A stretch of DNA of 64,000 nucleotides, taken from contig NC_135221.1 of NCBI RefSeq assembly GCF_052324685.1, positions 20,913,037 to 20,977,036 on the forward strand, in the 5' to 3' direction. This DNA comes from Brachyhypopomus gauderio. Taxonomy: Eukaryota; Chordata; Actinopteri; Gymnotiformes; Hypopomidae. Within the stretch, counting starts at the first letter, position 1; each line of letters starts with the position of its first letter. A program made the translations under genes and the position numbers. The notes below the pieces were generated by a model. That model worked only from the letters and a program-made list of their open reading frames with translations. It made no database searches and was not told the origin of the DNA. This document shows, piece after piece, positions 1-64,000 of the stretch.

Positions 1-808
1 GTTAAAGCCGGGGACACATACATGCGAATTTGGCCAAGCGAAGCGAACTTCACAATTTATTCATATGAGGGAGGCGAAGGCAAGTAAATATGAGCGAAGC
101 AAAATTATTAAAATTATTATTAAAATTATTATTATCAGGGTTGGGGGGCGGGGCGGCGGCATGTGTGTAAAATGCTGGCGGGGGTGGCGGCGAGTGTAAA
201 TTGTTGGACACAAATTAAGTATTATGTCGCGATCGATCGCCAGTGGTTGGCGCCACAGCGAACTAGTAACTCATTGAATCATAGATGTAGATCAGAGGTA
301 AATAAACTAGATTTTTTTCAGTGTGAGAAATCGGATGTATGTGAAGTGTAGTGCGAGTGAAAACGGTCTCTGGTAAAGACAGTCAATGCGTGTGTCTCAC
401 GCTCATTGCGTGAGAGTTGGCAACTCTGATTATTATTATATTAATTATTCGGCCAAGTTTAATATTATGAGTTTAGTTGGTTGGGCTGCATACAGTTCTA
501 GTTCTAGGTGCTAGAGCTTCTAGCTTCCCTGTCCCGCCATGTGGTGGACAACGTAGAACCTCAGAAAAAGTCCCCCAAGCTAGGACTGAAGGGGCCGGTT
601 CGAAATTATTGTTCTGTTTGGTGGTGAATATTAAACTGTTTGTCCACTTGTCTACCTTTCTAGTGTGAATTATTAATATGGATAAAGTTTGGAGATGAAT
701 GTTGTGAGGATAATATAGGCTAGTTTTGTGTATTTTGTGTTTGCTAGGCAAATAAGGCACTGTTTCCTGTTCACCTTTTGATCGAGTAGGCCTAGGGGTT
801 TTGATGTG
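1..808. other. Intergenic, no gene seen
   Basis: No exon, RNA gene or clear transposon end was recognised. The stretch has AT-rich runs built from ATT/TTA triplets near 105-135 and 430-450, and G-rich patches near 140-190. Short reading frames here show no family resemblance. Confidence 0.5.
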
Positions 809-995
809 ACGCTAAGAAAAAAAAGGTTTTTACTTTTACTTTTAATACTTAAGTATTTTTGAAGGCAGATACTTTTGTACTTCTACTCAAGTAAAAAATT
901 GAGGTGAATACTTTTACTTTTACTTGAGTAATATTCAATGCAAGGTAACTGTACTTTTACTCAAGTACATAATTGGTGTACTTCGTCCACCACTG
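809..995. repeat. Teleost interspersed repeat (TACTTTTACTCAAGTA type), probable non-autonomous hAT fragment
   Basis: The block is built from repeated variants of ACTTTTACTTGAGTA and its complement, and ends in CCACCACTG at 987-995. That pattern is, from general knowledge, very common in fish genomes. CAGTGGTGG-type ends are typical of hAT-like elements. I could not find a matching left end with a target-site duplication, so this looks like a truncated copy. The family assignment is inference; the internal repetition is seen directly. Confidence 0.6.
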
Positions 996-1078
996 TGGAT
1001 ATGTCACTATTTCATTCTGACTACATTTAAAAAAAATGAATTCTCTTTCTCCTCACAGTTTGACCTGAAGTCTCAAAC

Positions 1079-1080
<2 letters not shown>

Positions 1081-1154
<74 letters not shown>
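1081..1154. repeat. (TG)37 microsatellite
   Basis: Uninterrupted TG dinucleotides, 74 bases, directly visible. A reading frame runs through it only because a TG repeat has no stop codons. Confidence 0.98.
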
Positions 1155-1155
<1 letters not shown>

Positions 1156-1159
1156 CAGG

Positions 1160-4100
1160 GAGAGAGTGGGTGTGTGTGTCTGTGTTGATCTCATTCTCAT
1201 GCACCCTAGACACATTTTGCTTGCTTCATGATCAGACACATCTGACTTCACTGTGATTTATTGCAGTAATGGTTTACATAAAGTGTAACGAGACAATCTT
1301 TAAAAACCATGTGTAATTTGCTTTGTTTAGACAGAGCTGTAAAATACAATGTTTAATGTAGACATATAATCTAAGTTCAAACCTAATTGTCCCAATTAGA
1401 AGGTTCCCTCCCGGCATCCATTTGCTTTATGTGCATGTGCGTAACATTTACGGCATAATTCAGCCACCAGTAATCAGATGGGACAAAAAGAATAATCAGG
1501 ATCCTGGCCAGTGTCCAGCAGAGCAGGTAACGGTTAGACCACCATCTGCATTCTGTCCACAGGTCTGGCGAAAGGAAAAGGAGCCACCATGGGGTTGCAG
1601 CTAGAAAGTCTGAGCTGCCAGACGTCATGACCATCCATTTTCTGTGTGACCTAAATACAAGGCAATATCTGCAGAAAAAAAAAAAACAAAAAAAGTTGTT
1701 TATTTCATGTAGAGTCCACAGTGCAGCACTATTCTTGTATGATGGAGCAGACACAGTTTCCTGTAAACAGTATAGCAGTTCTCAAACTGCTGAAAAAACA
1801 CAGACTGCGGGGAAAAAAAAGTTCTTGGTTTCTCTAGAGTGGATGAGTCATTCTCTGGGTGCAAACTGTCGCTGGTCAGGGGCTGGCGTGTGCAGTCAGT
1901 CCATAATCACAAGGTAGCACTTAAGCAGGTAAAGGGGTCAGCTTGCATCTAGTTGACATTTAGAGGCACAATTCAATTTCATATGATAATTTTATTCTGA
2001 ATGCCATGGACTTTTATTCAAATATAACACCTTTCTTAAATAGCTGCCTTTACCCAAAAAAGACATTTACATTTTTATGTGCATTCTATTGAAATAAAAT
2101 TTGTAACTGCTCTGAATAATAAATGATTATTTCAAATTATTGTGATTTTTACTAATTTAGTTTTGTCATTTCCAAAATGATTTTATGATTGTTGTTGTGA
2201 TGACAATTACTTCTGCAAATAAGTATAATATTCTAATAAAATAAATACATTACATAACAGTGTACATTTCTTGGCCTAATTATCTTAAGCTATTTTAACG
2301 TCATTTCATAGGCTTCCATTTTCTGTGCTGTTTGGTCATCCTGTGTTAACATTTCAGTAGAAATAATACAAAAAAGTAAATAATAAAAGAAACAATTCAA
2401 GGTTAGATATAACTTACAGTATCACATTAAACCACTGCTGAATGGTTTACTGGAAATACACTTTTTTATATCACCGAAACTCTTTTTAAATGGGTATTTT
2501 AAAAGAGTAAAGTTAGAAATTGCATGCTCTGTGTGTTTACAAATGTTTAATTCTGTTCTGTCATGCTCTGCCCCAGTACGCTGGTCCATCACCACGCCAC
2601 CCGCTGGCCCCAGAAAGGGTTTCACGAAGTTGTAGAACTGCTTGTTTGCCTACTGTCAATTTCTGTTGAAATTGCCCAGAGGAAAAGCTTCCATCAGACG
2701 TACTTTTGATTCAACGTGGTGCTACGGTCTTCTCTTAGCACGAGGCGGACTTTGCCGGCCGACTAGAGAAGCGGGGTTGGGGGTTGGGGGGACCTCTTCA
2801 TACGAGCATGAGATCATTCTCTCCTCATAGGGTCCAAGCACTTTAGCTTGCCACTTTAGGTTAGCACAGTTGCCATGGCTACGGCATTTTTCACAAGCCA
2901 GCTAGCTAACATTATGCAGCAGGCAGTAGGGCTCATGATAGACTATGTAAATATTCACGCTGGAAAGGGAAGAGGTGGAACTTGTTCCGGCTCAAAGAGT
3001 GAGCGCTTATTTAACATGTCAGCCATTCAATTTACAACGCGGACTGCATTAGGGGAAAAGAAAAAGTATATACAGTTTAATGGCCTGTGCTGAGTTATGT
3101 GTGTATAAATCTATTGTTTCAATGTGTATATCTTGCGTCAGGTGAACAAAAATGATTGTTGTTTCATTTATTGGAAATAAACATTAAACAATTTGAAGTT
3201 CTCATAAATGCTTACATGGAAGATCAAATAATGCTATAATGTATCAAAGAATTACACGAGGACTGTGGTGTGCTTGTCATTTATATAGCTGATGTATGAA
3301 AGTTTCAGTCACAGAGGAAAAAAAAACTACCATTGAAAAGAAAATGCAGATGTCTATTTAAATTAAGTTTAAATGTATTTCTTTATTTTATCAAGTATGC
3401 TTTTAAATACTTATGGGTTTAGATAATTAATAGAATATTCAGTATGATAAAAGGTGCAGACATATCACATATTTTGTGGCAGATACTTGATAATTTCCAC
3501 TTCCAGCACCCGTAATGAACATCACAAGCAAATAGCTTTTCCATGAAGTGTACGTTCTTTCAAAGATCATGTGTTTTTGTTTAAAACTGGGTCAGCTAAA
3601 GAAATGCCTATATACCACATCATGAAGAAAGAGAAATATATCAGTGATCCACCAAGCATGAATATGCAATGTGACCAGATGGTATGACTTGTATTAGCCA
3701 TGCTTCTCTTAAAAATATGACACAGGATGCTTTTGTGGTCAATAAAGGCCTCTCCCCGAATTCATCTTTTCAAAGTCACTCAATGTTGGAAAATACAATC
3801 GCAGGGGGCAAACTTGGGACGCCAGGGTGAGCATACACAACACATCTGCACTGTTAACTACATATCCAAACAACCCCTCTGTTCAGTCTAAACACAGAAC
3901 CAGGACTGGCTGCTTATAAAAGAGCCCGTGCTGAAAACATCCGGTGTTAGTGTCAGGCCCAGAGTAGGTTTTTCACTCATTAAAGTCACTTTTCAGCATA
4001 GGGTTAATTGGAGACTTTTAATTGGTGTCAAACTCTCCTGTTGGCATGAAGTTACGGGCAGGCTGACCTGCCAGAGGTCGTTGGCGTGGTAACAGACTGT

Positions 4101-5110
4101 GCATGGGGTTCAGCACCTGTCCCATTACAAGGTACAGGGTTGCAGAACTCCATATGGACTGGCTGAATGTCTGAACTGTCATACAGCTGTTTTAAAACCT
4201 CCTATAAAAGCAAAGTCACATACAGGGAATATAATGAATACCACTACCAGTTGTTTTACCTTGTTGTATTTTATTTGTCTACAGTACTTAAAAGATGCAA
4301 ATGTCAAGTGAAACTGCAATCATCACACATTTTTAAACAGAACTTTGGGAAAATTTTGTTCATTATTATTATGATCTGTTGAATTTTGAGAAAGATTTTG
4401 AAAGCAACAACTGTTTTGACCTGACCTTTGCAAAACTGCTTTCATGGTATGTGTTTTCAGCTTCCACAATAAAACATAAATGGTGTCTCAATTTTCATTT
4501 TCTGTGGAGAAAAAAAGGAACACAAAATAGAGTGTCCAGTGCTTTTGAAATGAACACATCTCCACTTCCTTTACACCTTATTCAGCATCTTTTTCAAGAA
4601 CTCACCCAGAGGAAAATGAAACGAGCACACTTTCCGAAAGTCAACAAGGCGGTTCAGTCAGAACCAATGAACCCGTGAACACGGATCCTGCCTGCTAAAT
4701 ATAGCCACGCCACTGCTCCAGATTCAAGGGTCAATGACTAAATTAATTCCCACGCCATTTTCCCTGGCTGGGGAAAAAAGCCCTAATTGTTGTTTGGAGT
4801 TAATATTTGCCAGGTTTACCCCCCCACACACTTTCTCTTTGGCTAGCATTTCCAGTCTCACGAGGAGGAACTGTGAGTCTGTCCTGCTTGACTAGGTTTT
4901 TGTCCATCCATTGAAATGGACTCAGAAGGACACTGAGTGCAATAGGCTACGACACAGTTGGTATTTGGTGCAGTAGCCTGCACGGCGCCATGTGAGGCGG
5001 CCCTGTGCTGCTCTGTCAGCAGCACCACTGGACCATGAACTCTGACAGAAAGCAGCGGAATGCCGGCTACACGCTCCCCAACCATTGGAAACCCAATACA
5101 ATGACACCGG
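1160..5110. other. Intergenic, no gene seen
   Basis: Mixed AT-rich sequence. Open frames are short, lack family motifs and lack paired splice signals. Nothing beyond short homopolymer runs, such as A-runs near 1675-1695, could be supported. Confidence 0.5.
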
Positions 5111-5116
5111 GACTCT

Positions 5117-5285
5117 TCTCTCTCTCTCTTTCATTCTCCCTCTCTCCCTCCCTCTCTCTCTCCCTCCCTCCCTCTCTCTCTTTCTCTCCCTCCCTCTCTC
5201 TCTTACACTTTCTCTCTATCTCTCCCTCCCCTCCCTCCCTCTCTCTCTCTCCCTCCCTCCCTCCCTCCCTCTTTCCCTCTCTCTG
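5117..5285. repeat. CT-rich low-complexity tract
   Basis: About 170 bases of interrupted CTCTCT and CCTCCCTC runs. It opens serine/leucine-rich frames on the plus strand and arginine/glutamate-rich frames on the minus strand. These are composition artefacts, not genes. Confidence 0.95.
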
Positions 5286-5446
5286 CATGGCTAACTGACT
5301 TAGGCCTATCTTCTATACTCCATGCTCCATTTTCACCAGGCCACATTCTTTGGGGTATTTAGCCGAGACCTTTTGCATTGTCTGGCCCTTTCAAAAAGCT
5401 TTTTTCTTCCTGAGCCCTCTCTCCCTCCCTTTCACCCTATGCTACA

Positions 5447-5450
<4 letters not shown>

Positions 5451-5498
<48 letters not shown>
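5451..5498. repeat. (TC)n microsatellite
   Basis: Near-perfect TC dinucleotide run of about 48 bases, seen directly. Confidence 0.97.
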
Positions 5499-5499
<1 letters not shown>

Positions 5500-5501
<2 letters not shown>

Positions 5502-8500
5502 TCTTTGTGTTTGTTGTTTTCTTGTAACAGTATGTCACCTGTTCTCTGCCTCAGAGTGACCGAGATCTTGATGCATGTAAAGGAAGTGGCGTGCACAAAA
5601 GCCAGCGTGGCATCCGCAGTGCGATTTAAACACACACAGCCACACACAGGCTAAGCTCCTGATTGCACCCTTTTGATGGGCTGACACAGGGCGATCACAT
5701 TCCATCGTCTGAAGTGCTGAAGTTATACACTCCTGTGTTCTCTGAAAGTGATGAAGGCGGCTCGCATTCACAACTGTCGCAGGCGTAATAAAAGCCTCTG
5801 GCACGAGGACAGATTTAAATCACACCAAAAATGTGTCATTCGCAATTTAACTTGAAACAGCCCAATACTTTTGTGTTAGGCATGCCCAAATGCTCCAGAC
5901 ATTTGAAATGCAAAGCTAATTTTATTCTGTTTGGCTTAGCATCCACAAACTTGCTGGAGCCTTGTGTAAGCCAAGAGCATTGCCCCACTAGAGCTACAAA
6001 CAGCCAACGGCAAAGTGAAAGATGGGAAAACAAAACAGCACATGGGACACTAATTTGTGGAGCATTAGGGTGGAGCATTAGGGTTGAGCAAAGCCAGCAG
6101 ATTGGAAGTGGACATTTGTGGATCCTTTAAAACAGGCTTTTAACTGCAATGCCGACTTACCCCATCCAATGTCTTCAGAAATACAAAAGTAAAAAATACA
6201 TCAAAAAATAATTATAATTCATTGCTTTTCATAGACAGGTTAGGCTGCTAAAGACTGGAACTGACTGGCCTGTTGGGATATATGAGAATTTAGATATGTA
6301 TTGTTTCAGAAACTACTTTTGGAATGTGTTGTCTGTGTTTTCACAAATATGAATTATTGATACTGGATGAAAAAGGCAGAAACTATCAAAACTCTTTTTC
6401 AAATTTCATTTAGTTGTAATTCTGTAAGGCCTATGTCAAGGTCAGGGAACAAACTCTTCTTTAAGGCAACAGAAGTATTCTTTCACCATTATTCATTTAT
6501 GCACATAGACATGTTTCTTTTTCCATCCATAGCAACCTATACATACATACACCAATAAATAAGTGCATAGAGGAAAGATTTTTATCCTGATTTATGATGC
6601 TTTCATAAAGCAGTATTTGTCATGGACACACACGCACATGCACACACACAAACGACTGGAACTCGTGGTTATAAGTCCTCTTATTGGGCAGCAGAATGGA
6701 CTAATCGGTTATGACTCCTCGACAGAGATGCAGGAGCTGCTGTGGACAACTAATCGAGCCTTCAGCTCGGAGGAGAATAGATTGCCCGGCTCCCCTGCCG
6801 CCTCTCCTGTCTCAGGTGTCCCGCTGGACATGAAGTCACCTTGTCATTTAATATCGGCCCACATTCGAACAGCTGTAGGTCGGCCGTCAGACTGGAGAAA
6901 ACGCAGCGGCTTGGTTTAATTATGCAAGTATATCTTTCGCTCGCTTCATTTCCCTCACCAACGAGGTTCCGCGTTCATTTCGAATCACAGAATCCGCCCC
7001 AAAGCCCAAAATTCTTTCTTCTCAAATTCTCGTCCGCAAAATAAGAACGAAAAATGCAGAGGGATTATATAAATTGCACATACTGAGGAATGTATTCAGT
7101 CCGAGGTCAGGAAAGCCTCTAAAACATGCGCCATTTAGAGCCAATTTACTAACGTTGTTCTATCCGTTGTCTGATTTTGATTTCCCAAAAATTTCCTGTT
7201 CCAATTTCAAAAATGTTTTATTATAAACAGTGTTTAAAGCTTTTAGAAAGAGGAATAAAAACATCCAATGCATAAACTGCAGAGACTTGTATTGATAGAA
7301 AAGTCTAGCTAGCATTTTTTAAATTATACCAAGGTATCAAAACACCAAGCTTTAGACTATAGCTTATTCTTATATGGCCCCAGTTTATTTCTCGTCATCC
7401 TTCCCAATGTTAATCAACCTCAAAGCTATTGTTCTACTTACTGATTGATTTTTATTTTGTAACACAACAAAATGGTCTAGATGAAAGAATACAACAGGCC
7501 TGTTGTCTTCAATTAAAGCCAATCCAGCGAGACAGCTGGTTGCACTTATGTTTAATTTGAGATAAATTAGCTTGGCTAGTCTTGTTAAATAAACACTCAG
7601 CCATCCCGGGAGTTATAACCAATGATTTTATTACTAGTAAGGTATGATTATTAGCCATAATCTGAAAGCAATTTTGGCATACCTATTATCTATGTTTGTG
7701 TTCCTCATACTAATTAGTGAACTTGTCAAGAAGATTGAATGCAATACTGCACCAGAGCACTGACTTAACCTGTTAAGATAAGGTATAGCTATTCCACATG
7801 GAAAAATAGCAAAGTGTAGCAAAATGGACTCCTCAATAAAGAGATAAGTACTTGCTTGGGTTCAAAAACATCATGAAATACAGGTGAACCTCAAGAGAAC
7901 TAGTGACATTTGCAAGCTACAAATCATAGAAGGCTTTGATTATGAAGACGCCATATTATTTCAAATAACTGTCAGACCAAAAGGTCAACTCGATGTTTCT
8001 CATAAAGCTAAGGAGCTTTTTTCCAATGTGCTGTTTAACCATCTGGAATGCAGTTTCCCGGCTCTCTTAAGCAAAGCACTCGTGTCACACATATCAAAAT
8101 CGGTTACTGATATAAAACAATCACTTGCTCTTGTGGAAATGTACTCAGAGGTGCCATGTGTTTCATATGTTCCACAAGTACCTACATAGAGCCATATGTG
8201 GGCTCTCTGGAAAAGCACACAACTCTCCTCAAAATAGCCTATAATTGAGAAGATTTTGTCCCCCTCTGTCCCATGAAGCTGTAAGCCATCTCCGCTCCAA
8301 ACCGCACAGAAAAGGCCAGGGGTCAGAGGCCAACTGCACTTTTTTTTTTGCGCCAATCTGGCGGGAACTTTACCGACTGGCATTTTAGAGGACGACAATA
8401 TAAAATCGTTACCTCATCCCGGCGCAGACACACACCATCAATTGTTTGTTTTTATTAGAGCCATTGTTCAGTGATCTCATGGGTTTTTCATGGCGGCCCA

Positions 8501-10980
8501 CTCTCATCTCGACCAGCTGAAGTTTATGACCGAAATAATAATGCGGGAGGTTAGGCAGGGGTCTGAGAAGCTGTCTTCTTTGCATTGTTAATCGTTGCAG
8601 AGTTCCTTTTACCTAATAAAATTGAAACATTTCATGTCTCCCGTGTCCATCTCTAGGACTGCATTAATATGCAGACCAAAAAGAATATTAATTTTCTCAG
8701 GCAAACAGTAAGGTACCGCATTCAAAATGACTACTGAACCCATTTAAAGTGGAACACCTTTAAATGGCACCTCCATTAGAGACTGTCGTAACCCTTTGAC
8801 ATTCACTTTGCCTGATTACATCGTACAAATAACATTCAGATATTTACCAGACAATATCCACATGCAAACAGTATTTATGTCATTTTTTATTAGATGTTTG
8901 TTAATATTTTCAAATGTGCCTGTTGTGTACCAATTTGTTAATTTTCCGAGAAACACATTTTGTGAAAAACATTAAAGAGTATTCCAGTTATCTCCTCAAC
9001 TTGCGACCTTTTCCCCCCTTTTAACAGGGGCTTTCTTGAGTGATGACTGTACAAGAAGTATTATCTCCAAATTAGTTTTTTTTCTTTTCTCCCCTAACGA
9101 GCTTAACCTGATCTTTTGGCCCAAATGGTGGTGTGGCAGATTGAGTTTGGGCGCGCTCATGTTCCCCGGTATGCGGTGCGCGCGTCCGGGCAGCTGCGTG
9201 GACGCGCCGTGCCTCTTTCTTCACGAGCCATATGTACCATTTCATGGTGATCCTTTCACCAGTGTTTCTTGCACAATAGCAGTCGCGTCGGCACATCGCT
9301 ACACCATTCTCATCGTTTAATTACCGGGATTAGCGAACTTCGGCACCCTTCGGAGGCGAAGGAAGCAGCTGCTGTGGTAATAACAACGAAACGGGGCTGT
9401 ATGAACAGCTGTCTGGCACATTTCTGGAAGTGTGAGCCACAAATAACACTCGCGAAAAAGGGAATAAGTCCGCCACCACTCATTAACAACGGGCTTCATT
9501 AACGGTGTTGTTCTCCGGCGCTCTTGGGCTCGGTAGATTACGTTTCACTTTAAATCAACAAATGTGTCGGTGTGCAGTGGGTGAGCTAACGAGGAAGGCA
9601 TGTGGAGAGATGTTATCTTTCCCGTTGTGTTCTCCTCAGCAGCACTGTCACCACTAATGTGAGAACGTACAAGCTTACAGTACATAGATACTATCAAAAT
9701 ACGTCTGGGGTACTAATAATGACTACTAATAATGTCATCAGTTACACACCGAGTTTAGGCGAAAGTCGCATGTACATGTCTTTTAGAGACTTTACTAGGA
9801 ATGTGCTGGTGTAGGCCAAGGTCACGAGGGTTATGTAAAAGAATATGCGCAGTAATTAAAGCTAAACAGTAATTTGGTGATACTGTTGGGGTCATTTTAA
9901 AGTTATGAGACTGCAAACACATTGGGTTCCTCTCTTCTAGTTTCTATGGGAGAAAAAAAAAAACCAGACTACAATTAGCTCTCTTTGCCAGGCTCCACTT
10001 CCAGCACACCCCCCCTCGGGCTCTCTGCACCACCTACTGCGCGAAGGTGAAACACCACTGCGGGCTGCAGCCGGTGTCCAGGGCCCACTCCCTAAATTAC
10101 TGAAACCTCAGATCACATAATTCTGCTTTAATTGTCTTGGAGCTCGGTATTCAACTACAGAAGCATTTTTGTTGCAACCCACGCATTGAAATTCCACCGG
10201 CACTCTCGCCTAAGAGCCCCAATTACAACATCAAACCGTAACCGTTTGAATTCAGCACTTTGTGCCTTCCACAGGCATCCCGCTGTCACTGTCTTCAGCG
10301 TGTGACTTCCTCCCCCAGTGCTCCCTTCATGTCTTTTGTGTTTGATCCCAGAAGATATGGTACATTGTCCAGTACATATTGCTGCAACAAATGTACCGCT
10401 GTTGCTTACACCAAATACACATTGGACACAGCTGTGATCACGTACCAAGTGTGAGAGGAACCGTGTCAGATTGGTATCGTGATCCTTACTTACTGGCATT
10501 ATGTGGATATTACTGCGGACAACTATAAAGTTTAACTGTGCCGCCGGGGTCAGGCTCGTGAGGTCGTCGGCGATGTCGTAGGACGGCGAGGAGCGAATGC
10601 GGTGAATCTCACAAGCCATCTCATTATGTCCTGGACCTTGGTCCAGCTGTTCACATTAGGCATTTATTATGTCGGCCCGGTTGCAGCTGTGTTGGCACGC
10701 CGTTATATAGGGTGCCCGTCGCGAGAACAAGGGAGGCAGCCGTCCAAATTGCATTAGCACAGTTGGAGTGGACCGTTAAAGCAAGCGTGAGTGACAATTA
10801 CAAAACAGAAGATTGAATTTAGCAATCAAATCATTTGGTAATCCAAGAGTGACCAGATATCCAGTCCGCCCCATGCCTCTCATGTCCCTTCACTGGAAAC
10901 GTTCGCAAACCATTTGGTGCCCACACCCACTGCAGCCGAATGATTTGAAAAGATAATACAAGCCAAGAAGAGTGGTTTCA
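5500..10980. other. Intergenic, no gene seen
   Basis: No exon-like segment could be tied to a protein family. Several parts (for example 8400-8700 and 8990-9500) are complex, non-repetitive and rich in TAAT-type cores. That is the texture of non-coding regulatory DNA, but conservation cannot be tested from a single sequence. Confidence 0.45.
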
Positions 10981-11360
10981 CCATTTTTTTACAGACTTTT
11001 TAATTTTAGTTACAGGGGTCGGTCAGGCACTCAACTTGCCCACCAACATGACTCGCATTTTTAATTGTCACATCAAATTAAGCGAGTCTGATCATTTTAC
11101 CGTCTTTGCCCAGGTTGACAGCGCATAATAAATCAGCCGTCTCGGTCATGGAAGGGCCGGTTGACCCTACCGCCACTAAATGCTTCATTTTTCCTCTTAA
11201 TGAATTAGTCTTTCCAAGGCCAAAAACAGCTCTAGTGGCTGTTGAGAGCGGCGGTGTGTCAGGGCCTCAATCCGCACACACTTGAGGTGATTGTGGCCAG
11301 ATTAATGTGCCTGTCAATCAAAAGTCTGAGTCTGGTTCAGTCCGTCAAAGATGGCATAGA
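10981..11360. promoter_or_regulatory. Candidate conserved non-coding element with homeodomain-type motifs
   Basis: This non-repetitive block carries several TTAATT/ATTAAG cores and, at 11311-11320, CTGTCAATCA. The complement, TGATTGACAG, is the textbook Pbx-Meis/Prep composite site. It lies in a region without genes. Enhancer activity is inference only; the motifs are what is seen. Confidence 0.3.
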
Positions 11361-12812
11361 AGTCACGGTTAATGAGCACAAACTATCCTCTTCTTTGACT
11401 TATGGACCATGACCGTTTATGCTTTCTGTTTTACTGTACAGCAACCACCACTGGGAATAACAGCACCAGTAAGACATCACACCCTCTGTGAACAAAGCAG
11501 CTATCATTTCTATACTTCATACAAATTGTTATTTAAAAAGAAACGTCATGTTCTTCTAGTACATTTACAGATATCTGAAGATGGATGCAGCCATTGTTTA
11601 CTAGGCAGTGAAGTTTTATATTCTGCGCAACATGCAAAGGAAAAAATATCCCAGCCTGGCACGTTTCTGATTTTCGATTTGCTAGTGAAAATGGACCTGC
11701 GTCTATTTGAGACACACACCCTTTTATACTGCAATGCATTCCGGTGCATACCATGCAATTTGAAACATAACCAATACATTCTCTGCAAGTAAGCACAGAT
11801 GATCAACTTTTCTCCATTCCTAAGGGAAAACAATTGCCTTTGGCTTTTGCCTTTTCTCACCGTCCAGACTGATATTTGAACGCCAGCCGTCCTGAACGTA
11901 GCTGGCAGGAATCCATTAAGCAGAAGTGCATGATGGGTAGGGTATCTCCACACTCGGCTCACATGGCTCAGCGTTGCCTTTGCGCCCCGTCCACGTCCAT
12001 AGCTTCGTGAAACCTGCACAGCGTGCGCTGTGAGGGCCGTGGTGGCCAGGGCCGTGCGTGGGAGTAGCGAGTCCGCTCGTCGGCTACGGAAACTCGACTC
12101 AGCAGGCCTCCTCTCCCCAATGTCACCACAGCATGATAGCATGATTAACACAAGCCAGATGTTCACTTGCACACAGGCCGCCTAACGACAGCGGCCAACT
12201 TCACATGCCAAACAGGCCGCGGGGCCAGTGATGTTAAATGATTCCGGAGGGCGATCCCATCTGTCTTCCCTGAGCCCTCCGCCCCACTGTGGACCCTTGG
12301 GGTGTCACGCCCTTTGGAGAGCTTGAGACGTGGTAGAACGCATACAGGAATACCTATAGATTTTGGGCCACATGCGTTAATCTTGGATGCGGCCCATTGA
12401 TTTTCTATTAGTCGTGTTGCTGCTTGTTTAGCAAAACGCCTCTCGCTATGATCGCGATTATCCTCGGGATGGCCTTCTGTGATGGGTTACCGGGAGATGA
12501 GGAAGTTATTTCAGAAGACTGCAGTGCAAACACAGGCCTGAATTAGGCTGGGTTCTCATACCACTGATGGGTTTTCTGAAGGGTTTTTTATCTTTCCTGT
12601 TTTATTTCAGTCAGGCGACGGAAGGCCACCCCACAGCAAGAGAACACTGCGTGGAGATGAGACCCAGCTGGGGGAGATCAATGCATCACACCTGGGGATA
12701 ATTAAGATGGTCTCCCGCCCCCCCAGAGAGCCACGGCACCGCGCTATACTTTCCTTTGCCCGAGCGGCCGTGAAGGAGGAAGCGCACTCCCGATACTCCC
12801 TCATGAACTCAA
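11361..12812. other. Intergenic, no gene seen
   Basis: A minus-strand frame of about 208 codons (11546-12172) is open here, but its translation has no recognisable domain and no low-complexity cause. Nothing else supports a gene. Confidence 0.45.
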
Positions 12813-12814
12813 TT

Positions 12815-12847
<33 letters not shown>

Positions 12848-12867
12848 TACACACACACACACACACG
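12813..12867. repeat. (TC)n(AC)n compound microsatellite
   Basis: A TC run followed directly by an interrupted CA run, seen directly. Confidence 0.95.
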
Positions 12868-12869
12868 CA

Positions 12870-15800
12870 CCACTATTTATAGCACCTCGCACCTCCGGCA
12901 CTGAAACCAAGGCCAGATATTTCTTCTGCCATTGTCCTTCACAGCAGGGGTCATTTGCACAATGGTCTGCTTGTGTCCTTCTGCGCTGTTGTAATCTTTT
13001 ATTGTGTGGGCTTCCTCACTTATTTTTTTCCCCAAGTCCAAACTTTCAATAGTGGCTGATTATTTTACAAAGGGTTGTGCTTAATCTTGGCCCTTCAAGT
13101 CACTTATCACTGGGAAAGGTTGTTTTGTTTGGATGTTGAGGTTGAGAGTCAAGACTCGCTCCAGACGACACCAATTCCTTTTGAGACCCTCGTGGTCATG
13201 CCAACTCAAATACAGCGATTTCTCTCTACCGGCCTCTCCTCAGCGGGAACCCAATGCTGACTGTTATGATATCATGATAAAATATTATTTCCCAGAATCG
13301 TCTAGATTGCCTTTTTTTGCTGCAGTAGCAAAGAGTTGGTCTCAGATAAATGCAATGTGATCAGTAAGAACCGGTCTATGGACAGCCCAATACTGACACC
13401 ATGACCTTGATGGTGATTTGTTCATATGGAGAGGAATTGATACTGATATCTGGTACAAGCAAACTATAAGAGGAGCAGTGGGGTGCTGAGTTAGATGACC
13501 AGTATTCTGCAGGTGCACCTTGTTTGGAAATTCTTTGCACATCATAGTTACATATACAAGAAGACAAGAGCATTCGAATGAATAGTTCACTGTAAATATT
13601 ATGGCATCTTAAAAAATAGATTTCCATCTGTCTCTTTCAGAGTTGAAGTACTATAGCACCAACCCCCACATGGAAAACAATCAGTTATGCTTATGTTTTC
13701 ATGTTCTCACTTAGATTCTGATTATGGTCTAACTGCCAAACGTTAGCCAATGGAGACATATGCTTCATGCTTTCTGTCCTGCCACCCCCTGAACTGGCTC
13801 TATGGAGTACTACTTTGTTTGACATCTGTCCCAAAGCAGAGCTCTAAACGGACCATTGAACTGTATAAAATCAAGCTCTCTGCCTGCCATGATCTCCAAC
13901 TGGCTTGTGTTTCAAGAGTATCATCCTCACACTGCTGAGCCAAAGCTAAACAGCTGTGAACCCCAAACCCCCCCCTTCCCCCCACCCCTCACCCCCAACC
14001 ACCTCCATGAGAGAAGTTTTTCGGGCGCTGGCCAAGCAGAGTGATTTACTTGCAGAAGTCAATTACATCAAGTTTAAGAGAACTGTGGGTACTTAGCCTG
14101 ACAGCTTGTTTTATCTTTGGGTTCAGGGTTGGGGGTGAGGGGTGAGCTAAGTCAATAGCTTCTCTCCTTGCAAGCACTTCGCAAGGAAAGTTGCTCTGGC
14201 CTCAAAGTTTATCGGGCTTTGATAAGAAAGCATAGCAGTGATAAGCACTTGGCCAGACCTGTCGTAATCTCCACAGGAAGGCTACAGGATCCAAACAACA
14301 GCAGATAATGTGTGTTTACCATAGCATGGTGGGGGCGTGGGACAGACATGCAGACATGGCCGACCGTCTGCTACCCTCAGGCTATAATAACATCGATTCA
14401 GCAGCATTCATATGTGCTGTCAAATAGTTAAGTGAATTGCTTATTGACATTTCATGAAACTTTCATTGAACATGCTTTAAAATAAGAGTTGCTATGCTGC
14501 AATTGTATCTTTTATGTCACTTTGAACTGCTGAATAAGCGTTTTGGTTATGTGGTATCGATTGAGACCAAAATATAATATCGGATCACTTTTCGTGCGCA
14601 TGCTGGTTATCTACCTTACGAATGCTTTTGTCAGGGCAGGAACAACCCTAAGGAACATGGGATCTCAGTCTGAAGTATTGATTTAGCTCTGCATACCAAG
14701 ACTCAGCAGCTCTGAGCAGTGTGCATTAGAGCCTGTGTGAACTAATGCCCACATTTTCAGTAATCCCATCGCTGACTGCCTCAGCGTGGGGCGAAATTCT
14801 TTTGCCTAGCCTTCGTCAGCCGGCGGCAGGTGGCGGGGGGAACGGAAGAGAAGTTCCATTACGGCAGGCTGGGCCGCTGAGACCTAATCACGCACGTGTA
14901 GTCGACGACGTGACAGTGCGACTCCCTTTAACAAGCAAGATAGTGGGCTGCGCGTGGACAGCTAACATAAATCTCCCCGACCCCAAATCTGCTGGGGAAA
15001 AGGAATGGAAGGAGCCTGACATCCAGCCCTATTATGGGCTAGGCGATGCAAGACTCGGGGCCCTGCACGCTTGTGTTACATTCGGAGGAATCTGCCATGC
15101 CGCACCCCAATGAGGGGAGGAGGGGCCAGCTGCACAGGGCCGCCATGTTCCTCAGGGCCTAGAGAGCCCGTTCGAGACTAGTCTCGACTTCACCGATGTG
15201 TAAAAGAGGCCCTGCCGTCATGCCACCCAGCCGAGGCTGAACGCTGTAGTCGCAAGCTCGGATAGGATGACTGGCCAGACCTGGACGACTGGCCAGACCT
15301 GGACGTCAGTGATGCTGCCATGTCGCTAGGCAGGTCGCTAGGCAGGTCATGGCATGCCCTTTCGAGATGGGTGGATGCAGACAATGGGCGGCGTTCTCTG
15401 GCCTGGCAGCGGCTGGAGTGTTTGCATTGTGGAGTTCTTGATGAAAGGAAAGGGGAGTAGGAGGGGTAGGAAGGTGTTAAGCAGGGATGCTGCACTTCCT
15501 GCCAAAATGGAGTCTTTGAAAGAAACATTACAGTATTGATTTGTGGCAAAGGCCTGCCCCCCACCCCCCACCCACACAATGCTTTTATCTTCATCGTGAG
15601 AATAAGCGCTCTCTTTTAACAAGCCCCAGGGACATGCTCTTGTAATATTTTAATAACCCTTTATGATGGGGATTATTTACTGTCAGGATGTAATATTATA
15701 TAGTGCCATCATCAGCCACATCCCAAGAGCGCTTAGGCAAATGGCCGTCTGGAGCGTCTCCACAGCTCTGGGCTCTGGAGCTCTTGTGAAAACCTGAGCT

Positions 15801-18740
15801 CGCCACTGATGATCTCAGTTCAAAGGTATGCCTCCCTGTCGGTGCGGATGAACAGTGTTTTCCTTCATTGGTGTCAGGGTGAGCTGTGTTTTAATACGGG
15901 TTAATACACCCATTGCTTCTTTTGAACACGCTCGCCGGAGAGCGTGGGGGAGGGGGGGTGGGGGGGTGGAGCTGGGGTGGAGCTGGGTGGTGGCGGTTGG
16001 ACTTTGAAGACTCGCTTCTTCTGTTTTTCACACTTCGATGTGGGGAAAATGAGGGTTAGATGGGGGGCTGGTGTGTTTGAATGGATGAAATTGAACATTG
16101 GTATGCTCCAGGCGATGTGAAGGAAACGCTGGCATCTCTGCTTGGGACTCAGCAGTAGGTTACACTGGTGTGATGCTTCTCCTGGGTGCAGTTCCATCTG
16201 TGCTGACAAAATTATGATGTGTTGAAAAAGGCGTCAGTTATTTTAAAAGTGATAAAACCAAATTGTTACACTGCATTAAAAAGCTACAGGACACGAGACA
16301 GACACAGGACACACAGTACATGAGAAAATTGCAAACTACAACCTTGACTGCTCAGTATACACTTAAAATAAGTCAAATTATTACAAAACTATACTGTAAG
16401 CAGTGAAACCTCAGGCATAAAAGCATTCTCACAGTGTTGTTATTCTGTTCCTTATAATGGATAACCATGCCCAAAACACAAATTGCAAGTTTTACAGCAC
16501 CAAACGAGATGCAGTAGGTTGCAGTAGAAGCTTGCAGGGTGAATGAACAATCCTGCAAATGCCCTCAGCTGCTACGAAAGCCCAGGGCCGGATATACGCT
16601 CCAGCCCGCACATATTCAACTTTCATAAACTGCTGGTGCTAAATTTCTTGTTGGAGGATATTACATGACATTGAGAGCAAGGAGAAAATTGCAATCAGCA
16701 CAATGGAGAAACCAGAGCTGCATCCTGCCATATGTGTTTATTTAAAACTGGGGACTAAATTATGACAATTGTCTCATTTGATTGGGTTATCCACATTCCA
16801 AAACATAATTGCACAAAACGGTCATTAAAACCCAGGAAAAGCAAAATACATCTCCTTTTATTTATTTATTTCTTCATTCAACCATATTTACACAACTGAT
16901 ATAAAATTAGAAAGATTCTAGTGAGTTGAAAACTCGGAAACTCCAAGAAATCAAGGCCGCTGTAAACACTTCTGGGCCATTAGAGGTTTTAATATGTCAT
17001 CAAGGGAACTGTGGTTCCGAGCTATTAGAATGTATGGCCGTGTTTACACTGCTCAAAGAAGGCTGCTTCAGGACGGCCGCAGCCGAACAGGTCCACATTA
17101 ATCGCTACTTTCCCTGTTTTTTTTTTTTCCTTTTGAAAAGGAAAAATGAAGGAATTATGAGGCATGTGCAGATGACAGAATAACACGAGGAATAAGAACA
17201 AATGTTCCCTTGTGGATATGTTTTTTCAACGGCTGTATTAACAGCCTTGTTTAATTTGAATGTCCTCAGAGAAACCATTAGCCAAGAGGGCTGTATGGTA
17301 TGTTTGTGAAATTTTAAAACTTGTATATTCTGGCAGTGGGACATAGAATACGTTTGACTGAATGTTTGGGAACCTATACGGGCGGGTAGTGTCGCTACAT
17401 GGTTCTTCTCAAGCTAAGTGCAACTTCACCGGGAGCTGAGGTCAAGAATCCATCATCACGGTATTGTGAAAACATACATTTACATACTGTCGTCCATGAG
17501 AAACAGGGCATGAGGCAAGGCAAGGAGACTAAAGCATATGTTGAATTCAGGCTTCACTATTTTTTTGGCAAACGTTTACGTGTGGACAAAAAAGGTCCAT
17601 GGCAGGTTTTGTGTGTCGCATGTTGCTTGGCAAGATTCATTGTAGTTATCTAAAGACAACAAAGGACCTCATTCATAAGGCATGTACTGTGCTGCGTTCA
17701 TATCTACTAAAAGAGTTTTAATGTTTTTGCATAGCACAAACAGAAGTATTTCCTTTAAGAGTTTATAAAGGTATAACTGTCTCTCATACTTAGGTTTACA
17801 GCTATAGGATTTTATGATAACAATAAAAGTGTCTCTGTTGATTCTATAGACAGGTGAATGACAGTCTCTTCAACGTAGCACAAAATGTCAAGCCTTCATT
17901 GTGAGGTCTGTGAATTCTTTTTAAAGTTCATGTCCTATTTTAGATCGTCTGGTGGACTAGAGAAAATCTGCTGATAATGCTCTTCAGTTGAAGTTAAAAA
18001 GGTCACTATGGACAAAAACCCACCAGCATATATGTCAGTGCCTCATCCTTTGGCATATCTCTTAAAATAGCAGTATTCGATTGTATTTTGAGATGCTGGT
18101 ATCGTGTTGGATTTACTGTGGAGGAAGGCCAATTGTTATATTGCGGATCCATTAATAATTCAATAATTTGACCCCTGACACACTTTCCCGTAAAACAATC
18201 TCATCCTCTGAGAGCTGTCAAAGATACATTATATCAAACAAGCTGTCCTGTGACCTCACTTGGCTTCTCCAGGGGCCTGAGGGAGCCAAGATATTTTCAA
18301 TAGCTGCTAAAGTCCCGGGTTTGTAATTAATTTAAGAGGGGCTACTTTAACAGACACGCTGTTTCTCTGTGTTCGCCCTTACTTAACGAGACACATCGCA
18401 GCCTTCGCTCAGCCTCTGCGCCTCTCTCTGCGCTCCAGCTGGGACGTGTCTGGATCTGGACTCACACACACACACCCGCATACGCGTCCACGCGTGCACG
18501 CGAACGCACGGACACTCACAAACCGCTAGTGAGGCGAAAGTTCAGAATCTCCCTTCCTCTCATGGGAACTGCCTACTGCCTGCTGACCAAGGACAATATC
18601 CTCCATTCTTGCTCAAGCGGGCCTGGATCTGAGCCACGGTACCGCTGTGAGTTTCCTCCTCCATCTTAAGAGGCAAGGAGGAAAAGGCTAACAATAAAAA
18701 AAAGAGGGAGGAGCTGCTGGGGAAAGGGTGAAATCATACT
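12870..18740. other. Intergenic, no gene seen
   Basis: No gene could be supported. Local small duplications are present, for example two adjacent copies of GACTGGCCAGACCTGGAC around 15268-15305 and a repeated GTCGCTAGGCAG near 15322-15345. A G-rich, CACCC-type stretch lies at about 15940-16000. Confidence 0.45.
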
Positions 18741-18744
18741 GGAC

Positions 18745-18745
<1 letters not shown>

Positions 18746-18776
<31 letters not shown>
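18746..18776. repeat. Poly-C tract, 31 bases
   Basis: An uninterrupted run of cytosines as given. Exact length is prone to assembly error. Confidence 0.9.
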
Positions 18777-18779
18777 ATC

Positions 18780-20440
18780 ATCCCCACCCTCCTATAGGAC
18801 ACGAGGTGGCGTGTCTGTAGATAACCACGGGTCATCACCCGGTGCTCTGTCTCCCAGCCAGCTGGGGAAGTGAGCCTTTCATAGGCAGCCCCGTAACGAG
18901 GGAATGAAATGTGGTACGGCGTCGGCCGGGCGACAGGCCACTGATGAGGGTTCATCAGTACGACAGCCCTGACAGCGGCGTGCGTGCGGCTTCATGTCTG
19001 CACACAATTACGTCCGTCAGCCTCTGTTTTGGAGATCTGCACTACAAGGAAACCCCACGCGAGCTGTGACTGGAGTGAAATTGAAGGAAATATATGTACA
19101 GCACAGAAACTATCAGCATTATATAATGCGGGCAATTGAATGTAAATTGTGGTGTACACTATATAACCTATACAGTACTGTTTCTTTTCCTTACGTCATG
19201 TAACCTGCATTCTTTGACTGCTGATGTTGTTTCGTGACTCCTGTGACCTTTGCCCTTTGTGTAGTATGTTAACCGGGTTGCTGCCCTTTTCCCCTCACTG
19301 TGTCATTTGCATGCATCTATAATTTTTTAAAATGCTTGAACAATTTTTATATGCCACTTTAGAAATACTGGCTTCATAACTTATTCTTATTCATGTGCTT
19401 TTATTAAATGAATTAGAACTGATAATAGGCAAATGCTGACTTACTTTCCATTTCTGAGGCGAAATATAATTGTAACCTACTTCTTACCTTAACTAGCACA
19501 ATACTACGCATGTAATCAGTTGTGAAGGGCTTCGTGGGGCTGCCAGCTTCATTATATTTGAAGAATATAAAGCCGTTTACATGCAGTATTCTAGTAGCTT
19601 CACACGGCTGTTGCACACTGGACACTTCAGTAAATACTAAAGAGACAATAGACAACGTGGGTACTGGGGCTGGGCGGCGGGAGCCGTTAGGAGGGGCAAG
19701 GTCATTCAAGACAGCAAAAGTCCACATTTTGAAATAAAAGTTCTTACACATTTTGATTTTAGAGTTGGTCTCATGCCAAAAAAGAAGTCTGTTTGTTCAA
19801 CATACTTTGTGTATACCATGTTATTTATAGCTATTTTAGGTAATAAATAAAAAATTTATTAACATTTAATTAATAAAAAATATAATAATGAAAGCATAAT
19901 TGCTATAGACTTATTGTCTGAGCTCTTACTGACTTCCTCTGCATTACAATTTGAATATAACTTGCAATTTTCTTCAAAATATACATCTAATAACTCAGTA
20001 TATTTTAAGCCTAAAATACATATATAAACAGCTGTAGTAACGTCATTGTATTGGTGACTCAAAAACCGGTAAAATCCAGATCTCTTTGGTCTGAAAGTGT
20101 CTCTTTAAATCCTATATCTAAGCTAACAAGAGCATACATTTTTACTTCTAAATTTAAAAAATATGTTTTGCCAATTAACCATATGAAAAAACAGAGATAT
20201 TTCACAACAGTTATATTTACTTCATTTAATGGGAGATAAATATTGCGCTGTTACTGATTAGCATTGGGTATGAGTTGAACTCTTTAGTCTGAGCCAGCCA
20301 GACTTTCCCCTCTAAACTTTTGTGCACAGACAGCTTCAGCTGCAAAACCCATCTTGGAAACATATTATGCGACCAAGGGCTTTTATGGCAGTGAAGCATA
20401 AAAAAAACCTGCTCGGAGTGTCACATTGAATTTCAGGAAG
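18780..20440. other. Intergenic, no gene seen
   Basis: AT-rich sequence with no supported exon. The block around 19840-20240 is especially AT-rich. Confidence 0.45.
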
Positions 20441-20660
20441 TAGGGAAGGGCTGACTTGAAGGATAATTAACTTGCGAGGCAGGTTTAATGGAGCCCCTCT
20501 TCTGGGCAGTGGTCCACCATGGGATCAACAGCTAAGCACAAGATTTCACAGAATCACCCAGCGTGCTGATAATGGTTTGTTATGTTGTGATTGGGAAATT
20601 ACTCGAGCAATTGGGCTGTAATTAGATTGTAATCCCAGACCTTTAGTTTCTACAAAGTTT
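20441..20660. promoter_or_regulatory. Candidate conserved non-coding element
   Basis: A non-repetitive block with clustered homeodomain-like sites, including TAATTA at about 20464-20472 and GTAATTAG with TAATCC at about 20620-20636. The clustering suggests a developmental enhancer, but conservation was not testable here. Confidence 0.25.
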
Positions 20661-23060
20661 CTTATGACTCAATTATAGTTTATTATTTTTTTGCATGTGG
20701 GTTTGCCTTCAGTACATATTGCCTCTGACATGTCAGATTTAGCAGGTATACGGTTTATGTAAAGAATGGCGCCCCGATGCTTTGTGAGCGACAGTCGCCC
20801 ACTCGGACTTGGACGGCGCGGGCAGGCGACTCGTCTGTTCGTGGCTGCTCTGGCGGAGTTTTTTACAAGCCGACAGGAAACAGAAGAAAGCTCCGTGTAG
20901 ATGGTGTCTGTTAGGATGCCAGACGCTTTGAGAGTGAAGGTCGTCGAGCGACCTCTGTGTCATCAGTGGGGCGCCGTCTGTGTCGGTTGCAAACAAAACG
21001 AGCAAGTCAACACTCGACTGCGTTGAGAGGTTCCCGTCTCTCCCCGTCCGGCTGTTTTTACCCCGTCACTTTGGGCAGATTTCTGGAGAGTGCTCTGCTG
21101 TAGAGCTACGCTAGAAACTAAGCCTCCATTTTCAATGGAATTTAATCCACAATGAAGCAGAATCTGGATTTGGAAAACGAAGGGCTTTTAAAAAATGACA
21201 TATAGGGCCTTCAGATCAGCAGCTGAGCGTAGGTTTGCATGAAAAGCAGTGCTGGGTACGCTTAGAAAAGGCAAAGCAGCAACTCTAGTCAACATGTATA
21301 TGATTCATGCTGTTGTTTCAGGAACAACAACAAAAAGTTTAGTTGCTTTTGAAAGGTCAGGCTTGCCTCCCTCGTTCATGGCATTAACAGACCCGTCTCA
21401 TAAATAAAAACGCGCATGCATAAATTGAGTTCCATCACTGTTGAATACTTATTAGAATATACAGAGTGAAAAACAGGTAAATGCATTATGCACAACTCCC
21501 GCCATTAATATATATAGAAGAGGCGAGAGCTTAGTGGTTAGGGAAAACCAAGAGCAACAGAATTTGGTTTTAGTCAGTGAACAGTTAGTCAAGCCGAAGT
21601 TTGGACCATGGCTGCCCCCAGTGGAGGGAGACAGACACAACTACCGCATCGGCACTTTGCTTCGGTCCTGTCCTGATTCTGCTCCAGTTCCTAATGGATG
21701 TGAACTCTAAATGAAAAAGGGTCTCTTTCTTTCTCCCCATGTATTACATACAGACTCATGTGCATTCGTAAACATTCCCTGGACATGGGGCTGAATGCTG
21801 ATGCATGAGCAGCGTGTTAGACGCCTAAATGCAGCCGATTTGCCGCCCCCCCCCCCCCCCCCCACCCCCGCCGACACCATAAATTAAAAGATTTGGGGGG
21901 TATTGAAAGACAGGCTATGATGAAAAAGCATTGCTTTCATTTCTCTTTCGCTATCATACTTTAGAATGCGAGGGGGGAAAAAAAGCGCAGACAAAAATAT
22001 TCTCAGAGGAGGGGTGGAGCGACGGCGAGGGTGGGGTGGGGGGGGGGTCGTGATAAATGAAAGTGAGGACAAATGTGTGCATTCTGGAGAGTGGCTGTAT
22101 AATGGAGGGCCTTTTCTGGCTGGAAATGCCCCTGTAGCCGCAGCTATCTGCACCAGCTCCCTGCAGACGGCCAAGTCCCGAGCAGCTGGAGAGATGCGAT
22201 GCTGCTATCGGGTTGCATTAGTGATTCCAGGGCCATTACACTGCAGCCCTTTATGTTCTCTTTAAAAGCAGATCATGTTGAAATACTTTGGGGGGGTAAA
22301 AAAACAGGGGGGACCTCCATAAAACATGTGGAGATGAGGGCTTGTCTGGTAAAATATTAATAAGGAGTTAATTGCTTGTTAATGGACTTGTGCTTAGATA
22401 ATAGCTGCGCTTCCATTAGCTGTAGCACGAAGCAATCTTGGGTGCTCCTTCACAGACATGCCAGAGATAATAGTTTTTGGTTTTTTTGTGAGTCATGCAT
22501 TGAAGAGAATACGCTTTGAAAGGTGAAGCACTTTGGGTGGTTAGGTAGACACGATATGCTTAATTGGATTCCAAAAGATGAAAGTATTATGTTGCATTGA
22601 AATATTGAAATATGAGTCGCTCAGACACTCGTTTACTATGTTCACTGCATTTTACAAGTGGTTTGGCAAAGCCAAAAATTGCCTTTTAGTTTTCGTTATG
22701 ATGGGAATGAAACATCAACTTTTGCAGTAGACACAAAGGCAGGAACCCAAATTCTGTGGAAAGGACCTACATTATTACATTTCACAACTGAAAACATTTG
22801 ATTCTTTTCCAGTAACTCCGTTACTGAATGCAATACTGATGTGTAAATGGGTTCGGTAAATACAAGCAAAAATGACTAAATTCGCTTTGAATGTGTACTT
22901 TGGCAGGTACGGTATTTTTTACCCGCTCTTTGCTTTTAAAGTCAACCACATGTGTCTGGATGATGAAAAGAACGGATTTCAAAATAAGCTGTTTTTTAAG
23001 TTGGCCTTCGCTTTCACCCCTTTCTGCTCTGTTTAATTTATGAAGACAGAACAGTTGCTG
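20661..23060. other. Intergenic, no gene seen
   Basis: No gene supported. It contains an 18-base poly-C run at 21846-21863, a G-rich patch near 22020-22050, and AT-rich TAAT-bearing stretches near 22345-22420. Confidence 0.45.
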
Positions 23061-23061
23061 A

Positions 23062-23126
23062 GAGACAGTGTTGGGGACAGTGTTGAGGACAGTGTTGGGG
23101 ACAGTGTTGGGGACAGTGTTGGGGAC
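23062..23126. repeat. 15-bp tandem repeat, about 4-5 copies
   Basis: The unit GGACAGTGTTGGGGA recurs head to tail with single-base variants. It makes short Cys-Pro-Gln-His repeats on the minus strand, which are not a gene. Confidence 0.9.
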
Positions 23127-24185
23127 CCACCGTCCCCATCACAACCTGCATTTCACACACACGGCCTCTTACAGCTGCCGTTGCAATCGAAGCCCAAAAT
23201 ATGATGCTTTTGGAGAAAAAAAACCCTTTCAAAAGTTAATCAGTGAGACAGATTCACTGAAGTTATTTTCTGGTTTGTTAGAAGGCCTGTAAAATATGTG
23301 ATCAAATAAACAGAAAACAAATAAACAAGCAAAAAATAAACAAAAATTAAGCACCAAAAAAATTTATTATCATTAGCAGTGTAAAACGCATGGGCAGGTA
23401 GAAATAACAAGGGCTGGTGACACAAAGCCAAACCAGCAGACTGTTAATAGGCAGATACTAAATGGCTCAATCCATTCACATAAAAACATGACACAGGTTT
23501 AAAGGGGGGGGAAGCAAAAGGTCACCTAGGCCAAGGAGAAACCACTGAAGCAGCAAATTGTACAGAGTGTTATGACAGTGATACATACTAGTGTGCCTGG
23601 AGGATAATAATGACCATCGTGTGATTCAAAAAACAAACTTGAACACATTTTAAAGAACCCACTGAAAGGTTATCCATCATAAGCACATCATGTCACAATG
23701 AAATGTAATGTATATATACTATATATATAGTGATGCGCACTCAAATGTGATGCTTTTCTTTTTAACGCAGTGGGTTTAAGGTTGGCAGTGGTTATACTAT
23801 TTCACCACTAGAGGGTTCTGTGATGATGCAATGTGTAAGTACCACATAGGTGCAGTAAATAACTGCCCACTACAGGAAATTGTGATTGACAGTATCTCAG
23901 GGATTTGCTGAATTATGTTTATTTACAAAGTAAGATTTATATCATTTGAAAACATACAATAAATCTAAGCACAAAGTAGTTTCTCATTCATTTTCACTAC
24001 ACGAATGAGTTTTACAGAAAGCCAAAAAGGTTCTGTGTACTGAACGAAAAACTATGACAACAAAAACCATGACAACAGCAGCAGCCCATAATACTCTCAC
24101 AGACATGTAGCCGTCAGACACAGGAATGATCCCTCAGTCCTTTATTTCATTTGTATTCATTGTTAAGATTTTTTTTTCCTCTCAG

Positions 24186-24233
24186 ACGTGTGTGTATATG
24201 TGCGTGTATGTGTGTGTGTGTGTGCATGCGTGT

Positions 24234-24264
<31 letters not shown>

Positions 24265-24280
24265 GGGGGGGGGGGGGGGT
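24186..24280. repeat. Interrupted (TG)n followed by poly-G
   Basis: TG-rich run with CATG/CGTG interruptions ending in about 15 guanines, seen directly. Confidence 0.95.
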
Positions 24281-25637
24281 TGCAGTGATGGCAGTGAAGA
24301 CAGAAAACAGATCCTGCCTGTTATCAGATCCAGGACAGAGAATTGTTTCCAATAGAAAGTACAAATCGATCAGATTAAAAGAAGATAATAAACAACTGGC
24401 ATAGATGCAAAACTTGGGAGGTACAGGTGGATGCTCGCTTTGGTCATAAGTTCTTGCAAAACTAACCCTTGTGAATTAAATGTTTTTTGGCCCTTTGTTT
24501 TAGTAAAGGTCCGTGTCCTTGGGATTTAACTTGTAGTGAAGGGAGATGTCTCAGCCTCCTTCTGCCTTTGTTGTGCGCACTGACGTTTTTGTATTTCAGA
24601 CCATCTGTCTGATTTGCAAACACACTGGTGTTTAGTTCTCCATTTAAGCCCCCCAACCTTTTAGACTGAACGTTTAAGTGAAAATAACAAAAAATCTAAT
24701 CATTATATACTGTGCAGTTAAAGTGGAAATTTACCTGATAATTAGTTATATTTATGGAACCTTTCTTAAGTCTAAGGTAAACAAACCAACCAATGTAATT
24801 ATATATTTTTGGCTCTACATAACGTTAGCCATTGTCCTGAATTGATTCATAAAACACAAAGTTTGCCTAGTTTGCCTCATGCATATTTTCACACAAACAT
24901 TTTGCAACATTGTGTATGTTATTTGTCTACTTAGCTTAGAACTATATTTCTCTTCATCTCCTCTCAGCTTAAGACTAAAATTGTTTTGCCATTTAACTGC
25001 ATGTACCTTTAGACATTAAAACCAAATCTAGATGTAACTCTGTTACACCTTAACTACATTCATAACTTATCAATCCAAGTTAAAGCAATTCAAAGTCTGT
25101 AAATAATCTTATTTTTTTGTCAGCATCATGTTTTATGCTGTTAGGTTTTTGGAGAAAATGTGTACTTTCTGCTCCATAAGGTTTTCCTGACAGCCTATAA
25201 TTACTGTTTACTTTGAAGGAAAATAAAAAAATAATCAAAAGGAAGTGTGAGCTCATTTTGAACTGCAGTAGTACACTAATGTTACAGTAAGTATTTTGTG
25301 CTATCACACAAACTTAACAAAAAAAGATAAATGAGTTCTAAACTGGAAAACAAAAATTAATTAACCATAGTTTTCTGGCCAGAAAAAATAATTGCAGCTA
25401 CTACTTCACCAATGGCTGCATTTATAAAATGAAGAAAAACCTTCGTTTTGGTAAGGAGATTGAAAATAAACACCATTTAACAAAAATAAAGGGCTTTGCG
25501 TTGTTTTCAGTACTGGCTTCAACAAAACAGCGTTTGGAGGGGGAAAAAGCAAAATTTGCTACAGCAGCTGCAGCCAAAACACCCCACAGATGTGCACCAG
25601 ACAAGGCTATAGGGGCAGACGGCTTAAGGTCGCTGTG
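24281..25637. other. 3' flank of the receptor gene, AT-rich
   Basis: No coding sequence seen. Because the receptor is on the minus strand, any 3' untranslated region would extend to lower coordinates from 25637. I could not place its poly-A site with confidence. Confidence 0.4.
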
Positions 25638-28600
25638 CTATTCGTGGAAGAGAACTGGCCTGGCCATGCCTGTGAGAATCTTTGGTACGTGAACAGATAT
25701 GATGTCGGAGATCATGTCCGGAAAATTCACCTTCACCGACAGGGACTGGGCCTGGACAAACAGGTTGTAGGTGAACTGATGAAGCTTCCTCACGATCTGC
25801 AGCCAGAGAGGGAACGTTCATGGAGAGGAGCATGAGAACGTAGAAGAAGAACTGAGCGCAGCATTAAGTCATGAATAAAGAAAAGCGTGAACATGAGCCC
25901 GTACCCGGTGCAGGGAGTTCAGAAGCTGAGTGAGCTGGAACAGTCTCTCGGCGTGGTCACCCCGACTGGTGTGCGAGACCAAGCGGTCCAGCTCGTTGAA
26001 GTAGGTAGATCGCAATTCGTCAAAACATCTCTGGCTCTTCAGGCCGTGCTCTGGAACTAAAGCAAACCAGACTCAAAGAGGAGAAACATTCCTGGGCCGG
26101 GGTAACTGTGAGAGAGCAGTCTTTATAACATTCTACACGACTGCTTCACTTCTGACCACCTACACATATTTTTTTATTTCTGTTTCAGTCTCAGCTCTAG
26201 CAAAAGTCAGACTACCTGAGGTTCTGGATGTAACAGAGATGATGCAACCTGGCTCCAACTGCAGTTACATTCAAGGCAATTAAAATTCAAGCATCTGAGA
26301 GCTGACACTTCATTACTTCATTAGCGTGGAGACAAGAGGCAACGCAGCCCCAAATCTTTTTTTCTGCCGCTTACATCAGCTGAACAGCAGCACGGCGCCT
26401 GACAGAAGCCCCTTAATTTAGTTCTCCAAATCGTTCCCTCCCACCAAGTGCGCAGTTACACCGTATATTAAACTGCCCAAACGTTGTGCTAGGTTCAGTC
26501 TTTGTCTTCATACATCATGTTTGTGACGATGAGGTTTGGACAGCAGAGCTGCGTGGAGCAGTCGTGGGGTGGAGGAGGTGACAGAGCTGTGTGGTGCAGT
26601 CGTGGAGGGTGGAGGAGGTGACAGAGCTGCGTGGTGCAGTCGTGGGGGGTGGAGGAGGTGACAGAGCTGCGTGGTGCAGTCGTGGGGGGTGGAGGAGGTG
26701 ACAGAGCTGTGTGGTGCAGTCGTGGGGGGTGGAGGAGGTGACAGAGCTGCGTGGTGCAGTCGTGGGGGGTGGAGGAGGTGACAGAGCTGCGTGGTGCAGT
26801 CGTGGGGGGTGGAGGAGGTGACAGAGCTGTGTGGTGCAGTCATGGGGGGTGGAGGAGGTGACAGAGCTGCGTGGTGCAGTCATGGGGGGTGGAGGAGGTG
26901 ACAGAGCTGCGTGGTGCAGTCGTGGGGGGTGGAGGAGGTGACAGAGCTGTGTGGTGCAGTCGTGGGGGGTGGAGGAGGTGACAGAGCTGCGTGGTGCAGT
27001 CATGGGGGGTGGAGGAGGTGACAGAGCTGCGTGGTGCAGTCGTGGGGGGTGGAGGAGGTGACAGAGCTGCGTGGTGCAGTCATGGGGGGTGGAGGAGGTG
27101 ACAGAGCTGCGTGGTGCAGTCGTGGGGGGTGGAGGAGGTGACAGAGCTGCGTGGTGCAGTCATGGGGGGTGGAGGAGGTGACAGAGCTGCGTGGTGCAGT
27201 CATGGGGGGTGGAGGAGGTGACAGAGCTGTGTGGTGCAGTCGTGGGGGGTGGAGGAGGTGACAGAGCTGCGTGGTGCAGTCGTGGGGGGTGGAGGAGGTG
27301 ACAGAGCTGTGTGGTGCAGTCTCTGGAGAGCCGTCACTCACCGACACTGAAGAGGAGCAGAGCCTTCATGCAGTGGAACTCCTCCTGCGTCACCTTGAGG
27401 CGGCCGAACCTCTGAGAGAGGTGTCGCATACGCAGGCAGTGCTCATACATACTGGACACCTGCATCCTCTGGCTGCAGGGAGAACAGGGCGGGGGACGAG
27501 TCATTACCCAGGGCCAGTCATCTCCATTACCCACGCCCGCCATCAAGCCTAGCCGCTAAACTGTTATTGCCGTGTGAAATTTCACCCCCACTGTAGATAA
27601 CTGGCTCGTTTCTCTGCTACCTCCCCTTACAGGGTGTATTTGTCAGGACAAGACCACATATTTACTATAAGCACCAGACGTGTGAAGGCATACCTGTACA
27701 TCAGAGCCTTGATGAAATATTTATGTGAGATGCATTATTCAGAGTGAGTGTTTAGATGGGAGGTATGGCAGGGTTAGGTTGACACCGAGGGCAAACCACT
27801 GTGAGTAAAGTTTACTCGTGCCTTTTGGCTTCAGTGAAAGAGCCGTACTTAAAAGCGAATAGCATGCTGTTAAAAGACCATGTTGCCAATAGAAAGCTAA
27901 AAAAATGCTAACCATCTGTTGCAGCAAAAGGTAGCCATGTTTATGGATCATTAATATTTCAGCAATGCTGGCGTATGTGACAGTGATGTTTTGCTAAACC
28001 TTTGCTTACTCATTGAACACAAGATCAGGGGCAAAGTAGAGCATTCTGGCATTGACGTTTTTGAAGGACCTCCATCCCAAGGCGAACACCATGATTTCCA
28101 TCCAGGAGTACTGAATTACAGCCAGCTGGTCATCCACGTGCAGCTTCTGAAAGCCTGCCTCAACAACAAGGCAGTGCAGAACAAACACCATCCACGGCAT
28201 CAACACACAAAGATCAAATATAAATCTGTTTGTGGGTGTCTGTTACATATGGCTGTTTAACAGAAATCACAATTATATGTATTAATTATTTAATTATATT
28301 AATGTATTTCTTTACTTTATTACTTGAAATTAAGTATATGGTTAAAATGCATATTAAAAAATTTTATGTACTATTCCATATATTTATTTTTTTATATGGC
28401 TACTTCATATACTGAGTTTAGATATTTTTTACAAACACTGTATATGCACTGAACATTACCTAATCTGTAACAAAATATCCATGTGAACATAATTTCCTTG
28501 AATATTTGTAAATGTATCATAAAAAAAAAACATTACCGCATCCTGTAACTTTTAGAGTTTCTTTACCAAAAATTCCCAGCCTAAGAGTCTTGCAAAGTTT

Positions 28601-29922
28601 AGTTCCAACAAGCCTGATCCTAATACACAGTCTAAAGGCCTAGATCAGCTGGAACAGATGCATTCGATTCAGGCTGCAACTAATCTCTCCAGGGTAGTAG
28701 ATCATGAATCAGAGCCACCCTTGTACTGCATCATTAATAACCGATGCTTGTTTGTTTTTGATGATCGATGAAGTATTCATCTTCTCTTCGTCTGCTGTTA
28801 CCTGGCACACCCTTGGCCCATTTGACAACCGTGACGAGCTGACGCTCTCCCAGCTCGTTGAGACTGGTCAACAGAGAGTCGGCCGAATCGGGCTGAGCCG
28901 GGTCATGGCCGGCGTTCACCGGTGCGGGTTCAATCCGAGCCAGGATGCTGAGGAGGCCATGCTGGTCCCGCAGAGCCGGGAGGGGAGAGACGGGCGTCAT
29001 GGCCGTGACCACTGGCACCCAGGCCGGGTCACTCCTGACTGCCACAGCCTGCTTGATTTTCCCCAGTTTTCGGGCTTGAATGAAGCAAAATAAGCAAAAT
29101 TAGGTGGACTGAGCTGGTTCAGCGAGCAGAATTAAACAGTTTTTAATCTACGTCAAATTACAGTTCCGCTTCATTGTTGATGTCACTTATCCTGCAACAC
29201 ATTTGATGTGTGTAGCTTATTTTAATGATGTAATAACATGTTTCATACAGTATGTATAGAAGGAGCTAAATAAACTCTAACCATATCCACACAATGTAGA
29301 GGAATAGTTTTCTGCGTTTATCTCAGTCATAGCAAAACCTAAGGCTAATTCCATTACATCCTTGCTCATTTAATTCCATTTCACTTCTGTTAAGATTGAA
29401 TCCCATTTTAAACCTCAAAAGCCCTGGGAACAATGTCTTTGAAAAAGACTGAGGAGCTATGAGCAGATACCTCGCAGACTCATCCCTGATTCAATGCATC
29501 TTTTAAGACGACAAGATGGGCAGTTCCGTCTCCGCAGCTTATCAATTGTGCAATTGTTTCTGGCAGCGCACAGAAACTTGTGTTTACCTAAAAACATAAA
29601 ACAGCTTGAATGACCTGCTGCCCCTGGAATTTAACCCTGTAGTGTTACTGTCCAAGGAAACAGGCCACAAAACCCCTGATGTGTTCAAATACCATTATGT
29701 GTGCAGAAGAAATTACATGTAAGCACGTAGGAGCAAGTTAAACCTGCGCTGCCTTGTGCAGATGACCAACACAGCGTCCTCAACACTCACCCTCAGCAGC
29801 CCTCTTGAAAAACACTTTGCAACTGGCACATGTAAGAACCCCATAGTGGCACCCAGAGGCCTGTTCTCCACAGATTTGGCACACGCGCAGGACTGGAAAC
29901 AGGAGGTTTGTGTTCTCCAGAC

Positions 29923-29979
<57 letters not shown>

Positions 29980-32900
29980 GTGGAAGAGGAGGAGGAGATG
30001 CCACACACAGTGTTATCACTTCAAGTGATCTATTTTAACACAATATCATCTGCTGAAACTGGCATGTATGCAGTGTGTTATCTCCCTGGACAAATAAACA
30101 GCTTTTCAAGACTATTTACATGGCCGGAGAACGCGGTCACATCCGCAATCCACAAACTGCCTGTATAATACACCAAATAAAATGCTGTCTAACTTGGTGG
30201 AATCTGAGCTTCTTTTGTGTCGTCCCCACACACAACAGCGCCTGTTTCTACGAACAGAGAATTCCTGCATAGGCAAAGATGGGTAAAAATCCTTTTTATT
30301 TTTTTTACTTAGAACTTAAGGATAATGACTTTAAGGACAACACTTGATGCACATACCAGCCATTATAAACAAAAATGTAAAACTAGAGTACTCTTGTTAT
30401 ATTAGGTAATCTAGGTCACATCTACTAGTGGAATGTGAGGAAATGTTTAGATGAGGATATGTGAATATAAAACAATCAAAATGATTTTTGTTACCTTACA
30501 AGATAGTACGTTAATACTCTATGCTACGTGGCAATGGCCCTGACAACCTCAAAACACACCCAGTGACACAGAATGGCACACAGTAAACACTGTTATTTTC
30601 CATCATCTGTGGAGTTCAAAGCCATGTTAGCTAGCCTGAATAATGAACGTTAATGATGTAACTATGACACCCGGTCCCCAAGGTCGTACTGTGTGTTAGT
30701 GTAAAAGAATACGGTTGCATTTCAACAAACCTAAAAGTCTGCCAATATATTTTTATAGAAACACAGACAATAGTTGGTCTGCTGCAGGTCATCACATGCG
30801 ATATAGCACAATATTTATTCATAATCATATTGTTGACACAGCTAAGTTTACAGTGAGGCATTTGAGGCTATAAATCAAAAAGAAGTTGGCAGTGGCCTTT
30901 TCAGAACATTTTAGCTGACGTTTCAAAGTAAAACGTTTTGTTTTTTTTTTTACCATGTTAACTATGTAGTGTTTTTAATTAACATTATAATTAATCTCAA
31001 CTTATTGGCATGCAAGTTAACCAACATTACCTTACCTACTGTAAGTAATGTCAGTTCAGTACTAGCTGTCAAATTCCAGGGCCGTTTTTTATTGATCTCA
31101 TATAGATTTGTCAGTCTTTATCTTCTCACAGCCTGATCCTGTTGTGACTAACACAGTGTGATCTTATCGTGACTCTCGAGTTATGATTCGAAAAGTTTTA
31201 GTTCTGACAAAAACGAACCACTTTTATCTGCCTCGTTAGGATATTCCCTACAAACTTTGCAGAACATTTCAAGTACAGAAAGGTCAAGTCAGCCCATGAA
31301 AACTTTCCACGAGGGAATGAAGCTGGGGAATCGTTTTGTTTTATATCCGTGCTGCGCCGACATTTTATTGCACACTTGGCTTTGTCATTGTTTGCCAACA
31401 AATACTATTGGTTTGTTTTGACTGGACGTGCAGTCCAGTCAAAACAAACCAATAAGACCCTTTTCTATGTCGAGAGGTTAAACATTCAAGTGAATTGTGT
31501 TAAATAGTTGTGTTAACACATTATGTTCACCACCTCAACATCAGCGTTCGCCAATCTCTGATGTTCGCCGACCTGAACAGTGTTGGGCCCGCCTGACATT
31601 TTAACACTGCTCCTGGGCCAGATGTCAGCCATGTGTATTTTAAAAAGTATCTGACAATTAGAAATCAACTTGCAGTATATGTGGCTAAATGTATTTTTCT
31701 TCTTTTATCTGCCTGTGCACAATGAGTCTGCATGTGCAAGATGCTATTACACAATATTTGCCTGCCAAGTTATATATTCACGTAAAATGCTGAAAAGACA
31801 TTTGAGAATGTTGATGAAGAAATGTATGGCAAATGTTACTCAAAACAGTTTGTCAGATAGTTAAATTGCTGAATTATATGATGGCTATATTAATTACTTT
31901 TGACAGAACATGTCACTTGACTGAAGGAAGCATGTCAGGATCATAGGCTGCTAGAATAGCATTAGCTGTAGCAGTCTAGTTTCAAGTTGCATGTGGCATG
32001 AGAAGAATGCACAAAGCCCTGAACACAACCTTCGCCCACATGCATTCATATGAATGATTTGTGGTCAAGGAGTTGCCAACATTAACACAACCTGGAAAAA
32101 CAACCATGCACAATAGCTAATCACACATCATACACGGGTATTAGGTTGCTTCTTTTAGGTATTTTATTCGTGGGGGTTTCTAAAGCATAAAAGTTTTTAA
32201 ATGTACATATTGTACACTGTCAATATCATAATAATTCCTGCATGCTGTATGAAATATATATAAACTGTAGCTATATTGTGAAGCAGCAGGCGCCTTCTTC
32301 AAAGCGTTTCCTAAAGAAACATCTAAACGTTTACAAGGTGACTAGAGGCCATGGAGACCAAAGGGGCGATAGATTAATATATGACAATTATGATACGCTT
32401 GTAGGATGCCATGTGTGCGTGTGTGCGCGCGTGTGTGCGCGCGTGTGTGATATGCAGTCAAAGGTGAGCAGGACAAACTCTTGGCAGGCGGAGTGGTGTG
32501 TGGACATATAGAAGTTGGAAGTATTTACATATTCATAGATCCGTGAAAATAAACGAAAGCAAAAGTGTAGAGTTACATCTAAGCCACTTTTAGGGCACAT
32601 GGAATTTTTGACTTCGGTCATTGAACCTATTTTAGCGTTAGGCCTACAAATTAATGCTTAGTCACATTGTGAGCCAGAGAATACCGTTGTGTGGGCCTGG
32701 AGCAGATAACGTACCTAGGAGGGACTCACATTGTGCAGATCTTCTCACTGACTGATCGTGGCACTTGGTGGATATTTAGAGGCTTGCTGTTTTCTCTTTA
32801 CCGGTTATTATAGGTCATCGGAACATAAAGATGCAGCAAACAGGCTCCACATAACAGCTGATACGTAAACCAAGGATCCATGCACATAAACACATGGCGA

Positions 32901-33388
32901 CGTTTATCAGTGATGTGAACTATTGGGGAAGTGGTACTAAAATGCTTTGCCTACCTATGGTCAAAGTTGAGTACACGTGTGTCCAGGAGCCCTGCTGATG
33001 AAACGGTGAAAGGTTTCCTCGTGAAGGTTCCGTCTGGGTAGAAATGCTGGGAAGCACAATCCATCAAAGGAGGAGCACCATATATATCACATCCGCCTAT
33101 ATCATAAAACGGTTCGTGTGGGTCTGGGTCGATCGGCGGAACCGCATAGTGTTTAGCAGATTGTGTGAGTATTGCAGCACTGTCGTTCCCGTGTAGACAG
33201 TCTCCACTGCTGTTCTTGATGTTAGTCTCGGTTTTCAGTAGACTATTTGTTCGTAACTCAACTAAGTTCCCAGTTTCACTATAAAATCTCGGTCTTGTCC
33301 AGTCTTCGTCAAAAGCGCTGAAGCGGTCGGCTGCACCGTTCATAGTGGACTCGTTTGTTCCGATACGTCTCTCCTGTGTTAGATCCAT
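25638..33388 (-). CDS. ar: Androgen-receptor-type nuclear receptor, divergent, eight coding exons
   Basis: This is a ligand-activated steroid receptor (subfamily NR3C), expected to bind androgen and act as a nuclear transcription factor. Coding exons, in transcript order: 33388-32955, 29921-29791, 29587-29471, 29074-28802, 28154-28010, 27472-27342, 26056-25905, 25796-25638. All have GT/AG borders and matching phases and encode 513 residues. Exons 3, 5 and 6 (117, 145 and 131 nt) have the human AR lengths. The DNA-binding domain spans about residues 159-224: finger one starts [10 protein letters not shown], finger two contains [14 protein letters not shown]. The ligand-binding domain keeps [26 protein letters not shown] and HQFTY, and ends PVLFHE. 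The start is the first ATG after an in-frame stop 15 bases upstream. The region before the fingers is only about 158 residues, against several hundred in usual ARs, and I see no FxxLF motif. Divergence suggests a fast-evolving teleost AR paralogue. An upstream exon cannot be excluded. Confidence 0.9.
26541..27325. repeat. 40-bp minisatellite, about 19-20 copies, in receptor intron 6
   Basis: The 40-base unit, made of ACAGAGCTGCGTGGTGCAGT followed by CGTGGGGGGTGGAGGAGGTG, repeats head to tail with a few recurrent C/T and G/A variants. The array occupies most of the intron between exons 6 and 7 of the androgen-receptor-type gene and ends about 15 bases from the exon 6 splice donor. Histidine/proline-rich minus-strand frames through it are by-products of the repeat. 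Confidence 0.97.
29927..29976. repeat. (AG)25 microsatellite forming the 3' splice-site pyrimidine tract of receptor exon 2
   Basis: Fifty bases of AG on the plus strand read as (CT)25 on the gene strand, followed directly by TTCCAG and the first base of the exon that encodes the first zinc finger. Confidence 0.95.
31406..31454. repeat. Perfect 22-bp inverted repeat with 5-base loop
   Basis: The arms are 31406-31427 and 31433-31454, perfect complements, with loop GTGCA between them. It lies in intron 1 of the receptor gene. No flanking duplication was noticed. Function unknown. Confidence 0.9.
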
Positions 33389-34545
33389 CGCTGACTTGTC
33401 TTAGTTTGACATCCTTTTCTCAGTTCACCTCAAGCATTTCATCATGTCCCCATAAATGATTGACAACCTGTTATACACTGTCAGACTTTTTGTCTTCTGA
33501 TGCAGCTGCTCCAGATAACGAATAATCTTAGTTTAGCCTTAATAAGTGTTCCGTTTCATCGTTTCCTCTATTGCATATTGGCCAGGGCTTAAACTTAAAC
33601 CTGCTGCGTCCTCCAGTTGCAGAAATAAATTCGCGGTTTGCTGATGCACAGACGACACTTTGCATAATCTCCTCCCATTCTGTAGTCAGGAGCACGAGAC
33701 ATATGTCATATTTATGGTTGTGTGTAACTATTAAAGGCTGGACAGGTATGATCCCCAGTATGCTTAAAGCTCTTATTACACCCCACTCACACATATGAAG
33801 AATGTTTTCAGCCCATGCGATTATATGAGCGCCTTGTCGCATTGACCTACTGTATCGCGGGTACAGTCAGTACTTTCTGCGAAAGGCGTGCTGAAGTTCC
33901 TAAAAATACTCGCCGGCTAGATATACATAATGCATGAATAACCCTTTTATTTTCTACATTGCTACGTCGTTACAAGACTAGACCAAACACACTAAATAAT
34001 TTGTTAAATCTTGTTGCTTTTTCTGAGTGAGAGAAAGGAACTTCATAGGAACTTAATTTTTCTAATGTCTGTGTTTCATTAAGGCTGCTACTTGCAAGAT
34101 ATATCAAAAATGTTGCATAAAAAAGGTCAGATGTCTTTGAGAGGGAACACAGTGTCTTTCGCCTCATTATCAAAGCACGATCCTGCTACATTTGAAACAT
34201 GGGTCTCGCATTCCACCAGATACCATTTCATGGCTTATTTAAAACCAAATATTTCGGTGTGCTTTGCTGAACATTCTATGTGATTAAAATTGGATGAATA
34301 TGTTTTGCTCATTCTGCAACAGTAGTATATGGCATTCGGGCCTGGATTTAATTTGCAGGCAGACATTTCTAGCAGGCCCCAACAAGTTGGAAGTATTTTC
34401 ATTTCCATGAATAGTAAAACATGTAGTCCAGAAACAGGTGTCATCTATGTTACAAAGTCAGAGGTTATACTGTCATAGTCTTAAGCTTTTGGGTAGCTAC
34501 TTATACACAATAAACTGAATAAATAGGGATTCCCTGCAGCCCGTT
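33389..34545. other. Upstream region of the receptor gene, no other gene
   Basis: This should hold the receptor promoter and 5' untranslated region, but no confident core promoter motif was identified. No further N-terminal exon with a clear transactivation domain was recognised. Confidence 0.4.
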
Positions 34546-34548
34546 AGA

Positions 34549-34792
34549 TTACATTATCAGAGAGCTCTATTATTTAAACTACATTATCAGAGAGCATTAC
34601 TATTTATACTTCATTATCAGAGGGCATTACTATTTACTCTGCATTATCTGAGAGCTCTATTATTTAGACTACGTTATCAGAGAGCTACTATTTAGACTAC
34701 ATTATCTGAGAGCTCTATTATTTAGACTACATTATCAGACAGCTACTATTTAGACTACATTATCAGACAGCTTCTATTTAGACAACATCAAA
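34549..34792. repeat. Degenerate tandem repeat, about 30-bp unit, 8-9 copies
   Basis: The core ACATTATCAGAGAGCTCTA followed by TTATTTAGACT recurs with indels. It lies between the receptor and the last exon of the moesin pseudogene. Confidence 0.9.
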
Positions 34793-35469
34793 GAAGCCAG
34801 CTATATAGTCAGGGAGATGTTTTAATGTACACAATGCACTGGTTGGTGTTTTCTTCTTGTCAGATCTTGTCAGATGTATTTGTCCCTCTCTAATCGCACA
34901 TTCTCCGCATGGATACGGTCGTTTTCTGCTGTCTTGATATCATCACGAGCGCCAAATAACTCTGAGTTAAAGACCTGTGAAAGCAAACAAATCCAAAATA
35001 AATAATCTGCAATGTCCCTGAAATATAATCTTCAGAAATACTGTAAGGTTCCGCTTTACTGGGTAATCCTGCCCCTCCTGCCAAAAACAATAACTTGTAT
35101 CAATACAATATGATTATTAGGCACATAGCAAAATAATACTGTCAGAAATGTTACAAATGCTATTACAGGTTTTAAGGATATTCAAGATTAGGCTTGAAAC
35201 TAAATGTAAGTACTAATGTATCACACTTCTCTACACAAGCTTTATTTTATCTTGAATTAGTGTGATGAAATAACTTTGTTTGAAAACATTATACATTGCT
35301 TCAATACAAAAGTCTAAAGATATACATAAAATCAGTAAAAATTGTCACATGCAATTTCTGAAGATACAGACAACATATCTACAGTAACTTTTCTTGCTTC
35401 CTTTGGTGCCACTAACTACTGCTTACCAAACTCACCAGCAAAGATTTCTGCAGGCAGTCGTTATTCTCA

Positions 35470-37122
35470 GCCACTGTCCTGCTGCTCCTCACTGTTGTCC
35501 TGCTGCTCCTCACTGTTGTCCCGCTGCTCCTCACTGTTGTCCTGCTGTTCCTCACTGTTGTCCTGCTCTGTTCCTCACTGTTGTCCTGCTGCTCCTCACT
35601 GTTGTCCTGCTGCTCCTCACTGTTGTCCTGCTCTGTTCCTCACTGTTGTCCTGCTCTACTCCTCACTGTTGTCCTGCTGTTCCTCACTGTTGTCCTGCTC
35701 TGTTCCTCACTGTTGTCCTGCTCTACTCCTCACTGTTGTCCTGCTGTTCCTCACTGTTGTCCTGCTGTTCCTCACTGTTGTCCTGCTCTGTTCCTCACTG
35801 TTGTCCTGCTGCTCCTCACTGTTGTCCTGCTGCTCCTCACTGTTGTCCTGCTGTTCCTCACTGTTGTCCTGCTGTTCCTCACTGTTGTCCCGCTGCTCCT
35901 CACTGTTGTCCTGCTGTTCCTCACTGTTGTCCTGCTCTGTTCCTCACTGTTGTCCTGCTGCTCCTCACTGTTGTCCTGCTCTGCTCCTCACTGTTGTCCT
36001 GCTCTGCTCCTCACTGTTGTCCTGCTGTTCCTCACTGTTGTCCTGCTCTGCTCCTCACTGTTCTCCTGCTCTACTCCTCACTGTTGTCCTGCTCTACTCC
36101 TCACTGTTGTCCTGTTCTGTTCCTCACTGTTGTCCAGCTCTGCTCCTCACTGTTGTCCTGCTGCTCCTCACTGTTGTCCTGCTCTGCTCCTCACTGTTGT
36201 CCTGCTGCTCCTCACTGTTGTCCTGCTGCTCCTCACTGTTGTCCTGCTGTTCCTCACTGTTCTCCTGCTCTACTCCTCACTGTTGTCCTGCTCTACTCCT
36301 CACTGTTGTCCTGTTCTGTTCCTCACTGTTGTCCTGCTGCTCCTCACTGTTGTCCTGCTGCTCACTGTTGTCCTGCTGTTCCTCACAGTTGTCCTGCTCT
36401 ACTCCTCACTGTTGTCCTGCTCTACTCCTCACTGTTGTCCTGCTGCTCCTCACTGTTGTCCTGCTGTTTCTCACTGTTCTCCTGCTCTACTCCTCACTGT
36501 TGTCCTGCTCTACTCCTCACTGTTGTCCTGCGCTCCTCACTGTTGTCCTGCTGTTCCTCACTGTTGTCCTGCTGCTCCTCACTGTTGTCCTGCTATTCCT
36601 CACTGTTGTCCTGCTGCTCCTCACTGTTGTCCTGCTCTGCTCCTCACTGTTGTCCTGTTCTGTTCCTCACTGTTGTCCTGCTGTTCCTCACTGTTGTCCT
36701 GCTGTTCCTCACTGTTGTCCTGCTGTTCCTCACTGTTCTCCTGCTCTACTCCTCACTGTTGTCCTGCTCTGTTCCTCACTGTTGTCCAGCTCTGCTCCTC
36801 ACTGTTGTCCTGCTGTTCCTCACTGTTGTCCTGCTGCTCCTCACTGTTGTCCTGCTCTACTCCTCACTGTTGTCCTGCTGCTCCTCACTGCTGTCCTGCT
36901 GCTCCTCACTGCTGTCCCGCTGTTCCTCACTGTTGTCCTGCTGTTCCTCACTGTTGTCCTGCTGCTCCTCACTGTTGTCCTGCTCTACTCCTCACTGTTG
37001 TCCTGCTGCTCCTCACTGTTGTCCTGCTGCTCCTCACTGTTGTCCTGCTCTACTCCTCACTGCTGTCCTGCTGTTCCTCACTGCTGTCCTGCTGCTCCTC
37101 ACTGTTGTCCTGCGCTGCTCTC
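35470..37122. repeat. 21/23-bp minisatellite, about 1.65 kb and roughly 75 copies
   Basis: The unit CCTCACTGTTGTCCTGCTGCT (21 bases) alternates irregularly with 23-base forms ending CTCTGCT or CTCTACT. No unit contains a stop in any plus-strand frame, so frames of 500-620 codons are open in all three. They read only permutations of CSSLLSC, PHCCPA and LTVVLL and are not genes. The array sits in the last intron of the moesin pseudogene, directly against a decayed exon. Confidence 0.97.
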
Positions 37123-37769
37123 ATCGTTGTCATCATGGTGAATTTCCATCTGTGATGGCATTTGGAAGTACATCCTCATCAACCTATGCTACAGTTCTTC
37201 CATTGTCTTCTGCAGGTCCACCTACCGTGATGGCTTGTTCAGAAACGATGGGCAGATGAATAAACCACTGCTCATCAAATTCGTCCTGCATTTATCTGCA
37301 TTTATGAAGCAAACATTGAGTACCTTTAGGTTAGTTCTGTGTTTTGTGCCTTGACATCATGAGATTCCTCTTACTCTCCCACTTTCTAGCCCCTTCTTCT
37401 TATTCTTCTTCTTCTTCATGGCATCTTCCAACCAGCAGATCTCGAGCCAACTCTGTGGCCTTTAGAAAGAAAACAGAAGTCAGATAAGATCTTTTCGTGG
37501 TATGTGATATGCAGTATAACCTGTTGGGCAGACTCTATGATGATGCCTGCTCTGGACCGTTGGTGGTTTGGTTCTCGAACTGCTCAAGCAGTGTGGCCTT
37601 GGCCTCCTCTGCCAGCCTGCGCTCCCCTCCAGTCTGTCAGCCTCCTCCTGAACAAACATACTCTCCTTCTCCAGCAGCAGTGTGTGCTGGGTCTGTTCTT
37701 CAAGCTCTGGATTAGCAAATGTGACACAACCAGACTACGACTATTTTCACCCACAGCACCATGACATTA

Positions 37770-39372
37770 CAGTTTTGGACGACTGCTAACGTGCGATTGT
37801 CCAATCTGTAGTCACATTTTCAAAACTCTAAACACATTGAACACAACATCAGTCTATAGTGGCTATATTATTAGTTCAACTCATGTTGTTATGGCACAAA
37901 ATGCAGTCATTTTACATGTTTTTATAATGCTTAAATTTTCTATACACACAAGGTTATCCAATAACAAAATTCTGGATCATTTTTGCCTTATTTACAATTG
38001 CTTGCACACAGCATGTCAAAAATGAAAACCTAAGGTTCAAAAATGCAAAGTTCTGCAAAAACAAAGGCAGCTGAAAAGCTATTACTGTAATACATATTTT
38101 TTGCACATATAGTTCAATGAAATAAAATGAAGTACAGTAATGTACCGGGTCAGAGAGGAGCAAATCAGAGGTGTATAATCCAGGTTCAAGTAAAAGTCCT
38201 CACCAGGATTTTGCTCAGGCTTCCTGGATTGTGTTGATTCCACTAATTTTACCTGGATTGCACTAATTAGAAAATCTAGCAAGCTTGAGCAAAATCCTGG
38301 TGAGGACTTTTACTTTCTGAACTTGGATTATACACCTCTGGAGCAAATATAACAATTTGTCCTGCAAATTTTCCTCCCGCCCATCTCACCTTTCCTCAAC
38401 CCCACTAAGGAACTTTTTTCAGTCTGGAGGTTGAAGGTGTATGATCATCGGCCCCATGACCAAATGTCCCTCCTGGATGCAATGAATCCCGGCTGCAGAG
38501 ACATTTCAGCTGAAGACTGCCAGGGGTGAATAAGGCATACCAAGCTTTTCTATCTCAGGTGCATGGCAAGGGCTAACATCAGATGTGATGAGGATGAAAA
38601 ACATGTGGCCAACTGCTGAACACCACTTACATTACACATAACAAGACTGTTCAGTTTTGTATTCTGTTTTTCCCCCTTGTGTGGCTTTTTTTGTATATGT
38701 GTATTTTTACATATATGAGACCATGGCTAATTATGTTTACAATTACGGTAATTATTTTTTGGTTTAGGCCACAATTTACAGTAATGTCCCTAATACAGTA
38801 AAATATACCCTTTACTGCAAAACTGTTACTGACTACTTTTTTTGTCTAATCTACATTCCATATAGTACCTAACAGTAAATATCACTCATTGTGTATGCAG
38901 TATGTTGCCAAAAATACACACATTTGTAAAAAAAAAAGTCCAAATGAAGCGGATTACAGTAAAAATGAACTGACTAAGAAAACAACAGATGTTACTGTAA
39001 AATATCTGTTGTTTGCTGGGAGAGAGTAAAATATTACATGTAATACTGTTTCTGTACTGCCATCAAATGTTAGTTTTTTTACAGTGATTGTGCAGTGATT
39101 GACTATGTTCATCTCAAATAGAGAATCTGTGCTAGTGTTTGAAAGAATGATTGGATACTGAACCAGGTTTGCTGTGTTTTAACAACATTGGTGTATAAAG
39201 AGAAAACTTTGCGTTGTGAAATGCAGAGTTGTTATTTAGTTAAGAAAATGCGCTTTTGAACACGGTATTAAGTATTTGGCTATTTGTGTGAGGTCAATGT
39301 GTTGCTGTGTTTAGAGTTTTGACAATGTATCTGAAGTTTTGGGAAACGCATGTTAGCAGTCGTCAAAAACTG
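37770..39372. mobile_element. Decayed Tc1/mariner (IS630-type) DNA transposon
   Basis: Imperfect terminal inverted repeats of about 75 bases begin CAGTTTTGGACGACTGCTAA on the left; the right end is the complement of CAGTTTTTGACGACTGCTAA. Both are flanked by TA, the expected target duplication. A plus-strand transposase remnant lies at about 38389-38630. It starts SPFLNPTKELFSVWRLKVYD, has an in-frame TGA where relatives have Trp, and continues to RANIRCDEDE. This resembles the C-terminal end of DDE_3 transposases found widely in fish. It is inactive. It lies in an intron of the moesin pseudogene and contains a nested hAT MITE. Confidence 0.85.
38166..38340. mobile_element. hAT-type MITE, 175 bp, nested
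   Basis: Terminal inverted repeats of about 58 bases begin CAGAGGTGTATAATCCAGG and end with TATACACCTCTG. An exact 8-bp duplication, GAGCAAAT, flanks the element at 38158-38165 and 38341-38348. CAGAGGTG ends with an 8-bp duplication are diagnostic of the hAT superfamily. It has no coding capacity. It inserted into the older Tc1/mariner element. Confidence 0.95.
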
Positions 39373-40549
39373 TAAATTTAGAAATTTTGCTAATTTGGTG
39401 GCTGGTGTTCCCTGTTCGCAATTCAAACTCTCAATTCAAACCCATGAGCTACATGGTCTCTTTGGCAATATTTTCATTCTGCCTTTCAGCATTTTCTTGC
39501 TTCTTTTAGATTTTCCTGTAGTGCCCTAAACCAAACCAGTAGGACAACCACTAACATCTGAATCTGAGCATTATAACATTGTAGAGAAGTGAAAATGACT
39601 TTCTGTGTTATATTTTATGTACTTTTTATATTTGTAATATGTAATATTTTATATTCTAATGTTGTGGTAACCACAGTCAGTGTCAGAAGTGTGCCCTATT
39701 TCTGTCAGTCTACAGGACACAATAACACACTTGTACAGAATTTCTGTTCCCTCTCTTGTTCCCTCTTGTTCTCCTGTTCTCTTGCTTGGGCCTTCATCTT
39801 CTGCACCTCGATGGTGTCTGGTTGGCGACGATGCATGTAGATCAAGTTTTCCCACACAGAGCCCAGATGCGCTTGTTAACGCGTAGGCGGGTTGCACAGA
39901 ACACAAAGTCCTGTGATTGATTTTAATGGAGATAACAGAGGTATATCACTTCTGTAATGAGGTTTATTTGGAACATTCAGTTCCTAGTGAGGTGATCTTA
40001 ACTGAGACTGATCTAAACTAACTGACAGGTCACACATACAGGACCTCTTGTCAGTTGGCTTAATTTTTTTACCCTATACATATCCTAATCCTAATCCTGG
40101 CCAATCTTGAGATACTCCACCATAGCTTCATGTGAAAAAAGGAATAGAAAGTGTAGGTGTACAGTTGTGTAAGGACTTAGCATCATTGGATATAAAGCAT
40201 GGGACAGAGGATACACGTGAGCAGCACGTGAGGTCCACGTGAGAAAAGCAATCAAAAACTCAAGCAGGCAACACTGTGAAAGACATATCCACAATAACTA
40301 AACATGACCAAGCATGGAAATGCAATACGAAGGCTTGATCAAGGGCTAGGAACATAGAGAAATGCTAGCACACACTAGCAAAATGTCATTAAGTATTAAT
40401 GGCAAAAGGGGACTGTATACACTAACCAGACAATCTATTAGAAGCATTTAATTATCAGAAATGGCTTGTAGTTGAGCAGTAAAATACTCTAGTTCAAATC
40501 ATACTAAGCACAGCTTGTATTTGTATCTGCCAACATGCAAAAATTCCAG

Positions 40550-41030
40550 CAACACTGCTGTTCCTGACATACTCACACATGCAACACCCACTACTATGTC
40601 ACAACACTGCTGTTCCTGACATACTCACACATGCAACACCCACTACTATGTCACAACACTGCTGTTCCTGACATACTCACACATGCAACACCCACTACTA
40701 TGTCACAACACTGCTGTTCCTGACATACTCACACATGCAACACCCACTACTATGTCACTACAGTGCTGTTCCTGACATACTCACACATGCAACACCCACT
40801 ACTATGTCACAACACTGCTGTTCCCGACATACTCACACATGCAACACCCACTACTATGTCACTACAGTGCTGTTCCTGACATACTCACACATGCAACACC
40901 CACTACTATGTCACTACAGTGCTATTCCTGACATACTCACACATGCAACACCCACTACTATGTCACTACAGTGCTGTTCCTGACATACTCACACATGCAA
41001 CACCCACTACTATGTCACTACAGTGCTGGC
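40550..41030. repeat. 52-bp tandem repeat, about 9 copies
   Basis: The unit contains GCTGTTCCTGACATACTCAC then ACATGCAACACCCACTACTATGTC. Copies differ mainly at CAACACTGC versus CTACAGTGC. It is located in an intron of the moesin pseudogene. Confidence 0.95.
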
Positions 41031-42399
41031 ACCAGTGTTTTGTTGAGAATTAATAGCTTGCCATGCAAAGGACATCGGCAATGGGTAACAAACACATGAG
41101 AACATATACAGGGACCATAATCTGTTACTGGACATCTATAAAAGAGAGATGTAGCTAATTAAGAGTTCAGTGAGATTAGGTACTTCTGAAGTATTTCTAA
41201 TGACATCAGTCATTAACTACTGCATTAACATACAAAAGATGTAGACATTAACGAGGTGGAGTCAGAAAAGTACAAGCAAGAAAGGGGTGATGTGTGGAGT
41301 TTTCCAAATGGAGACTTTGTGACACATGGTTCAGTATTTTTACACATGGTTCAGTATTTTTACACATTGGCTTTGGCTGACTCAGCTATCTCACAATTCT
41401 TTGGCTAGAGAAGAACACAAATGAGCAGAGATGTTGTAAAACAGGAGATTCTACAGTTCTACAGTGTTTTAACGGATTTATTGTACAGTACCTGGCTAGA
41501 CGCTTATGCTGTTCATGCCAGACCCAAATCTGTTCCTCCCACTGCTCTTTAGACATCTTACGTGCTCCAAGACTCTTACCATAAAGTGCATACAAAACAC
41601 ATTAAACATATAGACTCAATGTCTTGCAAAACATTTCAAAATATGTTTGGTTGACATTAGGATAGTCTGAAGATATAGCTAACACCTTTGGGGAGAGCAA
41701 CTTCAAACGACACATGTCCTGGCACATGGTAGTACATGCAGCCGTGTCTGGTCTGCACAGCATAAGATGCTAGTAGCACAACAGTTCCTGGCAAGGAGTA
41801 GATGTCGTTGTTCAGGATGATCTTCACCTGCAAGAAGAGCGTTTTATGGCCTCCTGTCACTTATAATATACAAAAGTAACAAACTAAAGTTAAAGTACGT
41901 ACTCACATGCACTAGAAAAATAAATGTGTCCCGTTTATTTTGGAACATATGTTGATAATATAGGCTTCTAAAAATGTCACATTTGTGTGCCTCTGTGCTG
42001 CAGTAATTTTAAGCCAACCTGAGAAATTCACATTTCGTTAATGGCATTAGCATGACGGAACCGCTTGTTGAGTCTCAGCCATGTGGTTAAGCCTCTGTTG
42101 TCCTGGAACTGCAGCCCAGAGTCAGCAGTCCACATTTAGAGTCCAACAACCTGCAAAGGAGAAACATGACGTTTACATGCACCATATGATCACTGTCATG
42201 ATTTCTGACTTTTGTGTGTACTATTTTGATGTTACCTTTGCTGTTTAACATGAGAAATGTCTAACCTCCCCACATGTTCTAACTATTTCAAATACTCACT
42301 TGGTTGAAAAGCTATTTGCCTGTATGTTGGGCTGGATTGCAAACTCCAGCTCAACGTTCATAGTGGTAACTCGAACATTCATTGGTGGATAAAAAATAT

Positions 42400-43560
42400 C
42401 CATTAAACATTGTATAAAACTCACGGAGTAGTAATTTGTTAAGTCATACACTATTTATGGATATTTCGATGATTAGGCATTGTAGTGTCAGATGTTAAAA
42501 ATATTATAATGTCAGGGAAATTTTGAAATCTGAACATTTACATAATCCAGTTTTAACCTGTGAAATAAAAATATACAGTTTGCGGTGATCATGAGAATAT
42601 TCTTGACAAACTGTTAAATGGCTGTCAGATGCCCGTGGCCCTTATTACTACAGCAGCGTAAAAGATCATCTGATTAGTTAATCAGCTACATAACACGGAC
42701 CATTGCCCTCCATTATATATCATCTACAGAGAGACCTGAAATAACTGATAAAACGTTTAAGTTTCCAGAAGACTGACACTGTAGATGCTGGTTCCTCCTG
42801 TTCGTGATCTCAAACATGGATTATATCAGTGGTGAAAAACATACATGGGTTTTTATTATCACTTCAGACAGTGAATGACATCTAAATTCCAACTTTTTTC
42901 TGCAGCACGCAACATGACATATTTTGGTAAATCAATCTTATAATTAGTTCATATGCATATTTGATTTTAAAAGGTCACATTAATTAACAGAAGTGTAATG
43001 AATGTCATATTTTAAAATGTCACATTAGCTATGTACCTATAATTAAAATGAAGCACTTATGTTAAAATCTACTGAAATATATTCTAATAGACTATTATGA
43101 GAAGTAAACTAGAACAGTACTTACAGACATTACTTTTTTAATTCAGTTGTTCCACTTTGTTGTAAACTTGTTCCCCTGAGAAACCTTCTTCAAGCCATAT
43201 GAAAGGACTTACAATATGTATTAGGATTATGATTAATTAAACCAGTCCTATGTGCTGCTAAATAACATATTTTCATCTTTTAAATCCTGGGGCAACTCTG
43301 GAATCTCAATCTTATACTGCTCTGATTTTTTTTCCCCTGTAATATTATTTATGTGTTCAGATGTTCTTACTTGTACCTCTGTGTACCCAACTATTTTGTT
43401 ACTGACACACCAAAGTGTGTCACCGATTAATCTGTGTCTAACCACGAAGTAACATTTTAAAAGATTTTGTTTCAATCATATGCGTTAGTTTAAAAAAAGT
43501 AATACAAACGACACTTAGTTATGATCCAGTTATCTTTTAACAAATCTCACTCCGGCTACA
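42400..43560. other. Intergenic between moesin pseudogene and zc4h2, no gene seen
   Basis: AT-rich. A 75-codon minus-strand frame at 43248-43475 has no recognised relatives or splice partner and is not called. Confidence 0.45.
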
Positions 43561-43595
43561 GCGCACACGTGAGCGTCACTGCAGGGCTGCTGCAG

Positions 43596-43605
43596 GCGCA
43601 TGCGC
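43596..43605. promoter_or_regulatory. NRF1-type palindrome in the zc4h2 promoter region
   Basis: GCGCATGCGC lies about 135 bases upstream of the zc4h2 start codon, in a locally CpG-rich patch. This is the consensus core for NRF1, common in CpG promoters of widely expressed genes. Its use is inferred from motif and position. Confidence 0.5.
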
Positions 43606-43738
43606 AGATGTGCAAGGCCAGCTGTCGGGCGTCTGAGGGTTTTATTTATTATTTACAGTGGCATTTGTGGATAAATAGGCAGCGAGTCAGCTGGAATTAA
43701 CACCTTCCGTGGACGCGTCCGGGAGATAAAGTAACATC

Positions 43739-46209
<2,471 letters not shown>

Positions 46210-47063
46210 TTAATAACTATGTAGCTTGCTGTTTTTAACCATAAACGGTCTTTTATTAACTCAAGACATTTAATGTAAGCAGTTACCTGAACCCTTTTTG
46301 TGATGTAGTCCATTAACTATACTTGACGTAGATTTTTTTAGACACATTTTTCAATGCAATATTGAATTTACTTCCTAAATTAATTCTCTTGCCTAAATAA
46401 TTCCAGGTGGTTAACATTTAATTATGTTCTGAATAGGAAAATGCAGTTTTGAACTGTATGCAGTTTTACATTCAGGATGCCTAATTATATAGTTATACCA
46501 AGTAATAGTCATGTAGTTTATCAAACAAGGACGTGTATTAATCTTTTACTGACATCAGAAATGTAAAGCTTTGAAGGGGTTTGCATTCTTAAATATTACA
46601 TGATGATTACAGTAAAGCAAGATTTGCATTAGTTTACAACATGAGTAATGAAGTTAAAATATTTGACTTGAATTTTTTAATTGCATGTTTGCTGTCCTTA
46701 ATATTTTAGTAATGTATGACACACCTTGAATCAGTTTGTTGATTTGATTTGATTAATTTAATCTTGATTAAGAGTCAAACTCCTAATGCTTACTGAGAAG
46801 TGTTAAACGTTGAATGTTTTTATCAGTATAGTTTTTTTTTTATCTGTGTTGCCATGTGTTGTACAGTGCAGTTTTACTTGATATGGTAATTTGTTCAGTA
46901 AAAACCCCAAACATAAAAAAATATGCAAGTGGTTTTTTATTTATTACCACATAATACATATCTTTCACTTGACAACAGTCTCTTCCATATTTCACCTGGG
47001 TCATCTGAAGGCTTGGGCGTATCTTTCAACATCTCCCCGAGCAGGCAAACGGCATCCTAAAAT

Positions 47064-47066
<3 letters not shown>
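46210..47066. other. zc4h2 3' flank, AT-rich
   Basis: Probably includes the zc4h2 3' untranslated region. No coding sequence seen and no confident poly-A site chosen. Confidence 0.4.

Positions 47067-47156
<90 letters not shown>
47067..47156. repeat. (CA)45 microsatellite
   Basis: Uninterrupted CA run of 90 bases between zc4h2 and the convergent small gene. Confidence 0.98.
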
Positions 47157-47157
<1 letters not shown>

Positions 47158-47191
47158 CAATCAAACAGAATCCCACCAAAGTAGCCACAGT

Positions 47192-48009
47192 TTATTTTAT
47201 TGCAGTAGTGGTGGTACTGTTTACTTTATTGTAGAGATGGTCCTGAATTTTGTCCTCTAGTAGCTGCGTCTGAAGCTGACTCTTCTTCTTTCTGATGAAG
47301 AAGTCTAGTGCCAATTCAGCTTGTTTCTCCAGGCAGACAGTACAGTGGGAGGGCTCGTGGAAGTCCAGTTCTGCGGCCTATCGACCCGTTCCACATGAAT
47401 TATACAATAATGGATAGTTTGCATGGCAATCGCTGTCTGGTGCAGCACTAAAACTGTCTTCTATTTTTTTGTTCCTTTTTGCATTGACAAGAAAAGGAAG
47501 ATGGATCCAATATTCAAATACGCATTTCAACTCATCATTTTTTACTGTCGTTTGCAATGGCCTATGTAACAGTATATTGTTATTTTAGGCAACATTATAA
47601 CTGGATTAAGAGAAAAAGTTCTTACCCTCCTCATCTCCTCCCTGAATGTCTTCAGCTTTAGTGCGCCTATAAGACCTTCAGGCACACACTGTTCATGAAT
47701 ATTCATGAGTATTGGTGTGATCACATTCTTCCTCTGCTGTTGCTTTTCTTTACATTCAGGCAAATCTTTCTGTTGATTAAGACGCTCAATCATTCTCTTA
47801 CAATATTCCCTTAGTGCAACTGTCTCGTCTGCTTGCTCTGCTTTCTTATCTGTGGATGGCAAAAAAATTTACTTTTTACAAAAACCCCTTTTTATACGTT
47901 TTATACGTTTAACTTAAATAATTCTATAAATGTTATACATTTTACTGCCCTTTAATTGTTTTACTTGGTGCAATTATAATGTTTTCTGTCGTGTTCTCTC
48001 ACCTTTCAT
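47192..48009 (-). CDS. Unrecognised small gene, three coding exons, 138 residues
   Basis: I do not recognise this protein. The model is 48009-48003 (ATG AAA G), 47849-47626 and 47377-47192. Splice borders are GTGAGA, CACAG, GTAAGA and GATAG, and phases fit exactly across both introns. The product starts MKDKKAEQADETVALREYC. It is charged and mostly helical by composition. It has a region KNVITPILMNIHEQCVPEGL at about residues 49-68, then LDFHEPSHCTVCLEKQAELA at about 80-99 with a Cys-x-x-Cys pair, and a Lys-rich helical end. The stop TAA overlaps an AATAAA-like string. No signal peptide or membrane segment is apparent. It converges on zc4h2. Three concordant phases and non-repetitive coding texture argue for a real gene; function is unknown. 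The very short first coding exon is the weakest part. Confidence 0.7.
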
Positions 48010-49500
48010 TATGTTGATTATTGCTGTTCAGAAATATACATGTCTACGTTAAACATGTTTTTTTGGCTTTAAATGTTTTTAAATTCTCGGCTATAATAGT
48101 AAACAATTTTAGATTAAACAATGTTTATTTTAAGTGCCGACACAGATGTTTACGCGTTCTTCTTTGACACTACAAACCAAAGGCCGTGAAACACCTACCG
48201 CCACCTAGCGTTACGGAGGGAGTTATACTAGTAATATACAGTACCAGCAGTAATGCGCCTGTGGGGAATCACAATGGAATGGAAAGAAAAAAAAAAAGAA
48301 ATATAAGCCACGTGACTAATCATGAATTCATTTTACACCCTCTCTTAAAAGAGAGTTTACACCCTCTCTAAAATTTCTTAATGATGGATTTTAATGAAAG
48401 AGTTTATTTTCTATTTTCTTTTCATAGACAGGGAAATCTAATAGAAAGAGAAATGTAGATGGATAGACAAAAAATAGAAAAGCTTTCTGCAGTCTGCAGA
48501 TTTTTTCTCTGCTTTCAGCAAAATGTGTGGAGTAAGCAAAGTAAAGCAAACAAACGAAAAAAAAAGAAACAGAATCACATTCCAGGGGAGGTAAGGTATA
48601 GAACCATCTGCCCCTGAGGCGTGGAGGTGTCCCAGTAGCTGACTGTCGTCTACAGAATCATCTGAGCAGCTGTTCTCTTCAGACCAATGGCAGCTCTGGT
48701 GTTAGCAGCAGAATATAAGGAATTTAGCACAGCGCAAAAGCTTGTGCAATTGTGGGCTGGCGTTTTGTCATTTCTTGATGTGTGTTCAAAAAACACAAAA
48801 AAATCCCCAAAACCTTTACTCCCAACATACTTTACAACAATTAAAAAGCAAAAAGAATAGATTAGGCCAACAGTATGTGTCCCAAAACTATATGTCACCA
48901 TGGAAATTAAATGTTACTGTCTCTGAATCCCGGCCACCCTCAGCCGTGTCCCCCATAGCCAACACAACTCTATCACCTTTCTAATTATAAAGCGCCACAC
49001 TGGCCCTCCAAGAATGGAAGTTTAGGCAGATCCATCTGTGTCCTAAAATTAGCACCTCTTGGTGACCAGGCCCCCCATTGCTGTCAGGCAGACATACACT
49101 GCGTCCACTTACTGTCTGTGTCCCTGAACACAACACTGTGACTACATACTACCCTTGTATCTCCAGACTGAAAGGATAATATGCTTGAACTATTATGCTA
49201 GCATAACTGTCTGATTTGGACCTGTTGACAACAGTGCGGGGTCTTTGAGGTAAGCGCTGTGGCACTTTTCAGGTTTTCGGATTTATGTCACTAAGGTTTA
49301 TATGTTGGTTTAATGCTTTAAATGTCTTAAAAGAAAAAAATATTCTTTCTGAATATTTTGAACAAAAATACTTTCCTAATGACGTTGTGTTTTCTGATTC
49401 TACCTTAAAGTCCTTGTTAACAAATAAACTTCTTGTCCAAAGTTTACTCTAGAGTCCATTTGCTGAAGACTAAATGGAGTTTTGAGAAGTTCACCAGAGG
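48010..49500. other. Intergenic between the small gene and asb12
   Basis: The small gene (minus) and asb12 (plus) are divergent, so both promoters should lie here. No coding exon or clear core promoter motif was identified. Confidence 0.4.
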
Positions 49501-50754
49501 ATGATTTTGCAAAGTCCCAGCGATATGAGTATCATGGACATTTCTAAGATTTTTTCCCTCCTCCAACCCAGAGAGGATGAGGAGGACGGTTGCCAGCAGC
49601 TGCACCAGGCCATCGCCGACGATGACGCCAAGCTGCTGGCCGAGCTGCTGTCCCAGGAGCAGTACCGTAGATGCATTAACAGCCGCAGTGGCTGGGGCAT
49701 CCCCGGCACACCTCTGCGCATGGCGGCCGCCCGGGGCCACGTCCGCTGCCTGGAGGTCCTGCTGAGTCACGGGGCCGAGGTGGACAGCCTGGACGTCAAG
49801 GCCCAGACGCCCCTTTTCACTGCCGTCAGCGGCAAACACCTGGAGTGTGTCGTCGCCCTGCTCAAGGCGGGCGCCAACCCCAACGGCAGCCCCTACAACA
49901 ACTGCTCGCCGGTGATGACTGCAGCCCGAGAAGGTGACGTGGACATCCTGAAGGAGCTCCTGCACCACGGGGCCGAGGTCGACGCCCACGCCAAGGTGCC
50001 GGACTGGGCGTCCAATACCACGGGCTGCCGAGGGCCCCTCTACATGTCCGCAGTTTACGGGCACCTGGACTGTTTCAGACTGCTGCTACTGCATGGGGCC
50101 AGTCCGGACTACAACTGCGTGGAGGAGAAGATGCTGGCTAGGGTGAAGCAGCCCAAGACAGTGCTGGATATGTGTCTCAGGTATGGGTGTGGGGTGGAAT
50201 ATGTTCAGCTCCTCATAGACTTTGGAGCAAACGTCTATCTCCCCACGGTAATTACTGACAAGTCAACCGCACAGAACGAGTCTGTCATGCTGTTGCTCAA
50301 AGAAAGAGGTAAGCTTCTTCACACCATACAGTCTCTTTGTTTATCTCACGACCAAAAGCCTACTGTAAGACCCTCAATAATTAAGTTATGATCATTTGCT
50401 TTGATTGGTTGGTTTTAATTGCCTCTGCCGCTGGGTTAAGTTAAAATATTTATATTATTAAGATGGACAGATAATTTCCTCATTCATTTTTATATCAGAA
50501 TTTGATGTGCATGCATGTGTGTGTGTTTTTTTTGTGTGTGCATACAGTGTATAAAAGTACAAATGTGTTTGTCACTATGCTCTAATGTTTTTTAAACATA
50601 CATTTTCCTTCTGTTTGCAGTGTGCCCCAAAACCCTGATGTCTCAGACACGACTTGCAATATGGAAGTACCTCGCAATGGCAAACAAAGTGTGTGCAATT
50701 GAGCACCTGGATATTCCCCAGGTGCTGAAGAACTACTTGAAAAATACCACATGA
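49501..50754 (+). CDS. asb12: Ankyrin repeat and SOCS box protein 12 (asb12), two exons
   Basis: ASB proteins recruit substrates to a Cullin-5/Elongin B-C ubiquitin ligase through the SOCS box. Exons are 49501-50308 and 50621-50754 (GT/AG, phase 1) and give 313 residues; human ASB12 has about 309. Conserved landmarks are MDISKIFSLLQP, NSRSGWGIPGTPL, VDSLDVKAQTPLFTAV, YNNCSPVMTAA and GPLYMSAVYGHLDCFRLLLL. Ankyrin repeats span about residues 61-210. A variant region with LIDFGANVYLP follows, and the SOCS box is on exon 2 (CPKTLMSQTRLAIWKYLA ... LDIPQVLKNYLK). The ATG at 49525 (MSIMDISKIF) matches the human start better than 49501, so the first eight residues are uncertain. It lies next to zc4h2 in the same strand relation as in human. 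Exon 1 is GC-rich compared with its surroundings. No defects. Confidence 0.97.
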
Positions 50755-51979
50755 TGTTGTGCTAGGAGGCGTGTATATCACTCTACACCTAGTTTTGTTT
50801 TGTTTTTCTACCTTTTTGTTGATTCAGTGCAATTGACAGATGACTAAGATGAGTTAGGCCCGTGATGCGCACATAATAATGTGTTTATTGACTGTGAACA
50901 CAATAGATAGTTAAATAATTAAATCCATAATTTAAAGTTATTTTATTTAAAATTACTAAAGCTATTGTATTGGTATTCAAAAAGTTAATATTAAGAGGCA
51001 TGCTGGTTAAAATCTTTACACTATGCATCCCATGGGTGAGTTTGCCAGGATTGCAACATCACTGGACGTTGGAGCTGGACGTTGTATGACTTTACCTTTT
51101 TTTATTTATTTAATTTCTAAAGGCAAAAGAAAGAAACAGAACATTCAACCGTGAGGAAAAGCTGTAGTTTATTTGTTTTCTTGGACTCTAAACTAAATTT
51201 TTGTGGCATACTTTTTCGTTGGCACACTCTTCACAGCAATCCAAAGATTAAGATTAAGATTAAGATTGGTACAGAGCAAGACGGTGAAGCCTGCCGTTAT
51301 ATGCCCTCTAGTGGACAATGTGATTACTACAGCATGACGTGTACCCTTACTGCCACACGGTGGAGCTCTTTAATTATACTGTTCTCTGAGTAGTGATCCC
51401 TAGTAAAATTAGCTTTTTTATGGTTATGAAATCTTTCATAGCTTTTTTACTTGATAGCACCTTTGTTTGATTAGACTAATCATTGATTAGATGTATGTTT
51501 GGTCACCAAAAGTATCTAACTCATGGATTAAACATTTAATTCTGTGATTTTCATAGTTTTCATTCTCAAAGTACAGGAAGCCTTTCTTTTTTCTGTGTGT
51601 GTGTGTGTGTGTGTGTTTGTTTAAACACAAGAAATAAACAACATTTGGGAAGTTCACAAAGTGCAGTCATAAGCTCCAATGCGATAAAACAACTGTAAGT
51701 GAAACGTTAGATAATCGTGGCTTATGTAGTACGTGTGAGGGGTGGAACACTGGAGTGCACAAAAAAGAGTTTTTGTTAGTGGTGGAATGACTTTTAAATC
51801 CCAGGCTGACTCCTCCACTACCTGCTTGGTCTCACACTGCTCCATCAGCTTGGTTCAGGCAAGCAGCTCCTGACTGGGTTAAACTCAATTTAAGTTGGTG
51901 ACCATCCTTTTTAAAACAGGTAATAGATGGCACTGTAACAGGTGCAGGTCATTTGTTTAATGTCCAGATTTTAAAGCAT

Positions 51980-51985
<6 letters not shown>

Positions 51986-52032
<47 letters not shown>
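51986..52032. repeat. (GA)n microsatellite
   Basis: Near-perfect GA run, 47 bases. Confidence 0.97.
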
Positions 52033-52034
<2 letters not shown>

Positions 52035-55000
52035 GGTGGGGGAGGGGAGCGCTGATCTGTATTGTAGCCAAAAGGAACTTTTTGTACAGATTTATGTAGT
52101 TTCTCACCAAATAGGTCAAATTTGGAACTTCTCCACTCTCCAAGGACTGGCTTTTGTTGCATTGTGTCTCCAAGCATGGCTAGGGCAAGAGGGCACATGG
52201 CGGGTGTGTGTGTGTGTGTGTGTGTGTGTGCGGGGGTTGGGGGTTGATGATAACATGGACACTTTTCCCAGGAATATGCCAACCCCTTGGAAAAAAAACC
52301 ATCATACCTTCCTGCTTTGGGTTGTAACCCGGTGAATAAAAGGGCATATAAAGGATGTAAGAACAGGGTGGTGAAATGAAAACAGAGAGTGAGAGAAAGA
52401 TGGATAGAGGGATGAAAAGAGGGAGGGAAAAGCAATGAAGCAGTGCAGGGAAGGGTGTTTAATTGATAGGCATAATAACCAGGCACCAACACCCACTGCA
52501 ACAATAAACACGAAAATTAAGACGCCGGCACCCTTGGACAAACCTCATATATTTGATCACTGCCTTTTGTTTGTGGTGGTGTATTAGCTCTCAACACTTC
52601 AAGCTTCTCTCATTAACAAAGTATCTCAAATTCTACAGTAGAGAGAAGCTGCTCACTTCTAACAAGCATCGTTCGCTGTACAGAACAATGCTGGAGACAT
52701 GACTAGAGAACCCAAAGTCAAGTCTTTGCCGCTTTTGTGCCATTTTGCTATTAAAAAATGTCCTGTTTGAAGCCAAGGAAATGTAATAAGGGAAGGAAGA
52801 TCATTTTTCACAGGAGGACAGCCTGAGCTTCTGTGCTGGTGGTGACCCATAAACTCTGGCATGGCTTGTAGCCAAATGATAGATGCTCTGATAGGGGGAA
52901 GTGGTAAAGCTGATACCTGTAACATACACAATAAACATTAGGAGCCTTACCCAAATGCCATAAGTAGGCCACTTTGCAATGACGTCATGCTACACTATGT
53001 ATTCCTCAAACTCAAAGGCATGATTAAAGACCTTTCAAACATGGAGATGAACGCTACAGTTGATAAGTTAACAGACTTCTCAAGATGCTGCTGCCCAACC
53101 CTGCCACATTACCAACGTAAGGCTACATTTCGTCCTTCTTTCTGTCTCTTTGGAATGGAATTCCTAAAAAATGTCTCACTTCCTTTGCAAGCCACAAAAA
53201 AGGAAGTATAACCATGTTTATTGCAGCTTGACTTCCTGTTTTCAGATTCTCCCTGATACCATGTGGTTGAAGTGCACGGCTGTCCAGCGAAGGAAGGCCC
53301 TTTCAGACTATCCCCTTTTGGGTTGTATTCACATGGTTCTTGTCCCTTGGGGATGTGTTCTCCTAAGCTCTAGGGACTAGGTCTTCACCCTCAGGGAATT
53401 ATGGAAGATGTCCCTTCGGGCCACACCTTCAAACACACATTCACCAATTAGGGTGTCTACAAGTAATGACCAACTTAAGTTTTTCTTCATACACTTATCA
53501 GCATATAAAACATCTGGAATCAGGCTTTGACCTGGTTAGGTGCCAGGGACATTCAGGGGACATCTGGTTAATATATGTGTATATTCAAGCTTCTAGTAGA
53601 AATTAACAGTTCTTCTGAAGTTAGCAGTTGCCTCAAAACATTTTAGCAGTTGTTTCCAGTAGTTATTTCTGAGAGCACATCATCATTTTGGTGTTAAATG
53701 TAAAGATCAGATAACAGTGTGCTTTTGTGTTCCAAGTGTGCTCCACAAGCTTAAATATTATTCTCTCAGCATACTAGAGTGAATGTCTAAAAATGGTATA
53801 ATTTGTCTGAAGCACACCTGTACCTGGTCATTGGCAAGAGTGGCATTTTTAGAGATATACTTTTACTATTATGCAGAGTTCTTGACATCACACCTCAACC
53901 TCTTTGGCTTATCTCAAGAGCATTTGCACAAAGTGCTCTCTACTCAGACCTCCCTGAACAGGAAGCCCACTGAATAATCGTGAATATATCGATATTGTGA
54001 AGAGGAATCTAATGTGTGACTCGGGGGAGGCCCGTGAGGATGGACTGGTGTTGTGGACCTAGTAACACTCGGGGCTATGGTAAGAATGTGCTTCTCCGAC
54101 AGGGAGAATGCCAAGAATGTGAGTGTAATTTTATCTAAATCCATGTGCAGCCGGCGGCAATTACCTGCGTTCCCTTTCACGGTGAGTGTCAGGTGGCCTG
54201 GGGCGCAGGTAGGGGCGCTGGGCCGAGTCCCGACCCGGTATCGGGTCATTAGCGGACACATCCTCGCAAACATCACAGCTGAGCCGGCCGCTTTGGGCCT
54301 TTAGGTTTATATGGTCAGTGCTTTATGGGCCGTGTCACGTTTTCACGTAGTGCTCGACTCTTTTTTTAGCATATGCGCTTCACAATTACTGGTGAAACAA
54401 TTATGGGTCAAAACCGCGCTGGTTGTTTTGCACCGCGACTGGGTCGCAGGAAGAGGAGGAAGACGCCGATTGTTCTACAGAATGAAAAAGTGATGACATC
54501 ATTTTGAAGAGGTGTTCTCCAAACAAGGGTTCAGGATGGAGATAACGTTAGGATGGGTAAACAAGCCCACATAGGCTAGAATGAGACTAAAACCAGATTA
54601 AAATGCAAATCCGGTTGGTTTTCACGGTGTTTTGTTTTATTTATTTATGGTGTTTTATTTATTTTATTGTAAGTGCAGAATAAACCTTCTCATAAACATT
54701 CTCCGTGTTTCTTTAACATCTCGTGGAAAGTCCACACCCCTCCCTCCGACCCCCCTCCAGCAGATATTTTCCCCATTGAAGTAGATGTTGTGTCTTGCCT
54801 TAGCTTCAGGGAAAAGGCTGAAATTCAGCAGTGCTCGGTGTCCAGGATGTGCATTGTTACAGGAATGGACATCAGGAAAAGGCGCCGGACCGTGTTAGGG
54901 AAGTGAGCCGTGGGGAGCGGGCCTCTCTGCGTGAGCCCTGCGTCAGGATGAGGGGCACACGGACACAGTCTCCACATCCATCCCCTCAACCCACAACGCA

Positions 55001-55321
55001 CCACTCATCATCTAACCAATATTAATAACCTCAAGATCGAGGCTTTTCGATTCCAATTTGCTACTGACACAATCTATTTTAAGAAAAGTACTGGTGTGTT
55101 ATGTTTACCATAATATTAGTCGTTAGTTGTAATAGATTTTTTAGTTATTGTCTTGATTTCCTAATGGCCTCTACACCTTTAATCTCCATAATAGCATTTC
55201 TTACTAATATAGTGGTTGGCACTCAGACTGCCTCTTTTGTGTTATGAAACCGCAATTACGGCTATACGATGATGACAAACATGAATACATAGAGGGACAG
55301 ACGCACAATCGCCTCAGTGCT

Positions 55322-55444
55322 CACACACAGGAGGGAGAAGTGTGTGTGGCAGAGATATTCACACACAGGAGGGAGAAGTGTGTGTGGCAGAGATATTCAC
55401 ACACAGGAGGGAGAAGTGTGTGTGGCAGAGATATTCACACACAC
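55322..55444. repeat. 40-bp tandem repeat, three copies
   Basis: Three nearly identical head-to-tail copies containing CACACACAGGAGGGAGAAGT then GTGTGTGGCAGAGATATTCA. Confidence 0.95.
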
Positions 55445-55956
55445 TCACTCAGCCTTCCTGTCTTTGTCAAGTCTAGAGCATTTTTGCTCCCATTGATGTA
55501 AGAGCCACTCTTTCCTGTGTAAAGGGGGAAAATGCCATATGATTACAATAGGACCAAAACAGGACAGAAAGGAAATGTGTAAATATATGTAGACTCGCCA
55601 CATCTCCTCACCGGGATAAAATTCATGCGTTATTTTTTTCTGTGTTGTGAATGTTTTTTTTCTGTGTGAATGTCCAGGTGAAAATATCTCATGACATTTG
55701 ATGTCTCGTGGCATAAATGTTGAGAATAGCCACAAATGAGATCATATAGCTTGACTTACAAACTGTTTAACAGTTTAATTCAGTTATGAAAAGTTAAATA
55801 TGCTGGTTGACAGTTATATCTGTCAACTCTGTCGTTCTCGTGTACCACAAACTACTGTTACTGTACATGAGTCGATGCTACTGCACAACAGTAGCAAAAA
55901 TTAGTTTTAATGCACTGCTGACTTAAGAGGAATTGGGCGTTGTGCGAACCGTTTGT

Positions 55957-56019
55957 GCATGTGTGTGCGTGTGTTTGTGTGTATACGTGCGCACGCGCGT
56001 GTGTGTGTGTGCGTGTGTA

Positions 56020-56051
<32 letters not shown>

Positions 56052-56060
56052 TGTGTGTGT
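55957..56060. repeat. Interrupted (TG)n microsatellite
   Basis: TG-rich tract with CG/TA interruptions, about 100 bases. Confidence 0.95.
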
Positions 56061-56871
56061 GATCACCCGTGAAGCGCCTGTTGCATATCTTAGTGTCGGC
56101 GTCTGTTCAGCCTCTTAGCCTCTTCAGGGCAAGAGTTCAACAGTTTTTCATTGCCGCAAAATCACTTCGGTTTGTTCTTTGGGAAAGCGCACAGTCTACA
56201 AACTTACTAAATATTCTAACGGAAATGTCTGCGATTCTAAGATGGGGCTTCAGAGTTTGTGGAAACATATCTGATCGGTATTTTCATATTCCGAAGTAGG
56301 ATTTACTTCCCGTGTTTGAAATTCCAGGAAGAAGGTAAAGTTGTGATAGTAATTCATTTATTAATATCAGTAGACTATGACATTTTTGTAATAGTGAAGA
56401 AATGTTAGTTGATCTACATTCGAACAAGTGCTTTGTGGTTTAGAAGGGAAGGCAATTTAACTTCCATAGAAAATTCGAAATTGTTTGTATGTGAAGTGTG
56501 TAGTGGGTAGCCTATTACCGTGCGTTTGGATCAGGTTCACACACTTTTAAAAATACCCAGTTAGATGTCTGATGTATACTCCTGTAGTGCAGTAGATATC
56601 TGGGCAGTTTCCATTGTTAGTTGAAATGACACATCAAGCTGTTTGATGAGGTGAAGAGATATTATAAGTAAAGGTGACTGTAAGAAGATTCTGACTGTTG
56701 AGAATACTTAAATTCTTACTGGAAATAAATTGTGTTGCTGTAAAAACAGAAAATGTGAACAGGTGAGTTTGCTCATTTTCTGCATATACAAACAGATATT
56801 TCACCTCCTTCTTTCACCTCCTTCAGAATTGCATGCACAGCTGGTGATGGACCTCTGTGGATGGATGCGAA

Positions 56872-56874
<3 letters not shown>

Positions 56875-56948
<74 letters not shown>

Positions 56949-56989
56949 ATAAATGAATTGCTTTTAAGCAGGTATCAATTTATAGAGAG

Positions 56990-57042
<53 letters not shown>
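56875..57042. repeat. (TC)n(AC)n and nearby (TG)n microsatellites
   Basis: A TC run to about 56912 joined to a CA run to about 56944, then a separate TG run at 56994-57042, just upstream of the RhoGEF start codon exon. Confidence 0.95.
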
Positions 57043-57045
<3 letters not shown>

Positions 57046-57194
57046 GATGCCTATTTCTAACACAGGACTTGGGGTTAGGAAATAACCAGTTGTTTCCCTA
57101 ACATTGCTAATATTCATTTTGTTTCTGATATCCACCTCTTAGATATTCAGGTGGACCACAAAAATGATGTTCCCTAAAACCGAAAGCTGACAGG

Positions 57195-60100
57195 ATGGAC
57201 AATACAGGCAGCTCCGTGTCTGAGTGCAGCGATCCCAATGGCTATGTCAACAAAGTTTTCAATGTGTCCCTGGACATGGACAGCGAAACGGGGATTGTGC
57301 GAATCCGGGAATCCAAGTTTGCGGGTCCTGTCCCCTACCAGACACCCGTCAGAGAAAAGCAGGAGCCTCTCCGGGCTTCCAGGACCACAGGTATCTGGAG
57401 GATCCTGCACCGCCGGAAAGGGCCCTCCGACTTTGAGAGGCGTCCTCACTCTATGATCCTCCCTGGAGAAGCATCCATCCCCAAGCTGTCGTTCACTGAC
57501 AGGGTAAAGGGCTTCAAGAAACTAAAGTCGCCATCAGTCTTTAGAGGCAAAGTTGGCAAACTCTCTGCTGCAAAGTTTCAGGGTGGCCTTCGAGATGGCA
57601 TGAGCGAAGAGAGTCGTGACTCTCCTACCTCACTGCACTCTCAGAGGAACATACTCAGGAATAAAAGCAAGAGGCACTCATACGCCGGCTACACCACTGA
57701 CTTTGACTGCTCCCTTGAGGATATAGACCTTTCTGCAACACTCGAGGACGATCATCAGGTGCCTAAGAGCGCAGGCAGCCATCAGAATGGATGTAAGAAT
57801 CTGGAGAGAATCACGTACGTGAAGAAAGCCCAACCCAACTTTTCCAACTGCAACAACTCATCTGTGGCAGTTCAGGAGGAGCGTTATGTGAAGGATTGCC
57901 CCAAGGTACCGCTAGGGGGAAGACGGTCAAAGGGGGGTGATGTTTGGAATTACTTGAGAAGAATTTCCTTCATAGGAAGGGGAAGTTCAACTTTATTAGA
58001 AAAGAGTTTTGACTCCATGCACACACTGGACAAAACAATTGATTCGGACTATGGCTCTGTTGACATAGAATGTATCAAAGACTTTAATCGTGCACCTAGA
58101 CAAACAGGCCCTGATGCGAAAAGCAGCCATTTTGGAGGCCTGTTCAAGTTTTTTAACAGTGTGGCTGAAACTGCCCGAAAATGGAGGAATTCATCTAGAA
58201 CCTTCTCACCACCTGAAGGAGAGTGCTCCCCTGTTGGCTCGCCGAGAACACAGCGACTTGGGGAATTCCCCCATTCTCTTTCTATGACGTTAAGGAGTGA
58301 GGAGAAAGCTGAGGCCTCAACACCTGCCATGTCCCAAGATGTGTGTGAGGTGGTCTCATCTGCTGAAGAAGTGAGCCCTTCTCCTCGTGTGGTGCTGAAG
58401 TCCTGGAAAGCCTGCCCAGACTCTCAAAGTGCCAACGGATTACAGGGCAGCATCTCCGATGGAACAGAGTCCCAGTTCACCTCCACTCACACCTCTTTGG
58501 CAACCATTGAGAACCACCAGAGAGGTGATGCTCCAGAGGAGAGCTCTCTATCAGAGCCTGAGCTCCAGATGGACCTCCTGTCACAGGAGGGAGGGACTCA
58601 TGAACAGAGCGAATCTGGATCTGAGGTTTCTGCCATTGCAGACAAATCCAAAGACCCGGGCACCCAAAATATTAGCAATAAACAAGATATTTTTAGGGAT
58701 AGGGAGGTAGTTCCAGACTGTCCAGATGAAATTTTCAAGGTAAGATTTATTGTTTAATGTTCATCTTTGTTTTCAGGAACTGTCAACTGGGATTTGGTTT
58801 ATTGTTGACATTTTAGAAGATCTGAAGTGTTAAATTCCACTGGACGTGTTTCTTCATACTGTTCATTCATTATAACATATCATATAACAGAGCCATTGCT
58901 TTTCATTCCATGACTAACCAATTCAAATTGGCATAACAATTCTGTTTCTTTTTTCTTTTTGAAACAATGGTATATGGATGAGGAAGAAAGAGGACACTCA
59001 GTGTTTAAACATAATGGATTTCCTTTTGCTCCATCTGTTGGCCACTAGAGGTACAGCAATTAAGTGCAACACAGAAAACAACAGCCGGAAAGACCCATTT
59101 AAACCCCCTAACTAGAAATCACCAAGCCACCAGGGAAATATGCTATTTCCAATAGCTCTTTATCAAATAGCTTGTACAGCTCAATTACTTAGGCTGTTAG
59201 ATTATATGAGTCACATATTTCAAGGTAAGCTTCACCAACAGCCTTAGTCAGTCAAGCTAGAGTTGGAGTTAATATTTGAAGTTTTACTGAATACTATTAT
59301 CTCCAATTATAATGATCTCTCTTATGGCAGCGTTCCAGTATGATCTGCCTTATGACAGTGATCCAGTGTGATCTACCTTATGGCAGTGATCCAGTGTGAT
59401 CTACCTTATGGCAGTGATCCAGTGTGATCTCCCTTATGGCAGTGATCCAGTGTGATCTAGCTTATGGCAGTGATCCAGTGTGATCTCCCTTATGGCAGTG
59501 ATCCAGTGTGATCTACCTTATGGCAGCGATCCAGTGTGCTCTCCCTTATGGCAGTGATCCAGTGTGATCTCCCTTATGGCAGTGATCCAGTGTGATCTAC
59601 CTTATGGCAGTGATCAAGTGTGATCTCCCTCATGGTAGTGATCCAGTGTGATCTCCCTTATGGCAGTGATCCAGTGTGATCTACCTTATGGCAGTGATCC
59701 AGTGTAATCTACCTTATGGCAGCTCTAGCCCTCCTCCCCAGTTCCAGTACTCTAAAAGCAGGCTGTGTGGAAGCAACTGTACCTCACATTCAGGTCACTC
59801 ACTTTGTCTCTCCCACATAACCACGTGGCTGAAATAGGCCTCGGCAGGAGGCTGTCGCTCGGGCGAAGGAAGTCTGGGATGCTTCAGAACCTCTAGACCA
59901 ATCAGGGTGCTCCCTCCAAAACGAGCCCGGCCTGCGTCCGTGTGTGTGGGCGGGCCCAGTACGCAGTGTCCCACCATAAAGGAGGAGGTTCTGTCCTCAG
60001 AACAGGATCGCGTCTGCCTGTGGGGATGGCAGGACTCCCCAGGCACGCTGCAACCACTGCTCCCACGAAAGGCTCGTCCTCCCAGGAGACCACGTTCTGT

Positions 60101-61583
60101 CATAGAGGGACACGCATCCATCCAGCCCCGTCCACAGAGTGTAAGATAGATCTATCCTCGCAGTGTACGAGAGGGGAGGAACTGTTAGCATTTTTATTGG
60201 CTATGAGACACAATCATAGTGATGGCAATTGCATTCATCATCTGAATCAGTTATATAAGTACTGTACACACTGGTTTGGTTGACAGACATGTGATTACAT
60301 GCAAAATAAAGACACATTAACTTGAGGGGCTACATTAATATGAGAGGAGTTTCTTTTTTCCATTAAAGAAACACTCGTCACATATTTACTAATGCTAACA
60401 AGATCTCATCCTCTATAGAATACTGCTTTTAATGGTGAGCATGATCAGACTGTCAGTGTAACATAGTGTTAAAAGTGTGAATTATATATTTAGACAGTAA
60501 TGTGATGTAAACCACATTAACTTAAAAACGTTGGGATGAACGTCCACACAGTGGATGAGCACTGGATTAGGCCACCTGAGCTTCACTTCACCGGCACTCC
60601 AGCGAGACCGCTTCCAGAAAACCTGCGATGTGCTCCCGCTGCCTAGCTCCTCTGTATTGTTTGCCATTATGATTCAGTACTGAGAAAAATGGAAGAGCCA
60701 TGAGGCTGACCTCCGCATTACTAACAGCATGGAAATGAATCACATTGCATTTTCTGATTAGGAAGCCTGTTGGAACGGGGCCCCCGAGTGCTCTCAACAG
60801 GCCTCTGCATGCGGGGGTCTCCTTGGAAGGTCGTGTTTCTTTTTCCGATGCTGCTCCCTCTCTCTCGTGTCCTCCCGTCGGCCATGGCACATTTGCCTGC
60901 CTTTGACTCATTCCGTGCTTTGATTCATCCACTCCACCACTTCATAATAATTCAAAAGCTTCGATGATTCATCCGGCTGCTCGGGCTCCGTGCGAGTGGC
61001 GGGCGGCGTGTAAACTCTGTCGTGTGCGTTTCAGGCTCTTTCTCGTCCTGCCGGCGTGTCGCCCCAGGACCCGCCATTTAAAGTGGTCCTCCAGAGGTGT
61101 CGCTCCTTGCCGCTCCCCCAGAATACCATCCTGGGCCTGGAGGTGGTTGGCCTGCCACAGCTTCTAGCCCATCCAGGTACAGTATTGCGCTGGACACGAG
61201 CCCGGAACGTGTTTGGACAGCTCCTGAGGTTTTACAGTAGCAGCCTACACAAGCTCCGATTCCAAGTTCAGTCAAAAACACCACAACACGATGACATTCA
61301 CAGAGGAGGATGTTATACCTCTCATGTAATATGATGATGATGTGTGTAAAATGCAGTTTTTTTATTGCTCCACTCCATACCTGAACAGAGAAACAGTGAA
61401 GCCTCCCCATAAATCACACTGTAATGAAAAGATGAAATACTGCTACGTGTGAGTATCACATTAGGGTTCCTACATTCTACAGCAGGGTGTGTTCCACAGT
61501 CGGCCACTGTCCGGATGCGGAAAGACAGCACCAGGTCCAGAAGACTTCTCAGGCCTGGTTCTGGACCTTTGCAAGTGAATATG
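57195..61583 (+). CDS. arhgef9: Rho guanine nucleotide exchange factor, long N-terminal part; probably arhgef9 (ASEF/collybistin family), partial
   Basis: Family members activate Rho GTPases (Cdc42/Rac1) through DH-PH domains after an SH3. Only the N-terminal exons are here: 57195-58739, 61035-61176 and 61483-61583. GT/AG borders and phases 0, 1 and 0 fit, giving 596 residues and an open 3' end. No SH3, DH or PH exon was found up to 64000. The start ATG has a good context (AGGATGG). Visible segments are RESKFAGPVPYQTP (about 38-51), KLSFTDRVKGFKKLKSPSVF (about 96-115), a Ser-rich low-complexity middle, and GLFKFFNSVAETARKWRN (about 313-330). Exon 2 contains RSLPLPQNTILGLEVVG, which loosely resembles the segment before the SH3 in ARHGEF4 and SPATA13. 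Assignment to arhgef9 rests mainly on synteny: human ARHGEF9 lies beyond ASB12 in this orientation. An arhgef4/spata13-like gene is the alternative. Confidence 0.6.
59314..59722. repeat. 28-bp tandem repeat, about 14-15 copies, in RhoGEF intron
   Basis: The unit GATCTACCTTATGGCAGTGATCCAGTGT recurs with CCC/CTC/CTA variation at the CTACC position, directly visible. It lies between the first two coding exons of the RhoGEF gene. Confidence 0.97.
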
Positions 61584-62484
61584 GTAGGTGAACCATATTT
61601 TGCTGTGTCGACATACCACTCTCAGTGCCTAGTAAATTTGTGTTACTGATAAAAGTATAAGGAAACGCTGCTGTGAGAGATTTAAGATATATTGTGGAAT
61701 TGGGTCTAAAAAATCTTAAAATCAACCGATAATAATCCTTTTGTCATAGAAGGATCATTGTAGTGTCTGATTATATTATCCACATTTTGTTACATAGCTG
61801 ACACTTTCCTCAGTGTAAAGAATTATTAAATGAATGACTATTTGCACGATTAGTCAAAACTCTTTGTAAAAGTTGTATCCCACACTGTATTCCAGGGTAA
61901 TACATAGGATGAAGCATCACCAACCATAACTATAACTCCAAATCTTCTGCATTTCCTAGTCCAGTTTTAATAACAGGATTATTTAGTCATCTTCAGCTCT
62001 CAAGACATTCAGCTCTTAAATTAGAAATTCAATATGTAATTCTAAAGTCCTCTTAAGAAATGAGTCTCCAGCTTCAGAGCTTAATGTCACCCCATAGGAC
62101 CCCATTATTGCTATATTTGGGAATTAAGAACTGTCCAATCTGCAAGGAGTTACTGCCTGTCTCCTGGTCTATAGGAGTGTGTACTATATGGGTAGATAGA
62201 AACACACACTCTCCCAAACTCTTGAATGTTCTCTGGCATCTCTGCAGTCACCTGTCCTTGGAGCAGTTATGAAGCAGGTGATTACCTGCTCATCAGGAGC
62301 TGTGTTGCTGTGATCCTCTTTGCTGCTTGTTTTCCGAGGCCTACTGATTCTATCTTTAGAAAGCTTCTTTGTCTGAGAATGAGAGTGAGAGAGAAACAGA
62401 GGAACAAGAGTTAAATGGAGAAAATATGTGGGTGTGAGACTGTGTGCGTACATGTGTATGTGTGTGTGACATTGTTTGCGTGCA

Positions 62485-62528
<44 letters not shown>

Positions 62529-64000
62529 AGTTCATGAATTGAATATTCGGGCCAGGCCTAACTTTAAATACAAACACAGAAAGTTGTGAATTTCTGCAAA
62601 TTGTGAAGGTGTGGATTACAGGTCCTTCAGAACTGCAGACGGGGCTTCAATGGCGTACCCAACTTAGTGCTGCTGTGAAGAAATGGTCAAAGCAGTGTTG
62701 TTTCTGTCCTCCTCTTTTTGTTGTGGTTATAGGCCCAGGTCTTTCACAGTCGCACTACATGACGTATTGAGCCTGACATAGAAGTACTGCGGTGTTAATT
62801 AAAGTATCAATAAGCCTGGTGCTAGTGCTAATCAGCCCCTAATGCTAAGTTTGTAGCCTCCAGATCATCTTTGTCTCCGTGTAAAAATATGATGCCTTGC
62901 GATCATGGAGTAGAATTCCATTTCTCTCAGAAAGTAAATTGAGACCAAATAACGAAGTTTGCTTCGGCGCTAATTACATTACGTAACAACTTACATTACC
63001 GGATGAGTCATGGAGAGTGAGTGGGGTGGTGGAGAGTGGAGCATCTCGCGGGGAGTTGGCGTCTCTCCTCCTGTGTGCCGCTGAAATCGTGCTTGGCCCA
63101 GATGTTGAGCTCCCCACCTTAAACCCCAGAGCCCCTCCACACTTCTCACATTTAAATGGATTCCCCAACCCAGTAGGAATGGAGTCATGAAAGAGGATGA
63201 TGCCTCTCAGGCCTGCAGGCCTTATTCTGCCATGTGGATTTGACAAGCATATTGTATTGCGCTCATTTTCACCGTGCGATCCGCCCGCCTTTATTCAGCC
63301 TGCTAAAATGCAATCTATTCAGTTCAGCTCATTCTGTATGTACCTTGATATGTTAATGAAGCCCACGTGGTTGTTTATCCAAAAATATCCTCTGTATTCC
63401 CCCTTCAGGAACATTAATATGTATATTTTTCCTCAGCACTAGTCCATATTTTTTAGAACGGCGTGTATGCTAGCATCGCTCAGGATTCAGAAGCTCCAGA
63501 AGTTCATAGTGAGCTATTAGAGTGGCAGGGTAATTCTGATGCATGCGAGAGACTGATTGAACGTAGAGCTGACTTAATGGAAATGAACATTAACGAGGTT
63601 AACTGAGGTTGGGACGCTGATTTACAGCAACTGTGGTGATGATGGGTGCATCACCTATTAGCATAATCTTCAAATGATCTTGCATGAGCATTATAAAATG
63701 ATAAACGCAAGTCTGAGTACCTTTATTCGAGCTGTTTTTGTGCTCTAATGCCATTTTGTACCGTGTTCTGATATAACTCTAGCTGTTGAATTCTGAGCAA
63801 GTCATAGCCCAGTCAGAACTGTTTAACAGGAATAATGAGAATTACAGTAATCGAATCATAAAGCAGTAAAAGTGTGTCGTTACAAGATGAAAATGACATG
63901 ATTTCTGCCTCACTTTCCCAATATATTTCCTTTCTCTCACAATATTGCATTGTTTAGCCGTTCATTTTTAGACCTCATAGAAACAATTGCAAAAACCATG
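61584..64000. other. RhoGEF intron 3 (continues past window)
   Basis: No SH3-coding exon was found. It contains a (TG)n run at 62491-62525. A TAAT-rich, non-repetitive stretch runs from about 63240 to the end. Confidence 0.45.

What the first reader, a model, noticed from the sequence alone, without database searches (positions are those of the whole stretch)
25638..33388. Androgen-receptor-type gene with a drastically shortened N-terminal domain
Eight exons with perfect phase agreement give a 513-residue receptor. Only about 158 residues precede the zinc fingers, against several hundred in ordinary fish and mammal androgen receptors. The N-terminal part lacks a recognisable FxxLF motif and long AF-1 region, and there is an in-frame stop just upstream of the ATG. 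The LBD is intact, so this may be a receptor that depends on AF-2, or acts as a competitor of a full-length paralogue. Fast evolution of one teleost AR duplicate is known; such a short NTD would be notable.
Basis: partly seen in the sequence, partly recalled or inferred. Interest (0 to 1): 0.8.

Follow-up and report, generated by a model that had tools for sequence, protein, structure and literature searches.

The report
Fish androgen receptor with stub N-terminus
This fish gene appears to encode a hormone-binding androgen receptor whose front part has shrunk to about 158 residues and whose DNA-contact boxes are changed, an unusual and still untested variant of a known fish receptor.

Summary
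On the minus strand, eight exons (33388 to 25638) join in phase into a 513-residue steroid receptor; the first zinc-finger cysteine is residue 159 and an in-frame stop lies 12 bases before the ATG. The ligand-binding domain (LBD) is closest to androgen receptors: 143/228 identical to human AR, 157/229 to a reconstructed ancestral AR; N705, Q711, R752 and T877 are kept. No FxxLF or WxxLF occurs, and no upstream first exon that fits was found, by scans of limited sensitivity. Substitutions lean towards the fast-evolving teleost duplicate (AR-B of Douard, ara of Ogino), whose medaka N-terminal domain (NTD) I estimate at 255-346 residues, so this NTD is roughly half as long. Best reading: a functional, androgen-binding, AF-2-led receptor. 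No RNA, orthologue or paralogue could be examined, so competitor, missing-exon and decaying-gene readings stay open.

The parts
32955..33388 (-). exon 1: start codon and most of the short N-terminal domain (residues 1-145)
   Evidence: open reading frame, donor gtaggc in phase 2; chance test
33401..33403 (-). in-frame stop codon, 12 bases upstream of the ATG
   Evidence: open segment begins at 33400 (sequence)
29791..29921 (-). exon 2: end of linker and first zinc finger, with P-box C-A-S-C-K-V
   Evidence: (PF00105)
29471..29587 (-). exon 3: second zinc finger, D-box C-A-A-R-N-N-C
28802..29074 (-). exon 4: hinge and start of the ligand-binding domain
28010..28154 (-). exon 5: ligand-binding domain, includes W741, M745, R752, F764 equivalents
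27342..27472 (-). exon 6: ligand-binding domain
25905..26056 (-). exon 7: ligand-binding domain, two residues shorter than human AR (P849, T850 absent in the alignment)
25638..25796 (-). exon 8: helices 11-12 and AF-2 end, T877 kept, two extra residues before helix 12, stop codon
26544..27321 (.). 40-bp minisatellite, 19.5 copies, inside intron 6
29927..29976 (.). AG/CT microsatellite a few bases from the exon 2 acceptor (not part of the protein)

Best explanation
This is a teleost androgen receptor gene, most likely the fast-evolving duplicate (AR-B of Douard et al., ara/ARalpha of Ogino et al.). Its NTD has shrunk to about 158 residues while the zinc fingers, the ligand pocket and the helix 12 region stayed recognisable and open. 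SHOWN: the gene structure as a model, the short NTD in that model, absence of FxxLF and WxxLF, kept zinc ligands and hormone contacts, changed P- and D-boxes. INFERRED: it binds androgens such as 11-ketotestosterone, enters the nucleus through the largely kept RKLxK hinge motif, and activates genes mainly through AF-2 with little help from the NTD. The classical FxxLF-driven N/C interaction would be absent. An acidic-aromatic stretch ([10 protein letters not shown]) may act as a residual activation patch. It would thus work like a natural AR45-type receptor encoded by its own gene.
For: Eight in-phase exons without a stop. Best LBD matches are AR structures: ancestral AR 5.8e-103 and human AR 1.2e-94, against 5.8e-84 for the best progesterone receptor chain. 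N705, Q711, R752, T877, L704, M745, F764 and K720 kept. All eight zinc-binding Cys present. Short NTD, no FxxLF. The only other upstream ATG exon of 45 codons or more with a donor score of 1.5 or more on the minus strand of 33.1-49 kb is phase 0 at 47.8 kb, whereas the three best acceptor-like sites inside exon 1 are phase 1. Duplicate assignment: F856L, M895I and A896S match states that Douard et al. report for divergent AR-Bs (PMC2637867 section 4). 18 of 75 DBD positions differ from rat AR, closer to the 22 of 86 that they count for AR-B than to the 2 for AR-A. The end of exon 1 ([12 protein letters not shown]) resembles human WYPGGMVSRVPY (recalled) at the expected place.
Against: No transcript, orthologue or paralogue was available. 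Exon 1 codon usage is neutral. Y739L and I899V, reported for divergent AR-Bs, are absent, and M749L and Q783H may be general to fish (recalled). E893D, E897D, M734L and the extra residues before helix 12 could weaken AF-2, on which this reading leans. Changed P- and D-boxes could weaken DNA binding. The upstream-exon scans are of limited sensitivity: their donor cut-off of 1.5 would miss two of this gene's own seven donors (exons 3 and 5).
Confidence: 0.53

Rival explanations
1. A competitor or dampener: it binds androgen and DNA or dimerises with the full-length paralogue, but activates poorly, so it reduces androgen signalling.
For: Short NTD without FxxLF but a kept pocket. The human AR45 variant without the NTD can activate or repress AR depending on co-regulators (PMC10452427, passages).
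Against: AF-2 surface residues V716, K717, K720, V730, I737 are kept, although M734 is Leu and E893 and E897 are Asp. Medaka ara is described as a hyperactive receptor, not a repressor (PMC10014959 introduction). D-box changes S597A and D600N may hinder dimerisation with the paralogue (inference). That the genome has a full-length paralogue was not tested.
Confidence: 0.2
2. The gene model is incomplete at the 5' end: a longer NTD is encoded by upstream exons, or the assembly lost part of exon 1.
For: Medaka ara has nine exons against eight in arb (PMC10014959, passages). Acceptor-like sites lie inside exon 1 (33033 score 4.2, 32994 score 3.3). Codon usage of exon 1 is neutral. A 71-codon open stretch 0.6 kb upstream (34185-33973) holds an FNKLF. 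My scans are weak: the internal-exon scan (acceptor 5 or more, donor 4.5 or more) would recover only exons 2 and 6 of this gene's six internal exons.
Against: No N in the window. The longest stop-free minus run from 29.9 to 49 kb is exon 1 itself. No phase-compatible upstream first exon at the cut-offs used. The FNKLF stretch has no donor scoring above -1.5, and open stretches with F..LF occur by chance in 88 of 300 simulated strands. tblastn of recalled human NTD pieces gave only chance-like matches in the window, though it also did not list the end of exon 1, so it is insensitive. Strong joint ATG, open frame and donor signal for exon 1.
Confidence: 0.17
3. A decaying duplicate on its way to loss, still open by chance or by recent relaxation.
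For: Many substitutions, a changed P-box and D-box, and a short NTD. The same copy was lost in several teleost groups (PMC2637867).
Against: No frameshift or stop in 513 codons and GT/AG at every intron; hormone contacts and zinc ligands kept.
Confidence: 0.1

Closest known systems
Divergent teleost AR-B (Douard et al. 2008) = ara/ARalpha (Ogino et al.)
   Same: AR-type LBD, strongly changed DBD, shared states F856L, M895I, A896S
   Different: NTD about half of my estimate for medaka ara; eight coding exons in this model against nine exons in medaka ara; Y739 and I899 unchanged. Whether other AR-Bs share Ala577, Ala597, Asn600 or the extra residues before helix 12 was not examined
Teleost AR-A / arb/ARbeta, e.g. 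stickleback ARbeta1
   Same: Ligand contacts; R779S, a state reported in some teleosts (PMC1192819 passages)
   Different: Stickleback ARbeta1 has 682 and partial ARbeta2 735 residues, against 513 here; Douard et al. count 2 changed DBD positions for AR-A
Human AR45 splice variant
   Same: Complete DBD, hinge and LBD with little or no NTD (PMC10452427 passages)
   Different: AR45 is a splice form of the full-length gene; here the only first exon recognised is short and encodes 145 residues of its own
Glucocorticoid receptor
   Same: Whole-protein search ranks it first because the solved chains span DBD plus LBD
   Different: DBD and LBD taken apart match AR best

Membership tests
Androgen receptor (NR3C4) | two C4 zinc fingers and a nuclear-receptor LBD | tested here: met
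   PF00105 1.3e-25 and PF00104 8.5e-35
Androgen receptor (NR3C4) | closest to AR among steroid receptors in DBD and LBD | tested here: met
   DBD best hit rat AR 1.3e-35 (ancestral receptor 2 follows at 4.2e-35); LBD best hits ancestral and human AR
Androgen receptor (NR3C4) | hormone contacts N705, Q711, R752, T877 | tested here: met
Androgen receptor (NR3C4) | P-box C-G-S-C-K-V of oxosteroid receptors (definition recalled) | tested here: not met
   C-A-S-C-K-V, G577A; I treat it as a departure within the family, which rests on the DBD and LBD as a whole
Androgen receptor (NR3C4) | long NTD with FxxLF and AF-1 | tested here: not met
   158 residues, no F..LF or W..LF, no Pfam match in exon 1 (no positive control); so it is an AR without the standard NTD, if the 5' end is complete
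Androgen receptor (NR3C4) | binds androgen and activates transcription | not testable with these tools
   needs assay
Divergent teleost AR-B / ara | substitutions listed by Douard et al. | tested here: inconclusive
   Of eight states read from the paper, five match (M749L, Q783H, F856L, M895I, Ser at A896), L744 is I not V, Y739 and I899 are unchanged; two of the five may be general to fish (recalled)
Divergent teleost AR-B / ara | tree placement with other AR-Bs and a second AR-A gene in the genome | not tested
   no fish sequences in the collections used; the genome search gave no answer

The most novel reading that the evidence does not exclude
A gene-encoded, nearly NTD-less androgen receptor that has also remodelled how it touches DNA (P-box Gly to Ala, two D-box residues changed). 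It would act through AF-2 on a different set of sites or partners than its full-length paralogue, so that androgen response in this fish is split between an AF-1 receptor and an AF-2 receptor.
Probability: 0.2. Interest if true: 0.75.

Novelty: new variant of a known kind. Interest (0 to 1): 0.45.

Why it matters
The AR is thought to depend mostly on its NTD (AF-1 and the FxxLF contact; general knowledge). A natural, constrained AR with almost no NTD would test what AF-2 alone can do in an animal, and would extend the known case of diverging teleost AR duplicates.

Tried and rejected
Searches of exon 1 against Pfam, NCBIfam and PDB sequences gave no match. No positive control was run, so this is no proof that the exon is unrelated to AR NTDs. 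tblastn of recalled human NTD pieces against the window gave only chance-like matches (best E 0.37, in a frame with a stop); its list (cut at 40 rows) did not include the end of exon 1 either, so it is insensitive. A codon-usage test of exon 1 was not informative. A search for extra internal exons found one candidate at 47849-47626, but its cut-offs would recover only exons 2 and 6 of this gene's six internal exons. A first-exon scan found one candidate, in the wrong phase for the acceptor-like sites in exon 1, with a donor cut-off that five of the gene's seven donors pass. An upstream FNKLF at 34008 was checked and looks like chance. Rejected: glucocorticoid, mineralocorticoid or progesterone receptor identity.

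Paper searches on fish AR N-termini (one search found none) showed no title or abstract start on so short an NTD. The lists were capped (for example 25 of 209 papers) and most subscription papers are not in the library, so this does not show that it is unpublished. For that reason I moved the incomplete-gene-model rival from 0.15 to 0.17 and the best explanation from 0.55 to 0.53.
Full report
Observation. The minus-strand exons 33388-32955, 29921-29791, 29587-29471, 29074-28802, 28154-28010, 27472-27342, 26056-25905 and 25796-25638 have GT/AG boundaries and agreeing phases and encode 513 residues. The window holds no N. The first zinc-finger cysteine is residue 159. The open frame containing the ATG begins at 33400, so the stop is 12 bases upstream.

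Is exon 1 real? It is the longest stop-free minus run between 29.9 and 49 kb (149 codons). Its donor ranks within the best 83 of 3710 GT sites of the strand. A first exon with ATG, at least 144 open codons and a phase-2 donor of that quality appeared in 0 of 1000 simulated 5-kb and 0 of 400 simulated 14-kb strands; a stop-free run of 149 codons alone appeared in 14 of 400. Against it, a codon-usage score gives -0.007 per codon in frame, no better than the other two frames (-0.028, 0.07). The same score gives 0.281 for exons 2-8 and 0.378 for the ankyrin ORF, but only 0.015 for another long ORF, so the test has little power here. No Pfam, NCBIfam or PDB match was found for exon 1.

It is not significant for the whole NTD (301 of 1000 shuffles as good) and weak for the last 58 residues (37 of 1000). 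I take exon 1 as probably real, with its end probably homologous to the end of ordinary AR NTDs.

Could a long NTD lie upstream? Medaka ara has nine exons while arb has eight (PMC10014959, passages), so a split NTD is a serious rival. Inside exon 1, acceptor-like sites at 33033, 32994 and 32991 score 4.2, 3.3 and 1.7, within the range of the gene's own acceptors. All three would need a phase-1 donor. Scanning 33.1-49 kb for ATG exons of 45 codons or more with a donor score of 1.5 or more gave a single candidate, at 47.8 kb, in phase 0. These scans are not sensitive: the 1.5 cut-off would miss the donors of exons 3 and 5 (0.57 and -0.19), and the stricter internal-exon scan would recover only exons 2 and 6 of six internal exons.

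Six F..[LVM]F words lie in the three upstream minus frames. One, FNKLF at 34008, is an exact FxxLF in a 71-codon open stretch 0.6 kb upstream of exon 1. No GT in that stretch scores above -1.5, its surroundings do not resemble an AR N-terminus, and 88 of 300 simulated 10.6-kb strands hold such a word in an open run of 50 codons or more. So I read it as chance, but name it because an NTD exon there would overturn the finding. An ordinary AF-1 exon is not visible in this assembly; RNA remains decisive.

Which receptor? In the whole-protein search the top three PDB chains are glucocorticoid receptors, because those chains span DBD plus LBD. Taken separately, the LBD matches the reconstructed ancestral AR (157/229 identical) and human AR (143/228) best, and the DBD matches rat AR best. 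N705, Q711, R752, T877, L704, M745 and F764 are kept; R779 is S, a state the stickleback paper reports in some teleosts (PMC1192819, passages).

Neighbourhood. Two exons with the zf-C4H2 domain (PF10146) lie at 44.2-45.5 kb, and an ankyrin ORF that looks like ASB12 (name recalled) at 49.5-50.4 kb. In human, ZC4H2 and ASB12 lie near AR on Xq (recalled), which fits the ancestral AR neighbourhood. The stretch 1-25 kb was not scanned for domains (one search failed).

Which duplicate? Douard et al. (PMC2637867; outline and the whole of section 4) describe an early teleost duplication, loss of AR-B in several lineages, and an accelerated AR-B in percomorphs with 22 changed DBD positions of 86 (2 for AR-A). 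They name changes such as Y739L, F856L, L744V, M749L, Q783H and M895I, with Ser at an AF-2 Ala (their A898, my A896) and Val for I899 in most AR-Bs. Ogino et al. call the fast copy ara (PMC10014959, introduction and passages). Of these eight states, five match here (M749L, Q783H, F856L, M895I, Ser at A896), one is changed to another residue (L744I) and two are unchanged (Y739, I899). M749L and Q783H may be common to fish ARs (recalled). With 18 of 75 DBD positions differing from rat AR, the fast copy is the likelier identity, but no tree could be built.

How short is it? Stickleback ARbeta1 has 682 residues and the partial ARbeta2 735 (PMC1192819, passages). Medaka nonsense mutations S507X in exon 6 of ara and L503X in exon 4 of arb (PMC10014959) let me estimate, by matching exon positions to this protein, an NTD of 255-346 residues for ara and 343-433 for arb. 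This is my arithmetic, not the paper's, and the ara range covers either placing of its extra exon. The present 158 residues are therefore about half (46-62%) of the nearest described copy, rather than under a third as a comparison with human AR (about 558, recalled) would suggest.

What else is changed? The P-box reads C-A-S-C-K-V (G577A), and the D-box C-A-A-R-N-N-C (S597A, D600N). The general roles of P-box and D-box in DNA contact and dimerisation are as summarised in PMC7958344 (passages); the roles of the single residues are recalled. The LBD lacks the equivalents of P849 and T850, and has two extra residues between S888 and V889, before helix 12; E893 and E897 are both Asp and M734 is Leu. 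There is one SUMO-type motif, LKTE, in the NTD, and the only LxxLL lies in the LBD. The stretch before the first Cys counted (157 residues) has 15 aromatic and 22 acidic residues, with an acidic-aromatic run [10 protein letters not shown] that could be a small activation patch (inference).

Mechanism. The pattern, a kept hormone pocket and zinc ligands with a stub NTD, is best read as a ligand-dependent receptor working mostly by AF-2. It is similar in plan to AR45, which lacks the NTD and can activate or repress AR activity depending on co-regulators (PMC10452427, passages). A competitor role is possible but not favoured, because medaka ara is reported as hyperactive and the D-box changes would not help heterodimerisation (inference). 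A decaying gene is less likely given 513 intact codons.

Verdict. Most likely a real gene of an ordinary family with an uncommon architecture; a new variant of a known kind. Untested: transcription, binding, orthologues, and the partner gene. The own-genome search did not complete.

Noticed in passing
44207-44509 and 45281-45547, + strand: Exons of a zf-C4H2 gene (ZC4H2; Pfam PF10146), head to head with the AR gene
   Followed up: partly
49486-50388, + strand: Ankyrin-repeat ORF (Pfam) that looks like ASB12 (name recalled)
   Followed up: partly
57168-58754, + strand: 529-codon ORF without a Pfam match, possibly a large N-terminal exon of a Rho exchange factor gene (guess)
   Followed up: no
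47849-47626, - strand: Exon-like open stretch with good splice signals, gene unknown
   Followed up: no
34185-33973, - strand: 71-codon open stretch 0.6 kb upstream of AR exon 1 that holds the word FNKLF; chance-like and without a usable donor
   Followed up: yes
35475-37120: Minisatellite of 21/44-bp units about 2 kb upstream of AR exon 1, giving a 623-codon repeat ORF on the + strand
   Followed up: no
26544-27321: 40-bp minisatellite of 19.5 copies in AR intron 6
   Followed up: no
40550-41028: 52-bp tandem repeat, 9.2 copies, 97% matches
   Followed up: no
29927-29976: Perfect AG/CT microsatellite forming the pyrimidine tract of the AR exon 2 acceptor; its length could affect splicing
   Followed up: no
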